From the NCBI RefSeq assembly GCF_037892425.1, contig NZ_JBBKTT010000001.1:1240001-1304000 (forward strand): a stretch of 64,000 nucleotides of DNA, given 5' to 3'. Both the position numbers and the translations under genes were made by a program. The DNA comes from Lacibacter sp. H375 (GTDB lineage: Bacteria; Bacteroidota; Bacteroidia; Chitinophagales; Chitinophagaceae). Shown here piece by piece: positions 1 through 64,000 of this stretch. The notes below the pieces were generated by a model, which worked only from the letters and a program-made list of their open reading frames with translations, was not told the DNA's origin and did no database searches. Positions within the stretch are counted from its first letter, which is position 1. Every line of letters starts with the position of its first letter.

Positions 1-1009
1 GGATCTGGTTTCCTGTTTTATCTTTCTTGAATTGTGATGTAAGAATATCTTGTAAACGATTTGCTTTTGCAAATGCATCACGAATAGATTTTGGCACTTC
101 TGTTTCTCCCGGCTTTAATACATAAGCATGTTCCTGCACATCGGTATTCAATCGCAGATAAGTTATACCAATATCAACATGTAAAAGATCGCCCGGTTGA
201 ATCACATCATCTTTTGGACGATTGGAAAAACTCCGCAAGTGTTCAAAGCTTTCCGGATCGTTCCGTTGAACTGATACGGAAGGATGAAACCATGTGCTGT
301 AGCCCATGCTTCTGATCTTTTCACGGAACCACCATACTACATCATCAGTTGTTGTAACACCAGGCGTAATTACTTTTTCAGAAAATCCTTCCTCAATAAT
401 TTTTCTTGTTTCATACACAAGTTGCGGATAGATCTGCATCTCACGTTCTGTTCTTGTTTCTAACCAATTAACAGCAAGCGTTTCTGCACTCACCACTTTT
501 GATTTGAAAGCGGCAGGTAACTTTTGCATCATCTCGTTGTAATCTGTTACATCCATTCCATCTGCATGACCAAAATGAGTGGAGGTGTTGATGCCGATCT
601 TATTTGGATTTCTTGTTGTGATGATGTTCATCAATGCATCCCACTGATTGGGAAATTTCTGCAAATCCCATTCAGCTTTGATGTTCTCACCTACATTGTA
701 ACGGGCAATGGCGAGTTTTTCAAAAACTTTCTTTTCAGGATTATTATAAAATACAATGATGGTTCTGCGGCGTGCAGAGATCCAGGTTGAAGGAAGCATG
801 GTGCGTATAACAGGATCTTCATTGTACTCTCTTGAAACAATCACCCATAAATCAATACCATTGCGTTCCATTAATACCGGTAACAGGTTGTTGAAACGAT
901 CGGCAAGAATTTCATCGATGACTTTCGCCTGCTCACGCATGGGAAGCACTTGCGCATGACTAAAACAAACAGACGTAAGTATAAGAAGGAGTAAAAAATA
1001 TTTTTTCAT
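1..1009 (-). CDS. Exported M24-family metallopeptidase (Xaa-Pro aminopeptidase-like), C-terminus cut by window edge
   Basis: An open frame starts at the ATG complementary to 1007-1009 and runs off the left edge, so about 336 N-terminal residues are visible. It begins with a signal peptide (MKKYFLLLLILTSVCFSHAQ), implying export to the periplasm. A creatinase-like N-terminal domain follows (ERNGIDLWVIVSREYNEDP). The pita-bread domain begins with HVDIGITYLRLNTDVQ near residues 276-291, whose two aspartates fit the first two metal ligands of M24 peptidases; the remaining ligands lie beyond the window. Such enzymes remove N-terminal residues before proline. Family call is good, exact specificity unknown. 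The upstream sequence carries TACATTCG (minus strand, 1028-1035), one base from the Bacteroidota -7 consensus. Confidence 0.85.
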   Translation of the reverse strand, partial: MKKYFLLLLILTSVCFSHAQVLPMREQAKVIDEILADRFNNLLPVLMERNGIDLWVIVSREYNEDPVIRTMLPSTWISARRRTIIVFYNNPEKKVFEKLAIARYNVGENIKAEWDLQKFPNQWDALMNIITTRNPNKIGINTSTHFGHADGMDVTDYNEMMQKLPAAFKSKVVSAETLAVNWLETRTEREMQIYPQLVYETRKIIEEGFSEKVITPGVTTTDDVVWWFREKIRSMGYSTWFHPSVSVQRNDPESFEHLRSFSNRPKDDVIQPGDLLHVDIGITYLRLNTDVQEHAYVLKPGETEVPKSIRDAFAKANRLQDILTSQFKKDKTGNQI

Positions 1010-1411
1010 ACATTTTATTTACGTGTTCGAATGTACGAAAGCCGAAAAGTATTACCTGTGTAAGAAAATGAGTAGAAAAAAGTTTGTGGAATGAATTTTT
1101 ACATTATTTTAGCAAACCTTTTAAAAGAAAAAGGTCACCTGTAGAAACAGCTGACCGTTAACGATTGCTTGCCATATAAAAAAATAGTTCTGTATCTTTA
1201 TCGACCACTTTAAGTGGTTTGATTCTTGGCCGTTTACGATGCTTCCCCTTTAACGATTGCCTGCCATATACTTTTTAAGCCCGAATCCGAGACAAAAATA
1301 ATCTTGTTGTTTTTGTGCTTCAAATCAAATAACGGGTCTTTTTATGACGTCAAAGTCGGGGAAAGACAGTGAAACACAGACAGGACAAGGGTTTCAGGAA
1401 AAAAAAACATT
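1010..1411. promoter_or_regulatory. Intergenic region with a 21-bp direct repeat and a palindrome
   Basis: This 402-base gap separates divergent genes. It holds two near-identical 21-mers (1158-1178 and 1250-1270, one mismatch, starting TTAACGATTGC) 92 bases apart. Between them lies the palindrome ACCACTTTAAGTGGT (1204-1218; 7-base arms around one base). A partial TATCTTTA box at about 1194-1201 precedes the palindrome. These look like regulator sites for the downstream plus-strand gene. No ORF of note was seen. Confidence 0.4.
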
Positions 1412-2959
1412 ATGGCCAACAGGTTTTCAGATACATTATTTCAATTAGTTCACTCCCTCGAAAAAGCCGAGAAACGACATTTTAAACTCTACATCAAGCG
1501 TAGTTCTTCAAAAGAAGACCTTAAGATCATCCAGCTTTTTGATGCATTAGACAAAATGCAAGAGTATGATGAACATGTTTTGCTGCGCAAGCTCACTGAT
1601 AACAGTAAAACAAAACTCGCCAACCTTAAAACACATTTGTACAAAGAATTATTGGCCAGTTTACGTTTATTGAAAACAGGCGAGAATGTGGATCTGCAAT
1701 TAAGTGAACACTTAGACAATGCCCGCTTACTTTATAATAAAGGATTAAAGCAACAAGCATTACGCATCATTGAAAAAGCAAAAGAACTTGCACGTGTTAA
1801 TCAAAAAATGAACACGCTTGTACAGTTGATCTCTCTTGAAAAGAAAATTGAAACACTTCATATTACACGTAGTTCTACTGATAAGACAGAGATGATGGCT
1901 GAAGAAGCGTTTCAGATCAGCAGTCATATTGATCGTGTAACACGTTTATCAAATCTTGCATTGTTGTTGTATCGCTGGTATGTATTGAACGGACATGCAC
2001 GCAATGAAGAAGATGAAATTGATATCAAAGCGTTCTTCAAAAGTTATTTGCCGAAAGATCTTTCTCTCATTAATGGTTTCTATGAAGAATTGTATCTCTA
2101 CCAGAGTTATTGCTGGTATGCATTTATACGTCAGGACTTTTTGATGTACTACAGGTATGCAGAAAAATGGGTGAACCTGTATAGGACAGAGCCACATTTG
2201 AAAAATATTGAAACAGGACATTACATCAAAGGAATGCAGGCATTGTTGAATGCACATTTCGATTTGCGTAACTTCAAAAAGTTTGAGGAAACGCTGAAAG
2301 AGTTTGAAGCCTATGAAAGAACGCCGGAAGCACAAATGCACGACAACTTCCGCACACATACTTCCATTTACATTAACAGCTCACGTGTAAATGGTCATTT
2401 AATGAAAGGCACTTTTAAAGAAGGTCTGAAACTTGTGCCTCTTATTGAAGAGAAGCTGAGTGAATATTCCCTGTTTGTTGATCAGCACCGCATTCTTGTG
2501 TTCAACTATAAAATTGCATCGTTGTATTTTGGAAATGGCGATTATGAAAAAGCTATTGACTATCTGCACCGCATTATCAACGGACCAATGGATATGCGTA
2601 TCGATCTTCAATGTTATTCACGTTTGATGCATTTGCTGAGTCATTACGAATTGGGTAATTATGAAATTCTTGATTCGCTCAGTAAATCGGTGCACCGTTT
2701 CATGGAAAAGATGAAAAACCTTACTACAGTTGAAGAAGCTGTCTTCAAATTCCTGAAGACGAGCTTTACGCAATCGCCTGATAAAATTAAAAAGGCATTG
2801 GAAAAATTATTGCAGGACATCAAGCACCTCGAGAAGAACCGTTTTCAAACAAGATCATTCGCTTATCTCGATATCATTTCCTGGGCTGAAAGTAAGGTGT
2901 ATAATAAAACGATGGAACAGGTGGTGAATGGAAAGTATAAAGCCAGCAGGCGTAAATAA
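1412..2959 (+). CDS. Conserved hypothetical protein, TPR-like alpha-helical repeats
   Basis: A 515-residue protein that appears almost entirely alpha-helical, with no signal peptide or membrane segment, so probably cytoplasmic. Helix pairs with small/aromatic spacing recur (NARLLYNKGLKQQALRIIEKA; SLYFGNGDYEKAIDYLHRII), resembling tetratricopeptide repeats. It is rich in Lys and Glu. No catalytic motif is apparent. TPR-like proteins are usually scaffolds, but the partner is unknown. The ATG at 1412 is preceded by a purine run (AGGAAAAAAAAAC) that may serve in initiation. It stands alone, with a hairpin after it and repeat-rich DNA before it. I cannot name its function. Confidence 0.7.
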   Translation: MANRFSDTLFQLVHSLEKAEKRHFKLYIKRSSSKEDLKIIQLFDALDKMQEYDEHVLLRKLTDNSKTKLANLKTHLYKELLASLRLLKTGENVDLQLSEHLDNARLLYNKGLKQQALRIIEKAKELARVNQKMNTLVQLISLEKKIETLHITRSSTDKTEMMAEEAFQISSHIDRVTRLSNLALLLYRWYVLNGHARNEEDEIDIKAFFKSYLPKDLSLINGFYEELYLYQSYCWYAFIRQDFLMYYRYAEKWVNLYRTEPHLKNIETGHYIKGMQALLNAHFDLRNFKKFEETLKEFEAYERTPEAQMHDNFRTHTSIYINSSRVNGHLMKGTFKEGLKLVPLIEEKLSEYSLFVDQHRILVFNYKIASLYFGNGDYEKAIDYLHRIINGPMDMRIDLQCYSRLMHLLSHYELGNYEILDSLSKSVHRFMEKMKNLTTVEEAVFKFLKTSFTQSPDKIKKALEKLLQDIKHLEKNRFQTRSFAYLDIISWAESKVYNKTMEQVVNGKYKASRRK

Positions 2960-2966
2960 GTTTTCT

Positions 2967-3002
2967 GGTGAGCCACCCTTGTATACATGCAGGTGACTCA
3001 CC
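2967..3002. terminator. Hairpin between convergent genes
   Basis: Arms GGTGAGCCACC (2967-2977) and GGTGACTCACC (2992-3002) pair with one mismatch around a 14-base loop. It lies between two convergent stop codons. There is no clear T-tract, so termination is inferred from position. Confidence 0.55.
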
Positions 3003-3008
3003 GCTGAA

Positions 3009-4151
3009 TCATATCTTCATCAATCGCTCAACTGCCTGTTGTAATGTTCTGTTTTGTTTACTGAAACAAAAACGCACCACTTTATCATCTTTGTGATTAT
3101 GATAAAAAGCAGAGAGTGGAATGGTGGCAACACCCGCTTCTTTTGTTAATCGAATTGCCAAATCTTTATCCGCTTCATCACTTATGCGGCCATAGCTTGC
3201 ACAAACAAAATAACTGCCGCTTGTATTCAGCAAATCAAACTTCGTCTGCTTCATCAGCTCAATAAAATAATCACGCTTCTGTTGCATGAAACGTGGTAGT
3301 GATAAATAAGCATCTTTATTCTTCAGATATTCGGCCAATGCAACCTGTGCAGGAGTAAAGCAACTGAAGCAATTAAACTGGTGTACTTTCCTGAACTCTT
3401 TTGTAAAAGCAGCAGGTGCAATACAGTAGCCCAGCTTCCAACCCGTGCAGTGGTATGTTTTACCAAATGAAAAGTTTACAAAGCTGCGTTCAAATAACTC
3501 AGGATATTTCAACATGCTTTCATGTGGAAGGTCATCATAGATCAAATGTTCATACACCTCATCACTTACAATAAAAATATTGGTATTGGCAACAACAGAT
3601 TTTAATTCGGCAATATCATTTTTATCTAACACACTTCCGGTTGGGTTATGCGGCGAGTTGATGAGAATTGCTTTTGTTTTTGCGGTAATGGATGCACGCA
3701 CCAACTCCCAATCAATTTTATAATCAGGATAAGTTAGTGGAAGCGGAACTGCTTTTGCTCCATTGATCTCGATGTTTGGAATATAACTGTCGTAAGCTGG
3801 CTCAAACAAAATCACCTCATCGCCGTGTTGCAATATGGTGGTTAACGATGAGTAAATAGCATAGGTACCACCGGGAGTAATGGTAATCTCCGTATCTGGA
3901 TTCACTTTTGTTTTATATAAGAACTCAACTTTTTCTGCAATGCTCTCCCGCAAACCAATCAACCCTGGCATTGGTGCATATTGATTATGCCCGTTCTTCA
4001 TTGCTTCAGCAACTTTAGCTGTCAACTCTTCACTCATGGGATAATCAGGGAATCCCTGTCCGAGATTCACAGCCTTGTGTTCTGTTGCCAATGCACTCAT
4101 CACAGTAAAAATGGTAGTGCCAACATTGGGAAGTTTGCTTTTGATCTGCAT
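3009..4151 (-). CDS. ybdL: Methionine aminotransferase (YbdL-like, PLP fold type I)
   Basis: A 380-residue class I/II aminotransferase, close by memory to E. coli YbdL: N-terminal SKLPNVGTTIFTVMSALA, then NLGQGFPDYP, NQYAPMPG, SPHNPTG, SDEVYEH and the Schiff-base lysine in SFGKTYHCTGWKLGY. YbdL-type enzymes transaminate methionine (and Phe, His) with 2-oxo acids, the last step of methionine salvage. It is full length and cytoplasmic. No other salvage genes adjoin it. The ATG is at 4151; an alternative would remove the conserved N-terminus. Substrate preference is inferred from similarity. Confidence 0.85.
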   Translation of the reverse strand: MQIKSKLPNVGTTIFTVMSALATEHKAVNLGQGFPDYPMSEELTAKVAEAMKNGHNQYAPMPGLIGLRESIAEKVEFLYKTKVNPDTEITITPGGTYAIYSSLTTILQHGDEVILFEPAYDSYIPNIEINGAKAVPLPLTYPDYKIDWELVRASITAKTKAILINSPHNPTGSVLDKNDIAELKSVVANTNIFIVSDEVYEHLIYDDLPHESMLKYPELFERSFVNFSFGKTYHCTGWKLGYCIAPAAFTKEFRKVHQFNCFSCFTPAQVALAEYLKNKDAYLSLPRFMQQKRDYFIELMKQTKFDLLNTSGSYFVCASYGRISDEADKDLAIRLTKEAGVATIPLSAFYHNHKDDKVVRFCFSKQNRTLQQAVERLMKI

Positions 4152-4278
4152 ACATACAAAGTAAAGAAGATCAATTGTGTTGGTAACGAATTATTCTGCA
4201 GAACTCTTTTTTCCGCCAATAACTTACAGTTGTTAAACGGTTAAATACTTATCTTTCTTTTTCTAAATATTAATAACG

Positions 4279-5610
4279 ATGAATGCACGCCGAAAGTTTC
4301 TGCAACAATCTACCCTTCTTGCAGCAGGAGGTTTACTGATTCCTGCGTTTGAATCCAACGCATTTTCAATTTTCAAGAGTAATGTTTCTCCTTCCGACCA
4401 GGTAAACATTGGCGCTATTGGTATTAAAGGAATGGGATGGGCCAACGTAATGGCTGCATTAAAAATTCCCGGAGTAAATCTTGTTGCCGTTTGCGATGTT
4501 GACAGGCCTGTTATCGATAAACGGCTTGATGAACTGAGCAAAAAAAATGTAAATATTTCCAACATAAAAATATATGGTGATTACCGGAAGATGCTTGAGC
4601 AGAAGGATGTTGATGCGGTCATAATCGGTACACCGGATCACTGGCATGCACTCATGATGATTCATGCATGCGAAGCCGGAAAAGATGTGTATGTTGAAAA
4701 GCCGGTTGGCAATTCAATTGTTGAATGTACCAGAATGGTGGCGGCTCAAAAACGTTATAACAAAATTGTACAGGCAGGGCAATGGCAACGTAGTCAGCAA
4801 CATTTTAAAGATGCTGTTGATTTTGTACACAGCGGACAGTTGGGAAATATCCGTACAGCGAAAGTGTGGTGTTACCAGGGATGGATGAAACCAGGCCCGG
4901 TTGTTCCTGATTCTGCACCGCCTGAAGGTGTAGATTATAAACAGTGGCTTGGTCCTGCTAAAATAAGACCGTTTAACAGCAGCCGCTTTCATTTTAATTT
5001 CAGATGGTTTTGGGATTATGCAGGAGGATTGATGACCGACTGGGGTGTGCACTTGTTAGACTATGCATTGATCGGCATGAAAGCAGATCTGCCGATCAGC
5101 ATTGCAGGACTTGGCGGAAAATTTGCCTACCCCGATTTGTATGAAGAAACCCCTGATACATTAACTACGCTGTATGAATTTGATAAATTCAACATGGTGT
5201 GGGATTCTGCTATGGGTATTGATAACGGATCTTACGGAAGAGATCATGGCATTGCTTTTATCGGCAATAATGGAACACTTATTTTAAATCGTGGTGGTTG
5301 GGAAGTAATTGAAGAAAGACAAAGTAAAAATAAAGTGATCATGCCTTTCCAAAAATCTTCAGATAACGGACTTGATAAACATTTTGTGAATTTTATTGCG
5401 GCCGTAAAGTCACGCAAGGCGGAGGATTTAAACTGTTCGATACAGGCGGGGGCGCATGTAGCTACCGTAGCACAAATGGGAAATATTTCGTTCCGTAGCG
5501 GAAAAAAATTATTGTGGAATAAAGCCAAAGGGGCGTTTACTGATGAAGCAATAAATAAACAATACTTATTGAAGGAATATCATAACGGCTATCAACTTCC
5601 GAAAGTTTAG
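4279..5610 (+). CDS. Gfo/Idh/MocA-family oxidoreductase with Tat-type signal
   Basis: A 443-residue protein beginning MNARRKFLQQSTLLAAGG, a twin-arginine-type signal with RRKF, so it is probably exported folded with its cofactor. A Rossmann NAD(P) domain follows (GAIGIKGMGWANVMAA, then VCDVDRP), the family EKPVGNS motif (dinucleotide binding and catalytic Lys), and the C-terminal alpha/beta domain with DWGVHLLDYAL supplying the likely catalytic His. Members oxidise or reduce sugars and polyols; exported versions are numerous in Bacteroidota glycan catabolism. Substrate cannot be told. It is monocistronic, followed by the sigma-factor operon 75 bases on. Confidence 0.85.
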   Translation: MNARRKFLQQSTLLAAGGLLIPAFESNAFSIFKSNVSPSDQVNIGAIGIKGMGWANVMAALKIPGVNLVAVCDVDRPVIDKRLDELSKKNVNISNIKIYGDYRKMLEQKDVDAVIIGTPDHWHALMMIHACEAGKDVYVEKPVGNSIVECTRMVAAQKRYNKIVQAGQWQRSQQHFKDAVDFVHSGQLGNIRTAKVWCYQGWMKPGPVVPDSAPPEGVDYKQWLGPAKIRPFNSSRFHFNFRWFWDYAGGLMTDWGVHLLDYALIGMKADLPISIAGLGGKFAYPDLYEETPDTLTTLYEFDKFNMVWDSAMGIDNGSYGRDHGIAFIGNNGTLILNRGGWEVIEERQSKNKVIMPFQKSSDNGLDKHFVNFIAAVKSRKAEDLNCSIQAGAHVATVAQMGNISFRSGKKLLWNKAKGAFTDEAINKQYLLKEYHNGYQLPKV

Positions 5611-5685
5611 TTGATTTGTGTTAGGCTGTTAGGCTTGTGTTTCCCATACTGCAACATTATACTCACTCACCCGTCTAACTGACAA

Positions 5686-6297
5686 GTGACTAACAGCAAC
5701 AGGAATATTCCGGCAGATAAGGAACTGGTACAGCAGGTGCTGGATGGCAATCTGCCTGCTTATGGCCAGCTTATCCGGCAAACGGAAAGGCTGGTAGCAC
5801 AGATCGTATTTAAAATGATCAGCAACGTTGAAGACCGAAAAGACATTGTCCAGGATATTTATTTGAAAATCCACAGTAAACTTCCTTCCTTCAACTTTCA
5901 ATCGAAACTTACTACCTGGGTTGCACAGGTGAGTTACAACACCTGTCTTGATTATTTGCGAAAGAAAAAACTTCTCCTCCCGGGCGATGGAACCGAAGTA
6001 AATGAAACCGAAAATGACGGATGGTTTGCCAATAAATTTTTTGCCGGTTCTCCAGCGGTTGCTGTTGATTCAATGATTCACAAAAAAAACTTAGCAGTTA
6101 TTTTAAAAACAGCCATCAGCAAACTGCCTCCAGTGTATAATACCCTCATCAGTTTATATCATCAGGAAGAAATGAGTTATGAGGAGATCGGGCAAATAAC
6201 CGGTTTGCCGGATGGAACAGTAAAAAACTACCTGTTCCGTGCAAGAAAAATGCTGAAGAATGAACTTTTAATTACTTATAAAAAAGATGATTTATGA
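5686..6297 (+). CDS. ECF RNA polymerase sigma factor (sigma-70 family, SigE/RpoE-like)
   Basis: About 203 residues with sigma region 2 (VEDRKDIVQDIYLKIHSKL, then WVAQVSYNTCLDYLRKKK) and region 4 (ISKLPPVYNTLISLYHQEEMSYEEIGQITG with a DGTVKNYLFRARKML helix). The best start is GTG at 5686; the first in-frame ATG lies inside region 2 and would break the domain. The linker between regions 2 and 4 is long and acidic. The stop overlaps the next ATG by four bases (ATGA), so translation with the anti-sigma-like gene is coupled. ECF factors redirect RNA polymerase to stress or envelope genes; the signal is unknown. Confidence 0.9.
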   Translation: MTNSNRNIPADKELVQQVLDGNLPAYGQLIRQTERLVAQIVFKMISNVEDRKDIVQDIYLKIHSKLPSFNFQSKLTTWVAQVSYNTCLDYLRKKKLLLPGDGTEVNETENDGWFANKFFAGSPAVAVDSMIHKKNLAVILKTAISKLPPVYNTLISLYHQEEMSYEEIGQITGLPDGTVKNYLFRARKMLKNELLITYKKDDL

Positions 6298-6746
6298 ATA
6301 CAAAACATCTTACCGATGATGAACTGCAGCAATATGCTTTGAACAGTGCAGACGATAATTCAACCATTGCTGAACATCTACATTTCTGTGAAGATTGCAA
6401 ATCGGCAGTTGAAACCTATCGCTTATTATTTACAAGCATCAGCGAACAGGAGGTTCCTGCTTTTGAGTTTGATGTTTCAGAGCTGGTAGTAATGCAGTTG
6501 CAGCCTCAGTCAAAAACAAAATTGCTGCCGGAAGACTTCTTCATTTACCTGTTTTCATTTGCAATGATCGTTATAACAGGTGTAATGCTATATTTCTTCA
6601 GGAGGTATATGATTGAACTCTTCAGTGGTGCAGGCAATTTTGTTGTGTATTTAACGGTATCGTCTGTAACAGTTCTGCTGGTTTTTCTTTGTATTGATCA
6701 GTATAAAACTTATCAGCAAAAAATGAAAGCTATTGACTTCTATTAA
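6294..6746 (+). CDS. Anti-sigma-factor-like protein with zinc-finger HxxxCxxC motif
   Basis: A 150-residue protein whose N-terminal soluble domain has HLHFCEDCKSAVETYR (about residues 28-43), the H-x3-C-x2-C signature of zinc-binding anti-sigma domains. Two hydrophobic segments follow (about 81-102 and 115-137), which would anchor it in the inner membrane with the finger in the cytoplasm. It overlaps the sigma gene by four bases, the usual layout of a sigma/anti-sigma pair. It likely sequesters the partner sigma factor until an envelope signal arrives. There is no large periplasmic sensor domain, so the signal may be membrane-intrinsic or come from the next gene product. Confidence 0.75.
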   Translation: MNTKHLTDDELQQYALNSADDNSTIAEHLHFCEDCKSAVETYRLLFTSISEQEVPAFEFDVSELVVMQLQPQSKTKLLPEDFFIYLFSFAMIVITGVMLYFFRRYMIELFSGAGNFVVYLTVSSVTVLLVFLCIDQYKTYQQKMKAIDFY

Positions 6747-6803
6747 AAAGACTGCAACATAAATACGACTTATCCGTCTCATCATTTATAAATAAAATCT
6801 AAA

Positions 6804-7220
6804 ATGAAAAAAACAGTTACAACAGCAGCATTAATTTTTACAGCCCTCTTTGCAAATGCCCAGGGTGGAGATTCTTTTAATGGAGAAGTTTTCAGAACCA
6901 TTTCTGTGATTTTTGTTGTGATCCTGTTCATGGTTTTCATTGTAAATGTGTTGAAAATTTTTCTTGAAAACCGTATGAAACATAAAATCATCGATAAGGG
7001 TGTATCTGAAAGTGCCGCTTCTTCACTTTTGCAAACAACACCAAAAAACGATCAGCTTACCACTATAAAATGGGTTTGCATCTTAGCAGGCATTGGCGGT
7101 GGCTTAATGATTGTAAATTATACCCAGCCGTTAGGCATTCATTCGCTGGCAACAATGGCATTCAGTATTTCTGTGAGCTTTTTAGCGTATTACTTTTTTG
7201 CCAAGCAGAGCAGTAAGTAA
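6804..7220 (+). CDS. Small membrane protein of the sigma operon, unknown function
   Basis: A 138-residue protein starting with a signal-like segment (MKKTVTTAALIFTALFANAQ), then a transmembrane helix (about 33-53), a charged cytoplasmic stretch with KHKIIDKGVSESAASSLL, and two more hydrophobic segments (about 89-105 and 113-132). The arrangement resembles DUF6249-type membrane proteins often linked to Bacteroidota sigma factors, but that is from memory. It lies 57 bases after the anti-sigma gene on the same strand, so it is probably co-transcribed. Function unknown. Confidence 0.65.
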   Translation: MKKTVTTAALIFTALFANAQGGDSFNGEVFRTISVIFVVILFMVFIVNVLKIFLENRMKHKIIDKGVSESAASSLLQTTPKNDQLTTIKWVCILAGIGGGLMIVNYTQPLGIHSLATMAFSISVSFLAYYFFAKQSSK

Positions 7221-7307
7221 GCAAAAATTTAAGTGGCAAAGCTCAATGAAGGTTTACACATCAAGTCATTAATCAGCAATATTTACTGATCTTCTATCGC
7301 TAAAAGT

Positions 7308-7640
7308 TTACTTGGTTTTCTTCTTCCCCTTCACCAATTCATACGAATGATCGATCCATTCACGAATAAGTTTTGACGGAACAGTGCCATCAACAAAAAT
7401 GGTGTTCCAGTGTTTCTTGTTCATGTGCCAACCTGGTAATACGCAATTGTATTGCTCCCTTAATTCAATGGCCAGGTCAGGATCGCATTTTACATTGAAG
7501 CGGAGTTCTTCTGTATCGAGCGGAAGCAATAGAAATGCTTTGTTGTTTACTTTAAATACAATCACATCCGGGCCAAACGGAAGGGTTTCTTCAGCATCGG
7601 GTTTCGACAGGCAGTAATCACGAATGGTTTCAATATTCAT
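7308..7640 (-). CDS. MmcQ/YjbR family protein (CyaY-like fold)
   Basis: A 110-residue small basic protein with family hallmarks: start MNIETIRDYCLSKPDAEETLPFG, the central FKVNNKAFLLLPLD strand, KCDPDLAIELREQY, and the C-terminal PGWHMNKKHWNTIFVDG with LIREWIDHSYELV. The family has a double-wing CyaY-like fold and was proposed to bind DNA, but its biochemical role is unsettled. Full length, cytoplasmic, monocistronic. A Lys-rich tail ends the protein. Confidence 0.85.
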   Translation of the reverse strand: MNIETIRDYCLSKPDAEETLPFGPDVIVFKVNNKAFLLLPLDTEELRFNVKCDPDLAIELREQYNCVLPGWHMNKKHWNTIFVDGTVPSKLIREWIDHSYELVKGKKKTK

Positions 7641-7697
7641 ACGCTGATCTTAAGAAAGTTGCTGCAACGAAATTATTTCTTTTGTTGTCAACTGTAT

Positions 7698-8162
7698 ATG
7701 AAACATCCTTTTCTTATCATCCTTGCTTCTCTTAGCCTGTTTGTTTCCTGCAAAAAGAAATCAGAACAGGGCTATCAATGCAAAGCAGACCTGGTTTGTC
7801 CGGCAGTTGTTTGTATAGCTTATTGGAGTAATCTGCATTTCACTATTACTGATAAAGCAACAGGAAGAGATTTGTTGTTTGGTTCAAATCCTTCGTTGAC
7901 TGTGGCTGATATAAAATTATACAAGAAGCAAAATTCACCTTACACACAGGTGTCTGTTCATCTTGATAATATCCAAAAACGCTTATTCACAATGCAGGCG
8001 GCTGATACCATGGCTTTACAAATTAAAGATGAGCCGCTTCAATACCTTTTAGTGAAAAAGTTTTGTGCTGATGAATGTTGTGCACGCAATGCAGTAGAAA
8101 TAGTGCAGGAAGGAAAACTATTGATCGCCAATGAACAAAAGTTGATACGCTTCCGCTATTAG
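7698..8162 (+). CDS. Putative lipoprotein, Cys-rich, unknown function
   Basis: I place the start at ATG 7698 (MKHPFLIILASLSLFVSC) because this gives a proper type II signal with lipobox FVSC; an upstream in-frame ATG at 7659 would add a Cys/Phe-rich stretch. The mature protein (about 136 residues) is beta-rich, with six further cysteines including CKADLVCPAVVC and CADECCARN that may form disulphides. It is predicted to be membrane-anchored and exported. No known family recognised. Confidence 0.6.
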   Translation: MKHPFLIILASLSLFVSCKKKSEQGYQCKADLVCPAVVCIAYWSNLHFTITDKATGRDLLFGSNPSLTVADIKLYKKQNSPYTQVSVHLDNIQKRLFTMQAADTMALQIKDEPLQYLLVKKFCADECCARNAVEIVQEGKLLIANEQKLIRFRY

Positions 8163-8196
8163 TTTGTTATTGTTTGTATTAAATCAGATAAAAAGA

Positions 8197-8232
8197 AAAG
8201 AGATCGATTGAAACAAATCAACCGATCTCTTT
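8197..8232. terminator. Bidirectional intrinsic terminator
   Basis: Perfect 10-bp arms AAAGAGATCG (8197-8206) and CGATCTCTTT (8223-8232), with an inner GATT/AATC pairing in the loop. It sits between the convergent lipoprotein gene and aminotransferase gene. Confidence 0.8.
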
Positions 8233-8250
8233 CCCCCTCTTTCAAAACTT

Positions 8251-9507
8251 TTAGCTAAGTTTTTGCATCGCCTCTTTCAGCTTGCCTAAAAATTCGGGGA
8301 TCTCTTCTTTACGACAGGTACCAACACTCAAGCGATACCAAGGAGAAGTTTTACTTGCACCAAATGCAGTGAAGGGAACAATTGCCAGCTTTGCTTCGTC
8401 CAATAAATATTGTGTTACATCTGCCTGTGTCTGTAATACATTGCCATCAGCTTTTTTCTTTCCAACAAGATCAATTTTTATGGTGAGATAAATAGCGCCC
8501 TGCGGAGCAACCACATCAACAGCAAATCCTTCGCTCTTTAACTGCAACAGACCTTTCGAAATTTCAGTGAGCCGGTAGCTGATCTCCTCTTTAAAATGGA
8601 CGAGGTAACGATCAATATTTTCTCTCTGTAATAAATATTTTGCTGTTGCTTTCTGTTCAGCCATTGGTGCCCACGCACCAACATGTGAAAGTATAGCCTT
8701 GAGCTTTGAAATGATCAACTCAGGACCAACAGACCAGCCGACACGAACGCCGGTTGCTGCAAACACTTTGCTGATACCATCTACAAACACGGTGATCTCT
8801 TTCATCTCCGGACGGAGTGTAACGGGATTGTAATGTTCGTTTCCGCCAAATGTCAATGTCCAATACATTTGATCGAACATCAGGAATAATTTCTTTGCGC
8901 CTTCTGCTCTTGATCTGTTCTCCTCCAAAATCATATCACAGATCTTTTCCAGTTCTTCTTTCGGGAACATTGTACCTGTTGGATTTTGCGGTGTACACAA
9001 ACACAGCAGGGTAGCGCCTTTAATATGTGGCTTGATATCGTTGGCTGTCGGCATGAAATTATTCTCAACAGTTGCTTCGATCAACACATGCTCTGCTTCT
9101 GTAAAATGTGCGTAGTGATTATTATTCCAGGAAGGTGCTGCATAAATTACTTTATCACCCTTGTCAACAATGGCACGAAAAATTGCATAGATAAGTGGAC
9201 GACCACCTGAAGCAATTTGAATTTCATTCACCCCATAATCTAATCCTTCACGCTCTTTTAAAAATTGCGAGACACTTTGCCGCAAATCCAGAATTCCTTC
9301 AGCTGCAGGGTAAGTAGTAAAGTGATGTTTATAAGCATCAATAATTTCATCTTCCAGTTCCTTAGGTATAGGAAATACACTGCTGTCGAAATCACCAATG
9401 GTGAAATTGTAAATGTGTTCGCCTTGGCGCATACGTTCTTTGATCTGGTTACCCAGTTTTACAATTTCAGAACCTATTAATGTTTCGGCGAGATGAGATA
9501 GCTTCAT
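8251..9507 (-). CDS. Class I/II PLP-dependent aminotransferase
   Basis: A 418-residue fold type I enzyme. Visible motifs are YPAAEGILDLRQS (substrate-binding region), SGGRPLIYAIFRA, TPQNPTG, FDQMYWTLTF in place of the usual DE-Y, and the PLP lysine in DGISKVFAATGVRVGW. The C-terminal arginine region (WYRLSVGTCRKEEI) would hold the alpha-carboxylate. It resembles aspartate/aromatic aminotransferases of Bacteroidota, but Trp after the YPAAEG loop and the unusual DQMYW motif leave the amino donor open. It is monocistronic, with an upstream TACTTTTG box and a shared terminator downstream. Confidence 0.8.
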   Translation of the reverse strand: MKLSHLAETLIGSEIVKLGNQIKERMRQGEHIYNFTIGDFDSSVFPIPKELEDEIIDAYKHHFTTYPAAEGILDLRQSVSQFLKEREGLDYGVNEIQIASGGRPLIYAIFRAIVDKGDKVIYAAPSWNNNHYAHFTEAEHVLIEATVENNFMPTANDIKPHIKGATLLCLCTPQNPTGTMFPKEELEKICDMILEENRSRAEGAKKLFLMFDQMYWTLTFGGNEHYNPVTLRPEMKEITVFVDGISKVFAATGVRVGWSVGPELIISKLKAILSHVGAWAPMAEQKATAKYLLQRENIDRYLVHFKEEISYRLTEISKGLLQLKSEGFAVDVVAPQGAIYLTIKIDLVGKKKADGNVLQTQADVTQYLLDEAKLAIVPFTAFGASKTSPWYRLSVGTCRKEEIPEFLGKLKEAMQKLS

Positions 9508-9570
9508 GTACTTATTTTTTGTAGTTCCGTTTTTGGCGGATCATAATTCTGCTCAATTTTTAAGAAAGCG

Positions 9571-9578
9571 CAAAAGTA
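9571..9578 (-). promoter_or_regulatory. TAnnTTTG -7 box of the aminotransferase gene
   Basis: The minus strand reads TACTTTTG here, 63 bases before the ATG at 9507. This matches the Bacteroidota -7 consensus TAnnTTTG. A TTG lies 22 bases further upstream, slightly too far for the ideal -33 spacing. Confidence 0.45.
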
Positions 9579-9654
9579 GGGCAAGACCATGAAAAACGAT
9601 CAACTGTTCGTTTATTGACATAGTACAAAGAGCCTCTTACTCTAAGCAGTTGCA

Positions 9655-10758
9655 TTATTCTTCCATACGATCCAAACAACCATGTTCTTTTTTTAGAATA
9701 TCATCATATGCATCGGCTTTCTGAAATAACTCACGAAACTGCAGCTCTCCATTTTCATGTGAAAGATCAAGGTCATAGATAATACGACTCAACACAATAT
9801 TCTGGTTTTGGCAACTCAGCACCAGGCCCTTGTTGTGATAATTTTCCTGCAATAAATATTGATACAGCGGTTTTATCTTCGTCCCATCCGATGGCAGCAG
9901 GCAGAGATAAGCATCGCTGGCAATAAAATAATTTTCAGGATTATAACGGATAACAATTTTTGCACTCCCTTCTTTTACGCTCCAGATGTTTACTCCCTCC
10001 CGTGCAAGTTTAATATCCTTACCTAACGCTCTCAGAATATTTTCGATAGTCTTACTCACACCAACGGGTTCGTACTCTTCTGTTGGCAATTCGGGAAGTT
10101 TTACTTCGCTGCCGCATGAAGGACAATATTTTCCATTGTCAATATTCTCTGGCAATACCAAAAACTCACAGGCATGACAACGGGTAGAAGGTTTGCCTTT
10201 ATAAGGCGCATAAATATCCAGCGCCGTTCGCAGGTATTGTTCAGGCAATGCGAAACCAAGATTATCGCCTCCACGTATGATGAATGTGTTTACACCAATT
10301 ACTTCTCCATTCATGTTCACCAATGGTCCACCGCTGTTACCGGGATTAATCGCTGCATCAATTTGTATGTACTTTAATCCTTCCCGCACACGATCAACTT
10401 TCGAGATCACACCTTGAGTTGCTGTATAATTTAATCCGTACGGATGACCAATTGCGATCACCGGATCTCCATCTTTCATTCGTGCATATTCGCCCAGTTT
10501 TATTTCAGGCAACTGTACTTGTGGCGGTGCCTGCAAAAAAGCAAGATCATGTTTACGATCGGTATACCACACACGACTTAATTCTTTTTCAAATTGTTTG
10601 CCCGCAATGGTTACCTCAGTATTTGTGTCAACTACATGATTGTTGGTGACAATAAGATCATACTTGCGCAGGTAAAAACCAGTGCCTGTACCTGTTTGTG
10701 TGGCAATTTGTATGATGGTATCCTTGAAGGAATCAACTATCTCGACCGTTGATGGCAT
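9655..10758 (-). CDS. Cytoplasmic trypsin-like (S1C/HtrA-type) serine protease with zinc ribbon and YbjN-like C-terminal domain
   Basis: A 367-residue protein in three parts. Residues 1-185 are an HtrA-like protease with the triad His41 (VTNNHVVD), Asp71 (RKHDLAFL) and Ser142 (NPGNSGGPL). Residues 194-215 form a zinc ribbon with C194-x2-C197 and C212-x2-C215. Residues about 235-365 look alpha/beta (VLSCQNQNIVLSRIIYDLD, then FQKADAYDDILKKEHG) and resemble YbjN/CesT chaperone-like domains; this last point is inference. There is no signal peptide and no PDZ domain, unlike DegP/DegQ, so it should act in the cytoplasm. It is the second gene of an operon with the 10790-12115 gene (31-base gap). Confidence 0.8.
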   Translation of the reverse strand: MPSTVEIVDSFKDTIIQIATQTGTGTGFYLRKYDLIVTNNHVVDTNTEVTIAGKQFEKELSRVWYTDRKHDLAFLQAPPQVQLPEIKLGEYARMKDGDPVIAIGHPYGLNYTATQGVISKVDRVREGLKYIQIDAAINPGNSGGPLVNMNGEVIGVNTFIIRGGDNLGFALPEQYLRTALDIYAPYKGKPSTRCHACEFLVLPENIDNGKYCPSCGSEVKLPELPTEEYEPVGVSKTIENILRALGKDIKLAREGVNIWSVKEGSAKIVIRYNPENYFIASDAYLCLLPSDGTKIKPLYQYLLQENYHNKGLVLSCQNQNIVLSRIIYDLDLSHENGELQFRELFQKADAYDDILKKEHGCLDRMEE

Positions 10759-10789
10759 TGATTATATTTGATTTTAATGATGAGATAAT

Positions 10790-12115
10790 TTACTTGACTT
10801 CCGTATTCACAAACTCTATCTCTGCTGTAAACGATAATGTAAAACTGAGTAATGAATCATATTTCAGGTTCTCTGTTTTGAAATTGATCTGTGGATATTT
10901 TTCACGCCATTTATCTATAATGGCGGAGATCTTTTGCCCGATCAATTCTCTGTTGAATTGTTGTGTTTTGCTGTTATATAACTCTTCAGTAAAACCAAGA
11001 TCACGGAAAAAATCTGCATACGATATTTTCATTAAAATAAGATAGAGATCAGTAATTGGCTTTGGTAAACTGAAATTATACTGGCAATAACCCAATCCAT
11101 ATTCACTTATCTGTTGTGCCACATATGGTTGATTATTGTCTTTGAACCAAACCGTGTTTTGGTTAGCACCAAAAATAGAATCAGCAATTATTTTTTGCTG
11201 TGTTGGCTGTGTAATTGCAAAACTGTGTTTGCTCCTGAAGAGGCTCGGGAAAACATCTTCTTTTGTTTTCGTCATCATCTTTAAAAAGCCCTGTAGCATT
11301 GTTTTGTTCTTTTCACTTGCCGGTTTATCGTCTTTCATAAAGAAAACCGCAACAAGATCTTCAAGATCGTATAACAACCGGCTCTCCGGCACAATCAAAA
11401 AATCGATTCGGTAAGCAAGATTCAGCAGCAGGTAAGAAATTCCGCCGCTCATTTTGTCCGGATCCAACTGTTCAATGGCCGACGCTGTTTCCCTGATCCA
11501 TTGAATAAGATAATTATACTTCACTTCCTTTTCTGAATCAGCTATCTGTTCTATATGTTCTGTATCTATTGGCAACAGCGTTTGAAAATCCTGTAATAAC
11601 AGATCGTCCTGCTTATCGGCCCGGGTGGCTAATTCCTTGAACGCATAATAAAGCTTGTTGGGATTGGCCGTATTCATCTCTGTATCAAAACACATACAAA
11701 GGCGGTCAGCATCCAGCCCGTATCTGCAATAAAAGAGATTAAAATTATGTTCCAGCAAGCGACGCATCACCGGTACAGAAGGCAGCACCATGCGGGCCAA
11801 TGTTACCTCGGCCGACAGGCTTTCCCCGTTATAGCGTCCACGAACCAGCTTACTTCCCTGGTAAAATGTAAAAGTTTTTTCTGTACCACTGGTTGATGTT
11901 TGCACATTTTGCAAGTCATCATCACGCATATAATCAAAGAAAGCTTCTATGCTTTCATAATATTTTTTTTCTTTGAAGAGGTTTTCCGCATCGGCCCATC
12001 GTTTTGTTTTATGCAGGGTTTTATTGTTATCGCTGTAACGTCCAAAAGTAATGGGTGGTGTTACCGCTTCCGGGATTTGTTTTTTCTTGGTCCAGCCAAA
12101 TAGTTTGTCCAGCAT
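10790..12115 (-). CDS. Unknown protein paired with the trypsin-like protease; possible YbjN/CesT-like domain
   Basis: About 441 residues from ATG 12115 (an in-frame TTG at 12121 is the only earlier codon). After a basic N-terminus and a short helical hairpin (KRWADAENLFKEKKYYESIE) comes a stretch like YbjN/type III chaperone folds: VTLARMVLPSVPVMRRLLEH, FNLFYCRYGLDADRLCMCFD, ending ELATRADKQDDLLLQDF. The rest is helical with no catalytic motif I recognise. No signal peptide or membrane segment. The stop lies 31 bases before the protease gene, so the two are likely co-transcribed and may act together, for instance as substrate or adaptor of the protease. A TACATTCG box (minus, 12136-12143) lies 20 bases before the ATG. 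Confidence 0.6.
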   Translation of the reverse strand: MLDKLFGWTKKKQIPEAVTPPITFGRYSDNNKTLHKTKRWADAENLFKEKKYYESIEAFFDYMRDDDLQNVQTSTSGTEKTFTFYQGSKLVRGRYNGESLSAEVTLARMVLPSVPVMRRLLEHNFNLFYCRYGLDADRLCMCFDTEMNTANPNKLYYAFKELATRADKQDDLLLQDFQTLLPIDTEHIEQIADSEKEVKYNYLIQWIRETASAIEQLDPDKMSGGISYLLLNLAYRIDFLIVPESRLLYDLEDLVAVFFMKDDKPASEKNKTMLQGFLKMMTKTKEDVFPSLFRSKHSFAITQPTQQKIIADSIFGANQNTVWFKDNNQPYVAQQISEYGLGYCQYNFSLPKPITDLYLILMKISYADFFRDLGFTEELYNSKTQQFNRELIGQKISAIIDKWREKYPQINFKTENLKYDSLLSFTLSFTAEIEFVNTEVK

Positions 12116-12292
12116 CTTCAAGCAATTAATAAGGTCGAATGTACAATGATTTTACTGCAATGTTTTCTTGTTTTACAGGCATTCTTCCCCTGTGAGTAAG
12201 GCTGAAAACAAGTTGATAATTTAACCCTTATCTTGCAGGCTCATGAGGCAAAAATGCCTTACCTTCCCCGTTATTAAATTAAGAACAGCGTT

Positions 12293-13408
12293 ATGAAGTT
12301 TATCGTTTCGTCATCGGCTTTACTGAAACAACTGCAGCAGATCAATGGTGTAATTAATGCCAACACCGTATTACCCATTCTGGAAGATTTTTTATTTGAG
12401 ATCAACAAGAACAAGCTCACCGTGGTTGCTACCGATCTGGAAACTGTGATGAAGATCCACATGGATATTGAAGCCAAAGACAATGGCCGGGTGTGTATTC
12501 CTGCACGTATCCTGATGGATACCTTAAAGAATTTACCTGATCAACCACTCACCTTTAATATTGATAAGAACTTTGGTATTGAAATTACCAGCGACAGTGG
12601 TAAGTATAAAGTAATGGGCGAAAACCCAGACAATTTCCCGAAAGAACCTGTGGCTGATGATACTACTTCATTCACCACTACTTCTTCAGCATTGGTTACT
12701 GCCATCAACAAAACATTGTTTGCGGTGAGTAATGATGATCTGCGTCCTGCAATGACGGGTGTGTATTTCGAACTCGATAAAAAAGGATTGACCTTTGTTG
12801 CAACAGATGCACATCGTTTGGTACGTTACAAGCGTACTGATGTAAGTTGCCCGAAGAGTGAAAACTTCATCGTTCCAAAAAAACCATTGAACTTATTAAA
12901 AACAGCATTGCCTGATAATGAAGATGAGATCACACTCTCTTACAACAGCAACCACCTGTTTGTTGTTCATGGTACAACTGAACTTGTCTGCCGCTTGATC
13001 GATGCTCGTTTCCCTGATTATAAAGTAGTGATCCCTGCAGATAATCCTTACAGCATGATCGCAGGACGCAACGAATTGGCTGGTGCATTACGACGTGTAA
13101 GCGTGTTCAGTAACAAGAGTACTAACCAGGTGGTGTTGAGCATTGGCGGAAGTTCATTGCAGTTAGCTGCACAGGATGTTGATTTTAGTTTTGAAGGTAA
13201 TGAGCGTATGAAATGCCAATACGATGGTGAGGATATGCAAATTGCTTTCAATGCAAAATTCTTAGTGGAGATGCTGAACGCTGTTGAAACAGACGAAGTA
13301 AAAATGGAATTGAGTACGCCGACAAAAGCCGGCCTCATTAAACCAACAGAACAAAACGAAGGTGAAGATGTGTTGATGCTGGTAATGCCGCTTATGTTGA
13401 ATCAATAA
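12293..13408 (+). CDS. dnaN: DNA polymerase III subunit beta (sliding clamp)
   Basis: A 371-residue protein with three repeated clamp domains. N-terminal MKFIVSSSALLKQLQQINGV and LPILEDFLFE, then TVVATDLETVM; domain 2 includes FVATDAHRLVRYK; the C-terminus ends EGEDVLMLVMPLML, the usual hydrophobic protein-binding end. It encircles DNA as a dimer and tethers polymerase III, mismatch-repair and ligase partners. It is monocistronic with its own terminator; dnaA and recF are not adjacent. It lies about 26 kb from the DnaA-box cluster at 38.3-38.7 kb. Confidence 0.95.
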   Translation: MKFIVSSSALLKQLQQINGVINANTVLPILEDFLFEINKNKLTVVATDLETVMKIHMDIEAKDNGRVCIPARILMDTLKNLPDQPLTFNIDKNFGIEITSDSGKYKVMGENPDNFPKEPVADDTTSFTTTSSALVTAINKTLFAVSNDDLRPAMTGVYFELDKKGLTFVATDAHRLVRYKRTDVSCPKSENFIVPKKPLNLLKTALPDNEDEITLSYNSNHLFVVHGTTELVCRLIDARFPDYKVVIPADNPYSMIAGRNELAGALRRVSVFSNKSTNQVVLSIGGSSLQLAAQDVDFSFEGNERMKCQYDGEDMQIAFNAKFLVEMLNAVETDEVKMELSTPTKAGLIKPTEQNEGEDVLMLVMPLMLNQ

Positions 13409-13433
13409 AGAATATAGAAACCAATACTAACAA

Positions 13434-13467
13434 TAAAAGTCCCGCTTGCAAGAACGGGATTTTTTAT
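13434..13467. terminator. Intrinsic terminator after dnaN, bidirectional
   Basis: GC arms TCCCG (13440-13444) and CGGGA (13455-13459) are flanked by an A-run upstream and TTTTTT downstream. It lies between dnaN and the convergent minus-strand gene and can serve both. Confidence 0.85.
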
Positions 13468-13473
13468 TGAACA

Positions 13474-13953
13474 TTATTTTACAGGTATATTGTTGGCTTC
13501 GAATGTTGAAATTAAATCTCGCATTTTGTGTTCGGAGAAGTGATCTAAGTTCATATTAACCGTAAACACAAGCGTTTTCTCTTTCAAAATTTCAACAGAA
13601 AGAATTTTTCGTTTTGGAAGCCATTTACTTTTTGATTCCCAATCTTCTTTTTTAACGTGCATGTTTTCAAACGAAGTTTTCATTTTTCTCAACTTCGTTA
13701 AATAACCTTTTGAATAGAAATGAAGTTCCTTATTATCCTCATCAAATCTGATTTCCTGCACTCTGTCAACCAGCATTAAACGGACGATACTTACTAATAA
13801 AAAAAAGTAGAATAAATAGGGAGCATTATTTGATTTATGCGGAAAAAACAGCAGCAAAACACCTAATATCACTAGATAAGAGATAAGGGAACAGGCTATT
13901 TGCAAAAAGAATTGATGCTTTAGTAACGGCTTATCAGTTATAAATGCTGTCAT
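13474..13953 (-). CDS. Hypothetical membrane protein, PH-like C-terminal domain possible
   Basis: A 159-residue protein with two hydrophobic segments (about 17-39 and 47-62) and a soluble C-terminal half of alternating beta strands (QEIRFDEDNKELHFYSKGY, ILSVEILKEKTLVFTVNMNL). This plan, two membrane helices followed by a small beta domain, resembles YcxB or bacterial PH-domain proteins, but I do not recognise a specific family. It is divergent from the DUF2007 gene, sharing a very short 22-to-50-base intergenic region. Confidence 0.55.
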   Translation of the reverse strand: MTAFITDKPLLKHQFFLQIACSLISYLVILGVLLLFFPHKSNNAPYLFYFFLLVSIVRLMLVDRVQEIRFDEDNKELHFYSKGYLTKLRKMKTSFENMHVKKEDWESKSKWLPKRKILSVEILKEKTLVFTVNMNLDHFSEHKMRDLISTFEANNIPVK

Positions 13954-14002
13954 GGTATAATGCCTTTACAAAATAATGAATCTTTTCATTGTATTTTTAG
14001 TC

Positions 14003-14425
14003 ATGAGCTACACCATCCTCAACACATACGATAACTACATCGACGCCAACCTTCACATGATGCAACTACAGGAAGAAGGCATCAACTGCTGGCTCAAAGA
14101 TGAAAACACAGTTACCATCGATCCGCTGTTGACCAATGCCATTGGCGGTATTAAGCTCATGGTGCATGAAACACAAAAGGACCGGGCAACAGATCTGCTG
14201 CGTACCATCGTCAACAAAGCAAAAGAGAACCGGGCCTGCCCTTACTGCGGATCATTGAATGTGGAGTATATTTTCAGCAACCGGAAAACGTCTAATTGGT
14301 TCAGCGCCATTTTTACTTATCTGTTAGGAGGCTATGCTCTGGCTTCTGAAAAAATGTATCATTGTTTTGATTGCGAAAAAGAGTTTTCTGAAGTGAAAGA
14401 AAAACCGTCTGACGCCCTCGTCTGA
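14003..14425 (+). CDS. DUF2007 domain protein with C-terminal zinc ribbon
   Basis: From ATG 14003 (MSYTILNTYDNYIDANLHMM) the product has 140 residues; an in-frame ATG at 13976 would add a hydrophobic stretch not expected for this family. Residues 1-70 match the DUF2007 putative signal-transducing fold (EEGINCWLKDENTVTIDPLL, then GIKLMVHETQKDRATDLL). Then comes a zinc ribbon with CPYCGS and CFDCEKEF, interrupted by a short hydrophobic segment (WFSAIFTYLLGGYAL). Role unknown. The last codons form the left arm of a long inverted repeat. Confidence 0.7.
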   Translation: MSYTILNTYDNYIDANLHMMQLQEEGINCWLKDENTVTIDPLLTNAIGGIKLMVHETQKDRATDLLRTIVNKAKENRACPYCGSLNVEYIFSNRKTSNWFSAIFTYLLGGYALASEKMYHCFDCEKEFSEVKEKPSDALV

Positions 14426-14465
14426 CGGATGAGAACTCCCAAAAATACTGTCAGACGAGGGCATC
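14411..14465. terminator. Long inverted repeat overlapping a stop codon
   Basis: Arms GACGCCCTCGTCTGAC (14411-14426) and GTCAGACGAGGGCATC (14450-14465) pair at 15 of 16 positions around a 23-base loop. The left arm includes the stop codon of the DUF2007 gene. The T-run comes only about 14 bases later, so it may be a terminator, an mRNA 3' stabiliser or a repeat element. Confidence 0.55.
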
Positions 14466-14533
14466 AGGCAGGCATTAAACAATTTTTTTTCATCCATGAA
14501 AGCCTTCGTAACTTTTGACCTAATTGTAACGCC

Positions 14534-15358
14534 ATGTGGAACGACATCCTGAACCACTTTCAAACACTTGAACATCGTCCGCTCGAACGGATGGCGATAC
14601 TTGTGGGTGGTCTTTTACTTTTCTGGATCATTGAAGGGGCTATCCCTTTGTTTCCGCTCCGTTACAAGAAAACAAAATTGCGCCATGCAGGTGTAAACTT
14701 TGTGTTCACCGTTATCCATCTCATCATTCATACATTCCTGGCAATACTCATTATCAAGTTATCAGATTGGTGTGCGTCAGCTGAATTTGGTCTCGTATAC
14801 TGGACAAATGCCAACATACTTGTTACCATTTTTATTGGTGTGCTTGCTCTCGATTTCAGCAGCTGGTTGGTGCATCTCGTAATGCATAAAGTGCCTTTGC
14901 TCTGGCGTTTTCATCTTATTCATCACAGCGATACCAATGTGGATGTAACAACAGGTCTTCGTCATCATCCCGGCGATAGCTTGTTGAGAGGTATCTTTTT
15001 TCTGCTGCTCATCTTTATTTCGGGCGCACCGATGTACAGCGTAATGATCTATCAAACGCTGGTTGTGCTGGCAACTGCATTTACACATGCCAACATCCGT
15101 CTGCCGGTAAAACTTGATAAAGCACTCAGTTATATTCTCATTTCACCCAATATGCACAAAGTGCATCATCACTGGAAACAGCCTTATACCGATAGTAATT
15201 ATGGTGCTGTTTTCTCTATTTGGGATCGCCTGCTTGGTACCTTCACCAGTCTTGATATAAAGGATGTGCGTTATGGCCTCGACCGGTATTATCCTGAAGA
15301 GAAAGACGAAAATGTAATGGAGCTGCTGAAAAAGCCCTTTGGCAAACTGGAAAAATAG
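14534..15358 (+). CDS. Sterol desaturase / fatty acid hydroxylase superfamily membrane protein
   Basis: A 274-residue integral membrane protein with four or five hydrophobic helices. The di-iron histidine clusters are visible: HLVMH (about 116-120), HLIHH (about 132-136), RHH (about 148-150), and C-terminal MHKVHHHW. These ligate two irons for O2-dependent hydroxylation or desaturation of lipids. Candidate substrates include fatty acids, carotenoids or sphingolipids, which are common in this lineage. The start at 14534 directly gives MWNDILNHFQ. It is monocistronic with a strong terminator. Confidence 0.85.
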   Translation: MWNDILNHFQTLEHRPLERMAILVGGLLLFWIIEGAIPLFPLRYKKTKLRHAGVNFVFTVIHLIIHTFLAILIIKLSDWCASAEFGLVYWTNANILVTIFIGVLALDFSSWLVHLVMHKVPLLWRFHLIHHSDTNVDVTTGLRHHPGDSLLRGIFFLLLIFISGAPMYSVMIYQTLVVLATAFTHANIRLPVKLDKALSYILISPNMHKVHHHWKQPYTDSNYGAVFSIWDRLLGTFTSLDIKDVRYGLDRYYPEEKDENVMELLKKPFGKLEK

Positions 15359-15468
15359 ACCAGCTACGTCGAAACTCTATCTCCTGATTTCATCATTTTG
15401 CTGATAATATTGGCTAAAGCAGGCAGTTCAAAAAAAATCTCTAACTTTTTAAAAAATATTTTCTATTG

Positions 15469-15500
15469 ATAAAGCGCTGTAAAACAGCGCTTTAATTTTT
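15469..15500 (+). terminator. Intrinsic terminator
   Basis: Perfect arms TAAAGCGCTG (15470-15479) and CAGCGCTTTA (15485-15494) with loop TAAAA, followed by ATTTTTAT. It closes the hydroxylase gene. Confidence 0.9.
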
Positions 15501-15539
15501 ATAAACTATCGTTTTCTGCCAGCTACTAAAAAAAAGATG

Positions 15540-15579
15540 GTACTTTGTGTTGCATAGTACTGAATTTTCATTAGCTTTG
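15540..15579 (+). promoter_or_regulatory. padR promoter with overlapping inverted repeat (candidate PadR operator)
   Basis: TTG (15550-15552), a 19-base spacer and TAGCTTTG (15572-15579) match the Bacteroidota promoter TTG-N19-TAnnTTTG. The inverted repeat GTACT-N11-AGTAC (15540-15560) covers the -33 element. It is 105 bases before the PadR ATG. Autoregulation is inferred. Confidence 0.6.
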
Positions 15580-15683
15580 TTTTGTCAATGTAATTAAGGT
15601 GATTGGAAGGCAGAAGCAAAAAGGAAGAGCTCTCCCCAATGATTCTCCACCACCTTTCACCAAATAAACAAACTCCTCAGGTT

Positions 15684-16082
15684 ATGAATATCGAGAACAC
15701 ACAAAGCCAGATGCGCAAGGGAGTCCTGGAGTTTTGCATTCTCTCCGTTATCCAACGGGGCGAAGTGTACCCCAGTGATATTATTGAGGAAATGAAAAAG
15801 GCAAACCTTAACATCCTCGAAGGAACCCTGTATCCACTACTTACCCGATTGAAAAATGCCGACCTGCTAACTTACCGCTGGGTTGAAAGCAGCAGCGGCC
15901 CGCCACGAAAATATTTTGCACTAACAGAAAAAGGAGCAGCCTTTTACAAAGAACTGGAACAAACATGGAACGAAATGTCCAGTTCGGTTGAAGCCGTAAC
16001 CAAGAAGAACGGCCGAGCCAATGCCGTTGTAACCGGTGAAAGCGTTCAGGTTCATCCTCCATCTGCTGAAAGCCCACTTTAA
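15684..16082 (+). CDS. PadR family transcriptional regulator
   Basis: About 132 residues from ATG 15684 (MNIENTQSQMRKGVLEFCIL); an upstream in-frame start at 15603 would add an unconserved stretch. The winged helix is clear: KGVLEFCILSVIQRGEVYPS, DIIEEMKKANLNILEGTLYP, LLTRLKNADLLTYRW, then SSSGPPRKYFALTEKGAAFY. PadR proteins repress their target until a ligand or stress binds. The partner PspC-domain gene follows 19 bases later, a pairing frequent in Bacteroidota, so the regulator probably controls its own operon in response to envelope stress. Confidence 0.92.
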   Translation: MNIENTQSQMRKGVLEFCILSVIQRGEVYPSDIIEEMKKANLNILEGTLYPLLTRLKNADLLTYRWVESSSGPPRKYFALTEKGAAFYKELEQTWNEMSSSVEAVTKKNGRANAVVTGESVQVHPPSAESPL

Positions 16083-16101
16083 CCATTAAACTGTTATTAT
16101 T

Positions 16102-18330
16102 ATGAAAAAGGTAATCAATATAAATTTCAAGGGCCGGGTGATACCCATCGAAGAATCGGCTTTTGAGCAATTGCAGAAATACACCGAAAGTCTGCGCCGC
16201 TACTTTGCCAACGAAGAAGGACGTGATGAGATCATCAATGATATTGAAGATCGTATTGCTGAATTGTTCGACGAAGAGCTGAAAAAAGGCGCCACTTGCA
16301 TTACCGACGAAAGTGTTGCCACTATTTGCAGCAGCATGGGCAGCATCGAAGATTTTGAGCAGATGGATAATGAAACAGGTGCTTCATCAACTCACAGCAA
16401 CTCTTCATCAGCATCTGCTGCTTCATCAACAGCATCTGCAACAGCCGATGAGCCACGTGGAAGCCTTGGCCGTAACGCCAACGATAAAATACTTGGTGGT
16501 GTATGTAGTGGCCTTGCTCATTATTTAAAGATCGATCCTACTGTAGTGCGTATTCTTTTTGCCCTCATCACCTTTGGTGGTTTTGGTACAGGTGTACTTA
16601 TCTACATTGTTCTCTGGATCGTGTTACCATTGAAAGATCTCAAAACAAATATCCGCAAGCGTTTATTCCGCAATCCTGATGATAAAGTATTAGGTGGTGT
16701 TGCAAGCGGTTTAGCTAACTATTTCAATATACCGGTATGGGTACCACGTGTGGTATTCAGTCTACCCCTGATCCTCGGTATCATTTCATCGATCTTCCGC
16801 AATGCCATGTTCGATTTTGATCTTGAACCCAACATCGTATTCGGTGGCTTTGGCGGAACACTGTTTGTGATCTATGTTATTCTCTGGATCGTTTTACCAA
16901 TGGCCAGCAGCGCAACAGATAAATTACAAATGCGTGGCGAAAAGATTGATGTGAACAGTATCAAGAATGCTGTGCAGGAAGAATTAGGCAGCGGTGGTAC
17001 TATTAAAGAAAGAGCGGCTCAAATGAGCGAAGAAATAAAAGAAGGTGCACAACGTATGAGCGCAACCATCACTGAGGGCGCAAAACAAATGAGCTCCGAA
17101 CTGGGATCAAAAAGCAAAGCATTTGCAGTTGAAGCCGGACCTATTGCCCGAAGCACAACAAGCGGTATTGGTCATGCAATTGGTGTACTGTTCAAAGCAT
17201 TCTTCTTATTTGTAGCAGGTACAATTGGTTTTGTGTTGTTGATGGCATTAATTGGTGCTGTGATTGGTGGTGTTGCAGCGTTTCCTTTCAAAGGATTCTT
17301 TTTAGAAGGCACCTGGCAAAACATTGCTGCATGGGGCACGCTGCTTCTGTTCTTACTTGTTCCCGTGGTTGCATTATTAACCTGGGTAATCCGTAAGATC
17401 ATTGGCACAAAAAGCCGCAACCCTTATTTAGGTTACACATTCGGTTTCCTTTGGTTTGTTGGTTTGGTTTGCTTCATCACACTTATTTCTTCCTTCTTCA
17501 ACAACTTCCGTGTATCAGCACAAGAGCAGCAGGCGGTTGAAATTGCACAGCCTGTAACCGGTAAAATGGTTGTGAAAGTGCCAACAGCAAAAGTAAAAGT
17601 GTATGGCCGAGCGTTTGGTGTTGATGATGTGTTCAGTATGGATGGTGATAGTTTGTACATCAACAATATCCGTCTTCGTATTGTAAAAAGTACCGATAGC
17701 CTTTATCACGTAAAATATGATAAACGCAGCTCAGGCGCCACAAGAGATAAAGCACTTACAAATGCGCAATCAATTAAGTACAATGTAAACTTTAAAGACA
17801 GTGTGCTGTCACTCGACAAAGGTTTTACTGTAAGTGAAGAATCAAAATTCCGTAATCAGCGTGTGATCGTTACAATTGAAGTTCCTGTTGGCAAACGCAT
17901 TTACATCGACAAAAGTGTTGATCGTTTAGAGTGGCACAACATTACGTTCAATGGTCGTGGCGGCGATTGGGAATGGGAAGATGATAACAGGTGGAGCCAC
18001 ACCGGTTGGAATGATACAAACGTGGAATACATTATGACCGAAGAAGGACTTGAACGTGTAGATGGTAAAGATAAAATTGAAAAAGTTGAACGTGAAGAAG
18101 GAACAATTGAAAGTGAACTGGAAAAGATTGAGCGTGAGAAAAGAGAGCTGAACGATCGTGAAAATGAATTAAAGAATAAGAAGAAAGAAAACGACAGTCT
18201 TCGCTACCGTTACAATCCTGAGGCACCTAAAACACCTCCAACAACACCTGCAAAACAGATCGTTGAACGAATAGCAACTCCTAACAGTGATGCAGTGATC
18301 ATTCAGCCAATGACCATTAACGCACTGTAA
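16102..18330 (+). CDS. PspC-domain envelope-stress membrane protein (two PspC domains)
   Basis: A 742-residue protein. An N-terminal domain (1-92) is helical. A Ser/Ala/Thr linker precedes two PspC domains, each starting near R-N-x-x-D-K-x-L-G-G-V (about 129-175 and 191-270) and ending LWIVLP. An amphipathic stretch of degenerate 11-mers (AAQMSEEIKEGAQRMSATIT) follows, then three further membrane helices (about 357-470), a beta-rich domain (about 485-640), and a highly charged coiled coil (about 650-705). PspC domains sense or relay inner-membrane stress. It is co-transcribed with padR. The fusion of two PspC units to a beta domain and coiled coil is larger than enterobacterial PspC (about 120 residues). 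Confidence 0.88.
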   Translation: MKKVININFKGRVIPIEESAFEQLQKYTESLRRYFANEEGRDEIINDIEDRIAELFDEELKKGATCITDESVATICSSMGSIEDFEQMDNETGASSTHSNSSSASAASSTASATADEPRGSLGRNANDKILGGVCSGLAHYLKIDPTVVRILFALITFGGFGTGVLIYIVLWIVLPLKDLKTNIRKRLFRNPDDKVLGGVASGLANYFNIPVWVPRVVFSLPLILGIISSIFRNAMFDFDLEPNIVFGGFGGTLFVIYVILWIVLPMASSATDKLQMRGEKIDVNSIKNAVQEELGSGGTIKERAAQMSEEIKEGAQRMSATITEGAKQMSSELGSKSKAFAVEAGPIARSTTSGIGHAIGVLFKAFFLFVAGTIGFVLLMALIGAVIGGVAAFPFKGFFLEGTWQNIAAWGTLLLFLLVPVVALLTWVIRKIIGTKSRNPYLGYTFGFLWFVGLVCFITLISSFFNNFRVSAQEQQAVEIAQPVTGKMVVKVPTAKVKVYGRAFGVDDVFSMDGDSLYINNIRLRIVKSTDSLYHVKYDKRSSGATRDKALTNAQSIKYNVNFKDSVLSLDKGFTVSEESKFRNQRVIVTIEVPVGKRIYIDKSVDRLEWHNITFNGRGGDWEWEDDNRWSHTGWNDTNVEYIMTEEGLERVDGKDKIEKVEREEGTIESELEKIEREKRELNDRENELKNKKKENDSLRYRYNPEAPKTPPTTPAKQIVERIATPNSDAVIIQPMTINAL

Positions 18331-18356
18331 CCTCGGTTAAAGTTGGAACAGCCAAC

Positions 18357-18394
18357 GGCCCCGATGTTTTGAAAGAAACGGAGGGGCTTTTTTT
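18357..18394 (+). terminator. Intrinsic terminator of the padR-pspC operon
   Basis: Arms GCCCC (18358-18362) and GGGGC (18383-18387) with inner GTTT/AAAC pairing, followed by seven T. Confidence 0.85.
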
Positions 18395-18435
18395 AAGGCG
18401 CACAAAATCATCATCATTACCATTAAACCTTTTTT

Positions 18436-18906
18436 ATGCGACTACTTCGTTTCCTTACGCTCTTTTTATTGGCAGTTATTTTATTTGGTACTGCAAATGC
18501 ACAAGATGCAAACCAGAAACACCAGGATAAAGAATTGTTTCAAACCATTTTCAAATTAGATAGTGCATGGTTTGCGGCATTCAACAAAGACATTACAGTT
18601 TTCAGCAGTTATATCGATTCCACGCTTGAATTCTATCACGACGGAAGTGGGCTTACTTTTTATGCAGATAACGTAGCTGCTTTTAAACGAATGATGGCCC
18701 AGACACCAGATTTAAAACGTGAGTTGCTAAAAGAAACCATGGAAGTATATCCCATTCCCGGTTATGGTGCGGTGCAGATAGCACAACATCGTTTCTGCCA
18801 TATGGAAAATGGAAAAATGGATTGTGGTGTCTTCAAGTTTATTCATACCTGGAAAAAAACAGAAAAGGGTTGGAAGGTGACACGCATTATCAGCGTAGAT
18901 CATTAA
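18436..18906 (+). CDS. Exported NTF2-like/DUF4440 domain protein
   Basis: A 156-residue protein with a signal peptide (MRLLRFLTLFLLAVILFGTANA). The mature part begins LFQTIFKLDSAWFAAFNKDI, then FSSYIDSTLEFYHDGSG, and ends VFKFIHTWKKTEKGWKVTRI with a final ISVDH, all typical of the cone-shaped NTF2/SnoaL/DUF4440 fold. Members are small-molecule binding or lyase-like; no specific activity can be given. It is monocistronic. Confidence 0.8.
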   Translation: MRLLRFLTLFLLAVILFGTANAQDANQKHQDKELFQTIFKLDSAWFAAFNKDITVFSSYIDSTLEFYHDGSGLTFYADNVAAFKRMMAQTPDLKRELLKETMEVYPIPGYGAVQIAQHRFCHMENGKMDCGVFKFIHTWKKTEKGWKVTRIISVDH

Positions 18907-18983
18907 TACATCCGCATTAACCATTACCTAATCATCATTGATGGCAACTGGTTCGCCTGTTGCATCAACACATTTACCTTATC

Positions 18984-19085
18984 ATGAAGTCAAGAATTAA
19001 AAAGATTACAGAAGTTCTGTTTATCTGTCTTCTGATCATCGCTATTCTCTACGGTATACTTTGGCTGTTAGGTTATCTTCGGTAA
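18984..19085 (+). CDS. Small single-pass membrane peptide, 33 residues (putative)
   Basis: The frame from ATG 18984 to TAA 19085 encodes 33 residues: a basic N-terminus MKSRIKKITE followed by an uninterrupted hydrophobic helix (VLFICLLIIAILYGILWLLG) ending YLR. The plan, positive head and one membrane helix, is that of bacterial small membrane proteins. It fills a gap between two plus-strand genes. No homolog is known to me, and a chance ORF cannot be excluded. Confidence 0.4.
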   Translation: MKSRIKKITEVLFICLLIIAILYGILWLLGYLR

Positions 19086-19113
19086 TTTTATTGCTGCAAA
19101 ACCTGGCTTGGTT

Positions 19114-19632
19114 ATGGAGCATCAACCACAAATCATAACACTACGTGCTGGCACAATCGAAGATCTGCCAATACTCGAGTATTGGGATGAACAGCAGCAT
19201 GTGATCGATTGCGACCCCAGTGATGACTGGGAGTGGGCAACAGAATTACCAAAACAAGTTCCCTGGCGTGAACAACTCATGGCCGAACTGAATGGCCGGC
19301 CCATCGGTTTTATCCAGATCATTGACCCGGCATTGGAAGAAACACATTACTGGGGCGATGTCGAGCAAAATCTTCGGGCCATTGATATATGGATCGGTGA
19401 AAAAGAACATCTCGGCAAAGGATATGGCACACGCATGATGCAACTGGCCATTGAGCGCTGTTTTGCTGAAAAAAATGTTAGTGCTATTCTTATCGACCCA
19501 CTTATTACCAACACAGCAGCACGTCGCTTTTATGAACGGCTTGGTTTTCGTTTTGTTGAAAACAGGACATTCGGAAACGATGAAACGGCTGTTTATATCT
19601 TAGAACGTAGCAATTGGTATGCTGCAAAATAA
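19114..19632 (+). CDS. GNAT acetyltransferase, AAC(6')/IucB-like subfamily
   Basis: From ATG 19114 the product has 172 residues (a TTG at 19108 is less likely). The acetyl-CoA site is HLGKGYGTRMM (Q/R-x-x-G-x-G/A type), followed by AILIDPLITNTAARRFYERLGF and the terminal strand GNDETAVYILER. The IDPLITNTAA segment and the order of motifs resemble AAC(6')-Ib-type aminoglycoside acetyltransferases and siderophore acetyltransferases such as IucB. Chromosomal homologs often have other substrates, so resistance is not implied. Cytoplasmic, monocistronic. Confidence 0.78.
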   Translation: MEHQPQIITLRAGTIEDLPILEYWDEQQHVIDCDPSDDWEWATELPKQVPWREQLMAELNGRPIGFIQIIDPALEETHYWGDVEQNLRAIDIWIGEKEHLGKGYGTRMMQLAIERCFAEKNVSAILIDPLITNTAARRFYERLGFRFVENRTFGNDETAVYILERSNWYAAK

Positions 19633-19706
19633 TAGCCGTCTGCGCAATCGTTTTTTCAAAATCACCATTTATCAAAACTTCTCTCGGCTCATTCTCCTGC
19701 TTCCTT

Positions 19707-19714
19707 TACATTTG
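19707..19714 (+). promoter_or_regulatory. TAnnTTTG -7 box of gcvT
   Basis: TACATTTG ends 23 bases before the gcvT ATG at 19738. No good -33 TTG at 19-20 bases upstream was seen. Confidence 0.45.
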
Positions 19715-19737
19715 TGGCCATCACAAATGATTGAAGC

Positions 19738-20823
19738 ATGAAATCAACTCCCTTTACAAACAAACACATTGCACTTGGTGCGAAGATGGCTGAATTTGCC
19801 GGTTACAATATGCCCATTTCTTATACCGGTATTAATGATGAGCATGCTGCTGTGCGTAACAACGCAGGCGTGTTTGATGTGAGCCATATGGGTGAGTTTA
19901 TTTTAAAAGGTGAAGGAGCGTTGGATCTCATTCAACGTGTCACCAGCAATGATGCATCAAAATTAACAGCAGGTAAAGCACAGTACAGTTGCTTACCAAA
20001 TGCGCAAGGTGGTATTGTAGATGATCTGTTGGTGTATTGTGTGGAAGAAAACAAAGTATATATGTTGGTAGTAAATGCCAGCAACATTGAAAAAGACTGG
20101 AACTGGATTCAGCAATTCAATACCGGCAATGTAGAGATGCACAACATCAGCGAAAGAACCTGTTTGCTTGCAATACAAGGTCCTAATGCAACAAAAATTC
20201 TGCAGCCGCTTACTGAAATGGATATCCTTAACCTGAAGTATTACACCTTTGTAAAAGGAGCGTTTGCCGGTGTGGAGAATGTATTGGTAAGTGCAACAGG
20301 TTATACCGGTGCAGGCGGTGTTGAAATTTATTTTGAAGACAGCAATGGTGCTGCTGATAAAATCTGGGATGCCATTTTTGAGGCAGGGAAAGCAGCTGGT
20401 ATTAAACCGATCGGACTTGGCGCAAGAGATACACTGCGTTTAGAAAAAGGCTTTTGTTTATATGGCAACGATATTGATGATACAACTACTCCATTAGAAG
20501 GTGGGTTGGGTTGGGTCACAAAATTCAACAAAGACTTTACTGCAAAAGAAATTTTAGAAAAACAAAAAGCCGAAGGCGTAAAACGTAAGCTCGTTGGTTT
20601 TGAAATGATCGATCGTGGTATTCCCCGCCATGATTATAAGATCAAAGATGCTGATGGTAATGAAATTGGTAAAGTTACCAGTGGCACACAATCTCCTTCG
20701 TTACAAAAAGCGATCGGGCTTGGCTACGTCGCAACCACGCATTCAAATTTTGATTCGGAGATCTTTGTTGAGGTGCGTGATAAACTGTTGAAAGCAAAAG
20801 TGGTGAAAACTCCTTTCCTCTAA
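19738..20823 (+). CDS. gcvT: Aminomethyltransferase (glycine cleavage system T protein)
   Basis: A 361-residue T protein: start [20 protein letters not shown], then [29 protein letters not shown], and the tetrahydrofolate-binding aspartate region near [11 protein letters not shown]. The glycine-cleavage signature [19 protein letters not shown] is intact. It transfers the methylene of the H-protein aminomethyl-lipoate to tetrahydrofolate, giving 5,10-methylene-THF and ammonia. gcvH and gcvP are not adjacent. It is a single-gene unit, closed by a strong hairpin. Confidence 0.96.
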
Positions 20824-20874
20824 AAACCCTCCGAAAAAGTAAAAGGCATTATTCTTGCTGCTAAATAACAGCCG

Positions 20875-20912
20875 ATGAGTCACCAACTAAAAAAGGTGAC
20901 TCATTGTTTTTT
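20875..20912 (+). terminator. Intrinsic terminator of gcvT
   Basis: Perfect arms ATGAGTCACC (20875-20884) and GGTGACTCAT (20895-20904), loop of ten bases rich in A, then TGTTTTTT. Confidence 0.9.
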
Positions 20913-20927
20913 AAACAACCATCTTCT

Positions 20928-21398
20928 ATGCCATCAATTCACGTAACCACATTTATTGCCGCACCCATTGATCGTGTGTTCGATCTAAGCCGGCACATTG
21001 GTGTTCACAAAATTTCTCAACAGGATAATAATGAAGAAGCCGTTGGCGGCGTTACATCAGGCCTTATTAAACAAGGCGAGTACGTTACATGGAAAGCAAA
21101 GCACTTGTTTAAAACAAGATTCATGACCGTGAAGATCACGGAGATGAAAAGCCCCGATTATTTTGAAGATGTAATGGAGAAAGGCGATTTTATTTCTTAT
21201 GCACACAAGCATCATTTCAAAGCTGTGAACAACGGCACCATCATGATCGATAAGGTTGAGTTTGAAGCGCCGTATGGTTCTGTTGGAAAACTCTTCAGCC
21301 GTATTTATCTCACAGGTTATATGAAACTACTTATTGAGAAACGGAACAATACGATTCGTGAGTATGCAGAAAGCACGAAGTGGCAGGCTTTATTATAA
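20928..21398 (+). CDS. SRPBCC family protein (START-like lipid/ligand-binding fold)
   Basis: About 156 residues from ATG 20928 (MPSIHVTTFIAAPIDRVFDL). An earlier in-frame ATG at 20904 lies inside the gcvT terminator and is rejected. The fold is recognised by the N-terminal strand plus PIDRVFDLSR helix, the EYVTWKAKHLFKTRFMTVKI strand, DFISYAHKHHF and the long C-terminal helix ending NNTIREYAES. The family binds hydrophobic ligands or acts as cyclase; ligand unknown. Confidence 0.8.
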   Translation: MPSIHVTTFIAAPIDRVFDLSRHIGVHKISQQDNNEEAVGGVTSGLIKQGEYVTWKAKHLFKTRFMTVKITEMKSPDYFEDVMEKGDFISYAHKHHFKAVNNGTIMIDKVEFEAPYGSVGKLFSRIYLTGYMKLLIEKRNNTIREYAESTKWQALL

Positions 21399-21475
21399 TT
21401 TAAGTGTTTTTCCTGCTGTTGATATTTTGTACAAATAATCTTTATTGGTTATACTTGTATATAAATCGTATCCTG

Positions 21476-23575
21476 ATGAAACCAGCAAGAATGCGCCTCT
21501 GGCTTATTGCTTTGTCTTTCGCCTTTTCCATTCCTCAACTATTCTCACAATGCTTGATGGTTCCTGTTTCATTACAGGAAAGAGTATCGTCCTCTGATCT
21601 TGTGATCAGCGGTGTTGTTACAGAAAAAGAAAGTTTTATTGATTCAAACACGATGCAGGTGTACACGGTTAATAAGATCAGTGTAAATGCATGGCTTAAA
21701 AACCAACGTGCATTGCCAACTGTTTATGTTATTACCGAAGGTGGGGTGTATAAAAACCGTTCAACGGTTGTTTATCCTTCGCTTCAGTTACAACAAAACA
21801 CTCACTATGTTTTGTTTCTGCAAACAGCTGCAACTAAAAAGAAAAGCAAACAATTGCTGAAAAAAAATCCGAACGCTTTTCAAACCATTCCATATGCCGG
21901 TGCACAGGGTGCAATTATTCAGCAACAGAATTTGTTTATTGATGCTGTGCAAAACCAAAAGATGACAGAATCAGATTTACTCAACCGCATTAAACAAGTT
22001 AGTAAAGTAGAAGCATTAACGCCGGAAGGAAAAAAATATACTGCAGTTGTTGCCAATCCTGTTGCTAACAGAACAATGGCCATTACTTCTTTTTCACCCG
22101 GTACATCAAGAGCGGGGACTGTTGTTGCTGGCGACCAGATCACCATCAATGGAAGTGGATTTGGTGCAAGCGCCGGTACTGTTTATTTTACAAATGCTGA
22201 TGATGGTGGTGCTACATTCATTGCATCATCACAACCGAGCGATATAATTTCCTGGAGCGATAACAGCATTACAGTGAAAGTACCTTCCTCAGCTGGTACA
22301 GGACCTATCAACGTCAACGGCAGTGCCACTTCTGTATCCAGTTTAAATGTGCAATACAGCCATATTGATATCAACCATGATTTCTTTGGCTTTGCATCAG
22401 CTACACGTCAACGTTATTATCTCCGCAATCTTGATGGAATTGGCGGATATACTTTTCAATTCAATACAAGTTTTGCGTCTAACACTGCAGCAGTTGCAGC
22501 GTTTAACCGTGCTTTGGTAAGCTGGCGTTGTGCTACAGGTGTTGGCTTTCGTGCAAGTGGTACAACTTCTGTTACCACTTCGGCCAACGATGGCGTAAAC
22601 GCAGTTTACTTCAATTCAGCACTTCCCGCAGGAACACTCGGCGTGTGCACCAGCAATTTTGATGCATCAGCAACCGGCGGTTGCAATCAAAACAATACGG
22701 TATGGTGGTTGGCTGATATGGATATTCAATTCAGAGATATTCCTCTTGCGGGTTTTAACTGGGAGTTTGGTCCGGTATCTCCTTCCGGTTCTGAATTTGA
22801 TTTTGAATCAGTGGCATTGCATGAACTTGGTCATGCGCATGGACTTGGTCATGTAATTGCGCCGGGCAACGTGATGCATTATGCACTTGCAAACGGAATC
22901 GTAGCAAGAACATTGGCAAGTAATGATATTGCAGGTGGTGCAGATAAGCTTTCGTATTCTGATGATCCAACTTGTTTTAACCCTGCCGGCTCCGGCACCG
23001 AAATGCAAACCGTTGCTTCGGGTAGTTGTGTAACATTACCCATTACACTTGGTGAATTAAAAGCTAAACGCATGACAAACGGTTTAATTCAATTAGATTG
23101 GAATACCATCCAGGAATTAAACAATGATGGTTTTATTGTTGAGCGTGGCGAAACTGCACAACGTTTTCAACGCATTGGTTTTGTAAAAGGCAAAGAGTTT
23201 TCTCTTGAACCTCAGAATTATAGTTTTCCTGATAACAGTGCCGGTCCTTATGGATGGTATTACCGTTTAATTCAAAAAGATCTTGACAATCACCTGGTGA
23301 GTTCGTCGATCATTTTTGTAAAAGGTGAAGAAACCAAACAGTGGAAAGTTTGGAGCAGTGAAGATGGTAATACTCTTTCCTTATACAATAAAGAATCACA
23401 AAACAGGAATGTGCAGTTCTTATTGTTTGATGCAATGGGTCACCTCATCTTCAACACAACTGTAACCAACGGTAAAGCACAGTTTAGTTTCTCACATCTG
23501 CGTAAAGGGTATTACAGCTATCGTGTTGCAGATGTAAATCAAACTATTTCAGGAAAGTTGGTACTTGGCAATTGA
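21476..23575 (+). CDS. Secreted matrixin-like zinc metalloprotease with IPT/TIG domain and C-terminal sorting domain
   Basis: From ATG 21476 (MKPARMRLWLIALSF, signal peptide) about 699 residues. An earlier in-frame start at 21404 only adds hydrophobic residues. Layout: an N-terminal domain (30-150), an IPT/TIG domain (about 200-290; FSPGTSRAGTVVAGDQITIN), then the catalytic domain with HELGHAHGLGH near 448 and the Met-turn region VMHYAL near 465, as in matrixins (HExxHxxGxxH). The C-terminus (WYYRLIQKDLDN, ending GYYSYRVADVNQTISGKLVL) resembles a type IX secretion sorting domain. It probably acts at the cell surface or outside. Confidence 0.82.
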   Translation: MKPARMRLWLIALSFAFSIPQLFSQCLMVPVSLQERVSSSDLVISGVVTEKESFIDSNTMQVYTVNKISVNAWLKNQRALPTVYVITEGGVYKNRSTVVYPSLQLQQNTHYVLFLQTAATKKKSKQLLKKNPNAFQTIPYAGAQGAIIQQQNLFIDAVQNQKMTESDLLNRIKQVSKVEALTPEGKKYTAVVANPVANRTMAITSFSPGTSRAGTVVAGDQITINGSGFGASAGTVYFTNADDGGATFIASSQPSDIISWSDNSITVKVPSSAGTGPINVNGSATSVSSLNVQYSHIDINHDFFGFASATRQRYYLRNLDGIGGYTFQFNTSFASNTAAVAAFNRALVSWRCATGVGFRASGTTSVTTSANDGVNAVYFNSALPAGTLGVCTSNFDASATGGCNQNNTVWWLADMDIQFRDIPLAGFNWEFGPVSPSGSEFDFESVALHELGHAHGLGHVIAPGNVMHYALANGIVARTLASNDIAGGADKLSYSDDPTCFNPAGSGTEMQTVASGSCVTLPITLGELKAKRMTNGLIQLDWNTIQELNNDGFIVERGETAQRFQRIGFVKGKEFSLEPQNYSFPDNSAGPYGWYYRLIQKDLDNHLVSSSIIFVKGEETKQWKVWSSEDGNTLSLYNKESQNRNVQFLLFDAMGHLIFNTTVTNGKAQFSFSHLRKGYYSYRVADVNQTISGKLVLGN

Positions 23576-23603
23576 TCGATAAAAAATCAGAACAATCATA
23601 CCC

Positions 23604-23638
23604 GAAAGAGCAGCATTCACTGCTCTTTCTTATTTTTG
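23604..23638 (+). terminator. Intrinsic terminator, T-tract overlapping a TAnnTTTG box for comB
   Basis: Perfect arms GAAAGAGCAG (23604-23613) and CTGCTCTTTC (23620-23629), loop of six. The following TATTTTTG (23631-23638) is both a T-tract and a match to the -7 consensus, seven bases from the comB ATG at 23645. Confidence 0.8.
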
Positions 23639-23644
23639 CGCCTC

Positions 23645-24376
23645 ATGGCAAACAATAAACCCACACTCTATACCTGTCTCTCTCCTGCGTTATTACATTT
23701 ATACGATCTGCGCAATGCAGTGGTAGTGATCATTGATGTATTTCGTGCAACATCAACAATTGCATCTGCATTGCACAACGGCGCACAATGTATAATTCCG
23801 GTTGATGAAGTAGCCAAAGCAATTGCTCTCAGCAAAAATATTGCAGGCAGCATTGCAGCCGGTGAGCGTGACGGACAAATTGCCGAAGGTTTACAACATG
23901 GTAATTCGCCGCTTGAATACAGTCGTGATTTTATTGAGAACAGAACATTGGTGCTCACTACTACAAACGGCACACGTTTGTTGCAAATGGCATTGGATAA
24001 TGATGCAGATACCATCATCACCGGATCATTTCCAAACCTAAGTGCTGTGTGCGATTTTCTCATCAAACAAAACAAAAATGTTGTACTTGGTTGTGCCGGT
24101 TGGAAAGACCGTTACAATTTAGAAGACACGTTGTTTGCCGGTGCTGTTATCAGCCGCATCAAAGAAAACTTTACCATTCATTGCGATAGTTCACTCACTG
24201 CAGAATTACAATACCAACAGGTAAAAGATGATCTGCATGGTTTTGCACCAAATCTTACGCACTACCATCGTCTTGTAGATCGTTTTGGTTTGATCGAAGA
24301 CATTCGTTTTTGTATGACACCTGATATTGCAAACGTGTTGCCGTTGTATAAAGAAGGAATGTTATTGAGGGGCTAA
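23645..24376 (+). CDS. comB: 2-phosphosulfolactate phosphatase family protein
   Basis: About 243 residues from ATG 23645; a TTG at 23636 is too close to the upstream hairpin. Family motifs are VVVIIDVFRATSTIASAL, AGERDGQ, EGLQHGNSPLEY, LTTTNGTR and CAGWKDRYNLEDTLFAGAV, with acidic residues for magnesium. ComB hydrolyses 2-phosphosulfolactate to sulfolactate, a step of coenzyme M synthesis in archaea and of sulfolactate metabolism in bacteria. In non-methanogens the physiological substrate is less sure. No coenzyme M genes lie nearby. Confidence 0.85.
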   Translation: MANNKPTLYTCLSPALLHLYDLRNAVVVIIDVFRATSTIASALHNGAQCIIPVDEVAKAIALSKNIAGSIAAGERDGQIAEGLQHGNSPLEYSRDFIENRTLVLTTTNGTRLLQMALDNDADTIITGSFPNLSAVCDFLIKQNKNVVLGCAGWKDRYNLEDTLFAGAVISRIKENFTIHCDSSLTAELQYQQVKDDLHGFAPNLTHYHRLVDRFGLIEDIRFCMTPDIANVLPLYKEGMLLRG

Positions 24377-24690
24377 GAGTTTAAAGAGGGAAAAAAGAAA
24401 AAGAGAAATTTCATCTGCGTCTCTTTGTGTTCATCTGTGGCCTTCTCTCTTCTTCATTCGTGTAATTCGTGGCAACCACTTTTCGCAAAAAGAAAACCTG
24501 TAAAGATAAGAACCTTTTCCTGTTCAGCAATCACATCATAGCTGTTGATATTTCTTTCCTTTTTTAACGGGAAATGTGCATTTAAAGCCTTTACTTTTGC
24601 AGATTACCCTTTTTTGAACGGACCCTGTTTTCATTCTGTTTATAGAGGTTAATGCAGTCGTTATTTTGAACAAGAAAAAACTCAAAACAC
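24377..24690 (+). promoter_or_regulatory. Intergenic region before the SNF2 gene, with a TACTTTTG box
   Basis: This 314-base gap holds AG-rich sequence after comB, then TACTTTTG at 24592-24599, 92 bases before the TTG start. A five-codon ATG frame at 24652 ends in TGA 24 bases before that start. No other coding frame was seen. Confidence 0.35.
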
Positions 24691-27600
24691 TTGGCATTAC
24701 CACACCTGTTGAAGTTTGCATATAATCACGGTACCGAAGAAGTGATCCGTAGAGGGAAAAAAATTCATGCTATTGGTTTTGCGGAACTGGTGGAACATGA
24801 TGAACTCATGGGCACTGTTGTTTTTCGTGTGCGTGACGATTCTTACTCTACTTTTTACAAAGTATATATCCAGAAGTACAAAGATGCCAACGCCATGAAT
24901 GTGCGTTGCAGCTGTCCATACAATCTTGGTGATATCTGCCGGCACGAAGTAGCTTCTTTGTTTCAATTGCAGGATCTCATCGATAAAAATATTCTTGGTC
25001 TCAAAGATCTGCAATACGATCAGCGCCACACTGTGGTGAAGATGAAGAATATTGAACTAAAAACTATCCGAACACTTACTGCTGCTGCAGCATTGGATGA
25101 TGCAGAAGTTTTTTTACGCAGCAATAAAGCATCTATTCTTTCTGCGAAGGATGAATGTGTCAGAGCCGAGTTGCAGATGAACGGAGAAACATGGCCGGTA
25201 ACCATTCAGAAAAACGACGAACGTAATTTCGATACTTCCTGCACCTGTGCAGAAAATGCTCATGCTATTTGTGAACATAAAGCCATTGTGTTTATGCAGT
25301 TGCTTAATGCACACGGGCCCATGTATTTCGACAGCATCCGCAACATGGATAAAGAAAAAGGAAAGCTGTTGGGCATTTATGGTTATTCACTCAACGATAA
25401 CTGGCAGGAAAAATTTGAATTCATTTATAAAGACGGGAAGCCGTTTCTCCGTGTGCTTGATCCCGGCGTAAAACGTGTTGAACCTTCTACCTTAAAAAAA
25501 CCGGAACCTGTTGCAACAGTTGCTGTAAGCAATGAAACAGAAACAGAAGTTGAAACGGTAGAAGAAGTAAAACAATCTATACGACTTGGTGTAGTGTTAA
25601 ACAACAACACCAAACAGTTTCCTTATTTCAGTATTGAAGTAGTAAAAGGCGAAGTGGATGAAGAAGGAAATGAGTTTACCGGTACTGTAGAAAAATTAGA
25701 CGTCAGCAAATTTATTGAAACAGAAGACCTTTCAGAGAACGATAAACTATTATTACAATTGCTGCGTCGTTTGCAACCTGCAGAGATCAGCAAGTTTGTA
25801 AACCGCAACTCTCCCTTCTCCGGCATTTGGGAAAACATTATTCATCATGAAGAAGACGATCTTCCTGAAGACACGAAGACATTGATGCTGGAATATTTAT
25901 TGCCACGCATTCAAAAGTTATTTGCAGAAACAAATTCTCCTGTATTACTTCTGCCGAAAGGAAAAGAATTCAAAACAAAAAATCTCGTACACATATCAAC
26001 TACAGGAACTTTCCTGAAACCATTCTTTGAACTCAAACAACAGAAGAATAAATGGGAGTGGAGTTGCAAAGTGAAGATCAACAGTGTGGCAATGGATGTG
26101 CATGAAAATGATTGGAACAGTCCGCTCATCTTTTTATTCAATAATGAAGCCCGCACCTGGGAAAAACAGGAAGATGCGCAACTGGTGATCGATTTTGCAT
26201 CAAACAAAAACAGGCTCATCAACAACAGCGATCTGTCTGTGTTCCTTGAAAAAGAAGCATTGAAAATTGCCCGTGATTATCATGTTGATTTCGACCAGGC
26301 ATTGATCAAAGAAGTAAAATCAGGTGAGCCTGATATTACCTTGCAGTTACAGGAGCGTGGTGATTATTTAGTGATGGTGCCAACGTTTAGTTACAAAGGA
26401 TATAAAGTTCGACCAACAGATAAAGAAGAAATTATTCTTCCCGGTGAAGATGGATTGATCATTGTAAGCCGTAACCGTGAAAAAGAAAATGAATTTATTG
26501 AGAAGGTAGAAAAACTGCATTCTCAATTCATCAAACCCGAAGGGGGTGCACAACTGGCATTAAAAGGCGCCGAAGTATTAAAGAACAACTGGTTCTTTTT
26601 ATTTGTTGATGCCATGAAGGAAATGAAAGTACCGGTTGAAGGTTGGGAAGTACTTAAGAATTTCCGTTTCAATACAGCCAAACCAAAAACAGAAATTTAT
26701 ATCAGCAATGGTGTTGATTGGTTCGATGCAAAAGTGAAAGTGGTGTTTGGCGATCAGAGTGTGAGCATTGCTGAAGTAAAGAAAGCATTGGCCAACAAGC
26801 AATCACTTGTGCAACTGCAGGATGGAACCTTGGGTGTGTTACCTGAAGAATGGATCAAGCGTTACTCCATGCTCTTCCGTGTGGGTGAAAACAAACAGGA
26901 CCAACTTCGTTTATCAAAATATCATATCAGTGTTATTGATGAACTGTATGAAAACAGGAATGAAGAAGAGTTGATGATCCAGCTCGAAGAAAAGTATGAA
27001 CGCCTGCGTGAATTCAAACACATTAAGAAAGTGGATCCGCCTGCACATCTGCAACCTATTCTTCGTCCATACCAGGAAAGTGGATTTCACTGGCTCAACT
27101 TTTTAAGTGAAGTTGGTTGGGGTGGTATTCTTGCTGATGATATGGGTTTGGGTAAAACCATACAGGCACTTTCATTTTTGCAACACATGCAAACAAAGCA
27201 TGGTAAACTGAAAGCATTGGTTGCTTGTCCTACAACGTTGATGTATAACTGGGAAAACGAGATCAAGAAATTTACGCCATCACTCACTTATCATATTCAT
27301 CATGGTGCACAACGCAACCGTGATAAAGCGTTCTTCGATCAGTTCAATGTGGTGATCACCACGTACGGTACACTCCGCAGCGATATTAAATTATTAAGTG
27401 AGCAGGCGTTTGATTGTGTGGTGCTGGATGAAAGTCAGGCCATCAAAAATCCAAACAGTAAAGTAGCGAAAGCAGCTTGCCTGCTCAAAAGCAAACACCG
27501 TTTGTGCATGAGTGGTACGCCTTTGCAGAATAATACGTTTGACATTTATGCACAAATGAACTTCCTCAATCCGGGTATGCTGGGTACTGTTGAACATTTC

Positions 27601-28449
27601 AGAAACGATTTTGCTACACCTATTGATAAGTTTGGTGAGAAAGAACAGAAAGACCATTTGCGCAAATTGTTGTTCCCGTTTATTCTTCGCCGTACAAAAG
27701 AACAGGTGGCTAAAGATCTTCCGGAAAAAACAGAAAGTATTTTGTATTGCGAAATGGAAACTGAGCAACGTAAAATTTATGATGCTTACCGTAACGAATA
27801 CCGTTCAAAAATTCTCGGTACTATTGAAGAGGTGGGTATTGGTCAATCGCAATTAACCATCCTGCAAGGGTTGATGAAACTCCGGCAGATCTGTGATTCA
27901 CCGTTTATCTTAAATGAAGCAGAGAAGTTACCGAACCATTCAATTAAACTAGATGAGTTGGTGCGTGAGCTGGAAGAAAACATGGGTAACCACAAAGCAT
28001 TGGTATTCTCTCAGTTCCTTGGTATGCTGGCGTTGATCAAAGAAAAACTGGAAGAGCTGAATATTCCGTTTGTGTATTTTGATGGTAGTACTTCTGCTGC
28101 TGATCGTGAAAAAGCGGTACAGGATTTCCAGAACAACGAAGAAACAAGAGTATTCCTTATTTCATTGAAAGCCGGTGGTGTGGGTTTGAACTTAACAGCT
28201 GCCGACTATGTGTACATTGTTGATCCATGGTGGAACCCTGCTGTTGAGCAACAGGCCATCGATCGTACACATCGTATCGGGCAAACGAATAACATCTTTG
28301 CGTACCGTATGATCTGTAAGGATACCATTGAAGATAAAATTTTACAACTGCAGGAACGTAAGCGTTCACTTGCACGTGATCTGATTGCTGATGATAATGG
28401 ATTTGTGAAGAGTTTGAGCAGGGAAGACGTGGAATATCTGTTTAGTTAG
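24691..28449 (+). CDS. SNF2-family DEAD-like helicase with two SWIM zinc fingers
   Basis: A 1252-residue protein. Two SWIM-like fingers sit at about residues 73-86 (CSCPYNLGDICRHE) and 184-197 (CTCAENAHAICEHK). The middle (about 300-770) holds a bacterial SNF2-associated domain. The motor begins near 795: Walker A DDMGLGKTIQA (about 815), the DExx box VVLDESQAIKNP (about 910), SGTPLQNN, and the helicase C domain with FDGSTSAADREKAV, LKAGGVGLNLTAADYV and the HRIGQ motif. It would translocate on double-stranded DNA; its role in bacteria is unclear. The start is TTG 24691, since TGA precedes it in frame and the next ATG would delete the first SWIM finger. Confidence 0.9.
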   Translation: MALPHLLKFAYNHGTEEVIRRGKKIHAIGFAELVEHDELMGTVVFRVRDDSYSTFYKVYIQKYKDANAMNVRCSCPYNLGDICRHEVASLFQLQDLIDKNILGLKDLQYDQRHTVVKMKNIELKTIRTLTAAAALDDAEVFLRSNKASILSAKDECVRAELQMNGETWPVTIQKNDERNFDTSCTCAENAHAICEHKAIVFMQLLNAHGPMYFDSIRNMDKEKGKLLGIYGYSLNDNWQEKFEFIYKDGKPFLRVLDPGVKRVEPSTLKKPEPVATVAVSNETETEVETVEEVKQSIRLGVVLNNNTKQFPYFSIEVVKGEVDEEGNEFTGTVEKLDVSKFIETEDLSENDKLLLQLLRRLQPAEISKFVNRNSPFSGIWENIIHHEEDDLPEDTKTLMLEYLLPRIQKLFAETNSPVLLLPKGKEFKTKNLVHISTTGTFLKPFFELKQQKNKWEWSCKVKINSVAMDVHENDWNSPLIFLFNNEARTWEKQEDAQLVIDFASNKNRLINNSDLSVFLEKEALKIARDYHVDFDQALIKEVKSGEPDITLQLQERGDYLVMVPTFSYKGYKVRPTDKEEIILPGEDGLIIVSRNREKENEFIEKVEKLHSQFIKPEGGAQLALKGAEVLKNNWFFLFVDAMKEMKVPVEGWEVLKNFRFNTAKPKTEIYISNGVDWFDAKVKVVFGDQSVSIAEVKKALANKQSLVQLQDGTLGVLPEEWIKRYSMLFRVGENKQDQLRLSKYHISVIDELYENRNEEELMIQLEEKYERLREFKHIKKVDPPAHLQPILRPYQESGFHWLNFLSEVGWGGILADDMGLGKTIQALSFLQHMQTKHGKLKALVACPTTLMYNWENEIKKFTPSLTYHIHHGAQRNRDKAFFDQFNVVITTYGTLRSDIKLLSEQAFDCVVLDESQAIKNPNSKVAKAACLLKSKHRLCMSGTPLQNNTFDIYAQMNFLNPGMLGTVEHFRNDFATPIDKFGEKEQKDHLRKLLFPFILRRTKEQVAKDLPEKTESILYCEMETEQRKIYDAYRNEYRSKILGTIEEVGIGQSQLTILQGLMKLRQICDSPFILNEAEKLPNHSIKLDELVRELEENMGNHKALVFSQFLGMLALIKEKLEELNIPFVYFDGSTSAADREKAVQDFQNNEETRVFLISLKAGGVGLNLTAADYVYIVDPWWNPAVEQQAIDRTHRIGQTNNIFAYRMICKDTIEDKILQLQERKRSLARDLIADDNGFVKSLSREDVEYLFS

Positions 28450-28474
28450 GCTGGTCACCAAGACGCAAAGAAAG

Positions 28475-28503
28475 AAAAGGAAGTACGGTATACTTCCTTT
28501 TTT
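28475..28503 (+). terminator. Intrinsic terminator of the SNF2 gene
   Basis: Eleven-base arms AAAAGGAAGTA (28475-28485) and TACTTCCTTTT (28491-28501) with loop CGGTA, then TT. The GGAAGTA/TACTTCC core recurs in the hairpin at 32611. Confidence 0.88.
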
Positions 28504-28559
28504 ATATTGTGCATGTTTTTTTACTTGTAATTACCGAAGCTGATGAACAAGAAAAACTA

Positions 28560-29213
28560 CTAAAGTCTTGCGTAACCCAGTGTTTCCAGCTCTGAGATGT
28601 TTTTCGTTAAATGAGTTTTGCCTTCTGCCAGTACATATAAGCTATCAGAGATGTCTGTAATGTATCTGAACATATGATCTGTTACCAATAGTCCTTTATT
28701 TTCTTTTTCTTCGGAAAGCAGATTCTGTACTTTTTCTATTTGAAGTGGATTCAAATGAGTAAAAGGTTCATCAAGCATTGCAAACTGAGACTTGGATTTT
28801 ACTACAATGTAGAGTTCAATTAATCTCTGTTCTCCACCGGACAAACTATTTATGGTAGAGCGATGCCTTGTTTTAAATTCCAGGAATCGCTTTTCGAATG
28901 ACGAATATTCCAATTCGTAATCATCAAATATTCTTTTGAGAGAAAGTGATTTAGGGATAAAGTTAAACTGCGGGAGATAAAGTAAAAGGTCGGGGCGTTT
29001 GAACGGTTCACGATGTGCAACATCGTCAAAGCGTACAGATTTTTCGCATTCTAAACTTCCGTAGATAATTTTCATCAGGCAAGATTTGCCCTCCCCGTTT
29101 CTTCCCAAAATACCTGTGATTTTACCCGTCTCACATTTCAAATAAATATCTCTCAATATCTTTCTACCATTAATTTCAAATTGGATACTATCGGCCTCTA
29201 GTTTATGAATCAT
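28560..29213 (-). CDS. ABC transporter ATP-binding protein
   Basis: A 217-residue single ABC ATPase: Walker A GILGRNGEGKSCLMKI (about 35-50), Q-loop in LYLPQFNFIP, signature INSLSGGEQRLIEL (LSGGE), Walker B FAMLDEPFTHL and switch His in LLVTDHMFRY. It lacks membrane segments, so it must work with a separate permease. The 102-residue membrane gene overlapping its start by four bases is the only candidate partner but is very small for a permease. Base composition is more AT-rich than neighbours, suggesting transfer. Substrate unknown. Confidence 0.85.
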   Translation of the reverse strand: MIHKLEADSIQFEINGRKILRDIYLKCETGKITGILGRNGEGKSCLMKIIYGSLECEKSVRFDDVAHREPFKRPDLLLYLPQFNFIPKSLSLKRIFDDYELEYSSFEKRFLEFKTRHRSTINSLSGGEQRLIELYIVVKSKSQFAMLDEPFTHLNPLQIEKVQNLLSEEKENKGLLVTDHMFRYITDISDSLYVLAEGKTHLTKNISELETLGYARL

Positions 29214-29518
29214 CTGAATTTGTATACCTGTATTATCAACAATATAAATAAAACAAAGTCAAAGGTGAGGGTTGCGGTCCATAGCAAAACCTTTGAAATT
29301 CCTAAATTTTGATAATAGTAATACTCTCTTCTCTTGTAATTGTTAATGAAATAGAACGTCAATCCAAGTGTTGCGATTTTCAACCAGAACAAAGCAACAA
29401 ATGCACTAAAGCCGTATTTCCAGAATAATAGCAAACTGCATATAGTTATTAAACCGGACGCTAAAATAAAGTTTCTGTAAAACGTCCAAATGAGTCTTAT
29501 GGTTTTTGTTAGTCGCAT
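29210..29518 (-). CDS. Small membrane protein coupled to the ABC ATPase
   Basis: A 102-residue protein with three hydrophobic segments (about 14-32, 36-55 and 80-99) separated by a basic-aromatic loop NNYKRREYYYYQNLG. Its stop codon region overlaps the ATPase start (ATGA at 29210-29213), so translation is coupled. With three helices it could oligomerise to form the membrane part of a minimal ABC system, or be an accessory subunit. I recall such ATPase/small membrane pairs in Bacteroidota, but no function has been assigned to my knowledge. Confidence 0.65.
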   Translation of the reverse strand: MRLTKTIRLIWTFYRNFILASGLITICSLLLFWKYGFSAFVALFWLKIATLGLTFYFINNYKRREYYYYQNLGISKVLLWTATLTFDFVLFILLIIQVYKFR

Positions 29519-29560
29519 AACTGAGATGTGTGCTACAAAGAAAACATTTGTTCTTTTGTA

Positions 29561-30097
29561 TTATGGCAAAAAAACTTCTTTAATTTTTACAATACTTCCT
29601 TTATCATTAAGTGTCAAAATAAAGGGACTATCATTAAAAATTATTTGCAAGCTTTTTAAGGAATTTTCGAAAACGGGATGTAACCTGTCTGGGTTATGTA
29701 TCAAATCAAATACACAGTCTTTGGCAACAGGCAATCGTCTGATTTTTTTGCTTTCATTAAGTATAAAGTAGTCATTAGGTACTGCAAATTCTCTCTTGCC
29801 ACTTGGCGTTACAAATGTGTCAATATCTTGTCTTTTTTTTGCAGCCTCAATTGCTGCATCCCCAGTTAAAAACTGTATATAATCAGCATCAATAAATGTC
29901 GTCTCTGCCACGAGAAATATTCTAATGATATTGGCATATTGATCTTTGGCGTTTTCTTGTATGTCAGTCTTAGATAAGGTGTTTGAATGCTTTGAAATTG
30001 TATCGCTTTTAATTTGTATTCTTTCGTTGGAATTATTTGTTTTGCATGAAAACAATATCAAAATAAAAGAAGTATGAATTAATTTATTAAGTATCAT
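29561..30097 (-). CDS. Putative lipoprotein, unknown function
   Basis: A 178-residue protein starting MILNKLIHTSFILILFSC, a type II signal with lipobox LFSC, then a Ser/Thr/Asn-rich stretch (about 19-50). The globular part has QFLTGDAAIEAAKKRQDIDT, VPNDYFILNESKKIRRL, VFDLIHNPDRLHPVFENSLK and a C-terminal LTLNDKGSIVKIKEVFLP. I do not recognise the family. It may be the first gene of a minus-strand unit with the two ABC genes (gap 42 bases), all in the AT-rich island. Confidence 0.6.
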   Translation of the reverse strand: MILNKLIHTSFILILFSCKTNNSNERIQIKSDTISKHSNTLSKTDIQENAKDQYANIIRIFLVAETTFIDADYIQFLTGDAAIEAAKKRQDIDTFVTPSGKREFAVPNDYFILNESKKIRRLPVAKDCVFDLIHNPDRLHPVFENSLKSLQIIFNDSPFILTLNDKGSIVKIKEVFLP

Positions 30098-30240
30098 CGT
30101 TTAAAATTGTGCCTGACACTCTAATTTATGATATAATATTATAGTTTGCAAAATCAGTCATTAGCAACTGAAACATCTCAAGTCAACAACTTACCATCCT
30201 AAACCAAATCCTATCTTCGCAGCAAATTTCTATCAACCTT

Positions 30241-32415
30241 ATGCAGCAGTTCCGCTCACTTCTTCTTGGCTTTATAATTCTTGTTTCCTGTTTCTCATCT
30301 TTTGCACAACACAGTTTAAAAGCAGTGGTAATAAATGAACAGGATCAACCACTAGCTGCTGCCACGACAGTTATTCAACAACTCAAGCGTACGGCTGTTG
30401 CAGATAGTAACGGTGTTGTATTTTTCAAAGATCTTCCTGCAGCTGTGTACACTGTTTTGTTTTCGCATGTGGGTTATAAAACAAAAACGGTTTCGGTTCA
30501 GCTGCCCATTGACAGCACGCTTGTTGTAGTGCTTAACGAAGAAGAACATGAAGAGGAAGAAGAGATCATTATTACATCTACAAGAACCAGCAGGTATATT
30601 GCCAATATCCCCACACGTATTGAAACAATTTCAGGCGAAGAGCTGGAAGAGAAAGGCAATATGAAGCCCGGTGATATCCGGATGATGCTGAATGAAAGCA
30701 CCGGTATACAAACACAACAAACATCGGCTACTTCTTATAACTCCAGCATCCGCATACAAGGGCTCGATGGAAAGTACACGCAACTATTGCGTGATGGTTT
30801 TCCGTTGTACTCCGGTTTTTCAGGCGGGCTTGGTTTATTGCAAATTGTTCCGCTCGATCTCAAGCAGGTGGAAGTGATCAAAGGCGCCTCTTCTACATTG
30901 TATGGTGGCGGTGCCATTTCCGGTTTGGTGAATCTTGTGTCAAGAACACCGGGCGAAGAACGGCGGCTTAACTTTCTATTCAATGGTACTTCTGCATTGG
31001 GGCTAGATGCAAGTGCATTTTATTCGGAAAAATTCAAGAAGCTAGGTACAACAATTTTTGCTTCGTTCAACGCAGGTACTGCTTACGATCCGGCAGATAT
31101 TGGTTTAACGGCTATTCCAAAATTCAAACGCTATACAATTAATCCAAAACTGTTTCTTTATTTAAATGAACGCAGCACGCTTCATCTTGGTGTGAATGGT
31201 ACGTTTGAAAACAGGATCGGTGGTGATCTCAATTATATTAAAGATCCTGCGAACAACCCTAATCTTTATTTCGAAGAAAATAAAACAACACGTATCAGCA
31301 CACAGGCGGGGTATGATTACAATATCAATCCGAAGTCAAAACTTTCATTGAAGAACAGTGTGAGTTTTTATGATCGCAGTATTGCTGTCCCGGGATTTCG
31401 TTTTGCAGGTTTGCAAACAGCTTCGTTCAGTGAAGCGAGCTATCGTCATGAAAATGAAAAACTGGAATGGATCACGGGTATGAATGTGTGGACCGATCTG
31501 TTCACACAAAACGAACCTTCTTCAGGTTCTAAAGTAAATTATTCACACTCAACAGTTGGCTTGTTTGTTCAAAACACCTGGAATGCAACGGAACAGTTTA
31601 TTCTTGAAACAGGTTTGCGTGGCGATTATCAAAATCAATACGGTTTTTTTGCATTGCCAAGAATTTCTGCGTTGTATAAATTCACTTCACAATTTTCGAT
31701 GCGTGTTGGTGGCGGGCTTGGTTATAAAACACCAACTGTGTTTACAGAAGATGCAGAACGTATTCAGTTCCGTAATGTATTACCAATTGATGTGGCTAAT
31801 ACAAAAGCTGAAGAATCTATTGGTGGTAATCTTGATCTCAACTACAAAACAAAACTTGGCGATGAAGTTGAATTATCGGTCAACACACTTTTCTTCTATA
31901 CCAAAGTAAACAACCCGTTGGTGCTTGTTCCAGAAGTAAATAATGTTTATCGTTTCCAACAACCGGCTGGTTTTGTTGATACAAAAGGTGTGGAGGCTAA
32001 TGTGAAAATTTCTTATGCTGATTTTAAATTGTTCATTGGTTATACTCTTGCTGATGTGCAGCAACGTTATAATGGAAACAGCAGCACATTTCCGCTTGTT
32101 GCGAAGCACCGGTTGAATAATGTGCTGATGTATGAGATCGAAGAAAAATTAAAGTTGGGTTTAGAAGCTTATTATTTCAGTAAGCAACAACTCAATGATG
32201 GTGCAACCGGCAAACCTTATTGGATCTGTGGTTTTATGGCAGAGAAACTTTGGGAACGTTTTTCAGTATTCATCAATTTTGAAAACTTCTTAAATACAAG
32301 ACAAACAAGATTTGATACTATTTATACCGGTTCAATCAACAACCCAACCTTCCGTGATATTTATGCACCGGTTGATGGGTTTGTGGTGAATGGCGGTATT
32401 AAGATCAAGTTGTAA
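30241..32415 (+). CDS. TonB-dependent outer-membrane receptor
   Basis: A 724-residue receptor. A signal peptide (1-22) leads to a carboxypeptidase-regulatory-like beta domain (about 24-100: LKAVVINEQDQPLAAATTVI). An acidic run (EEEHEEEEE) precedes the TonB box region and plug (about 118-230; SIRIQGLDGKYTQLLRDGFP, then GASSTLYGGGAISGLVNLVS). The rest is a 22-strand-type barrel ending in VNGGIKIKL with hydrophobic C-terminal residues. It imports ligands such as siderophores, cobalamin, copper or glycans using the proton motive force. No SusD partner or other transport gene adjoins it, so the BtuB/FepA type is likelier than SusC. Confidence 0.88.
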   Translation: MQQFRSLLLGFIILVSCFSSFAQHSLKAVVINEQDQPLAAATTVIQQLKRTAVADSNGVVFFKDLPAAVYTVLFSHVGYKTKTVSVQLPIDSTLVVVLNEEEHEEEEEIIITSTRTSRYIANIPTRIETISGEELEEKGNMKPGDIRMMLNESTGIQTQQTSATSYNSSIRIQGLDGKYTQLLRDGFPLYSGFSGGLGLLQIVPLDLKQVEVIKGASSTLYGGGAISGLVNLVSRTPGEERRLNFLFNGTSALGLDASAFYSEKFKKLGTTIFASFNAGTAYDPADIGLTAIPKFKRYTINPKLFLYLNERSTLHLGVNGTFENRIGGDLNYIKDPANNPNLYFEENKTTRISTQAGYDYNINPKSKLSLKNSVSFYDRSIAVPGFRFAGLQTASFSEASYRHENEKLEWITGMNVWTDLFTQNEPSSGSKVNYSHSTVGLFVQNTWNATEQFILETGLRGDYQNQYGFFALPRISALYKFTSQFSMRVGGGLGYKTPTVFTEDAERIQFRNVLPIDVANTKAEESIGGNLDLNYKTKLGDEVELSVNTLFFYTKVNNPLVLVPEVNNVYRFQQPAGFVDTKGVEANVKISYADFKLFIGYTLADVQQRYNGNSSTFPLVAKHRLNNVLMYEIEEKLKLGLEAYYFSKQQLNDGATGKPYWICGFMAEKLWERFSVFINFENFLNTRQTRFDTIYTGSINNPTFRDIYAPVDGFVVNGGIKIKL

Positions 32416-32423
32416 ACTCATTT

Positions 32424-32540
32424 ATGCTCATTCGTGTACATCATATCGCCATCATCTGTTCAGATTATGGACGGTCGAAGAAATTTTATACAGAAGTACT
32501 CCAACTTTCTTTTTTCGGTGAAGTATATCGCAAAGAACGG
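32424..32540 (+). pseudogene. Truncated VOC (glyoxalase-like) gene fragment
   Basis: The first 39 codons encode VHHIAIICSDYGRSKKFYTE and EVYRKER, 27-28 of 39 residues identical to the intact VOC gene at 35208. After EVYRKERGW (about 32541) similarity stops abruptly and the frame runs on into unrelated basic sequence to 32729. The metal ligand region and the second beta-alpha-beta unit of a VOC protein are missing, so it cannot fold as one. It begins eight bases after the TonB receptor stop and faces the GH43 gene. Confidence 0.75.
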
Positions 32541-32610
32541 GGGTGGCACAGTTCTCCCGACCTGCGCCAGAAGAAGCCAAAAATTAAACGGCTGAAGATT
32601 GAATGTATAA

Positions 32611-32644
32611 AGAAGAAGGAAGTACAGTTGTACTTCCTTCTTCT
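32611..32644. terminator. 16-bp-arm hairpin between VOC fragment and GH43 gene
   Basis: Arms AGAAGAAGGAAGTACA (32611-32626) and TGTACTTCCTTCTTCT (32629-32644) are perfectly complementary around two bases. It may terminate both converging transcripts; there is no pure T-tract. Confidence 0.7.
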
Positions 32645-32680
32645 TTATATTTATAGTATGCTGCAGAAGTGTAGAGTATT

Positions 32681-34777
32681 TTATTCCGGCACAAATAGAA
32701 CATTGTACGTTTTTGCAACGCCTTTGTAGTCAAATTTTACAACCGCTTTACCATCCTTTGTTGCAGCTTGTGTAATGCTCACTTTTACAGTACGGTTGTT
32801 TGAAGATGCTGTCAATTTTGGAATACTTGTTTCACTTGCAGGCACTTTCACCGTAGCCTGGTAAATGTTGTATTCCGTAATTCCGTTCGCATTGGTTGAC
32901 CTGACAGGCGTTGCCGGAATATCAATTGCTTTTCCATTGACCATAATGTTAACAACAGGAACAACTGGACGTACCAATTTCTTTGTCTTTGAACTGAATC
33001 CAAGACCACTTAAATTGAACAGTACATCCGTGCTGTCTCCTTCGGCCACTAAAAAGATCGCATGCTTTTTATCCAGGTTGTCTACGTATTTCGCTACATC
33101 AATAGTGAATTGCGTAACCTGCTGTTTAGAATCGGCAGGTACAATGATCTCACCGATTTTTTTGCCGTTCCAGGTAGCATTGTCCCAAGGCCCGTCAATC
33201 CATACATTCACCTTCAACGATTTTGTTGTAGTGGGTGTAAGGAAAAGATGAAACTTCGTTTGGTTACCCGGCTTCGTTCCTTCAAAAGCTTTCAACCCGT
33301 TTTTATTCTTCGACAGTCCACCAAACCCGAAATATTTATAACCGATGATGTGGCCATTTTTTACTTTTTCAATCGGCATATGATTATCCCAGATATCCCA
33401 CGAATCTTGTTGGGTGGCCGGAGTTGAAAGATAAGAGGCATATCCTGCTGAATAATATTGATAGGGATCGAGGCCATAGAAATGAAAACCTTCCGAAGTA
33501 ACTTCTGCGCCTTTGTATTCTTTTCCCTGGCTGTCTTTTGCGGTCCACAAATTATCTGTTGCATAAGGATCGTATGCTCTGATGGTAACTCTTCCACCAT
33601 CTGCTACCGGTTTTTCATCGGCAATAACCGTAACCGGGGCTACCATTGGCTGACGTGCGTAACCAAAGCCACGGGGCGGACGGTGGTAAAACGCATACCA
33701 CTGACCGTTGATGTCCTGTATACTTCCATGTGTATTATGTCCGGAGTAACTTGTTTGCAAAGCGGTTCCATCCCGGTTGAGAACCGGCGCTCGGGAATCC
33801 ACCAATACACCACCGCTTTTCCAGGGGCCTAAGGGAGAGTCGGCATACGCATAACGCAACGTAGAGTTAGAGCTGCTCAATCCATAATCAGGTCCGGAAT
33901 AACCACTGTACACCGTTACAAATTTGTTCCCCACTTTGCGGATCGAAGAGGCTTCAAAAAAGTTGAAGGTTCCCAGATCTTCATTTGGAAAAATGCTGGG
34001 ATACACCGTACCTGCTGGTTCACGAAGCGCTCCGCCATATCGTGCGCTTGCCGGTAAAAATGGTTTGATAATGCTGGTGCCGGGACGCAGCGTATACATG
34101 GTGTTCTGATCTAGTTGTGCTGCAGATGATCCCTGGAAACCCCAGTAACCATAGGCACGGAAACCAATTTCATAATCAGGGTCTTTGGGGTCTGTTACAT
34201 ATTCGATATACACGGCGGGGTCGAAACCTAAAATACTTCCCGGTACAGTAGCCTTGCCATCTGCTGTTAAGTTGATGGGTGTAAACGGCCCGTCGGGACG
34301 ATCGCCTTTTACTACCATGGCCTCCCGGTTGCGGCCACGACTGTGCGGGTACAGGTAATATTCTTTTTTACCGTTCTTACGTTTTACTTCTACGAGATCG
34401 GGTGCATACATTACATCCCACTGATTGTCGATCGGGTAAGTAAACACAGGGCCTTCATCCCGCCAACTGGATAAGTCTTCCACCGGCGCCGACCATATTC
34501 TGATGTCGGGACCACAATAACTGTTCACCCGCAGATCATGCGAACCAATGATATAAGCCCGGAATTTGCCCGCCTTGTCAGGATCTTCAAACACACGGGG
34601 TTCACCATCCGGCAAATGTTCCCACAATGGGAGGTAGGGGTTACCCGCCCCTTTATGAATAAACTTGTTAGTATTCTTTTTTGCAGTCAAGCTGTTTTGC
34701 GCCCTTGTAACTGTTAGTGCAAAAAGTGAAATGAAAAGGAAAAGGATCGGTTGCTTATGAAAGTGGAAACGCAGCAT
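32681..34777 (-). CDS. Secreted GH43-type glycoside hydrolase with C-terminal beta domains
   Basis: About 698 residues from ATG 34777, which gives a signal peptide (MLRFHFHKQPILFLFISLFA, ending TVTRAQ). In-frame ATGs at 34858 and 34906 add a charged stretch unlike a signal. The N-terminal five-blade propeller shows GH43 features: LPDGEPRVFEDPD and IIGSHD (catalytic-base region), DVMYAPDLVE (pKa-modulating Asp), NFFEASSIRKVGN (general acid Glu). A carbohydrate-binding-like domain (about 430-610) and a final beta domain follow. GH43 enzymes cleave arabinose or xylose side chains and arabinan; substrate here is not determined. Start, substrate and C-terminal domain names are uncertain. Confidence 0.82.
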   Translation of the reverse strand: MLRFHFHKQPILFLFISLFALTVTRAQNSLTAKKNTNKFIHKGAGNPYLPLWEHLPDGEPRVFEDPDKAGKFRAYIIGSHDLRVNSYCGPDIRIWSAPVEDLSSWRDEGPVFTYPIDNQWDVMYAPDLVEVKRKNGKKEYYLYPHSRGRNREAMVVKGDRPDGPFTPINLTADGKATVPGSILGFDPAVYIEYVTDPKDPDYEIGFRAYGYWGFQGSSAAQLDQNTMYTLRPGTSIIKPFLPASARYGGALREPAGTVYPSIFPNEDLGTFNFFEASSIRKVGNKFVTVYSGYSGPDYGLSSSNSTLRYAYADSPLGPWKSGGVLVDSRAPVLNRDGTALQTSYSGHNTHGSIQDINGQWYAFYHRPPRGFGYARQPMVAPVTVIADEKPVADGGRVTIRAYDPYATDNLWTAKDSQGKEYKGAEVTSEGFHFYGLDPYQYYSAGYASYLSTPATQQDSWDIWDNHMPIEKVKNGHIIGYKYFGFGGLSKNKNGLKAFEGTKPGNQTKFHLFLTPTTTKSLKVNVWIDGPWDNATWNGKKIGEIIVPADSKQQVTQFTIDVAKYVDNLDKKHAIFLVAEGDSTDVLFNLSGLGFSSKTKKLVRPVVPVVNIMVNGKAIDIPATPVRSTNANGITEYNIYQATVKVPASETSIPKLTASSNNRTVKVSITQAATKDGKAVVKFDYKGVAKTYNVLFVPE

Positions 34778-34906
34778 CTTTTCGAACAATTGGTTTTCTA
34801 CCATCTTACTGTTTTTGGTTTTAGATCTGTTTTTATATTCTGATTTAAGGTTCTTCATATGGTATACCTTGCCGTTAAATCTGGAAGAATCAAATGCGGT
34901 TTCCAA

Positions 34907-35207
34907 ATTTACGGTTCTGTAAAATGAAAGCGATTAGATTGTTGGTATTTACAAGACGAAAAAAGATTACTCAAACTTGTGCTGCTAATGAAATTCAATT
35001 AGAAGATTCGTAACGGTTGCCAACAGGGTCGGAATACTTGTGCCAGAAGAACCTTTTTTAAAATATGACATTAACAAAACAGCTTTGCTTTTTTACCCTG
35101 TACGAAATCACTTCATTCTTGTTCTGCACAGTTTTTAATACGTATTTATAAACCCTGCTAGAGAGTTTTTGTATTTCCAAGCATATTTGTAATTCAATTC
35201 GTTTTTC
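34907..35207. other. Intergenic region between GH43 and VOC genes
   Basis: About 300 bases, AT-rich, without a plausible ORF. An imperfect promoter-like CATATTTG lies about 25 bases before the VOC ATG. Nothing else stands out. Confidence 0.4.
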
Positions 35208-35591
35208 ATGTTACAAGCTGTTCACCACATCGCCATTATCTGTTCCGACTATCATGTGTCGAGACAATTTTATACCGAAGTATTGGGTCTTACAATCGTA
35301 AGGGAAGTGTATCGCAAAGAACGAGATTCATACAAACTCGATCTTGCATTGAATGGAGAATATATTATTGAACTGTTTTCTTTTCCTTCGCCACCTGCAC
35401 GGCCATCAAGACCGGAGGCATGTGGTCTTCGTCATTTAGCATTTGCTGTAGAAAATCTTGAAACAGTATTGCAACATTTGCAACAACATAAGGTTGAAGC
35501 AGAACCAATACGTATTGATGAGTTTACCAACAAACGCTTTACGTTCATTGCCGATCCTGATGGATTACCAATTGAGTTTTATGAATTATAG
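35208..35591 (+). CDS. VOC superfamily protein (glyoxalase/dioxygenase-like, YaeR type)
   Basis: A 127-residue protein with the paired beta-alpha-beta-beta-beta units of the vicinal oxygen chelate fold: AVHHIAIICSDYHVSRQFYT, EYIIELFSFP, then GLRHLAFAVENLETVLQHLQ and ADPDGLPIEFYEL. Histidines in VHHIAI and LRHLAF and Glu in IIELF and IEFYE match metal ligand positions. Length and sequence are YaeR-like, related to lactoylglutathione lyase but without proven activity. A truncated paralog is at 32424. Confidence 0.85.
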   Translation: MLQAVHHIAIICSDYHVSRQFYTEVLGLTIVREVYRKERDSYKLDLALNGEYIIELFSFPSPPARPSRPEACGLRHLAFAVENLETVLQHLQQHKVEAEPIRIDEFTNKRFTFIADPDGLPIEFYEL

Positions 35592-35599
35592 TTCTTCGT

Positions 35600-36241
35600 T
35601 TAATCAAGAACTTTCAGCTGAATATTTTTATACAATACTTTGCTATTTGGATCATGGCCCTGCAGTGCAATGGTACCGCTGCTGAGTAGGCGGCCTTCCA
35701 TTCCTTTTTCACGAACAGCATTTTCAGGTTCCGTATAATCAACCAATTGTTTATTGTTTACAGAAACTTTAATGTTTTTATTTTTCACAACAATGTGCAT
35801 GGTAAACCATTCGTTGTCTTTGGCAGGTGGTTCTTTTATATCCTGCACAGCATACAAACCTCCGGTGCGGCGCCAGTCGCCCTGCGAATTATTCACCTGC
35901 ACTTCATATCCCTTTTTTGGCCATGAGCTTTCCTGGTATTGTGTGTGAATATATACGCCGGAGTTTGAACCAGGCATGGTCATAATATCAAGCTTCAGTT
36001 CAAAATTTTTGAAGTCGTGTTTTCCCACTTCTCCGTCATAAAATAAGTGAGCAACTTTCCCATTCACTACAATTGCTCCGTCTTCTACTTTAAAAGTTTC
36101 AGCATTTGCTCCCACTTTCCAGCCATTGAGTGTTTTGCCATCAAACAACTGAACCCACTTCTTTTTCTTCGCCGGGGCTGTAGCAGCCGAAAACAAAACA
36201 ACAAAAAACAACAAACAACTGATGCGGGCAAACGTGGTCAT
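35600..36241 (-). CDS. DUF1080 family exported protein (3-keto-disaccharide hydrolase-like)
   Basis: A 213-residue protein with signal peptide (MTTFARISCLLFFVVLFSAA). The domain starts KWVQLFDGKTLNGWKVG and continues FKNFELKLDIMTMPGSNSGV, the hallmark GVYIHTQYQE, GYEVQVNNSQ and NEWFTMHIVVKNKNIKVSVN. The fold is a concanavalin-like jelly roll. Recent work names some DUF1080 members 3-keto-disaccharide hydrolases; activity here is inferred. It could work with exported oxidoreductases like the one at 4279. Divergent from kdsB. Confidence 0.88.
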   Translation of the reverse strand: MTTFARISCLLFFVVLFSAATAPAKKKKWVQLFDGKTLNGWKVGANAETFKVEDGAIVVNGKVAHLFYDGEVGKHDFKNFELKLDIMTMPGSNSGVYIHTQYQESSWPKKGYEVQVNNSQGDWRRTGGLYAVQDIKEPPAKDNEWFTMHIVVKNKNIKVSVNNKQLVDYTEPENAVREKGMEGRLLSSGTIALQGHDPNSKVLYKNIQLKVLD

Positions 36242-36260
36242 AGTATCTTTTTAAGAGAAA

Positions 36261-36268
36261 CAAATGTA
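36261..36268 (-). promoter_or_regulatory. TAnnTTTG box of the DUF1080 gene
   Basis: The minus strand reads TACATTTG, with 19 bases between the box and the ATG at 36241. Confidence 0.45.
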
Positions 36269-36308
36269 TTAATTCATTTCATTAACGCAGCATTGTTTGA
36301 AGTTCGTT

Positions 36309-36316
36309 TACATTTG
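36309..36316 (+). promoter_or_regulatory. TAnnTTTG box adjoining the kdsB start
   Basis: TACATTTG ends four bases before the kdsB ATG (36321); transcription from it would be essentially leaderless. Confidence 0.4.
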
Positions 36317-36320
36317 TTAT

Positions 36321-37037
36321 ATGCAAATCATTGCTGTTATACCAGCCCGTTATGCGGCCACCAGATTTCCTGCAAAGCTGATGCAAATGTTGGGTGCTAA
36401 AACTGTCATCCGCCATACGTATGAAAATACTGTGGCCACCGGTTTGTTTACCGATGTGTTGGTGGTAACCGATAGTGATATTATTTTCCAGGAAATTACT
36501 TCCAACGGTGGTAAAGCAATGATGAGCAGTAAAGAACATGAAAGCGGTACAGACCGTATTGCCGAAGCAGTGAACGATATGAATGTTGATGTGGTGATAA
36601 ATGTGCAGGGCGATGAACCTTTTGTACAGAAAGCTTCGCTTGAAAAATTATGCAACATCTTTCAAGATCAGTCGGTGCAGGTTGGTTCGTTAATGCATAT
36701 TCTTACAGATGAAGAACAGATCAATGATCCGAATTGTGTGAAAGTGGTGGTGAATAAGCAAATGGATGCGCTATATTTCAGCCGCAGTGTAATTCCTTAC
36801 AAAAGAGATGCTTCAACGCCAATTGCTTATTATAAACATATTGGCATGTATGGCTACCGGAAAAATAGTTTACTACAGTTTACTGCATTACCTGCCTCCT
36901 TACTGGAACAAACGGAAAAATTAGAGCAGCTTCGCCTCCTGGAGAACGGCTTTCGTATACGAATGGCTGTAACTGAACCAGTTGGCGTTTCTATTGATAC
37001 TCCCGCCGATTTAGAGAAAGCGAAACAGCTTTTATAA
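36321..37037 (+). CDS. kdsB: 3-deoxy-manno-octulosonate cytidylyltransferase
   Basis: About 238 residues from ATG 36321 (MQIIAVIPARYAATRFPAKL). The nucleotide-binding signature is IPARYAATRFPAKLMQMLG. Further family motifs are VVTDSDII, KEHESGTDRIAEA, VINVQGDEPFV (magnesium Asp), and YKHIGMYGYRKNSL. It activates Kdo with CTP to CMP-Kdo for lipopolysaccharide core synthesis in the cytoplasm. Length is normal. No other Kdo gene is adjacent. An in-frame start at 36297 is rejected because it adds an unconserved stretch. Confidence 0.96.
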   Translation: MQIIAVIPARYAATRFPAKLMQMLGAKTVIRHTYENTVATGLFTDVLVVTDSDIIFQEITSNGGKAMMSSKEHESGTDRIAEAVNDMNVDVVINVQGDEPFVQKASLEKLCNIFQDQSVQVGSLMHILTDEEQINDPNCVKVVVNKQMDALYFSRSVIPYKRDASTPIAYYKHIGMYGYRKNSLLQFTALPASLLEQTEKLEQLRLLENGFRIRMAVTEPVGVSIDTPADLEKAKQLL

Positions 37038-37136
37038 GTAAAAACCCTATTGTTTAAAAAAAATACAGAAAAGTCTTTCGGTTTCTCGAAAACGTTTCTA
37101 TCTTACACTCGGTTTTTCATAGGATATTGGATTTTA

Positions 37137-37172
37137 AAACGGGGCAGGATTTCTATCTGGCCCCTTTTTTAT
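37137..37172 (+). terminator. Intrinsic terminator between kdsB and nadA
   Basis: GGGGC (37141-37145) pairs with G(C)CCC at 37160-37164, one bulge, then TTTTTT. It lies between convergent kdsB and nadA. Confidence 0.85.
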
Positions 37173-37183
37173 TTTATAGCCTT

Positions 37184-38200
37184 TTAGATCAGTCCAAACT
37201 GAGCACTTAACTCAAGCATACGATCAATGGGTTTTTTAGCCGCTAATCTCAACTCTTCATCCATTAAAATTTCGGGCATCTCATATTCCATACACAGGTA
37301 GATTTTTTCTAGTGTATTCCGCTTCATGTGTGGACAATCATTACATGCACATGCATTATCAGGAGGAGCCGGTATAAAGGTCTTGTGTGGGTTACTCTTG
37401 ATCATTTGATGAAGAATACCAGTTTCCGTTGCCACAATATATTCCTGGCTACTGTCCTTCTCGGTGTATTTGAGCAACTGAGTAGTGCTTCCAATAAAAT
37501 CTGCCAGTTTTAATACCGGTTCTTCACATTCCGGGTGAGCAATCACTTTTGCGTTCGGATGACGAAGTTTCAGCTTGGTAATTTTCTCAACACTGAATAT
37601 TTCATGTACCATACAGGCACCATTCCACAGCACCATATTGCGACCGGTCACTTTGTTTATATAGGCTCCGAGGTTTTTATCGGGTGCAAAAATGATCTTC
37701 TGGTCTTTCGGAAGACTTTCCACAATTTTTTGTGCATTACTGCTGGTGCAAATAATGTCGCTCAAAGCTTTTATACCGGCACTGCAGTTGATGTAAGAGA
37801 TCACCAGATGATCAGGATGTTGTTTTTTGAATTGCTCAAACAGAGGCGGCGGACAGCTGTCGCTGAGCGAACAACCTGCCTTCAGATCAGGAATCACCAC
37901 TTTTTTTGTTGGGTTGAGAATCTTGGCTGTTTCAGCCATGAAATGCACACCAGCAAAAACGATAATATCAGCGTCGGTTTGTTCTGCTTTTTGCGCAAGC
38001 CCAAGGCTATCGCCAATGTAATCTGCCACATCCTGTATGTCGGGTTCCTGGTAATAGTGCGCCAGAATAATGGCATTTTTTTCTTTTTTGAGACGTTCAA
38101 TTTCGGCGAACAGATCTAATTCAGGATCCAGCTCAATATTTAAAAATCCATTTTTTTCAACGTTTATCTTTGGATCAGTTACAAGCATTGTGTTCATCAC
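37184..38200 (-). CDS. nadA: Quinolinate synthase
   Basis: A 338-residue protein with the three homologous NadA domains. Motifs: [71 protein letters not shown] and the C-terminal [20 protein letters not shown]. Cysteines in the INCSA, HPEC and NDCPHMK regions are expected to ligate the [4Fe-4S] cluster. It condenses iminoaspartate with dihydroxyacetone phosphate to quinolinate for NAD synthesis. nadB and nadC are not in the window. It points away from the DnaA-box region. Confidence 0.95.
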
Positions 38201-38728
38201 GCTTTGTTTAAATTTGATTCGAAACTAGGACAAAAAAAAATAGCTCTTTTACCGTAGTATATCTTAATAGATACTTATTTATTTAATAATCTATTACTAT
38301 TATGTATGTGAATTCGTGGATATCTCCTCTTCACTTCTTTTTGCAAAGTTAGCGAAGGCTCATTTATTCACATTAATTCCCAATTCATCCACATGTTGAT
38401 ATACAGCAGCAGTAAGGAAACTTTGGCTTTGTTCACAACTGTGGATTCAAAAACGGTTGTACAACTAACATCAGTATTTTTTCTTTTTGTTGTGTTAAAG
38501 CGGAGGGGATAAACACGGGGTTGTAAACGTAGTTTTTGAACCATGGGTCAACCTTCACAGATCTCAACTAATCACTAACGAAGTTATCCCTGTTAAAAAC
38601 GACCATATCCACAGCTTTCAAGGTTTATTCACATGGCTATTGTGAATTCTTTATTTCGGTTTTTGAAATAGTTGCCCCTTCTTTTCTAAAACCTTTACCC
38701 TGTGCAGATTACGGGAGTTTTCCACAAT
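38201..38728. other. Candidate replication origin (oriC): DnaA-box cluster and AT-rich segment
   Basis: A gene-free region between divergent nadA and ppiD-like genes. Five 9-mers differ from TTATCCACA at one position, all on the plus strand: 38364 TTATTCACA, 38385 TCATCCACA, 38605 ATATCCACA, 38625 TTATTCACA and 38718 TTTTCCACA. Two weaker boxes face each other at 38429-38437 and 38440-38448, and another lies at 38315-38323 (minus). The strong boxes come as pairs 20-21 bases apart. An AT-rich stretch at 38257-38308 could be the unwinding element. By chance about 0.1 such matches are expected in 500 bases. dnaA is absent here; gene orientation gives no clear strand bias. Confidence 0.65.
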
Positions 38729-38759
38729 TTGTTCAAACCTCTTTTTCCCCCTATTTTTG
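38729..38759 (+). promoter_or_regulatory. Promoter of the PpiD-like gene
   Basis: TTG (38729-38731, within TTTG), 20 bases and TATTTTTG (38752-38759) match the Bacteroidota promoter. The ATG is 33 bases after the box. The -33 element directly follows the last DnaA-like box. Confidence 0.6.
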
Positions 38760-38791
38760 CCGCTCACTTTTATAACGTACAATATACTATT

Positions 38792-40927
38792 ATGTCCATT
38801 ATTCAGCAGATTCGTGAAAAGTATGCAGCCGTGAGCATTGCTGTGATTGCTTTGAGCCTTATCGGATTTATTCTAACAGATTACTTTGCCGGCCGTGGTA
38901 GCGGTGCCGGATCGCAACCTACTTCTATTGGTTCTGTAAACGGAAAAGATATCGATGTCAATGTTTTCAGTGATCGTTTAACAGAAATGGAAAATGGTTA
39001 CCGTGCCCAGGGAATGGATGTAAATGATGAAATGCGCCAGCAATTGATCGAAATGTTATGGAGTAATGAAGTGGAAGAAACAATTCTTACTGGTGAATAT
39101 GAAAAACTTGGTTTAACGTTCTCTTCTGCTGATATGAATGAAGCGTTATATGGTAGTAACCCACCTCCGGCATTGGCACAACAATTCAGAGATCAGCAAA
39201 CCGGTGCGTATGATGTAAATGCAGCCCGCCAGTTTATTAATTCACTGAAAAATAAGAAAGCAAACGATCCGCAACGTGTCTATGTTGAGCGCAACATCAT
39301 TGATTATATTGTACAGAATGGTTTGCGCACAAAATATGGTGCTCTTTTAGCCGGTAGTGTATTTTATCCAAAATGGTTAAGTGATAAAGACCTGAACGAT
39401 CAAAGCAGTATTGCTTCTATCAGTTATGTTGCTGTTCCTTATACTACTATCAGCGACAGTGCTGTAAAAGTTACGGATGAAGATATCAATGCATATGTGC
39501 GTAAACATAAAAATGAATTCAAGCAGGAAGAAAGCAGAGCGATCTCTTATGTAATTTTTGATGCTGCACCAAGTGCTGCAGACTCTGCTTATGCATTGGG
39601 TGAAGTAAATAAACAATACAGTGCGTTTGCTACTTCAACAGATGCTGAACAATTTGTAATTGCCAATAGCTCAACCACAGCTTTCTATAATGGTTATGTT
39701 TTGAAATCTGCTTTACAGGTTCCCAATGCAGATTCTATCCGCAGTCTTCCTGTTGGTGGTGTGTTTGGACCATACCAGGATGGCGGTAATTATGTTATTG
39801 CCAAAATGGTTGCTAAGCGTGACATTCCTGATTCAGTAAAATGCCGTCACATTCTTGTTGGTGTAATGGATCAGCAAACTGGCCAGGCGATCATGAGTGA
39901 TAGTGCTGCATTGAAACTGATCGACAGTATTAAAAATGCTGTGAATGCAGGAGCTAACTGGGGTGAAATGGTGAAGAAGTATAATCCATTAAGCGATGGA
40001 AGCCGTGAGAATAATGGTGAAATGACCTTTAGTGCCAACCAGGTGCAACAACCAAACTTTGCAAAAGAGTTTGCCGATTTTATTTTGTTAGATGGTAAGG
40101 TTGGAGAAAGAAAAGTAGTGAAAACAAGTTTTGGTTACCACTACATTGAAATTATGGAGCAAAAGAAAATAGAACCTGCTTATAAAATTGCTTACTTCTC
40201 ACGTGCGGTTCAGCCGAGTGATGAAACCATCAGCAGTGCAAGTACAGCTGCAGCCCAGTTTGCTGCTGAAGCACGTAATGCAAAACAGTTTGAGGAAGCA
40301 ATTACAAAAAAGAAATTAGTGCCACGTGTTGCAGAAATTCGTCCTACTGATTACTCTATTATCGGTTTAGGCGGGGCACGTAATCTTGTTAAGTGGGTGT
40401 ATGAGAATAAAGTGGGTAATGTATCAGAACCTACAACACTTGGTGATAAAGTTGTGGTAGCATTAATTGCTGAAGAAAAAGAAGAAGGTGTGCCTGATGC
40501 CAAAACAGCACGTATCCAGGTTGAGAGCATTGTTCGCAATCAAAAGAAAGCAGCACAGATCATTAGTAAGATTGGGAACAATCGTGATCTAAGCCAGATC
40601 GCAACCAGCTTTAAAACAAATGTGTTACGTGCAGATAGTCTATCATTCTTCTCTCCGTTTATTCCGGGAGTGGGTATGGAGCCGAAAGTTACCGGCGCTG
40701 CATTTAACCCTGCGGTAAAAGGAAAGAGCAGCGAACCAATTGCCGGTAATACAGCAGTATTTGTGATCCGTACAGAAAATGTTGGATTGCAGCCAGCGGG
40801 AAATGCTGCCTACAACGATCGTCGTTTACAGATGGAAGCTGGCATGAAACAAAATGCTGCAAATGCAGCATTACAGTCATTACGCAAGGCGGCTAAAGTA
40901 AAAGACAGGAGAATTAAGTTCTATTAA
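38792..40927 (+). CDS. PpiD/SurA-like periplasmic peptidyl-prolyl isomerase (foldase)
   Basis: About 711 residues from ATG 38792 (MSIIQQIREKYAAVSIAVIA), giving one N-terminal membrane anchor (about 13-30) and a periplasmic body, as in PpiD. An in-frame start at 38702 would lie in the promoter region and is rejected. A SurA-N-like helical chaperone region (about 55-250) precedes a parvulin PPIase domain (about 340-450: VKCRHILVG, ANWGEMVKKYNPLSDGS, FGYHYIEIME). A degenerate second parvulin-like region (about 520-620) follows. It helps fold secreted and outer membrane proteins. Enterobacterial PpiD is 623 residues. Confidence 0.88.
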   Translation: MSIIQQIREKYAAVSIAVIALSLIGFILTDYFAGRGSGAGSQPTSIGSVNGKDIDVNVFSDRLTEMENGYRAQGMDVNDEMRQQLIEMLWSNEVEETILTGEYEKLGLTFSSADMNEALYGSNPPPALAQQFRDQQTGAYDVNAARQFINSLKNKKANDPQRVYVERNIIDYIVQNGLRTKYGALLAGSVFYPKWLSDKDLNDQSSIASISYVAVPYTTISDSAVKVTDEDINAYVRKHKNEFKQEESRAISYVIFDAAPSAADSAYALGEVNKQYSAFATSTDAEQFVIANSSTTAFYNGYVLKSALQVPNADSIRSLPVGGVFGPYQDGGNYVIAKMVAKRDIPDSVKCRHILVGVMDQQTGQAIMSDSAALKLIDSIKNAVNAGANWGEMVKKYNPLSDGSRENNGEMTFSANQVQQPNFAKEFADFILLDGKVGERKVVKTSFGYHYIEIMEQKKIEPAYKIAYFSRAVQPSDETISSASTAAAQFAAEARNAKQFEEAITKKKLVPRVAEIRPTDYSIIGLGGARNLVKWVYENKVGNVSEPTTLGDKVVVALIAEEKEEGVPDAKTARIQVESIVRNQKKAAQIISKIGNNRDLSQIATSFKTNVLRADSLSFFSPFIPGVGMEPKVTGAAFNPAVKGKSSEPIAGNTAVFVIRTENVGLQPAGNAAYNDRRLQMEAGMKQNAANAALQSLRKAAKVKDRRIKFY

Positions 40928-40950
40928 TCGTCCTCGGTTTTAAATAACGC

Positions 40951-40983
40951 AATGGGCATAATCTTAAGTTATGCCCATTTTTA
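40951..40983 (+). terminator. Intrinsic terminator of the PpiD-like gene
   Basis: Eleven-base perfect arms AATGGGCATAA (40951-40961) and TTATGCCCATT (40969-40979), then TTTT. Confidence 0.9.
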
Positions 40984-41089
40984 TGCACAGTAGTTTTACG
41001 TATACCACGATGAAAAACTACGATGCTGAGAAATGGTAAAAAAGGAAATTGCATATTTGGAGTAAATTTACTATCTCAATAGACCTGAT

Positions 41090-41608
41090 ATGAGTGAAGT
41101 GATAGTAAATAAAGTAGCTGAAAGTGCCTTGCAAACCATTGATCTGGAAGCCTGGATCCCAAAGGAAGAACCTGTTCTATTCGACTTGAAGGATTTCCTG
41201 TTTATGGGATTGATCATTAAAGAGAAAGAATTCAGGGCATCGCTTCAGCAAACAGATACAAGTGTTTATAAAGACAAAACTGTATTGATCAGTTGCAGTG
41301 CAGATGCCATTATTCCGATGTGGGCTTATATGCTGGTGGCATCTTTATTACAGCCTGTAGCAAGTGAATTGTTTTTGGGTTCAGCGGCCGAATGGAAGAG
41401 GCAAAAACTTATGCAGGCAATTGCAGCGCTTGATACAAGTGTTTACAAAGATCAACGGGTGGTGGTAAAAGGATGTGGCGATGAACCAATACCCGAAGCA
41501 GCTTATCTGGAGATCACTAACAAATTAAGACCTGTAGCGAAAAGCATCATGTACGGAGAACCTTGCAGCACTGTTCCGATTTTTAAACAACCAAAACCAA
41601 CTGTATAA
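41090..41608 (+). CDS. DUF2480 family protein
   Basis: A 172-residue cytoplasmic protein of a Bacteroidota-specific family: EVIVNKVAESALQTIDLEAW, LFDLKDFLFMGLIIKEKEFR, VYKDKTVLISCSADAIIPMW, and VVVKGCGDEPIPEAAYLEIT with RPVAKSIMYGEPCSTVPI. Conserved cysteines in SCSADAI, KGCGDE and EPCSTVPIF could bind a metal or be redox-active, but no function is assigned to my knowledge. It sits six bases ahead of the next small gene on the same strand and is probably co-transcribed with it. Confidence 0.85.
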   Translation: MSEVIVNKVAESALQTIDLEAWIPKEEPVLFDLKDFLFMGLIIKEKEFRASLQQTDTSVYKDKTVLISCSADAIIPMWAYMLVASLLQPVASELFLGSAAEWKRQKLMQAIAALDTSVYKDQRVVVKGCGDEPIPEAAYLEITNKLRPVAKSIMYGEPCSTVPIFKQPKPTV

Positions 41609-41614
41609 ACCTCA

Positions 41615-41956
41615 GTGCCACTTAACGACTTTCGTAACTACCATCCTTACCGGCTCACTCAAAGGCAAAGGAAATTTTTGAAGCTGTGGGAAAAGCGAAG
41701 AACAATTCCCAGGTGGAAATATATTCTCTATCACGGTGTGTTAAGGGAAGGATTAATTTCTATGCTTGTGATTAAGTTGCTTCAGTTTGTTTTTGATCCG
41801 CAGGCATTCACAGGTTTTTACTTTACTGTAATGGGTGTTATCTTACTTGTAATGGAAGTTTGTTTCTGGCTTGGTGGAGGTGGTATTATTGGCTGGTTCA
41901 AACACCGCAGTTTTGAAACTGAATATGAAATGCTCAAAAGCATGGAGCATTTTTAA
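41615..41956 (+). CDS. Hypothetical small membrane protein
   Basis: A 113-residue protein from GTG 41615. The N-terminal third is strongly basic (LTQRQRKFLKLWEKRRTIPR), followed by two hydrophobic segments (about 46-63 and 69-92; the second contains a Gly run LGGGGIIGW). The C-terminus is charged. No family recognised. It is the second gene after DUF2480 (six-base gap). Confidence 0.6.
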   Translation: MPLNDFRNYHPYRLTQRQRKFLKLWEKRRTIPRWKYILYHGVLREGLISMLVIKLLQFVFDPQAFTGFYFTVMGVILLVMEVCFWLGGGGIIGWFKHRSFETEYEMLKSMEHF

Positions 41957-41964
41957 TTACTCTT

Positions 41965-42480
41965 CTACTCTACTTCTACCACCATTTCAATTTCAACAGC
42001 AACATTAGACGGAAGTGCTACCATGCCCATTGCTGCCCTTGCATGTTTTCCTTTGTCACCAAAAATTTGTACCAGCAGATCACTGCAGCCATTGATCACT
42101 TTCGGTTGCTCTGTAAAATCGGGCAGACAGTTAACGTAGCCATTTACTTTTACAATTCGTTTTACTTTATTTAGGTCGCCACCAAGAGCATCTTTCAACG
42201 TACCAACAAGACTGAGTGCTGTAACCTTTGCTGCCTCATAACCTTGATCAATAGTAAGATCTTTTCCAAGTTTTCCTGTGATGTGTGTTCCATCTGCTTT
42301 TGTTGGTACATGTCCTGCCAAAAAAATAAGATTACCGGTGCGCACATACTTTACATAATTGGCAATGGGTTTACTAGCAGGCGGCAATTGTAATCCCAGT
42401 TCTTTGATCTTATCATCAACTGTTTGTGCACTTACAGTAACAAAAGCGAAAGCAAATAGTAATACAAAGAATAATTTCAT
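41965..42480 (-). CDS. Exported RidA (YjgF/YER057c) family protein
   Basis: A 171-residue protein with a signal peptide (MKLFFVLLFAFAFVTVSAQ) and a RidA/YjgF domain: KIKELGLQLPPASKPIANYV, RTGNLIFLAGHVP, KVTALSLVGTLKDALGGDLN, VNGYVNCLPDF and HARAAMGMVALPSNVAVEIE. RidA hydrolyses reactive enamine/imine intermediates in the cytoplasm; exported members (long RidA subgroup) are of unknown role. The key arginine is less clear than in cytoplasmic RidA, where it lies just before the final VxLPxxxxVEIE strand. Confidence 0.85.
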   Translation of the reverse strand: MKLFFVLLFAFAFVTVSAQTVDDKIKELGLQLPPASKPIANYVKYVRTGNLIFLAGHVPTKADGTHITGKLGKDLTIDQGYEAAKVTALSLVGTLKDALGGDLNKVKRIVKVNGYVNCLPDFTEQPKVINGCSDLLVQIFGDKGKHARAAMGMVALPSNVAVEIEMVVEVE

Positions 42481-42507
42481 ACATGTATAGTTGTTGATTG
42501 CATCTGA

Positions 42508-43602
42508 TTAAAACCATCCCCTCTTACGGAAAAAATATAACATCACCATTGGAATCAGGATCATCATACCGCAGGTTAAATAGAAACCCCATTTGTGATG
42601 CGCATAAGGGATGATGTCGAAATTCATACCGAACATCCCACCAATTACAGTTGCGGGAGCCAATAGACAAGTTACAATCGCCATCACCTTCATCACTTCA
42701 TTCATCTTCAGGTTTACATTACTCAAGTAGAGATCATGTAAGTTCATCATCATATCACGGTAGTTTTCTGCAAGATCATTTGCCTGAACAATGTGATCAT
42801 AAATATCTTTAAAGTATTTCTCTGTGCGTTCCTGTATTAACGGACTTTCGCTTCGAAGAATGCCATTGATCATATCACGAACCGGAGCAATATTTCGTTT
42901 TAATACGATCATTTCTTTTCGCAGTTGGTTGATCTTTGCCAGTGAACGTTTATCTGGGTGTCGGATAATATCTTCTTCGAGTAACTCGAGCTTATCGCTG
43001 AGCTTTTCCATCACCACAAAATAATTATCAACGATCATATCAATAAGCGAATAAAAAAGATAATCAGTTCCGCTTTGCCTGATCTTGTTACTTCGGAATT
43101 GCAGTTTATCACGCAAAGGATTAAAGACATCCCTGGAAGCATCTTCCTGGAAACTAAGCACAAACTGCTTTCCCAACACAATAGATATTTGTTCTGTTTC
43201 CACGGTTGAGTCTTTATCATTAAAGTATAGCATGTTCAACAGGCAGAACATGGTGCCGTCAATATCATCAACCTTTGGACGTTGACCAATGCTGAGAATA
43301 TCTTCAAGCACCAGGGAGTGAATATTAAAATGATTGCAAATATCTTCAATGTCTTTTCTGCGAATGCCATCCACATTAATCCATGTAACGCTCGATGTAT
43401 GTTTGTACCGGAACGCATCTTTTACTTCGGCTAACTTTTCCTGGTGCAGGTTTTCAAAATCGTAATCATACACGTATAAATTGATACGGTCGGGTTCTTG
43501 TCGCAGTGGAACTACCGTGGGATTTACGTTGAGGATACGTTTTGTCCGCAGGAGGTTGAGAGGATTCAACACAATGTCTAGATAGGAGCTCCGCTTTCCC
43601 AT
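42508..43602 (-). CDS. corA: Magnesium/cobalt transporter CorA
   Basis: A 364-residue CorA: N-terminal cytoplasmic alpha/beta domain (IRRKDIEDICNHFNIHSLVL, EDILSIGQRPKVDDID), long helix (LELLEEDIIRHPDKRSL) and two C-terminal membrane helices. The selectivity motif is G325-M326-N327 at the end of the first helix. The C-terminus ends in basic-aromatic RKRGWF. It forms a pentamer admitting Mg2+ and Co2+ into the cytoplasm. It is divergent from the lipoprotein gene. Confidence 0.95.
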   Translation of the reverse strand: MGKRSSYLDIVLNPLNLLRTKRILNVNPTVVPLRQEPDRINLYVYDYDFENLHQEKLAEVKDAFRYKHTSSVTWINVDGIRRKDIEDICNHFNIHSLVLEDILSIGQRPKVDDIDGTMFCLLNMLYFNDKDSTVETEQISIVLGKQFVLSFQEDASRDVFNPLRDKLQFRSNKIRQSGTDYLFYSLIDMIVDNYFVVMEKLSDKLELLEEDIIRHPDKRSLAKINQLRKEMIVLKRNIAPVRDMINGILRSESPLIQERTEKYFKDIYDHIVQANDLAENYRDMMMNLHDLYLSNVNLKMNEVMKVMAIVTCLLAPATVIGGMFGMNFDIIPYAHHKWGFYLTCGMMILIPMVMLYFFRKRGWF

Positions 43603-43668
43603 AATGAAAATTTAAACGAATTTAAACATTCATTGCGCATCTTCACAAGTCTTATGTAGCTTTAAGAC

Positions 43669-44163
43669 ATGATTCGATATATCCTAACTCTTTGTTTTGT
43701 TGCACTGGTTGTGGCCTGCAACAACGAAGCCTCCAACGAAAGCAAAGCTGCAGCAGATGCTGAGCCGCCACAACAATGGTTTGTAACCGATACGGTAATT
43801 GTTTGGGATTGCAGTGCCGAAACGAAAGAGAAGAAAAAGATATTTGCTCCCAAGGATTCTGTTACAGTTCCGCAAGCTTTTATAAATGGCGTGAACAAAA
43901 CCTACAGCGAAATAAAAATGGTATTCAATCGTATTTCAACCGATACGGTTTATGTCAATATACCCGACGCTATGTGGCTTACCGACAGAGCCGGAAATTC
44001 AGGAGCAGAACAATATCTTTCATTTGCAGCTCTTAACCTCCTTGAAACAAAAGGAGTGCATTATGTGCATTTCGATTTTACAGCTGGCGTTCATGCTCGG
44101 CCAGCCACCTGGAGCAGGAAAGATTTTAATGATTGGAAACTCGACCCGTCATCTGTTCAATAA
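43669..44163 (+). CDS. Putative lipoprotein, unknown function
   Basis: A 164-residue protein with lipobox (MIRYILTLCFVALVVAC) and an acidic, Ala-rich segment after the Cys. The body includes WFVTDTVIVWDCSAETKEKK, KMVFNRISTDTVYVNIPDAM, and AALNLLETKGVHYVHFDFTA with GVHARPATWSRKDFNDW. No family recognised. Its 3' end overlaps the following serine hydrolase gene by 31 bases in another frame, suggesting co-translation. Confidence 0.6.
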   Translation: MIRYILTLCFVALVVACNNEASNESKAAADAEPPQQWFVTDTVIVWDCSAETKEKKKIFAPKDSVTVPQAFINGVNKTYSEIKMVFNRISTDTVYVNIPDAMWLTDRAGNSGAEQYLSFAALNLLETKGVHYVHFDFTAGVHARPATWSRKDFNDWKLDPSSVQ

Positions 44164-45047
44164 AACATACAAGATCATTTGTGTTGCTTTTGGCATTCCT
44201 CTTTGGTTTGCAATTTTGCTATGCCCAAAAGACTGATCAGAAATTGAAGAAGCGGATCGAAGAACTGATCAGCGGTTTTAATGGCGATATTGGTATTTAT
44301 GTGAAGAGTTTAAAAACAGGAAAAATAGTTGCCATAAATGCTGATACGGTTTTTCCAACTGCAAGCATGGTGAAAGTGCCCATCCTGCTGGCAGTAATTG
44401 ATAAGATCAACAAAGGAGAGTTGACTTATCATCAACCAATCATATACAACGATTCAATACTTTATGCAGGAGTTGATATACTCGGCTCTTATAAAAACAA
44501 CGAGCAGGTGGAGTTATCGAAAGTAATTATGCTCATGCTTACCACCAGCGATAATACAGCAAGTTTATGGTTACAAAGTTTAGCCGGAACCGGTACACGC
44601 ATTAATGAAATTATGCAGGAGCTTGGGTATAAGCATACACGAGTCAATTCAAGAACACCCGGCCGTGAAGAAAACCGAACTGCTTACGGATGGGGACAAA
44701 CGACCCCCTTTGAAATGGCGAATATCATAGAACGTATTTACCGTAAAGAGATCTTTAACGACAGCAGCTGCATCCGCATGATGCGATTGTTAGGCCGTAA
44801 TTACTGGGATGAAGAAGGGTTGTCGTCTATTCCTCCAACGGTTGAAGTATTCAGCAAAAATGGAGCGGTAAATGCCAGTCGCAGCGAAGTTATGCTGGTC
44901 AATGCGCCACATCACCCTTATGTGGTTTGTATCATCACAAAAAACAATAAAGACCAAAGTTGGAATGCAAATAACGAAGCCTGGACACTAACCCGTAAGC
45001 TTTCTTCGTTATTGTGGAACTATTTTGAGCCCAACATGAAGTTTTAA
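44133..45047 (+). CDS. Exported serine hydrolase, class A beta-lactamase-like fold
   Basis: A 304-residue protein with signal peptide (about 1-31, RSFVLLLAFLFGLQFCYAQ). The active-site serine motif is S78-M-V-K81 and the SDN triad is S139-D-N141. The third motif is K242-N-G244 in place of KTG, and the omega-loop ExxLN of true class A enzymes is absent. It thus fits the beta-lactamase-2 superfamily of DD-peptidase-like or esterase proteins rather than a confirmed antibiotic-hydrolysing enzyme. It overlaps the preceding lipoprotein gene by 31 bases. Confidence 0.82.
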   Translation: METRPVICSIKHTRSFVLLLAFLFGLQFCYAQKTDQKLKKRIEELISGFNGDIGIYVKSLKTGKIVAINADTVFPTASMVKVPILLAVIDKINKGELTYHQPIIYNDSILYAGVDILGSYKNNEQVELSKVIMLMLTTSDNTASLWLQSLAGTGTRINEIMQELGYKHTRVNSRTPGREENRTAYGWGQTTPFEMANIIERIYRKEIFNDSSCIRMMRLLGRNYWDEEGLSSIPPTVEVFSKNGAVNASRSEVMLVNAPHHPYVVCIITKNNKDQSWNANNEAWTLTRKLSSLLWNYFEPNMKF

Positions 45048-45128
45048 AATCCGTATACATTTGTTAAAGAAATCCAGCCTTAAGGAACTGGTATTTGCTT
45101 TGAGCTTAGTTAGAAAAACCATCAACAT

Positions 45129-46274
45129 ATGAAACAACTTTTACCCATTCTTTTTATTGCGATCACATTTGCTGCCTGCAGGGGTAGCCGTTCTGCCAGC
45201 TACGGTGATGAGAAAGATCTTGCAACACTCATCAGCCGATTGAACAAAAAGGGAGCAGACGATAAGATCATCGCAGATCTGCAACAGGTATATAATAACG
45301 CCTACACAAAATCAATGCAGCGGCTGAACAATTACCAGTACGACCCTGCACCGGAGAAGTGGAATAAGATCATTCCCGAGCTGGAAGGTCTCCATCGTAT
45401 GTACGAAACCGTTAGCCAGAGTGCATATGCGGTTCGTTTACTGAAACCCGCCAATGTTTATCCTCAGCTTGTTTCAACCAAAGATTCTGCAGCTGCAGAT
45501 TACTACCAGTTTGGTGTAGAGCAGTTGAATTTGAATACAAGAGAAAATAACAAAGAAGCATACTATGCTTTTCAACGTGCACAACAATATGTTCCTAACT
45601 ATCGTGATGCAAAGCTCCGGATGAAGGAAGCGTTTGATCGAAGCATTGTGAATGTACTCATTAACCAGATTCAATATGATCAGTTCGGCATGGGCGGCAA
45701 CAATTGGGGTTGGAATCAATACAGCAGCCGTGACCGTCAGCACCAGGCAAATATCATTCGTGATCTCGGCGGACAAAACTCAACTACCAATCCTGCACGT
45801 TTCTTTGATGAATACCAATTGCGTAGTATGGGTGCCGGTCCTGATCTTGTAGTTGATCTTGTTTGGCGCAATCTTCGTTTTGATCAGCCGCTTGATCAAT
45901 CACGCACCTACAACCGCAGTAAACAAATTGAAACAGGGAAAGATACTTCCGGTCGTCCTATCTATACAACAGTAACGGCTACAGTTCGGGTTACAAGACG
46001 GGTGTTGAATGCAGATGCAGATATGAATGTGATCATTACCGATGCTGTAACACGTAATCAAATAAAGTGGGATCAGTTGCCATCTGAGTATCGTTATACT
46101 TATGAGTTTGCTGAATACAGCGGCGATAAACGTGCCCTTGATAATAATGATATCGCATTAATTAATCGTGGTAGTAACCAACGTTTGCCTACAAAGGAAG
46201 ATGCCATGGCAGAAATGATGCAACGCATTTACAGCAGTTTGGTAAATAGAATAAGAAGTACAGTAAGTTGGTAG
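45129..46274 (+). CDS. Conserved hypothetical lipoprotein
   Basis: A 381-residue protein with lipobox (MKQLLPILFIAITFAAC) then a helical N-terminal half with a TPR-like unit (NTRENNKEAYYAFQRAQQYV). The middle is rich in Asn, Gly, Tyr (FGMGGNNWGWNQYSSRD). The C-terminal half is beta-rich (VVDLVWRNLRFD, TTVTATVRVTRRVLNADADM, YRYTYEFAEYSGDKRALDN). It is probably outer-membrane anchored. No assigned function. Confidence 0.65.
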   Translation: MKQLLPILFIAITFAACRGSRSASYGDEKDLATLISRLNKKGADDKIIADLQQVYNNAYTKSMQRLNNYQYDPAPEKWNKIIPELEGLHRMYETVSQSAYAVRLLKPANVYPQLVSTKDSAAADYYQFGVEQLNLNTRENNKEAYYAFQRAQQYVPNYRDAKLRMKEAFDRSIVNVLINQIQYDQFGMGGNNWGWNQYSSRDRQHQANIIRDLGGQNSTTNPARFFDEYQLRSMGAGPDLVVDLVWRNLRFDQPLDQSRTYNRSKQIETGKDTSGRPIYTTVTATVRVTRRVLNADADMNVIITDAVTRNQIKWDQLPSEYRYTYEFAEYSGDKRALDNNDIALINRGSNQRLPTKEDAMAEMMQRIYSSLVNRIRSTVSW

Positions 46275-46333
46275 GAGAAAGGTATGAGTTAGAAGTTATG
46301 TGTTACGGGTGTAGCACAATTTGCTAGTTATAG

Positions 46334-48454
46334 TTATTTCAACAACTGGTAAGCGATCAAACTTAATATATATGCAAGGCCTGTCATATACACGAGTTGT
46401 ATGATGGGCCATTTCCAACTCCGGGTTTCACGTTTTACAATGGCGAGTGTGCTCATACACTGCATGGCCAACAAATAGAAGATCATCAACGATACACCTG
46501 TTGCAAGTGTGTACACTTTTGTTCCATCGGCTTTTACAGCAGCATGCATTTTCTGACGAAGAGTTTGCTCGTCAGCACCATCACTGTCAACGGAGTAAAG
46601 TGTAGCCATCGTTCCAACAAATACTTCACGTGCTGCAAAGGAAGTGATCAAGGCAATACCAATTTTCCAATCGTAACCAAGTGGTTTAATTACCGGTTCA
46701 ATGTATTGACCCATTACACCTGCGTAGGAATTTTGCAACAAGGCAGTTTGTTTTTCTTTTTCGATGACTTCAGCATTCTGTGGTGCAGCTGCCAGGCGTT
46801 GTGCATACGCTGTATTTACTTTTTCAATTCTGTTATCGGGACCGTAAGAACTCAATGCCCACAGTAACAAACTGATGACCATAATGATTTTACCGGCATC
46901 AAACACAAAGATCTTTGCCTTTTCGATCATAGTGATCACAACATTCTTATAACGTGGATGACGGTACAACGGAAGCTCCAGAATAAAAAAGCTTTTCTCT
47001 TTCAGTTTAATGAAACGCTTGGCGACATACGAAACCACCAAGGCTATCACCACACTAAATACATAAAGACCCATCATCACCAAACCCTGTAAACTCAGGA
47101 AGCCAAGGAAATATTTTTTAGGAATTACCAATGCAATTAGAATAGTATAAACAGGCAGTCTTGCGCTGCAACTCATGAGAGGAGTTACCAGGATCGTCAG
47201 CAATCGCTCTTTCTGGTTCTCAATATTTCGCACACTCATGATAGCCGGTACAGCACAGGCAAAGCCGCTGATCATCGGCATCACACTTTTTCCATTCAAC
47301 CCTACTTTACGCATGATCTTATCGGTTAAAAAACCAATGCGTGCCATATAGCCTGTCTCTTCAAGTATAGTGATTAAACCAAACAGGATCATGATCTGTG
47401 GTACAAACACAAAAATGCCGCTCAAGCCTGCGAGCACACCATTAATGAACAGATCAGTTAGCCACGTATCAGGCAACCAGCTGCTGAACCAGTTTGACGC
47501 TTTCAGGAAAAAGAGCTCGATCATATCCATGGGATACTGTGCGATCCAGAATATACTTTGAAACAGCAGGAACAATACTGTAAGTAAAATGGCATAACCC
47601 CAGACACGATGAAGCAACACCCGATCGAGTTTTTCTGCGATCAATTGTTTTTTTACCGGCGATTCTTCGGTGATGGTATTCTGAACGATTTGCTTAATGC
47701 GTTGGTAACGCAGCATGATCTCTTCGGCCTGGATACGTGTATGCTGAACTTTGTTACGTTGTTCGATCGTTTCAATTTTGTCCTGCATCGCTGCATTCAA
47801 CAAAAACGATTCGTGGTTGATGAGGTGATGGATAGCTGCATAATCACTCAGGTGAGGCAAGATCTCTTTTACTTCATTTACCGCTTCAGTAGCAAGATTT
47901 TTATTGAGGATGAAATCAAAAGCCGGCGGACGGTATTGCTGCCTGGCCGTTGCTTCCACAGCTTTTTTCAACGCATCAATTCCTTTGTTTTTCCTTGGAT
48001 TTACCGGAACAACAGGAATGCCCAACTCTCGCTCCAATCCTTTCAGATCAATGATAATGTCTTTCTTGCGGGCTACATCCATCATGGTTAGTGCCAGCAC
48101 TGCAGGTATCTTCAGGTCAATTATCTGGGATACAAAAAGGAGGTTCCGTTTCAAGGTGCTTGCATCTGCCACAATCACCACCACATCCGCTTTTACATCT
48201 GTGTCCTGGTTCATGAGTACACGATAGCTCACCCATTCATCTGCACGTCGGGGATACAGGCTGTAAGAGCCGGGTAAGTCAATCAACTCGGCCCTTAAAT
48301 CAGTACCCAGATTTAGTTCACCGGATTTTTTATCAACCGTAACGCCCGGGAAATTGCCCACTTTCTGGTTAAGACCGGTTAGGGTATTAAACAAAGAAGT
48401 TTTACCGCTGTTGGGGTTGCCAACTAATGCAATATGAATTTTGTTTGTGGCCAT
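46334..48454 (-). CDS. feoB: Ferrous iron transport protein B
   Basis: A 706-residue FeoB. The G domain has G1 GNPNSGKTSLFN (about 11-22), G2 VTVDKKSGE, G3 DLPGSYSLYP, and the guanine-recognition segment LALTMMDVARK, where the usual Asn (NxxD) is Thr. The membrane part has two gate repeats with PQIMILFGLITILEETGYMA and MPMISGFACAVPAIM, then TPLMSCSARLPVYTILIALV. It moves Fe2+ across the inner membrane. No feoA or feoC lies beside it. A promoter box is 12 bases before the ATG. Confidence 0.95.
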   Translation of the reverse strand: MATNKIHIALVGNPNSGKTSLFNTLTGLNQKVGNFPGVTVDKKSGELNLGTDLRAELIDLPGSYSLYPRRADEWVSYRVLMNQDTDVKADVVVIVADASTLKRNLLFVSQIIDLKIPAVLALTMMDVARKKDIIIDLKGLERELGIPVVPVNPRKNKGIDALKKAVEATARQQYRPPAFDFILNKNLATEAVNEVKEILPHLSDYAAIHHLINHESFLLNAAMQDKIETIEQRNKVQHTRIQAEEIMLRYQRIKQIVQNTITEESPVKKQLIAEKLDRVLLHRVWGYAILLTVLFLLFQSIFWIAQYPMDMIELFFLKASNWFSSWLPDTWLTDLFINGVLAGLSGIFVFVPQIMILFGLITILEETGYMARIGFLTDKIMRKVGLNGKSVMPMISGFACAVPAIMSVRNIENQKERLLTILVTPLMSCSARLPVYTILIALVIPKKYFLGFLSLQGLVMMGLYVFSVVIALVVSYVAKRFIKLKEKSFFILELPLYRHPRYKNVVITMIEKAKIFVFDAGKIIMVISLLLWALSSYGPDNRIEKVNTAYAQRLAAAPQNAEVIEKEKQTALLQNSYAGVMGQYIEPVIKPLGYDWKIGIALITSFAAREVFVGTMATLYSVDSDGADEQTLRQKMHAAVKADGTKVYTLATGVSLMIFYLLAMQCMSTLAIVKRETRSWKWPIIQLVYMTGLAYILSLIAYQLLK

Positions 48455-48465
48455 GAAAGCAAGTG

Positions 48466-48473
48466 CAAATGTA
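48466..48473 (-). promoter_or_regulatory. TAnnTTTG box of feoB
   Basis: The minus strand reads TACATTTG, 11 bases before the feoB ATG at 48454, predicting a very short leader. Confidence 0.45.
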
Positions 48474-48579
48474 GGTGCAAAAAGATTGAGGCATTTACGA
48501 AGTTGGAAAGATTAGCTTCGGGTTTGTGAAATGCTCTTTAATTTTCTAAGCAACCTTACAGGGAAAGCATACATCTGTT

Positions 48580-48587
48580 TAACTTTG
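48580..48587 (+). promoter_or_regulatory. TAnnTTTG box of the M28 peptidase gene
   Basis: TAACTTTG ends 21 bases before the ATG at 48609. No ideal -33 was seen. Confidence 0.4.
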
Positions 48588-48608
48588 ACCCTCTAATTAA
48601 TTTCATAC

Positions 48609-50246
48609 ATGAAAAGCTTTCTTTCGTTTTTGTTTTTTCTACTCATAACCATTGGTTCTTTTGCACAAAAGCTGAGTAAGGCCGATAAACTGAGTTTACT
48701 CAATCTCCGTACACATACAAGTTTTCTGGCTGATGATAAACTTGAAGGAAGAAGAACCGGCACAAAAGGCGAAGAGCTTGCTTACAAATACATCATCCAG
48801 GAGTTTCAACGAAACGGTGTGGAGGCAAAAGGTGAAAATGGTTTCCTCCAGGTGTTTGAGATAAACGAAGGAAAGCAAATACTGCCTTCCACCTTTTTTA
48901 TTATTGACGGAGAACATTTAAAGGTTGATAAAGATTTTTTCCCTTTCAGCTGGAGTGCAAACGGAAGTATTGAAGCAATGGCTTCTCCCAGTTTGCATGA
49001 GGGCGGCAGTGCCTGGTTCTGGGATATAAAAGAACTGATGGCTGAAAACGAAAATAATCCCCATTTCGATTTGTTGAACGCTATCCGCACAAAAGAAAAA
49101 GATGCCGCACAAAAGGGCGCAACAGCTTTGATATTGTTCAATAGCGGATCGAAGGAAGCAGGGTTGAAGTATGATGCAAAAGATCGCTCAGCATTATCTA
49201 CTATTCCTGTTATCTGGTTACAAAAGCGTATTGGCGATAAAATCGCTGCAGATCCATCGGCTATGCAGGACATTAAACTGAAAGTGGAACAAGGCGAAAA
49301 GATCAGGAAGGGACATAATGTAGTTGGTTATATTAACAACAATGCAGCAAGCACCATCATCATTGGCGCACACTACGATCATTTGGGCTATGGTGAAGAC
49401 AATAACTCACGCAATACCGGAGCGGCAGCAATTCACAACGGTGCTGATGATAATGCCAGTGGAACTGCCGCATTAATTGAGTTAAGCCGTTTATTAAAAA
49501 CCGAAGGAGCAAAAACAAGTAACTACCTGCTCATTGCTTTCAGTGGTGAAGAACTGGGATTGTATGGTTCAAAATATTATACTGATCATCCAACTGTTTC
49601 GTTGAATACAGTGAATTATATGATCAATATGGATATGGTTGGTCGTTTCAATGATACGGCTAAAACGATTACTGTTGGCGGCATTGGCACATCACCAACA
49701 TGGGGAACGCTTATCAATGAAAAGAAGCCCGCTTTCAGCATTAAAGTAGATAGCAGCGGAACAGGTCCCAGCGATCACACTTCTTTTTATCGTAAGGATA
49801 TTCCTGTGTTATTTTTCTTTACCGGTTTACATACTGATTATCATAAACCAAGTGATGATTTTGACAAGATCAATTACAACGGTCAGTTATTGGTTGTAAA
49901 ATATATCACCCGATTAATTGCACGCAGCAGCAAAGAGCCAAAACTGGCATTTACAAAAACACGTGAACAGCAAACTACTACTACTGCACGGTTTACAGTT
50001 AGCATGGGAATTATGCCCGATTATACATTCAGTGGTAATGGTGTGAAAGTGGATGGCGTAAGCGAAGGACGAGCAGCACAGAAAGCCGGTTTAAAAGCTG
50101 GCGATGTTGTAACAAAGCTGGGCGAATTTAATATCAGCTCTGTTGAGGCTTATATGCAGGCTTTGAGTAAATTTAAAAAAGGTGACAGCACAAAAGTGAA
50201 AGTGAAAAGAGGTAACGAAGAACTTGAATTTGATATAGCGTTTTAA
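48609..50246 (+). CDS. Exported M28-family aminopeptidase with PA and PDZ domains
   Basis: A 545-residue protein with signal peptide (MKSFLSFLFFLLITIGSFAQ). A protease-associated insertion (about 100-235) precedes the dizinc catalytic domain: GAHYDHLG (His, near 255), NGADDNASG (bridging Asp), SGEELGLYG (general base Glu and ligand Glu), NMDMVGR (Asp) and LHTDYHKPSDD (His near 411). A C-terminal PDZ (about 465-545: GRAAQKAGLKAGDVVTKLG) may hold substrates. Such enzymes release N-terminal residues from peptides outside the cytoplasm. Confidence 0.9.
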   Translation: MKSFLSFLFFLLITIGSFAQKLSKADKLSLLNLRTHTSFLADDKLEGRRTGTKGEELAYKYIIQEFQRNGVEAKGENGFLQVFEINEGKQILPSTFFIIDGEHLKVDKDFFPFSWSANGSIEAMASPSLHEGGSAWFWDIKELMAENENNPHFDLLNAIRTKEKDAAQKGATALILFNSGSKEAGLKYDAKDRSALSTIPVIWLQKRIGDKIAADPSAMQDIKLKVEQGEKIRKGHNVVGYINNNAASTIIIGAHYDHLGYGEDNNSRNTGAAAIHNGADDNASGTAALIELSRLLKTEGAKTSNYLLIAFSGEELGLYGSKYYTDHPTVSLNTVNYMINMDMVGRFNDTAKTITVGGIGTSPTWGTLINEKKPAFSIKVDSSGTGPSDHTSFYRKDIPVLFFFTGLHTDYHKPSDDFDKINYNGQLLVVKYITRLIARSSKEPKLAFTKTREQQTTTTARFTVSMGIMPDYTFSGNGVKVDGVSEGRAAQKAGLKAGDVVTKLGEFNISSVEAYMQALSKFKKGDSTKVKVKRGNEELEFDIAF

Positions 50247-50286
50247 AAATGGTTGGTAAAGACAGCAACCACGGCTGATTGCAAAC

Positions 50287-50721
50287 ATGAAACTCAAAAT
50301 CGATAACGAACTGCTGGCAGAAGAATTCTTTGAGAATACACTTCTGCTTGGTGTAATGGCGCCAATGGAAAGCCAGAAGTTTGTTTGGCAGGTAAACCAA
50401 TCCATGCGTTTCGATTTTCGATTGAATGATGATATCGAAATTCAGTTAACCAAGAAAAACAGGCAGTATTACTTTTCGGTTTTTGAATACAGGGAGCCAA
50501 ACATGGTGTTGGAATATTATCTCTATAAGAATCAATTTGACGGTGAGTATCTTTTGCCTGAATTCAAACACCTTGATTATTTGTGGCTGACAAAAGGCGA
50601 TCTGCCTGGTGAAGAAGATGAAAAAAAACTGATCGCTGATATTCGAAGCATTCCCGGTGTGCAGTTAGTGGTTGAGTTAACCAATGAGAAAATAAAAAAC
50701 AAGCAACATCTTATTTTATAA
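50287..50721 (+). CDS. IPExxxVDY family protein
   Basis: A 144-residue cytoplasmic protein of a Bacteroidota family named for a C-terminal motif; here it reads LPEFKHLDYLW. It begins MKLKIDNELLAEEFFENTLL, with a beta-rich middle (QLTKKNRQYYFSVFEYRE) and SIPGVQLVVEL near the end. Function unknown. It lies 22 bases before the pterin dehydratase gene on the same strand. Confidence 0.8.
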   Translation: MKLKIDNELLAEEFFENTLLLGVMAPMESQKFVWQVNQSMRFDFRLNDDIEIQLTKKNRQYYFSVFEYREPNMVLEYYLYKNQFDGEYLLPEFKHLDYLWLTKGDLPGEEDEKKLIADIRSIPGVQLVVELTNEKIKNKQHLIL

Positions 50722-50742
50722 CCTCGCTCAATTGTAAAGATT

Positions 50743-50973
50743 ATGTGGACAGAAACTGATAATAAACTATACCGCAAATTTGAATTTGCTGACTTCTCGG
50801 AAGCGTTTGCGTTTATGACTCGTGTGGCGTTAGAAGCTGAAAAGATGGACCATCATCCGTTATGGACCAATGTATGGAATAAGGTGGAGATATGGCTCAG
50901 CACACACGATGCAGGTGATATTGTTACAGCAAAAGATAAAAAGCTTGCCGACAAAATCGACAAGCTTTTATAG
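50743..50973 (+). CDS. 4a-hydroxytetrahydrobiopterin dehydratase (pterin-4a-carbinolamine dehydratase)
   Basis: A 76-residue protein: [20 protein letters not shown], then the active-site motif [20 protein letters not shown] with His37-His38-Pro39, STHDAG with His55, and a final Asp-rich helix. This follows the family pattern E-x3-H-H-P...W...H...D. It dehydrates 4a-hydroxytetrahydropterin to recycle the cofactor of aromatic hydroxylases. Short N-terminus is usual for bacterial members of this size. The stop codon sits within a hairpin. Confidence 0.92.
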
Positions 50974-50977
50974 TTTT
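50939..50977 (+). terminator. Hairpin overlapping the end of the pterin dehydratase gene
   Basis: Arms AAAAGCTTG (50939-50947) and CAAGCTTTT (50961-50969), inner CGA/TCG, immediately before the TAG stop and TTTT. Confidence 0.6.
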
Positions 50978-51000
50978 CGTGTGACAACAACCGAATGCTT

Positions 51001-51333
51001 TTATTTAATAAACTGAAACCATTGCTGATAGTAGGTTCCTACAACAGGCAATGGTTTTTCTTCGCCATTTAATGCAGAGATCAATCCCAACACCCAAAGC
51101 ACCACAAGTGCTATCCATATGATCGTAATTAAAAAAGATAGAAAGGGAACCATAAACACCAGCATCCAGAAGGCAATATATATGGCCAGGCCTGTTACCA
51201 TGATTCCAAAACTTTGTCGGAGATGATATGTAGCTAGTGAACTTTTTGGATTCAGATTGCCGTATGAAACATAAGCAATGATCCAGCCAATGAGGGTAAG
51301 ATAGCTTACCCAGGCGATTGTTTTTGCGTCCAT
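51001..51333 (-). CDS. DUF4870 domain membrane protein
   Basis: About 110 residues from ATG 51333 (MDAKTIAWVSYLTLIGWIIA). An in-frame ATG at 51375 adds 14 residues not expected for the family. Features: N-terminal hydrophobic segment, then LATYHLRQSFGIMVTGLAIY, WMLVFMVPFLSFLITIIWIA and VVLWVLGLISALNGEEKPLP ending VVGTYYQQWFQF. This is the Tic20-like DUF4870 fold with three or four helices. Function unknown. Confidence 0.8.
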   Translation of the reverse strand: MDAKTIAWVSYLTLIGWIIAYVSYGNLNPKSSLATYHLRQSFGIMVTGLAIYIAFWMLVFMVPFLSFLITIIWIALVVLWVLGLISALNGEEKPLPVVGTYYQQWFQFIK

Positions 51334-51397
51334 AAAAATTGGTTTAAGTTGATTACAGGCAACTAATATACTCATCTATCATTGCCATTGCAATACA

Positions 51398-52456
51398 TCA
51401 ACTTAAAACCTGAACAACCTTTTCGGCTTTTGGTACAAGTCGCCCGATTGGTTGAGTAAAAGCTTCAAGATTATTTGCTGCAAGAAGTTGTTGCACTTCA
51501 ATTAGATGTTCTTCTTTGACAGCGATCAATAATCCGCCATTTGTTTGCGGGTCGGGCAAAAGGTTAAAAGCTTCCATCACATTTACGCCTGCACCAAATC
51601 CAACCTTAGTACTATAGCTGTTCCAGTTACGATAGGTAGCGTCGGGAACAATGCGTTGCGCCAGGTATTCTTTTGCTGCCGCAAGAAATGGTATTTGCTG
51701 ATAAGAAAGCTCAGCAGAAACCCCTGCACCTTCACACATCTCTATTAAATGTCCAAGTAAACCAAAGCCGGTTACATCTGTCATGGCTGTAACAGCTTCT
51801 AGTTTTCCAAGCAACTCACCAACAGAGTTAAGTTGTTTCATTTGCATTGCTGCAAGTCCTTTATGTTCTTCTTTCAACACATCTCTTTTTTCAGCAGTGC
51901 TTAATACGCCAACACCAATGGGTTTGGTCAGTAGTAATACATTTCCTACCTGTGCGGTATTGTTTTGTTTAAGGTGTGCAATCTGCACCATTCCGTTTAC
52001 TGCTAAACCAAAGAATGGTTCCGGCGAATCAATACTGTGTCCACCTGCTAAAGTGATGCCTGCTTCATTACAAATTGATCTTGCACCATCTAACACCTGT
52101 TGTGCAAGTGTTGCAGGTAGTTTTTCAACCGGCCATCCAAGGATTGCAATAGCAAGCAAAGGTTTGCCGCCCATCGCATACACATCACTGATGGCGTTTG
52201 CCGATGCTATTTGTCCAAAGCTGAATGCATCATCAACAATGGGTGTAAAGAAATCGGTGGTAGAGATCATGGCCAATCCATTGCCTAGATCGTACACAGC
52301 AGCGTCGTCTTTACTGCTGTTGCCAACAAGTAGATTTTTATCTGTAATAGTTGATAGCGATGATTGGAGAATTTGTTCTAAAACCGCAGGTGCAATTTTG
52401 CAGCCGCATCCTGCACCGTGTGAAAACTGTGTGAGTCTGATTGTTTCTGGAAGCAT
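51398..52456 (-). CDS. selD: Selenide, water dikinase (selenophosphate synthetase)
   Basis: About 352 residues from ATG 52456 (MLPETIRLTQFSHGAGCGCK); the upstream in-frame TTG at 52462 is the tail of the promoter box. Catalytic Cys17 and Lys20 are present with cysteine in place of selenocysteine. Further motifs are KDDAAVYDLG, ISTTDFFTPIVDDAFSFGQI, ANAISDVYAMGG, TLAGGHSIDSPEPFFGLAVN and TGFGLLGHL. It makes selenophosphate from selenide and ATP. mnmH, which uses selenophosphate, lies 2.7 kb upstream on the same strand. Confidence 0.95.
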   Translation of the reverse strand: MLPETIRLTQFSHGAGCGCKIAPAVLEQILQSSLSTITDKNLLVGNSSKDDAAVYDLGNGLAMISTTDFFTPIVDDAFSFGQIASANAISDVYAMGGKPLLAIAILGWPVEKLPATLAQQVLDGARSICNEAGITLAGGHSIDSPEPFFGLAVNGMVQIAHLKQNNTAQVGNVLLLTKPIGVGVLSTAEKRDVLKEEHKGLAAMQMKQLNSVGELLGKLEAVTAMTDVTGFGLLGHLIEMCEGAGVSAELSYQQIPFLAAAKEYLAQRIVPDATYRNWNSYSTKVGFGAGVNVMEAFNLLPDPQTNGGLLIAVKEEHLIEVQQLLAANNLEAFTQPIGRLVPKAEKVVQVLS

Positions 52457-52459
52457 GTG

Positions 52460-52467
52460 CAAATGTA
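52460..52467 (-). promoter_or_regulatory. TAnnTTTG box adjoining the selD start
   Basis: The minus strand reads TACATTTG and the ATG (52456) follows three bases later, so a transcript from it would be leaderless. Confidence 0.4.
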
Positions 52468-52480
52468 AATCCAGATCGTA

Positions 52481-53362
52481 TTACTTCCTTGTAATACGTA
52501 CAGCGGCACTTTTCTTATTATCCGATTTAAACCTGATCTCGTAAACCAAGCCACCAGTTTTTACAACAAGCACACCTGTGTTCGGAGGAATGGTTCCTTC
52601 GTTCTCTGCAAACAACGTAAGTAGAAGCCCAGTCTCAGTTTTAGGAAGAGCAATTGTTTGCTTAATGCCTTTATCTGACAACCCAATGCGGTTTAGCAAA
52701 ACACTGTTGTTGTTAAAAACAGAAACACTGTCACCATCGATCAGTCCGTCATCATACAATTCAATTAAAACAGAATCAGCGTCAGTCTCAATACTTTTTA
52801 CGATCTCAACTGTTCGGGAAGATAGTTTAATGGAATCTTTATTAGGTGTTGGATGTTGTACAGGTGCTTTTGGTTTTTCAACCTGCACGGCATTTTTTTG
52901 TTCGAGTACTTTTAGAAGACCAGATTTTGAAGGATCATCTTCTTTCTTCAAAAAGGTTTTTCCACTTTCTTCAAATAGTTGTGTCTTGCGTTTGTTTGAT
53001 TGTTTCCATTCGCCACTTACTTCTTTTGTATCGCCGTTTAGAAATAAAATATGACTTTGTAATACACCCTCAGCGCCGGGAGGATTTTGATAAAGCGTTT
53101 TTGTTTCGGTGATCACCATATATCCCTCAAACAGGTTCCCTTGTATTTCGCATACTCCATAAAATTCTCCGTTTACGACTGTTGAATAAGAATAGCCGGT
53201 TATCTTATTGCCTTCCTGGAACAACAGTAGTTCATATTTGTATTCCATGTTCATCTGCAAAGGATGATTGCTTGTGAAGCGGCCACGCCAAAGCCCTGCA
53301 ATATTTTGTGCAGAAGAAAAAAGTGTGCAGCAAACCAGTACAAGCCCGAGAACAAATTTCAT
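52481..53362 (-). CDS. Secreted protein, paralog of the next gene's C-terminal domain
   Basis: About 293 residues from ATG 53362 (MKFVLGLVLVCCTLFSSAQ signal peptide); an in-frame ATG at 53383 adds seven residues. The N-terminal domain (about 20-130) begins NIAGLWRGRFTSNHPLQ and includes GEFYGVCEIQGNLFEGYMVI. A charged linker (about 140-175) leads to the C-terminal domain (about 180-293: VEIVKSIETDADSVLIELYD, DGLIDGDSVSVFNNNSVLLN, LLLTLFAENEGTIPPNTGVL). The C-terminal domain is shared with the neighbouring 53398-55176 protein. No family named. Confidence 0.65.
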   Translation of the reverse strand: MKFVLGLVLVCCTLFSSAQNIAGLWRGRFTSNHPLQMNMEYKYELLLFQEGNKITGYSYSTVVNGEFYGVCEIQGNLFEGYMVITETKTLYQNPPGAEGVLQSHILFLNGDTKEVSGEWKQSNKRKTQLFEESGKTFLKKEDDPSKSGLLKVLEQKNAVQVEKPKAPVQHPTPNKDSIKLSSRTVEIVKSIETDADSVLIELYDDGLIDGDSVSVFNNNSVLLNRIGLSDKGIKQTIALPKTETGLLLTLFAENEGTIPPNTGVLVVKTGGLVYEIRFKSDNKKSAAVRITRK

Positions 53363-53397
53363 ACTGCAAAGAAAAACATTCAATTGCTATTGTGCTG

Positions 53398-55176
53398 TTA
53401 TTCTTTTCGCTTTAAGACAATGGAGGAACTTTTGTTGAGTGTTGAGCTGAAGTTTACCTGGTAACGTTCATTGGTTGTGGTAACGATCAGCAATCCTGTA
53501 TTTGGTGGAATGCTTCCAAGGTTTTCAGCAAATAGTGTAAGCTGTATAATTTCACCTTTTGGAACAGCAATAGTTTTTTTATAAGCACTTGCCTTAATAC
53601 CAATTCTTGATACGATCAACTCGTTGTTAAGAAACACACTTACTGTGTCACCATCAATTTCACCATTGTCGTACAACGATAGTACAACACTATCCTCTGA
53701 TACTTCCAGCGCCTCAATAATTTCAACCTGACGTTTCACAATTACAGGGTTATTAATTACCGGTGGCTTACCTGTTCCTGTTTGTGGTTGACCTGCAGTA
53801 TTGCCGGCATTTACATTGCCAATGGTACTGATACTTGATTGCGTTGGCTGATTAGTTGTAGCAGGCGTTACTACAGCTGGTGTTGTTGGTTTTTGTTCAA
53901 CAGGTTTATTGGTAACTGTTGATGTATTCTGCTGCGGATTTGTTGTTGCAGGAGTAGTTGGTTTAGATGTTGTTACTGCCGGTCCTGTTTGCTGAGGTTT
54001 CGGTTGCTGTTGATTTGTAACAACAGGATTCGTTGTCGGTTTATTATCGGGTACAGATGGTTGAGTTTGAGACTGAGTTGTAACTGGTGGTTTATTGTTT
54101 TGTTGAGTAACCGCAATAGTTGTTTGTTGTGGTTTTGTTTGTTGGGGATTATTAACAGCAACGAATGTTTTATTTGTTGAGTCAGCAGGTTTTATTACAA
54201 CAGGTTTGTTTTGTTGCTGTGCAGTTGTTGCAGCAACGTTGTTGTTACCGGTTGTGTTTGTTGGTTTGTTATTAGTCACAGTTGGTTGAGTTTGTGACTG
54301 TGTTGTAACAGGTGGCTTGTGGTTTGGCTGATTAACAGAAACATCGTTCGGTTTAGTTGTTGACTGTTGTGGATTCGTATTTACAATATTTGTTTTGTTG
54401 CTCGAGTCTTTACCAGGCACAACAGGTTTAGTTTGAACTGGATTTGTTGGTTTATTAGTTGTTTGAATTATTACAACATCATTTGGCTTTGGTTTTGTCT
54501 CTTCAGGTTTGGTAACTGCAACAGTGTTGGTGGCAATGGAATCGTTCGTAGTTTTTACCTCGGGTTTATTTTGGGTTGAGGGATTTGTTGTGGTTTTATT
54601 ATCGGTTGGTTTGTTAACTACAACATCCGTTGGCTGAGGTTTTGTTGGTGTTGAAACGAGAACTGGTTTTGGCTCATCAAACATCATTTCTTTGGTGAGT
54701 TTTTTTTCTTCGAGGCGTTTGTATAACTGTGTTGCTAAATAGTTTCGTTCTCTGTTTACAACAAGCTTGCCGGGCATTGCATAAAGATTGCGCCAGCTCG
54801 ATGTACTCCAGTCACCATATAAAACCGATGCAGTGTCAACAATGTCTTTGATGTTGAACATGTATACGGTTTTAATACCTTTTGTTTTTTGCTCAAAGTT
54901 GTTTGATACTGACTTTTCGTCTTCAACGATCAATACACTGTCTTTAATACGGGCTTTTACTTTTACCAGGTTATAATACAAAACATCTTCAATTAAAAAC
55001 AATCGCTGACAATAGCCATATAGTTCACCATTCTTTTCTTTCAACGTCAATTCAAAATCAACCGAATATTTTAAACTATCGGAAACCATCTTTCCTTTAT
55101 ACACACCGGTTACTACCTGCGACTTACTAAAGAAGGAAAGCGAGCAGAAAAATAGAAGAAGTAAATAGTTTTTCAT
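53398..55176 (-). CDS. Secreted protein with long Thr/Pro/Gln/Asn/Lys-rich linker
   Basis: A 592-residue protein with signal peptide (1-19). The N-terminal domain (about 20-150: VVTGVYKGKMVSDSLKYSVD, ELYGYCQRLFLIEDVLYYNL) parallels the smaller neighbour. Residues about 178-475 are low complexity, with repeats around TTQSQTQP-T and N-K-P-x-x-x-T. The C-terminal domain (about 476-592) begins VEIIEALEVSEDSVVLSLYD, then NGEIDGDTVSVFLNNELIVS and LTLFAENLGSIPPNTGLLIV. It is likely surface- or periplasm-exposed with the linker as a spacer. It is probably co-transcribed with the 293-residue paralog (35-base gap). Confidence 0.7.
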   Translation of the reverse strand: MKNYLLLLFFCSLSFFSKSQVVTGVYKGKMVSDSLKYSVDFELTLKEKNGELYGYCQRLFLIEDVLYYNLVKVKARIKDSVLIVEDEKSVSNNFEQKTKGIKTVYMFNIKDIVDTASVLYGDWSTSSWRNLYAMPGKLVVNRERNYLATQLYKRLEEKKLTKEMMFDEPKPVLVSTPTKPQPTDVVVNKPTDNKTTTNPSTQNKPEVKTTNDSIATNTVAVTKPEETKPKPNDVVIIQTTNKPTNPVQTKPVVPGKDSSNKTNIVNTNPQQSTTKPNDVSVNQPNHKPPVTTQSQTQPTVTNNKPTNTTGNNNVAATTAQQQNKPVVIKPADSTNKTFVAVNNPQQTKPQQTTIAVTQQNNKPPVTTQSQTQPSVPDNKPTTNPVVTNQQQPKPQQTGPAVTTSKPTTPATTNPQQNTSTVTNKPVEQKPTTPAVVTPATTNQPTQSSISTIGNVNAGNTAGQPQTGTGKPPVINNPVIVKRQVEIIEALEVSEDSVVLSLYDNGEIDGDTVSVFLNNELIVSRIGIKASAYKKTIAVPKGEIIQLTLFAENLGSIPPNTGLLIVTTTNERYQVNFSSTLNKSSSIVLKRKE

Positions 55177-55192
55177 CAGTTTTTTGTTTGAG

Positions 55193-56275
55193 CTACTCCT
55201 GCAGCTGTAAGAGTTGTTTAATATTGGATTCTTGGACGGTTTCGCAGGGTATCTTTACTAATAACGCCTGAAGGTTCTCTCTATTATGTAAACCCTTTGA
55301 ATACCACTTATCGTAATAGCTAAGTAAGATACGGAAACAATCTTCCACCCTGTCTTCAATAAGGGCATTAATGGCCTCTTTGGTCTCCAGACCGCCTAAT
55401 CTTTTTTTGATACGGATAACAGCATTCACAAGTCGCTCACGCTCATGCTTTCCGTATTCGTCTACAATATGTTTCAAGCGTTCTTCAAAGGGTATATCAA
55501 CAAAATACACTGGTGAGGTCCGCATCTGTTTCCAGATGCTCATAGGTGTATTTACATCGCCAATGCGTTGACTTTCATCCTCAATCCAAATTGGTTCTGG
55601 CCTTTTGGCCGCTGCGAACAGGGCAAGCGCCAGTTTATTTTCAAATTTTTCCTGTGAAGGTTGAGGAGGCATGCCCAGGTTGCCAAAGGCTGAGCCTTTA
55701 TGATGAGCCAATTCTTCCAGGTTGATAACGTTCTCACCAGATTTAGCGAGTTTATCCAGTAACGGCGTTTTACCTGAGCCTGTAAAACCCGCAAGAATGC
55801 GAAACGAATAGGTTTGTTCAAATTGTTCAAGAGCCCATCTGCGAAATGATTTATAACCACCAACGAGTGTGTAGACATTAAAACCATAAAGATCCAGCAA
55901 CCATGCAACGCCGCCGCTACGCATGCCACCACGCCAGCAATGAACAAGAACTGTTTTATCATTTCTGTCAGACCCGGACTTGGCCGATTTTTTTCGGATG
56001 ATCTCATTGCAATCCTCCACCAGCTTTTCTGCCTCTTCCACCATACTCCGCATTTTCACACCAAAAAAGGAAAGACCGATCTTGATTGCTTCTTGTCGGC
56101 TTTGTTGTTTATAAGCAGTGCCAACTACTTTTCGTTCTTCGTCAGAAAATAAAGGAAAGGAATAGGCGCCGGGAATTTTCGCATGTTTGTATTCGCCCGG
56201 ACTGCGTACATCCAAAACAGGATATGTAGCAGCAAGCGAAAGAAACTCCTCGATATTTATTTTTTGAATAGCCAT
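55193..56275 (-). CDS. mnmH: tRNA 2-selenouridine synthase
   Basis: About 360 residues from ATG 56275 (MAIQKINIEEFLSLAATYPV), with TAAATTTG 12 bases upstream. N-terminal rhodanese domain (LDVRSPGEYKHAKIPGAYSF) has the active Cys in VHCWRGGMRSGGVAWL (about 113). A P-loop ATPase-like domain follows (GFTGSGKTPLLDKLAKSG; EDESQRIGD). It replaces sulfur by selenium in 2-thiouridine at tRNA wobble positions via a geranyl intermediate, using selenophosphate from SelD. Confidence 0.93.
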   Translation of the reverse strand: MAIQKINIEEFLSLAATYPVLDVRSPGEYKHAKIPGAYSFPLFSDEERKVVGTAYKQQSRQEAIKIGLSFFGVKMRSMVEEAEKLVEDCNEIIRKKSAKSGSDRNDKTVLVHCWRGGMRSGGVAWLLDLYGFNVYTLVGGYKSFRRWALEQFEQTYSFRILAGFTGSGKTPLLDKLAKSGENVINLEELAHHKGSAFGNLGMPPQPSQEKFENKLALALFAAAKRPEPIWIEDESQRIGDVNTPMSIWKQMRTSPVYFVDIPFEERLKHIVDEYGKHERERLVNAVIRIKKRLGGLETKEAINALIEDRVEDCFRILLSYYDKWYSKGLHNRENLQALLVKIPCETVQESNIKQLLQLQE

Positions 56276-56287
56276 AACAACAACACA

Positions 56288-56295
56288 CAAATTTA
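56288..56295 (-). promoter_or_regulatory. TAnnTTTG box of mnmH
   Basis: The minus strand reads TAAATTTG, 12 bases before the ATG at 56275. AT-rich surroundings make a chance match possible. Confidence 0.3.
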
Positions 56296-56481
56296 TTTAT
56301 TTCGTCTTGCAACAAAAATGGAGATAAGCCAAAGTAAAAGTGAAATGCAGAAGAATGTAATAGTAAGTTGTTTGGCTGTTTGGAACAGTTGCAGGTTGCT
56401 GGTAAAAAACCATGCATAACACATCACAAGAAAAGAAAACATTCCGAAAGCCCTGAAGATATTACCGAACGTCTGAAGCAT
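56293..56481 (-). CDS. Small two-helix membrane protein
   Basis: A 62-residue protein: MLQTFGNIFRAFGMFSFLVM, then two hydrophobic segments (about 13-28 and 37-57) and a basic end ARRNK. Such small proteins in this lineage are common but unnamed. It lies between the lipoprotein gene's terminator and mnmH on the same strand. Function unknown. Confidence 0.5.
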   Translation of the reverse strand: MLQTFGNIFRAFGMFSFLVMCYAWFFTSNLQLFQTAKQLTITFFCISLLLWLISIFVARRNK

Positions 56482-56492
56482 AATACAAAGTA

Positions 56493-56523
56493 AAAAGTCC
56501 TGCAGAAACCTGCAGGACTTTTA
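56493..56523 (-). terminator. Intrinsic terminator of the small lipoprotein gene
   Basis: Thirteen-base perfect arms AAAAGTCCTGCAG (56493-56505) and CTGCAGGACTTTT (56510-56522). In the minus direction the stem is followed by a T-run. Confidence 0.9.
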
Positions 56524-56528
56524 TAAGT

Positions 56529-56837
56529 TTAATTTTCTTTGATCTGGATGTTTACTTCTTTTCCCTTCTTCTCCACATTGATGTTTCCACTGTCACCGGT
56601 TTTGATTTCTATTTTGCCATCCTTTCCCTCAATCTTAATTCCATCTTTAGAATTGATTTTGATGCTTGCAGAATCATCTCCGGTAATGGAAATGCCTTCT
56701 TTACTGATCTTTATTTCACCAGAGTCGCCACTGATTTCAATTTTTGATTCACTGCTTTGTTTTTCATTATCTGATTGCTGCGAATCACCACAACTAAAAA
56801 GAGTAAGTAACAATGCTGAAAGAAAAAAGTATTTCAT
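56529..56837 (-). CDS. Small lipoprotein with short beta repeats
   Basis: A 102-residue protein with lipobox (MKYFFLSALLLTLFSC). The mature part is Ser/Asp/Gly/Lys-rich with about six degenerate 10-12-residue repeats of the type I-x-I-x-G-D-S-G (KIEISGDSGEIKISKEG, SIKINSKDGIKIEGKDGKI). This suggests a small beta-solenoid or beta-sheet stack. It lies 19 bases downstream of rho on the same strand and may be co-transcribed. Function unknown. Confidence 0.6.
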   Translation of the reverse strand: MKYFFLSALLLTLFSCGDSQQSDNEKQSSESKIEISGDSGEIKISKEGISITGDDSASIKINSKDGIKIEGKDGKIEIKTGDSGNINVEKKGKEVNIQIKEN

Positions 56838-56856
56838 ACGAAGTGTTTATAATTGT

Positions 56857-58497
56857 TTAACCATTCATGCTGATAAGAAACTCGTTGTTGTCTTTCGTTC
56901 CACGCATGTGTTGTAACAATGTATTGATTGCTTCTTCTGTATTCATATCAGCCATGTGCTTACGCAGGATCCACATACGTTTAGCAGTGTCTTTATCAAG
57001 TAACAGATCATCACGACGTGTACTTGAAGCAACAATATCAATTGCAGGGAATACACGTCTGTTGGCCAGCTTACGATCAAGTGCCAATTCCATGTTACCT
57101 GTTCCTTTAAATTCTTCAAAGATCACTTCATCCATCTTACTGCCTGTATCAACAAGCGCTGTTGCAATAATGGTTAACGATCCGCCATTTTCAATTTTAC
57201 GTGCAGCACCAAAGAACTGTTTTGGTTTTTGCATAGCGTTTGCTTCAACACCACCACTCAATACTTTACCACTTGAAGGTGCAACGGTATTGTGCGCACG
57301 AGCTAATCGTGTAATTGAATCTAACAGGATAATTACATCATGACCGCACTCAACCAAACGCTTTGCTTTTTGTAAAGCGATGGTACTTACTTTCACGTGT
57401 TTCTCTGCAGGCTCATCAAACGTACTGGCAATAACTTCTGCTTTTACACTGCGTTCCATATCAGTTACCTCTTCCGGACGCTCATCAACCAGTACGATCA
57501 TCAGGTAACATTCCGGATGGTTTTCTGCAATGGCGTTCGCAAGTTCTTTCAACAGCATCGTTTTACCTGTTTTTGGCTGGGCAACGATCAATCCACGTTG
57601 TCCTTTACCAATTGGGGTAAACAGATCCATGATTCGGGTACTGTAATTATTGGAAGTAGTTGTAAGATTTAATTTTTCGAACGGGAACAATGGTGTGAGG
57701 TAATCGAACGGCACACGGTCACGCACCTCATCAGGTCGCTTTCCATTGATGGTATCCACTTTTAATAGGGCAAAATATTTTTCACCTTCTTTTGGAGGAC
57801 GAACAGAGCCGTAAACAGTATCACCTGTTTTTAAACCAAACAGTTTTATTTGAGATGGTGATACATACACATCATCGGGACTTGATAAATAATTGTAATC
57901 ACTGCTGCGTAAGAAACCATATCCATCGGGCATCATTTCCAAGACACCCTCACCTTGTATCACACCATCAAACTCAATGTTGAAAGGTTGTTCACGCTTA
58001 TTATTTTGAAACTGTCGTTGTTGATGTTGCTGGTTTTGCGGGCGTTCATTTGGTTGCGGATTTTCAGCTTCCTGGTTTGATTCAGCAAGTTGTTCGCCTA
58101 ATTCCATTTCTGGCGGTCCGGCTACGAAATCATCTTCGCCCGGTAATGTAAAGCCAGGAGGAATAATTGGTTCGGGAAGTTCTGTTTTCTTGAGCACTTT
58201 TTTAGGAGCCGGAGCTGGTGCGTCCTCTTTCTTTTTGCGAACCTTTGGTGCCGTTTCCTTGTCGCCGCTTTCCACAACAGCTTCTTCAGTACCGGAAGCA
58301 GTGGTGGTCTTTACAATGCGTTTGCGCTTTTTTTCTTCTGCGCCTTTGTTTTCACTTGCCATAACAGCTTGATTATCGAGGATTTTATAAATTAGTTGTT
58401 GCTTATCTAATTTTTTAGCGCCTGCAATTTTTAATTGCTCAGCTACGTCTAGCAACTCAGGAACGAGCATGTCGTTCAATTGTAGAATGTCGTACAT
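56857..58497 (-). CDS. rho: Transcription termination factor Rho with long disordered insertion
   Basis: A 546-residue Rho (E. coli 419). Rho-N helix domain is at 1-45. Residues about 50-180 are a charged then Q/N-rich insert ([20 protein letters not shown]). The OLD-fold RNA-binding domain has [20 protein letters not shown] with DGYGFLR (RNP1). The ATPase has Walker [16 protein letters not shown], Walker [15 protein letters not shown], and Q/R-loop motifs. It terminates untranslated RNA as a hexamer. Large Rho insertions are known in Bacteroidota and have been linked to condensate formation. Confidence 0.95.
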
Positions 58498-58796
58498 AAG
58501 AGATTAATTCATTAACACGGAATGGTAAAACCTGAGACTTGTTTTTAGATCTGAAAGTTTGTGTTGATAAAAGTTAAGGGAACCTGGAACGACCGAATTT
58601 GATGAGCTTTTGGAAGATCGGATTTTTAAATATCAGTCGGAATCCGATGCAATGTTACGGTAAAATCGGAAAAAAGGAAAAAAAATTAGTATGACTGCTG
58701 GTTTTAACAAAAGGTGGGGCAGGCAAGCTATACAGTAGAAAATGAAAGCTTAGTGATGGTCAATAATTATCTTTGCCGCTCAAAATTTCAGCATTT
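58498..58796 (+). promoter_or_regulatory. Divergent rho/asnS intergenic region with an asnS TATCTTTG box
   Basis: About 299 bases. TATCTTTG (58768-58775) lies 21 bases before the asnS ATG. An imperfect inverted repeat CGGA...TCCG is at 58618-58644. No rho box stands out. Confidence 0.4.
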
Positions 58797-60245
58797 ATGT
58801 TTAACAAAAGGGTTAAGATCAAAGAATTGCTTAGTCAGGAGCCACAGCAGCAGGAGGTAACGGTTATGGGTTGGGTGCGTACGTTCCGAAATAACCAGTT
58901 TATTGCGTTGAATGACGGAAGCACCAATAATAACCTGCAGGTGGTATTGGAGTTGGGCAAATTTGATGAAGAGACCCTCAAGCGGATCACAACATCGGCT
59001 TCTTTAAAAGTTACAGGAAGAGTTATTCCTTCTCTCGGGAAAGGTCAGAAGCTGGAAGTGAAGGCAAGTACATTGGAAATTCTTGGTGATAGTGATGCAG
59101 AAAAGTATCCGCTTCAACCCAAAAAACACAGTCTTGAATTCTTACGTGAAATTGCACATCTGCGTTTTCGAACCAACACATTTGGTTCTGTCTTCCGTCT
59201 TCGTCATGCATTGGCGTTTGCGGTACATAAATTTTACAATGAAAAGGGATTTGTTTATCTCCATACACCAATTGTAACTGCAAGTGATGCAGAAGGTGCA
59301 GGTGAAATGTTTCGTGTAACTACTTTACCTTTTGATAATCCTCCACGTAACGAAGATGGCTCTGTAAACTTTAAAGAAGATTTCTTTGGTCGCTCTTCAA
59401 ACTTAACGGTAAGTGGTCAGCTGGAAGGTGAGTTAGGTGCTACTGCATTTGGAGAGATCTATACGTTCGGTCCAACTTTCCGTGCTGAGAATTCTAATAC
59501 AGCACGTCACCTTGCCGAGTTCTGGATGATTGAACCGGAGATGGCTTTCTGTGATCTGGAAGACAACATGAACCTTGCTGAGGAGTTCATCAAATACATC
59601 ATCCGTTATGCAATGGAAAATAACAGGGAAGACCTCGAGTTTCTTGCCCAACGTTTGGCTGATGAAGAAAAGCAATTACCACAAGACAAGCGCAGCGAGT
59701 TAGGGTTGATCGAAAAGTTGGAGTTTGTTTTGAACAACGATTTTGAACGTATTACTTATACAGAAGCTATTGAGATTTTATTGCAATCACCTGCTTATAA
59801 GAAGAAGAAGTTTCAATACGAAGTAAAATGGGGCATTGATATGCAGAGTGAGCATGAGCGTTATTTGGTTGAAAAGCATTTCAAAAAACCAGTGATCGTA
59901 ACAAATTATCCTGCAGCTATTAAGGCATTTTATATGCGCCAGGATGATGGTTGTGAACCAGGAAAGGAAACAGTTGCTGCGATGGATATTCTTGCACCGG
60001 GCATTGGCGAAATTGTTGGAGGTTCGCAACGTGAGGAACGTATGGACAAACTGATGAAACGTATGGAAGAGATGCATGTTCCTGCTGAGGAGTTATGGTG
60101 GTATCTTGATACACGTCGTTTCGGTAGTGTTCCGCATGCAGGTTTCGGGTTGGGTTTTGAGCGTATGGTGCAATTTGTAACCGGTATGGGAAACATCCGT
60201 GATGTGATTGCTTTCCCCCGCACGCCCAAGAACTGCGAGTTTTAA
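58797..60245 (+). CDS. asnS: Asparaginyl-tRNA synthetase
   Basis: About 482 residues from ATG 58797 ([20 protein letters not shown]); a TTG at 58773 is part of the promoter box. Anticodon-binding OB domain: [20 protein letters not shown]. Class II catalytic domain: [60 protein letters not shown] (motif 2), and [20 protein letters not shown] (motif 3). Charges tRNA-Asn with Asn directly. Lengths and motifs are normal for AsnRS rather than AspRS. Confidence 0.96.
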
Positions 60246-60297
60246 GCAACATGCAGCTTAAAAAGACGTTGTAGTATCTTTATACAAAACCTAAACC

Positions 60298-60966
60298 ATG
60301 CAAAAAACGCTTTTTATCTGTACGATTCTGTCTATTGTTCTGTCTGCCGGGAATTGTAAGAAGCCTTCAACTCCTGATCCTGGAACACCTGCTTCCACTT
60401 ACCAGCCAACGACAACCGGTAGCGAATGGAATTATACGACAATCGGAACAACTGCGTCAGGTCCCGTTAATACATCTTTTAAATTGACTGCTACATCAAA
60501 GGATTCGGTGTCTAATGGAAAAACGTTTCGAGTGTTTACCAACACAGCGGGGGCAAATGAATACTATGTGAAAGTTGGAAATGACTATTCAAGAATATCA
60601 TCGTTGGCTTCAGTAACGAACCAAGTGGAAGTATTGTATCTGAAAGACAACTTAAGTGCAGGGGCCAGCTGGAGTGAGGTAAAAAATGTAGTCATCACTG
60701 GAGCTCCCTTTCCCGTAGATGTTAATATTAACTACACGGTAATTGGAAACAAATTTGACACTTCATTCAATGGAAATAGTTTTAAGGAATGTATCCGAAT
60801 AAAAGTTACTCCAACTATTCCTGGTCTTACTATAAACGAAAACAACATTACTTACTTATTTGCTAAGAATGTAGGTATGATCTCAAATAAGGTCAGGTTA
60901 AAAGTAACTATGCTTGCAATGGATGTAGATACAGAGACAAAGCTTGGAGCTTTCATAATTAAATAG
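60298..60966 (+). CDS. Putative lipoprotein, unknown function
   Basis: A 222-residue protein with type II signal (MQKTLFICTILSIVLSAGNC), Pro/Thr/Ser-rich linker and a beta-rich domain: GSEWNYTTIGTTASGPVNTS, KLTATSKDSVSNGKTFRVFT, LYLKDNLSAGASWSEVKNVV, YTVIGNKFDTSFNGNSFKEC. It resembles secreted Bacteroidota lipoproteins that bear a single beta-sandwich. Its stop is one base from the convergent DUF2304 gene. No family assigned. Confidence 0.65.
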   Translation: MQKTLFICTILSIVLSAGNCKKPSTPDPGTPASTYQPTTTGSEWNYTTIGTTASGPVNTSFKLTATSKDSVSNGKTFRVFTNTAGANEYYVKVGNDYSRISSLASVTNQVEVLYLKDNLSAGASWSEVKNVVITGAPFPVDVNINYTVIGNKFDTSFNGNSFKECIRIKVTPTIPGLTINENNITYLFAKNVGMISNKVRLKVTMLAMDVDTETKLGAFIIK

Positions 60967-60967
60967 A

Positions 60968-61300
60968 TTATTTCTTCACTAGCTTTTCAATTTCGTCCAG
61001 TGCTTGTTTGCGAATGAGGTCTGTTATTTGTCGCTCAAGCCTACGCATGCGTGCATATAGTTTCAGAATAACAAAATAGAACAGTACAATACAGATATAA
61101 AGGACAAGATCGGTGCCACGACCAACGCCTAATTTATTTGCTAATACACTTGTCCATTCAGGAAAAAGGATAAACAACACTGCTACTCCTACAAGAATGA
61201 AGAGCAATAACACATCGGCAATGCGGTTACGTAAACGCACAAAATAAAACAAACCGGTAAACAGGAATCCGATGATGAGTATGAACTGAATGGGTGTCAT
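60968..61300 (-). CDS. DUF2304 membrane protein
   Basis: A 110-residue protein with three helices (about 3-19, 28-44 and 65-82) and a charged C-terminal tail (RMRRLERQITDLIRKQALDE). DUF2304 proteins are usually next to GT2 glycosyltransferases, as here (four-base overlap with 61297-61977), and are thought to help in polyprenyl-phosphate sugar transfer. Specific role unknown. Confidence 0.85.
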   Translation of the reverse strand: MTPIQFILIIGFLFTGLFYFVRLRNRIADVLLLFILVGVAVLFILFPEWTSVLANKLGVGRGTDLVLYICIVLFYFVILKLYARMRRLERQITDLIRKQALDEIEKLVKK

Positions 61301-61977
61301 CGTAATAGTTTATGTAAAATTAAATCGAAAAGAATACGAATGCTGTTCCATCCTGATTGACCTTTGGCTTTGGAATACTCAGTGTAGCGAACTTCTACTG
61401 CAACTTCTTTCAACCTGAGTTTGTATTTTTTTACCAGAATCAATATCTCTGATGCATGCGCCATTCGGTTTTCTTTTATACGGATCAACTCAGCAGCGTT
61501 TCTGTTAAATGCACGAAAGCCATTGTGTGCATCACTTAACAGAAGTCCGGTAAAAAGAAAATTTACATAACGTGCGGTATGTAATAACAGTGATCGGGAA
61601 AAAGGCAGTGATGATTGATCAGATAAAAAGCGTGACCCAAACACAACATCTGCTTCGTTGTTTTGAAGGGGTGCAAGCAAACGGTCTATTGCAGAATAAT
61701 CGTGTTGCCCATCAGCATCAAAATGCACAATAAAGGTGGCACCCTTAGCCAACGCATATTGGGTTCCTGTTTCCAACGCTGCACCTTGTCCAAGATTCTG
61801 CTGGTGGCGGATAACTGTAATGGGCACATCGGTAAGTGGTTTTGTCTGATCGTTTATTGAGCCATCGTCTACAACAACAATTTCATAGCCCTTATGCAAG
61901 AGTGGTTCTACAGTTGAACGGAGAACAATCTCTTCATTAAAAGAAGGGATGATGATGAATATTCCGGAGTCACTCAT
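61297..61977 (-). CDS. Family 2 glycosyltransferase (dolichol-phosphate mannosyltransferase-like)
   Basis: A 226-residue GT-A enzyme: IFIIIPSFNEEIVLRSTVEP, VVVDDGSINDQTK, NLGQGAALETGTQYAL and the metal-binding HFDADGQHDYSAIDRL (DxD-like DAD). C-terminal SDAHNGFRAFNR and VEVRYTEYSKAKGQ with WNSIRILFDLI match DPM1-like enzymes that charge polyprenyl phosphate. No membrane helices, so it acts at the cytoplasmic face. Partner DUF2304 overlaps by four bases. The GT39-like membrane protein upstream could use its product. Confidence 0.9.
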   Translation of the reverse strand: MSDSGIFIIIPSFNEEIVLRSTVEPLLHKGYEIVVVDDGSINDQTKPLTDVPITVIRHQQNLGQGAALETGTQYALAKGATFIVHFDADGQHDYSAIDRLLAPLQNNEADVVFGSRFLSDQSSLPFSRSLLLHTARYVNFLFTGLLLSDAHNGFRAFNRNAAELIRIKENRMAHASEILILVKKYKLRLKEVAVEVRYTEYSKAKGQSGWNSIRILFDLILHKLLR

Positions 61978-62020
61978 AAACTTGACTAAAGATAATTAAG
62001 AAATGGTCGATGGAGATTGA

Positions 62021-63628
62021 CTATTCGGAGTCTATAGTTGTTGAATAGATGGTAAAGTTCGGTCGGTGGAGAACTGGTACAGCTTTATGGTCTTGTATAA
62101 AACGAAATTCTGCTTCTGTAGCATCCTTCTGGCAAATGATAAGCAAACGAACTTTCTTCTTTGTTGAAAGCCTTGTCTCTCTAAGCAATTCAATTTTTTT
62201 CGTAATGGCTACATTTTTAATATAAGGAAAGAATGTAAAGTAAGGCTCAGTGTAAGTTATTACTGTTGGCGGTTCGTCATTACTTGTGGCCCGAACATAG
62301 TTGTATGCGGCGGCTCTGTCAAGGCGGTTGCTTAATTCTTTGTCAGGAATATTATTGGTTATTGCATTATAGCAAAATTTCAAGGTTAGAGCGAGGTTGT
62401 ATACGATTGTAATTACAAATAATGTGAACAACGTTTTTTTGAGAATACCTGATAAACCTGCCCATTTATTCTGGATAAACCAGAATGTAAGGAGCAATAG
62501 AAGGATGCTTGGAAGGATAAAGTATCTGCCCTCATTAACATATGTCCAGCCGCCCGGTTGACCTGTGCGACTGTTGTGTGTTAGTGATAAACCAATTAAG
62601 ACACTAATCGGTAAAAGAAGGAAAGGGACTAGTGAAAGAACAGAAAGCGTTTGCCTGATAGCTACTTCATTATTTCGTATTTCCCTTTGGCGAGTGATGT
62701 TAAAAACCAGGAAACGTGTAATTAGGAACAACAAAAAGATGAGTAGGAAAGCTGCCACGGCAAAATAGAAATAGCGAAAAGGTAGAATAATGTGTTTCCA
62801 GGTGTTCTCAACATAGGAGATATTGAAAAATGTTTTGAAAAAGAAAGGGTAAGAGTTCTGCAGATTAAATAGAAAAAGACCCGTTTTGTCCATCGCAACT
62901 GCCTGGTTTATTGGCTGTGAAGTATAAACAAACAGGAAGTATTCCTGGAGAATGATGAAGAGTAGTACAAGAAGCAGAGATATCGCAGATCGTTTCAACA
63001 GAGTTTTGTCTTTTAAGTAAATTGACGACAGAAGTAGGACTAGTGGGAAGAAAAGGGTCACAGGATAATATTGATAACGAAATGCGGAAGGAAGAAAGAA
63101 TAAAAAAGAACCAAGAAGAAGAGTTAGATTTCTTGACAGATTGTTTTTTTTCAATTGCTTTACTAAGAATAAGATAGCCCCGATGCAAAAGAATGCTGCG
63201 GTCAGATCACTAAAGCCGGGGCGTTTAATGAGTTCAGGGTTTAAAGCAAACACCAGAAAAATGTATACAATGTAATTTGTTTGCATACCGATCTCTTTGC
63301 ATAAAAGATAGAGCACCCATATAAATCCTATCAAGACAAGCGTCATCATTAATAAATCTGTTGACGGATGATGTCCGGTAAGATCTAAAAACAAGGCGGT
63401 TGTTGCTGTGACAAGTGGTGGCCACAAACGTAAACCCTCAAAGTAAAAAGAAGAAAGGTCTTCAGGGGATGATCGGATAAATCCCATGCCATGACCCTCG
63501 ATCAGATTCTGAGCTGCAGAATTGATCAGCATATGATCTGTCATGTGCAACGGAAAGCAATATAACAGAAGCAAACGTATAATAAAGGCAAACACTAGAA
63601 CGATTTGCAATTGGCGGGTTGCGGTCAT
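62021..63628 (-). CDS. Multipass membrane protein, GT39/ArnT-like glycosyltransferase (putative)
   Basis: A 535-residue protein with 10 or more membrane helices. The N-terminal region has a helix, then a periplasmic loop (HMTDHMLINSAAQNLIEGHG, SSPEDLSSFYFEGLRLWPPL), as in GT39/GT-C enzymes that carry an acidic catalytic residue in the first loop (here D in HMTDH or the SSPED). The middle helices include RYFILPSILLLLLTFWFIQN, and a C-terminal soluble part ends VLHRPNFTIYSTTIDSE. It likely transfers a sugar from polyprenyl phosphate at the periplasmic face. Substrate unknown, family assignment tentative. Confidence 0.65.
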   Translation of the reverse strand: MTATRQLQIVLVFAFIIRLLLLYCFPLHMTDHMLINSAAQNLIEGHGMGFIRSSPEDLSSFYFEGLRLWPPLVTATTALFLDLTGHHPSTDLLMMTLVLIGFIWVLYLLCKEIGMQTNYIVYIFLVFALNPELIKRPGFSDLTAAFFCIGAILFLVKQLKKNNLSRNLTLLLGSFLFFLPSAFRYQYYPVTLFFPLVLLLSSIYLKDKTLLKRSAISLLLVLLFIILQEYFLFVYTSQPINQAVAMDKTGLFLFNLQNSYPFFFKTFFNISYVENTWKHIILPFRYFYFAVAAFLLIFLLFLITRFLVFNITRQREIRNNEVAIRQTLSVLSLVPFLLLPISVLIGLSLTHNSRTGQPGGWTYVNEGRYFILPSILLLLLTFWFIQNKWAGLSGILKKTLFTLFVITIVYNLALTLKFCYNAITNNIPDKELSNRLDRAAAYNYVRATSNDEPPTVITYTEPYFTFFPYIKNVAITKKIELLRETRLSTKKKVRLLIICQKDATEAEFRFIQDHKAVPVLHRPNFTIYSTTIDSE

Positions 63629-63634
63629 TTCACT

Positions 63635-64000
63635 TTAATTGCTTTTTGTAATATGGTTTTTTTGATATGCTGTAATTCTGTCTCTCACATTTTTGCGGAT
63701 GGAATAATAGAACAGATTCAAATCTCCTGCATGGTAATTCTTTGAGCGTAGAAAAATACTAAAGAAGAAACGTGGCTTATTAATCCATAAAACTCCGTTG
63801 TGATTTTTTGCACCATTTGTATGGTTATAAGTTTTATTAAACTTGAATAAGACGGCACCCTTATTTTCCTTTCTTGAGATTGCTGAATCAGACAGTGACC
63901 AGCTTAATGGATTAACTGTCCATGTTTGCCCTTCTTCCTTTTTAACATAGTCTGGCACATATCCTTTTCTGAATGTTCGCCAGGTTACGAAACAATTAGT
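63635..64000 (-). CDS. DUF3089-like protein, C-terminal part (cut by window edge)
   Basis: An open frame continues to the right edge, so only about 121 C-terminal residues are visible. Reading in from the edge: NCFVTWRTFRKGYVPDYVKK, then WTVNPLSWSLSD, GAVLFKFNKTYNHT, NGVLWINKPRFFFSIF and SKNYHAGDLNLFYYSIRKNV. The CFVTWRT...NPLSW...NYHxGDxNLFY order fits DUF3089, an alpha/beta-hydrolase-like family, from memory. It is followed by the GT39-like gene six bases later on the same strand. Confidence 0.55.
   Translation of the reverse strand, partial: TNCFVTWRTFRKGYVPDYVKKEEGQTWTVNPLSWSLSDSAISRKENKGAVLFKFNKTYNHTNGAKNHNGVLWINKPRFFFSIFLRSKNYHAGDLNLFYYSIRKNVRDRITAYQKNHITKSN

Follow-up and report, generated by a model that had tools for sequence, protein, structure and literature searches.

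The locus described here lies at 1.278 Mb in the 5.08-Mb genome of Lacibacter sp. H375, inside the window that extends from base 1240001 to base 1304000 of a 4.81-Mb contig (the window is the whole 64-kb stretch of DNA that was analysed, and feature coordinates are counted from its first base). The left neighbour is the quinolinate synthase gene nadA (37184..38200, minus strand; PF02445, E 4.5e-126), which lies outside the origin proper proposed below. The right neighbour is a gene for a ppiD-like SurA_N/rotamase foldase (38792..40927, plus strand; PF13623 and PF13616). The Pfam profiles agree with the first-pass annotation, which had named these two proteins as the flanks of the gap and had placed dnaN 26 kb away; by Pfam, dnaN lies within the window, about 25 kb off. 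The closest relatives of the PpiD protein are those of a Chitinophagaceae MAG (84% identity) and of Lacibacter cauensis and L. luteus (77%). The dnaA gene is found at 2.445 Mb, 1.17 Mb from the nadA-ppiD locus. Rfam and tRNA scans of the 64-kb window gave no match. The genome also has a second large contig (G000:C2) of 269,731 bp.

DnaA boxes, a putative unwinding module and candidate promoters in the gap

Five 9-mers with one mismatch to the DnaA box had been reported between the two genes, and all of them are present on the plus strand within 363 bases: TTATTCACA at 38364..38372, TCATCCACA at 38385..38393, ATATCCACA at 38605..38613, a second TTATTCACA at 38625..38633, and the promoter-proximal TTTTCCACA at 38718..38726. 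The reported facing pair of weak boxes was also found; it consists of TTGTTCACA (38429..38437, plus strand) and GAATCCACA (38440..38448, minus strand), with two mismatches each. The chance expectation, originally put at about 0.1, was computed as 0.097 boxes in 363 bp from the box frequency in the sampled part of the genome. The probability of at least five boxes is about 7e-8 per 363-bp stretch, or about 1e-3 after multiplication by the number of such stretches genome-wide. In the 749 kb of genome sampled, the gap holds the densest cluster, and every other 400-bp stretch has at most three boxes. Over the whole window there is no excess of one-mismatch boxes (24 vs 20.3 expected); thus, the signal is the clustering. 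Likewise, exact TTATYCACA is not in excess genome-wide (91 vs 117 for the control). The next closest same-strand pair of exact boxes after that in the gap (C1:4795353/4795657), which adjoins a short candidate ribosomal-protein-like frame, was set aside as an origin candidate, having only two boxes in a 400-bp stretch. An intergenic cluster of DnaA boxes, one of the criteria for an oriC, is therefore present in the nadA-ppiD gap.

At the nadA end of the gap, it was found that the minus strand carries a further arrangement that the first-pass annotation had not mentioned, namely two overlapping DnaA boxes (38307-38323), a 4-bp spacer, a four-unit repeat, and then AT-rich DNA. Box A (ATATCCACG, 38315..38323) has two mismatches and shares one base with the repeat-proximal box B (GAATTCACA, 38307..38315), which has three. 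The spacer between box B and the repeat (38303..38306, minus strand) is TACA here, while the commonest spacers in relatives are C/G-rich. The DnaA-trio-like repeat TAATAGTAATAG (38291..38302, minus strand) presents 3′-NAN-5′ four times on the complementary strand, if the last base of the spacer is counted. The AT-rich segment previously noted at 38257..38308, on the nadA side, is indeed 85% AT and is a candidate unwinding segment (DUE); this AT content at this length is reached at three separate places in the window, that segment included. In 80 aligned gaps of relatives, the AT content from the repeat outward is 78-94%. Thus, by composition, an AT-rich element lies beside the boxes, which is another criterion for an oriC.

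This order of elements is that of the basal unwinding system (BUS) of bacterial origins. The module was compared with the published search rules for BUS modules, which allow up to two mismatches in one box and four in the second, a distance of up to 16 bp between box and trio, and at least three 3′-NAN-5′ units; as described in PMC8287927, modules were found under these rules in 1755 of 2070 origins. Boxes A and B of Lacibacter, with their two and three mismatches, fall within the first limit. In the gaps of relatives with the module (see below), the better box of the pair has 0-2 mismatches in 80 of 84 cases and three in the other four. The distance from the TAR repeat is 12 bp for box A and 4 bp for box B, or one less in the NTA frame. 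All four units are 3′-NAN-5′ in 84 of 84 arrays. Since the search pattern itself demanded NAN, the finding is the conservation of the array, not the number of units.

Promoter candidates were named after the motif TAnnTTTG, which I take to be the −7 promoter element. A candidate nadA element, TAACTTTG, lies at 38344..38351 on the minus strand, and 40 of the 80 aligned gaps have the motif 47-54 bases ahead of the repeat. This position suggests that transcription from the candidate nadA element would cross the unwinding module. The ppiD element, TATTTTTG (38752..38759, plus strand), is 34 bp from the start of the promoter-proximal box; the distance in relatives is most often 33 bp. Of the 85 gaps, 72 have the ppiD motif, compared with 6.6 in shuffles, and 71 have a TTWTCCACN box no more than 130 bp from the start of ppiD, its most frequent position being 33 bp upstream of the −7 element. 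Thus, DnaA may act on the ppiD promoter.

Conservation in Chitinophagaceae

Are the boxes conserved between nadA and the foldase gene in relatives, as the first-pass annotation had proposed to check? A search for ppiD succeeded in 146 of the 147 family genomes, and the best 30 loci were taken and turned to the correct strand. In 27 of these 30 loci, nadA is divergent from ppiD. The 27 gaps, that of Lacibacter included, contain 123 one-mismatch boxes, compared with 6.6 in dinucleotide shuffles, and the boxes are therefore conserved. With 80 loci from a second collection, 110 ppiD loci were available: 85 distinct gaps with nadA, 17 loci without nadA within 3 kb (several of them cut by contig ends), and eight duplicates as judged by the last 200 bases. 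One locus, L159 (JADCRZ010000054.1), is titled as a Williamsia sp. MAG and has a Chitinophagaceae-type ppiD locus, so that the name of the record looks wrong.

Motif-free word counts in the 85 gaps returned the DnaA-box words TTATCCACA and TTTTCCACA, the ppiD-promoter words TATTTTTGC, and also words such as TAATAGTA, CTATTACTA, and TATTACTAT, which overlap into TAATAGTAATAG or its complement. A strict (TAR)4 repeat is present on the minus strand in 80 of the 85 gaps (0.1 in shuffles) and on the plus strand in none. When one altered unit was allowed and a box with up to three mismatches was required at the fixed spacing, the minus strand matched in 84 gaps and the plus strand in five, while shuffles gave 0.1. 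The sole gap without this loosened module, L192, is short (368 bp). The three closest relatives examined (L063, L152, and L163) have one altered repeat unit each.

The fixed pattern CACM-N4-(TAR)4, which was shaped on relatives in the same family that partly overlap with the genomes scanned, gave 104 matches in 92 of the 147 family genomes, compared with 35 matches for a backward-read control. Of the matches, 59 are located at most 1.2 kb upstream of ppiD, and every one of these is on the strand opposite the gene; a further ten are 1.2-4 kb upstream, four adjoin a nadA located apart from ppiD, and the other 31 are elsewhere. Counted by genome, 73 of 147 have the pattern at the nadA/ppiD locus and 19 only elsewhere, while 55 lack the strict form. 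The Lacibacter genome has one match and no control match. A looser, gap-variable pattern also gave one match in Lacibacter, compared with nine for its backward-read control; thus, this single match is no evidence by itself.

About 28-105 kb separate nadA from ppiD in four genomes (G116, G018, G022, and G119; counted across contig ends in G116), and the repeat and the boxes stay beside nadA. Within 300 bp upstream of the moved ppiD, G022 has two box-like 9-mers, G119 and G116 have one each, and G018 has none. Conversely, 16 of the 17 nadA-less ppiD loci were examined (L177, which begins inside ppiD, was left out), and the four-unit repeat lies upstream of ppiD in nine of the 16, seven of these nine with the strict box-spacer form. 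In one genome (G139), a nadA-like gene was found on a different contig from ppiD. Four of the loci with no nadA seen beside ppiD (L078, L161, L184, and L227) have no box cluster by ppiD. In five loci examined (L280-L284, from G051, G091, G021, G027, and G003), the box array and ppiD are separated by a frame of about 2.2 kb; that of L280, the only one tested, encodes a Peptidase_S46 protein. A frame of similar length adjoins the array in L276 and L278. Since the module stays with one of the two genes when they lie apart, it is not accounted for by the promoter of either. As judged from these gene orders, the putative module travels as a unit.

At the level of the class, a sample of 99 genomes has ppiD-like matches in 98 and nadA in 63. 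Judging by the gene positions listed, nadA and ppiD adjoin each other only in Chitinophagaceae (two of the three family genomes in the sample), although broken contigs could hide pairs. The nadA-ppiD address is a trait of the Chitinophagaceae family as far as sampled.

The gap as a candidate replication origin

GC skew was computed at fourfold-degenerate sites with a gene-strand term, because raw skew is confounded by gene orientation, from 58 sampled stretches (749 kb of 5.08 Mb). The first-pass annotation had expected the skew minimum of the whole genome at the locus. The best change-point of the full sample is at 1.29 Mb, close to the locus at 1.278 Mb, but the evenly spaced subset of 34 stretches slightly prefers 0.77-0.87 Mb (RSS 575, compared with 587 at 1.30 Mb), the full sampling being denser near the locus. 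The Lacibacter skew is thus supporting and not decisive. The fit puts the terminus 59% of the way round from the best origin. With the terminus fixed opposite and a 48-kb grid, the bootstrap origin ranges from −0.41 to +0.02 Mb from ppiD. Among six relatives, the sign of the skew flips clearly in two, between stretches at −0.28 and +0.12 Mb from ppiD in G114, and between stretches at −0.13 and +0.15 Mb in G113; the latter has nadA beside ppiD and scattered boxes, but no strict module in the gap. The fit is weak in G116, the skew is too weak to be informative in G004 and G055, and G085 is contrary. Contig C1 of G085 (8.44 Mb) has a strong skew of alternating sign with no two-arm pattern and the wrong sign change at the locus, a mosaic that is perhaps due to heavy rearrangement or misassembly. 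A position beside dnaA was also considered and rejected; 2.445 Mb fits the Lacibacter skew poorly, and the 3.5-kb dnaA locus has two scattered boxes.

The box cluster, the BUS-like module, their conservation in relatives, and the coarse skew change support the origin that the first-pass annotation had placed between nadA and ppiD. Together with the independence of the module from either neighbour gene, they make it very probable that the gap (about 38251-38790) is the oriC of the main chromosome. The same boxes might instead form a region through which DnaA regulates nadA and/or ppiD. This explanation draws on the box that 71 of 85 gaps have close to the start of ppiD, on the closeness of the nadA −7 motif to the module in half of the aligned gaps, and on the TTTTCCACA that the moved ppiD retains in both G022 and G119. 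It is nevertheless very unlikely, because the array and the module stand together beside nadA where ppiD is far away, because the repeat is found by ppiD in nine loci with no nadA seen beside it, and because the frame of about 2.2 kb separates the array from ppiD in five loci. Moreover, control of a promoter would need neither an AT-rich four-unit repeat at a fixed spacing nor a change of skew.

The density of the boxes would also suit a site of DnaA titration or reactivation (datA/DARS-like) near, not at, the origin, and the skew, with its resolution of hundreds of kilobases, would allow an origin tens to hundreds of kilobases off. No datA/DARS-like site is known to have a box-spacer-trio module with an AT-rich flank. 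In addition, the fixed pattern matches only once in the Lacibacter genome, and the sampled 749 kb hold no denser box cluster, which leaves this explanation very little probability. As for a chance cluster, an AT-rich composition favours boxes and AT-rich repeats alike in intergenic DNA, but shuffles of the same gaps yielded 6.6 boxes instead of 123 and 0.1 gaps with the module instead of 84, and the strand is the same in all 59 matches near ppiD. Chance is thus refuted by the conservation, and its probability is practically nil.

If the gap is the oriC, DnaA would fill the same-facing boxes at 38364-38726 and would be handed from this array to the overlapping minus-strand boxes at 38307-38323. 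An oligomer of DnaA may then extend from these boxes to the left, across the four units at 38291-38302, and the AT-rich DNA next to nadA would melt; helicases would load there so that two forks could leave. I infer these steps of loading, transfer, spreading, and melting from the anatomy of the locus and the BUS literature.

Comparison with known origins and the polarity of the repeat

The module resembles the BUS of Bacillus subtilis and Helicobacter pylori in its overlapping or abutting tandem boxes, short GC-rich spacer, 3′-NAN-5′ run, AT-rich DNA, and further boxes behind (PMC8287927, PMC8235120). In the origins of these two species, abutting or overlapping boxes are followed by the short GC-rich spacer (PMC8235120), and the boxes of H. 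pylori, as far as can be deduced from the text of that paper, are oriented relative to the repeat like those of Lacibacter. The repeat of B. subtilis is 5′-CTACTATTACTTCTACTA-3′, and it is the right end of this sequence that lies away from the boxes (PMC10201434); thus, DnaA reads 3′-GAT-5′ units on the other strand. In contrast, the box strand of Chitinophagaceae reads outward most commonly as 5′-NTA ATA GTA ATA-3′, with four units, and the locus lies far from dnaA.

The canonical DnaA-trio is 3′-[G/A]A[T/A]-5′ (PMC7561715). In the 84 arrays, the middle base on the box strand is T in all four units, as the search pattern demanded, whereas a canonical first base is seen in the first unit in 40 arrays and hardly ever in the units that follow. 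Read in the canonical polarity with a purine as the first base, 42 of the 84 arrays have no canonical unit, 41 have one, and one has two; no run of at least four canonical trios in this polarity was found beside a box in the 85 gaps. The units in this polarity are mostly 3′-YAT-5′, and they become canonical if read on the opposite strand. In H. pylori, reversal of the trio polarity blocked opening (PMC8235120). By its base pattern, the repeat would represent a variant trio code or else a trio in reversed polarity. The supplementary logos of PMC8287927 may already display a repeat of the Chitinophagaceae type.

Escherichia coli oriC offers another likeness. Its DUE-proximal box reads TTATCCACA toward the DUE, with TAATAA outward on that strand, as in Lacibacter, and its neighbours are mnmG and mioC, not dnaA. 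The two origins differ in that the box and TAATAA are 14 bp apart in E. coli and 4 bp apart in Lacibacter, and in that Lacibacter has two overlapping boxes. Within Bacteroidota, a comparable case is the oriC that Ori-Finder predicted in Prevotella intermedia OMA14, which combines several DnaA boxes with a skew transition and is remote from dnaA (PMC4755523). The same paper states, like the first-pass annotation, that the origins of this phylum frequently lie away from dnaA. Among the papers listed in the literature searches, none concerned a nadA-ppiD origin in Chitinophagaceae. DoriC may already contain such predictions.

These observations allow a tentative proposal, which is less likely than not to hold. 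Chitinophagaceae origins might use a fixed four-unit DnaA-trio variant (3′-YAT-5′ or reversed canonical) downstream of two overlapping boxes, and hence a DnaA code unlike that of B. subtilis or H. pylori, and a nadA promoter firing through the unwinding site might couple transcription to opening. The conserved four-unit repeat with its "wrong" first base poses a testable question, that is, whether DnaA reads a different trio or the opposite strand. For Chitinophagaceae, in which dnaA gives no guide to the origin, the nadA-ppiD gap would provide an origin at the sequence level, and its position would let assemblies be oriented and estimates of replication rate from metagenome depth be anchored.
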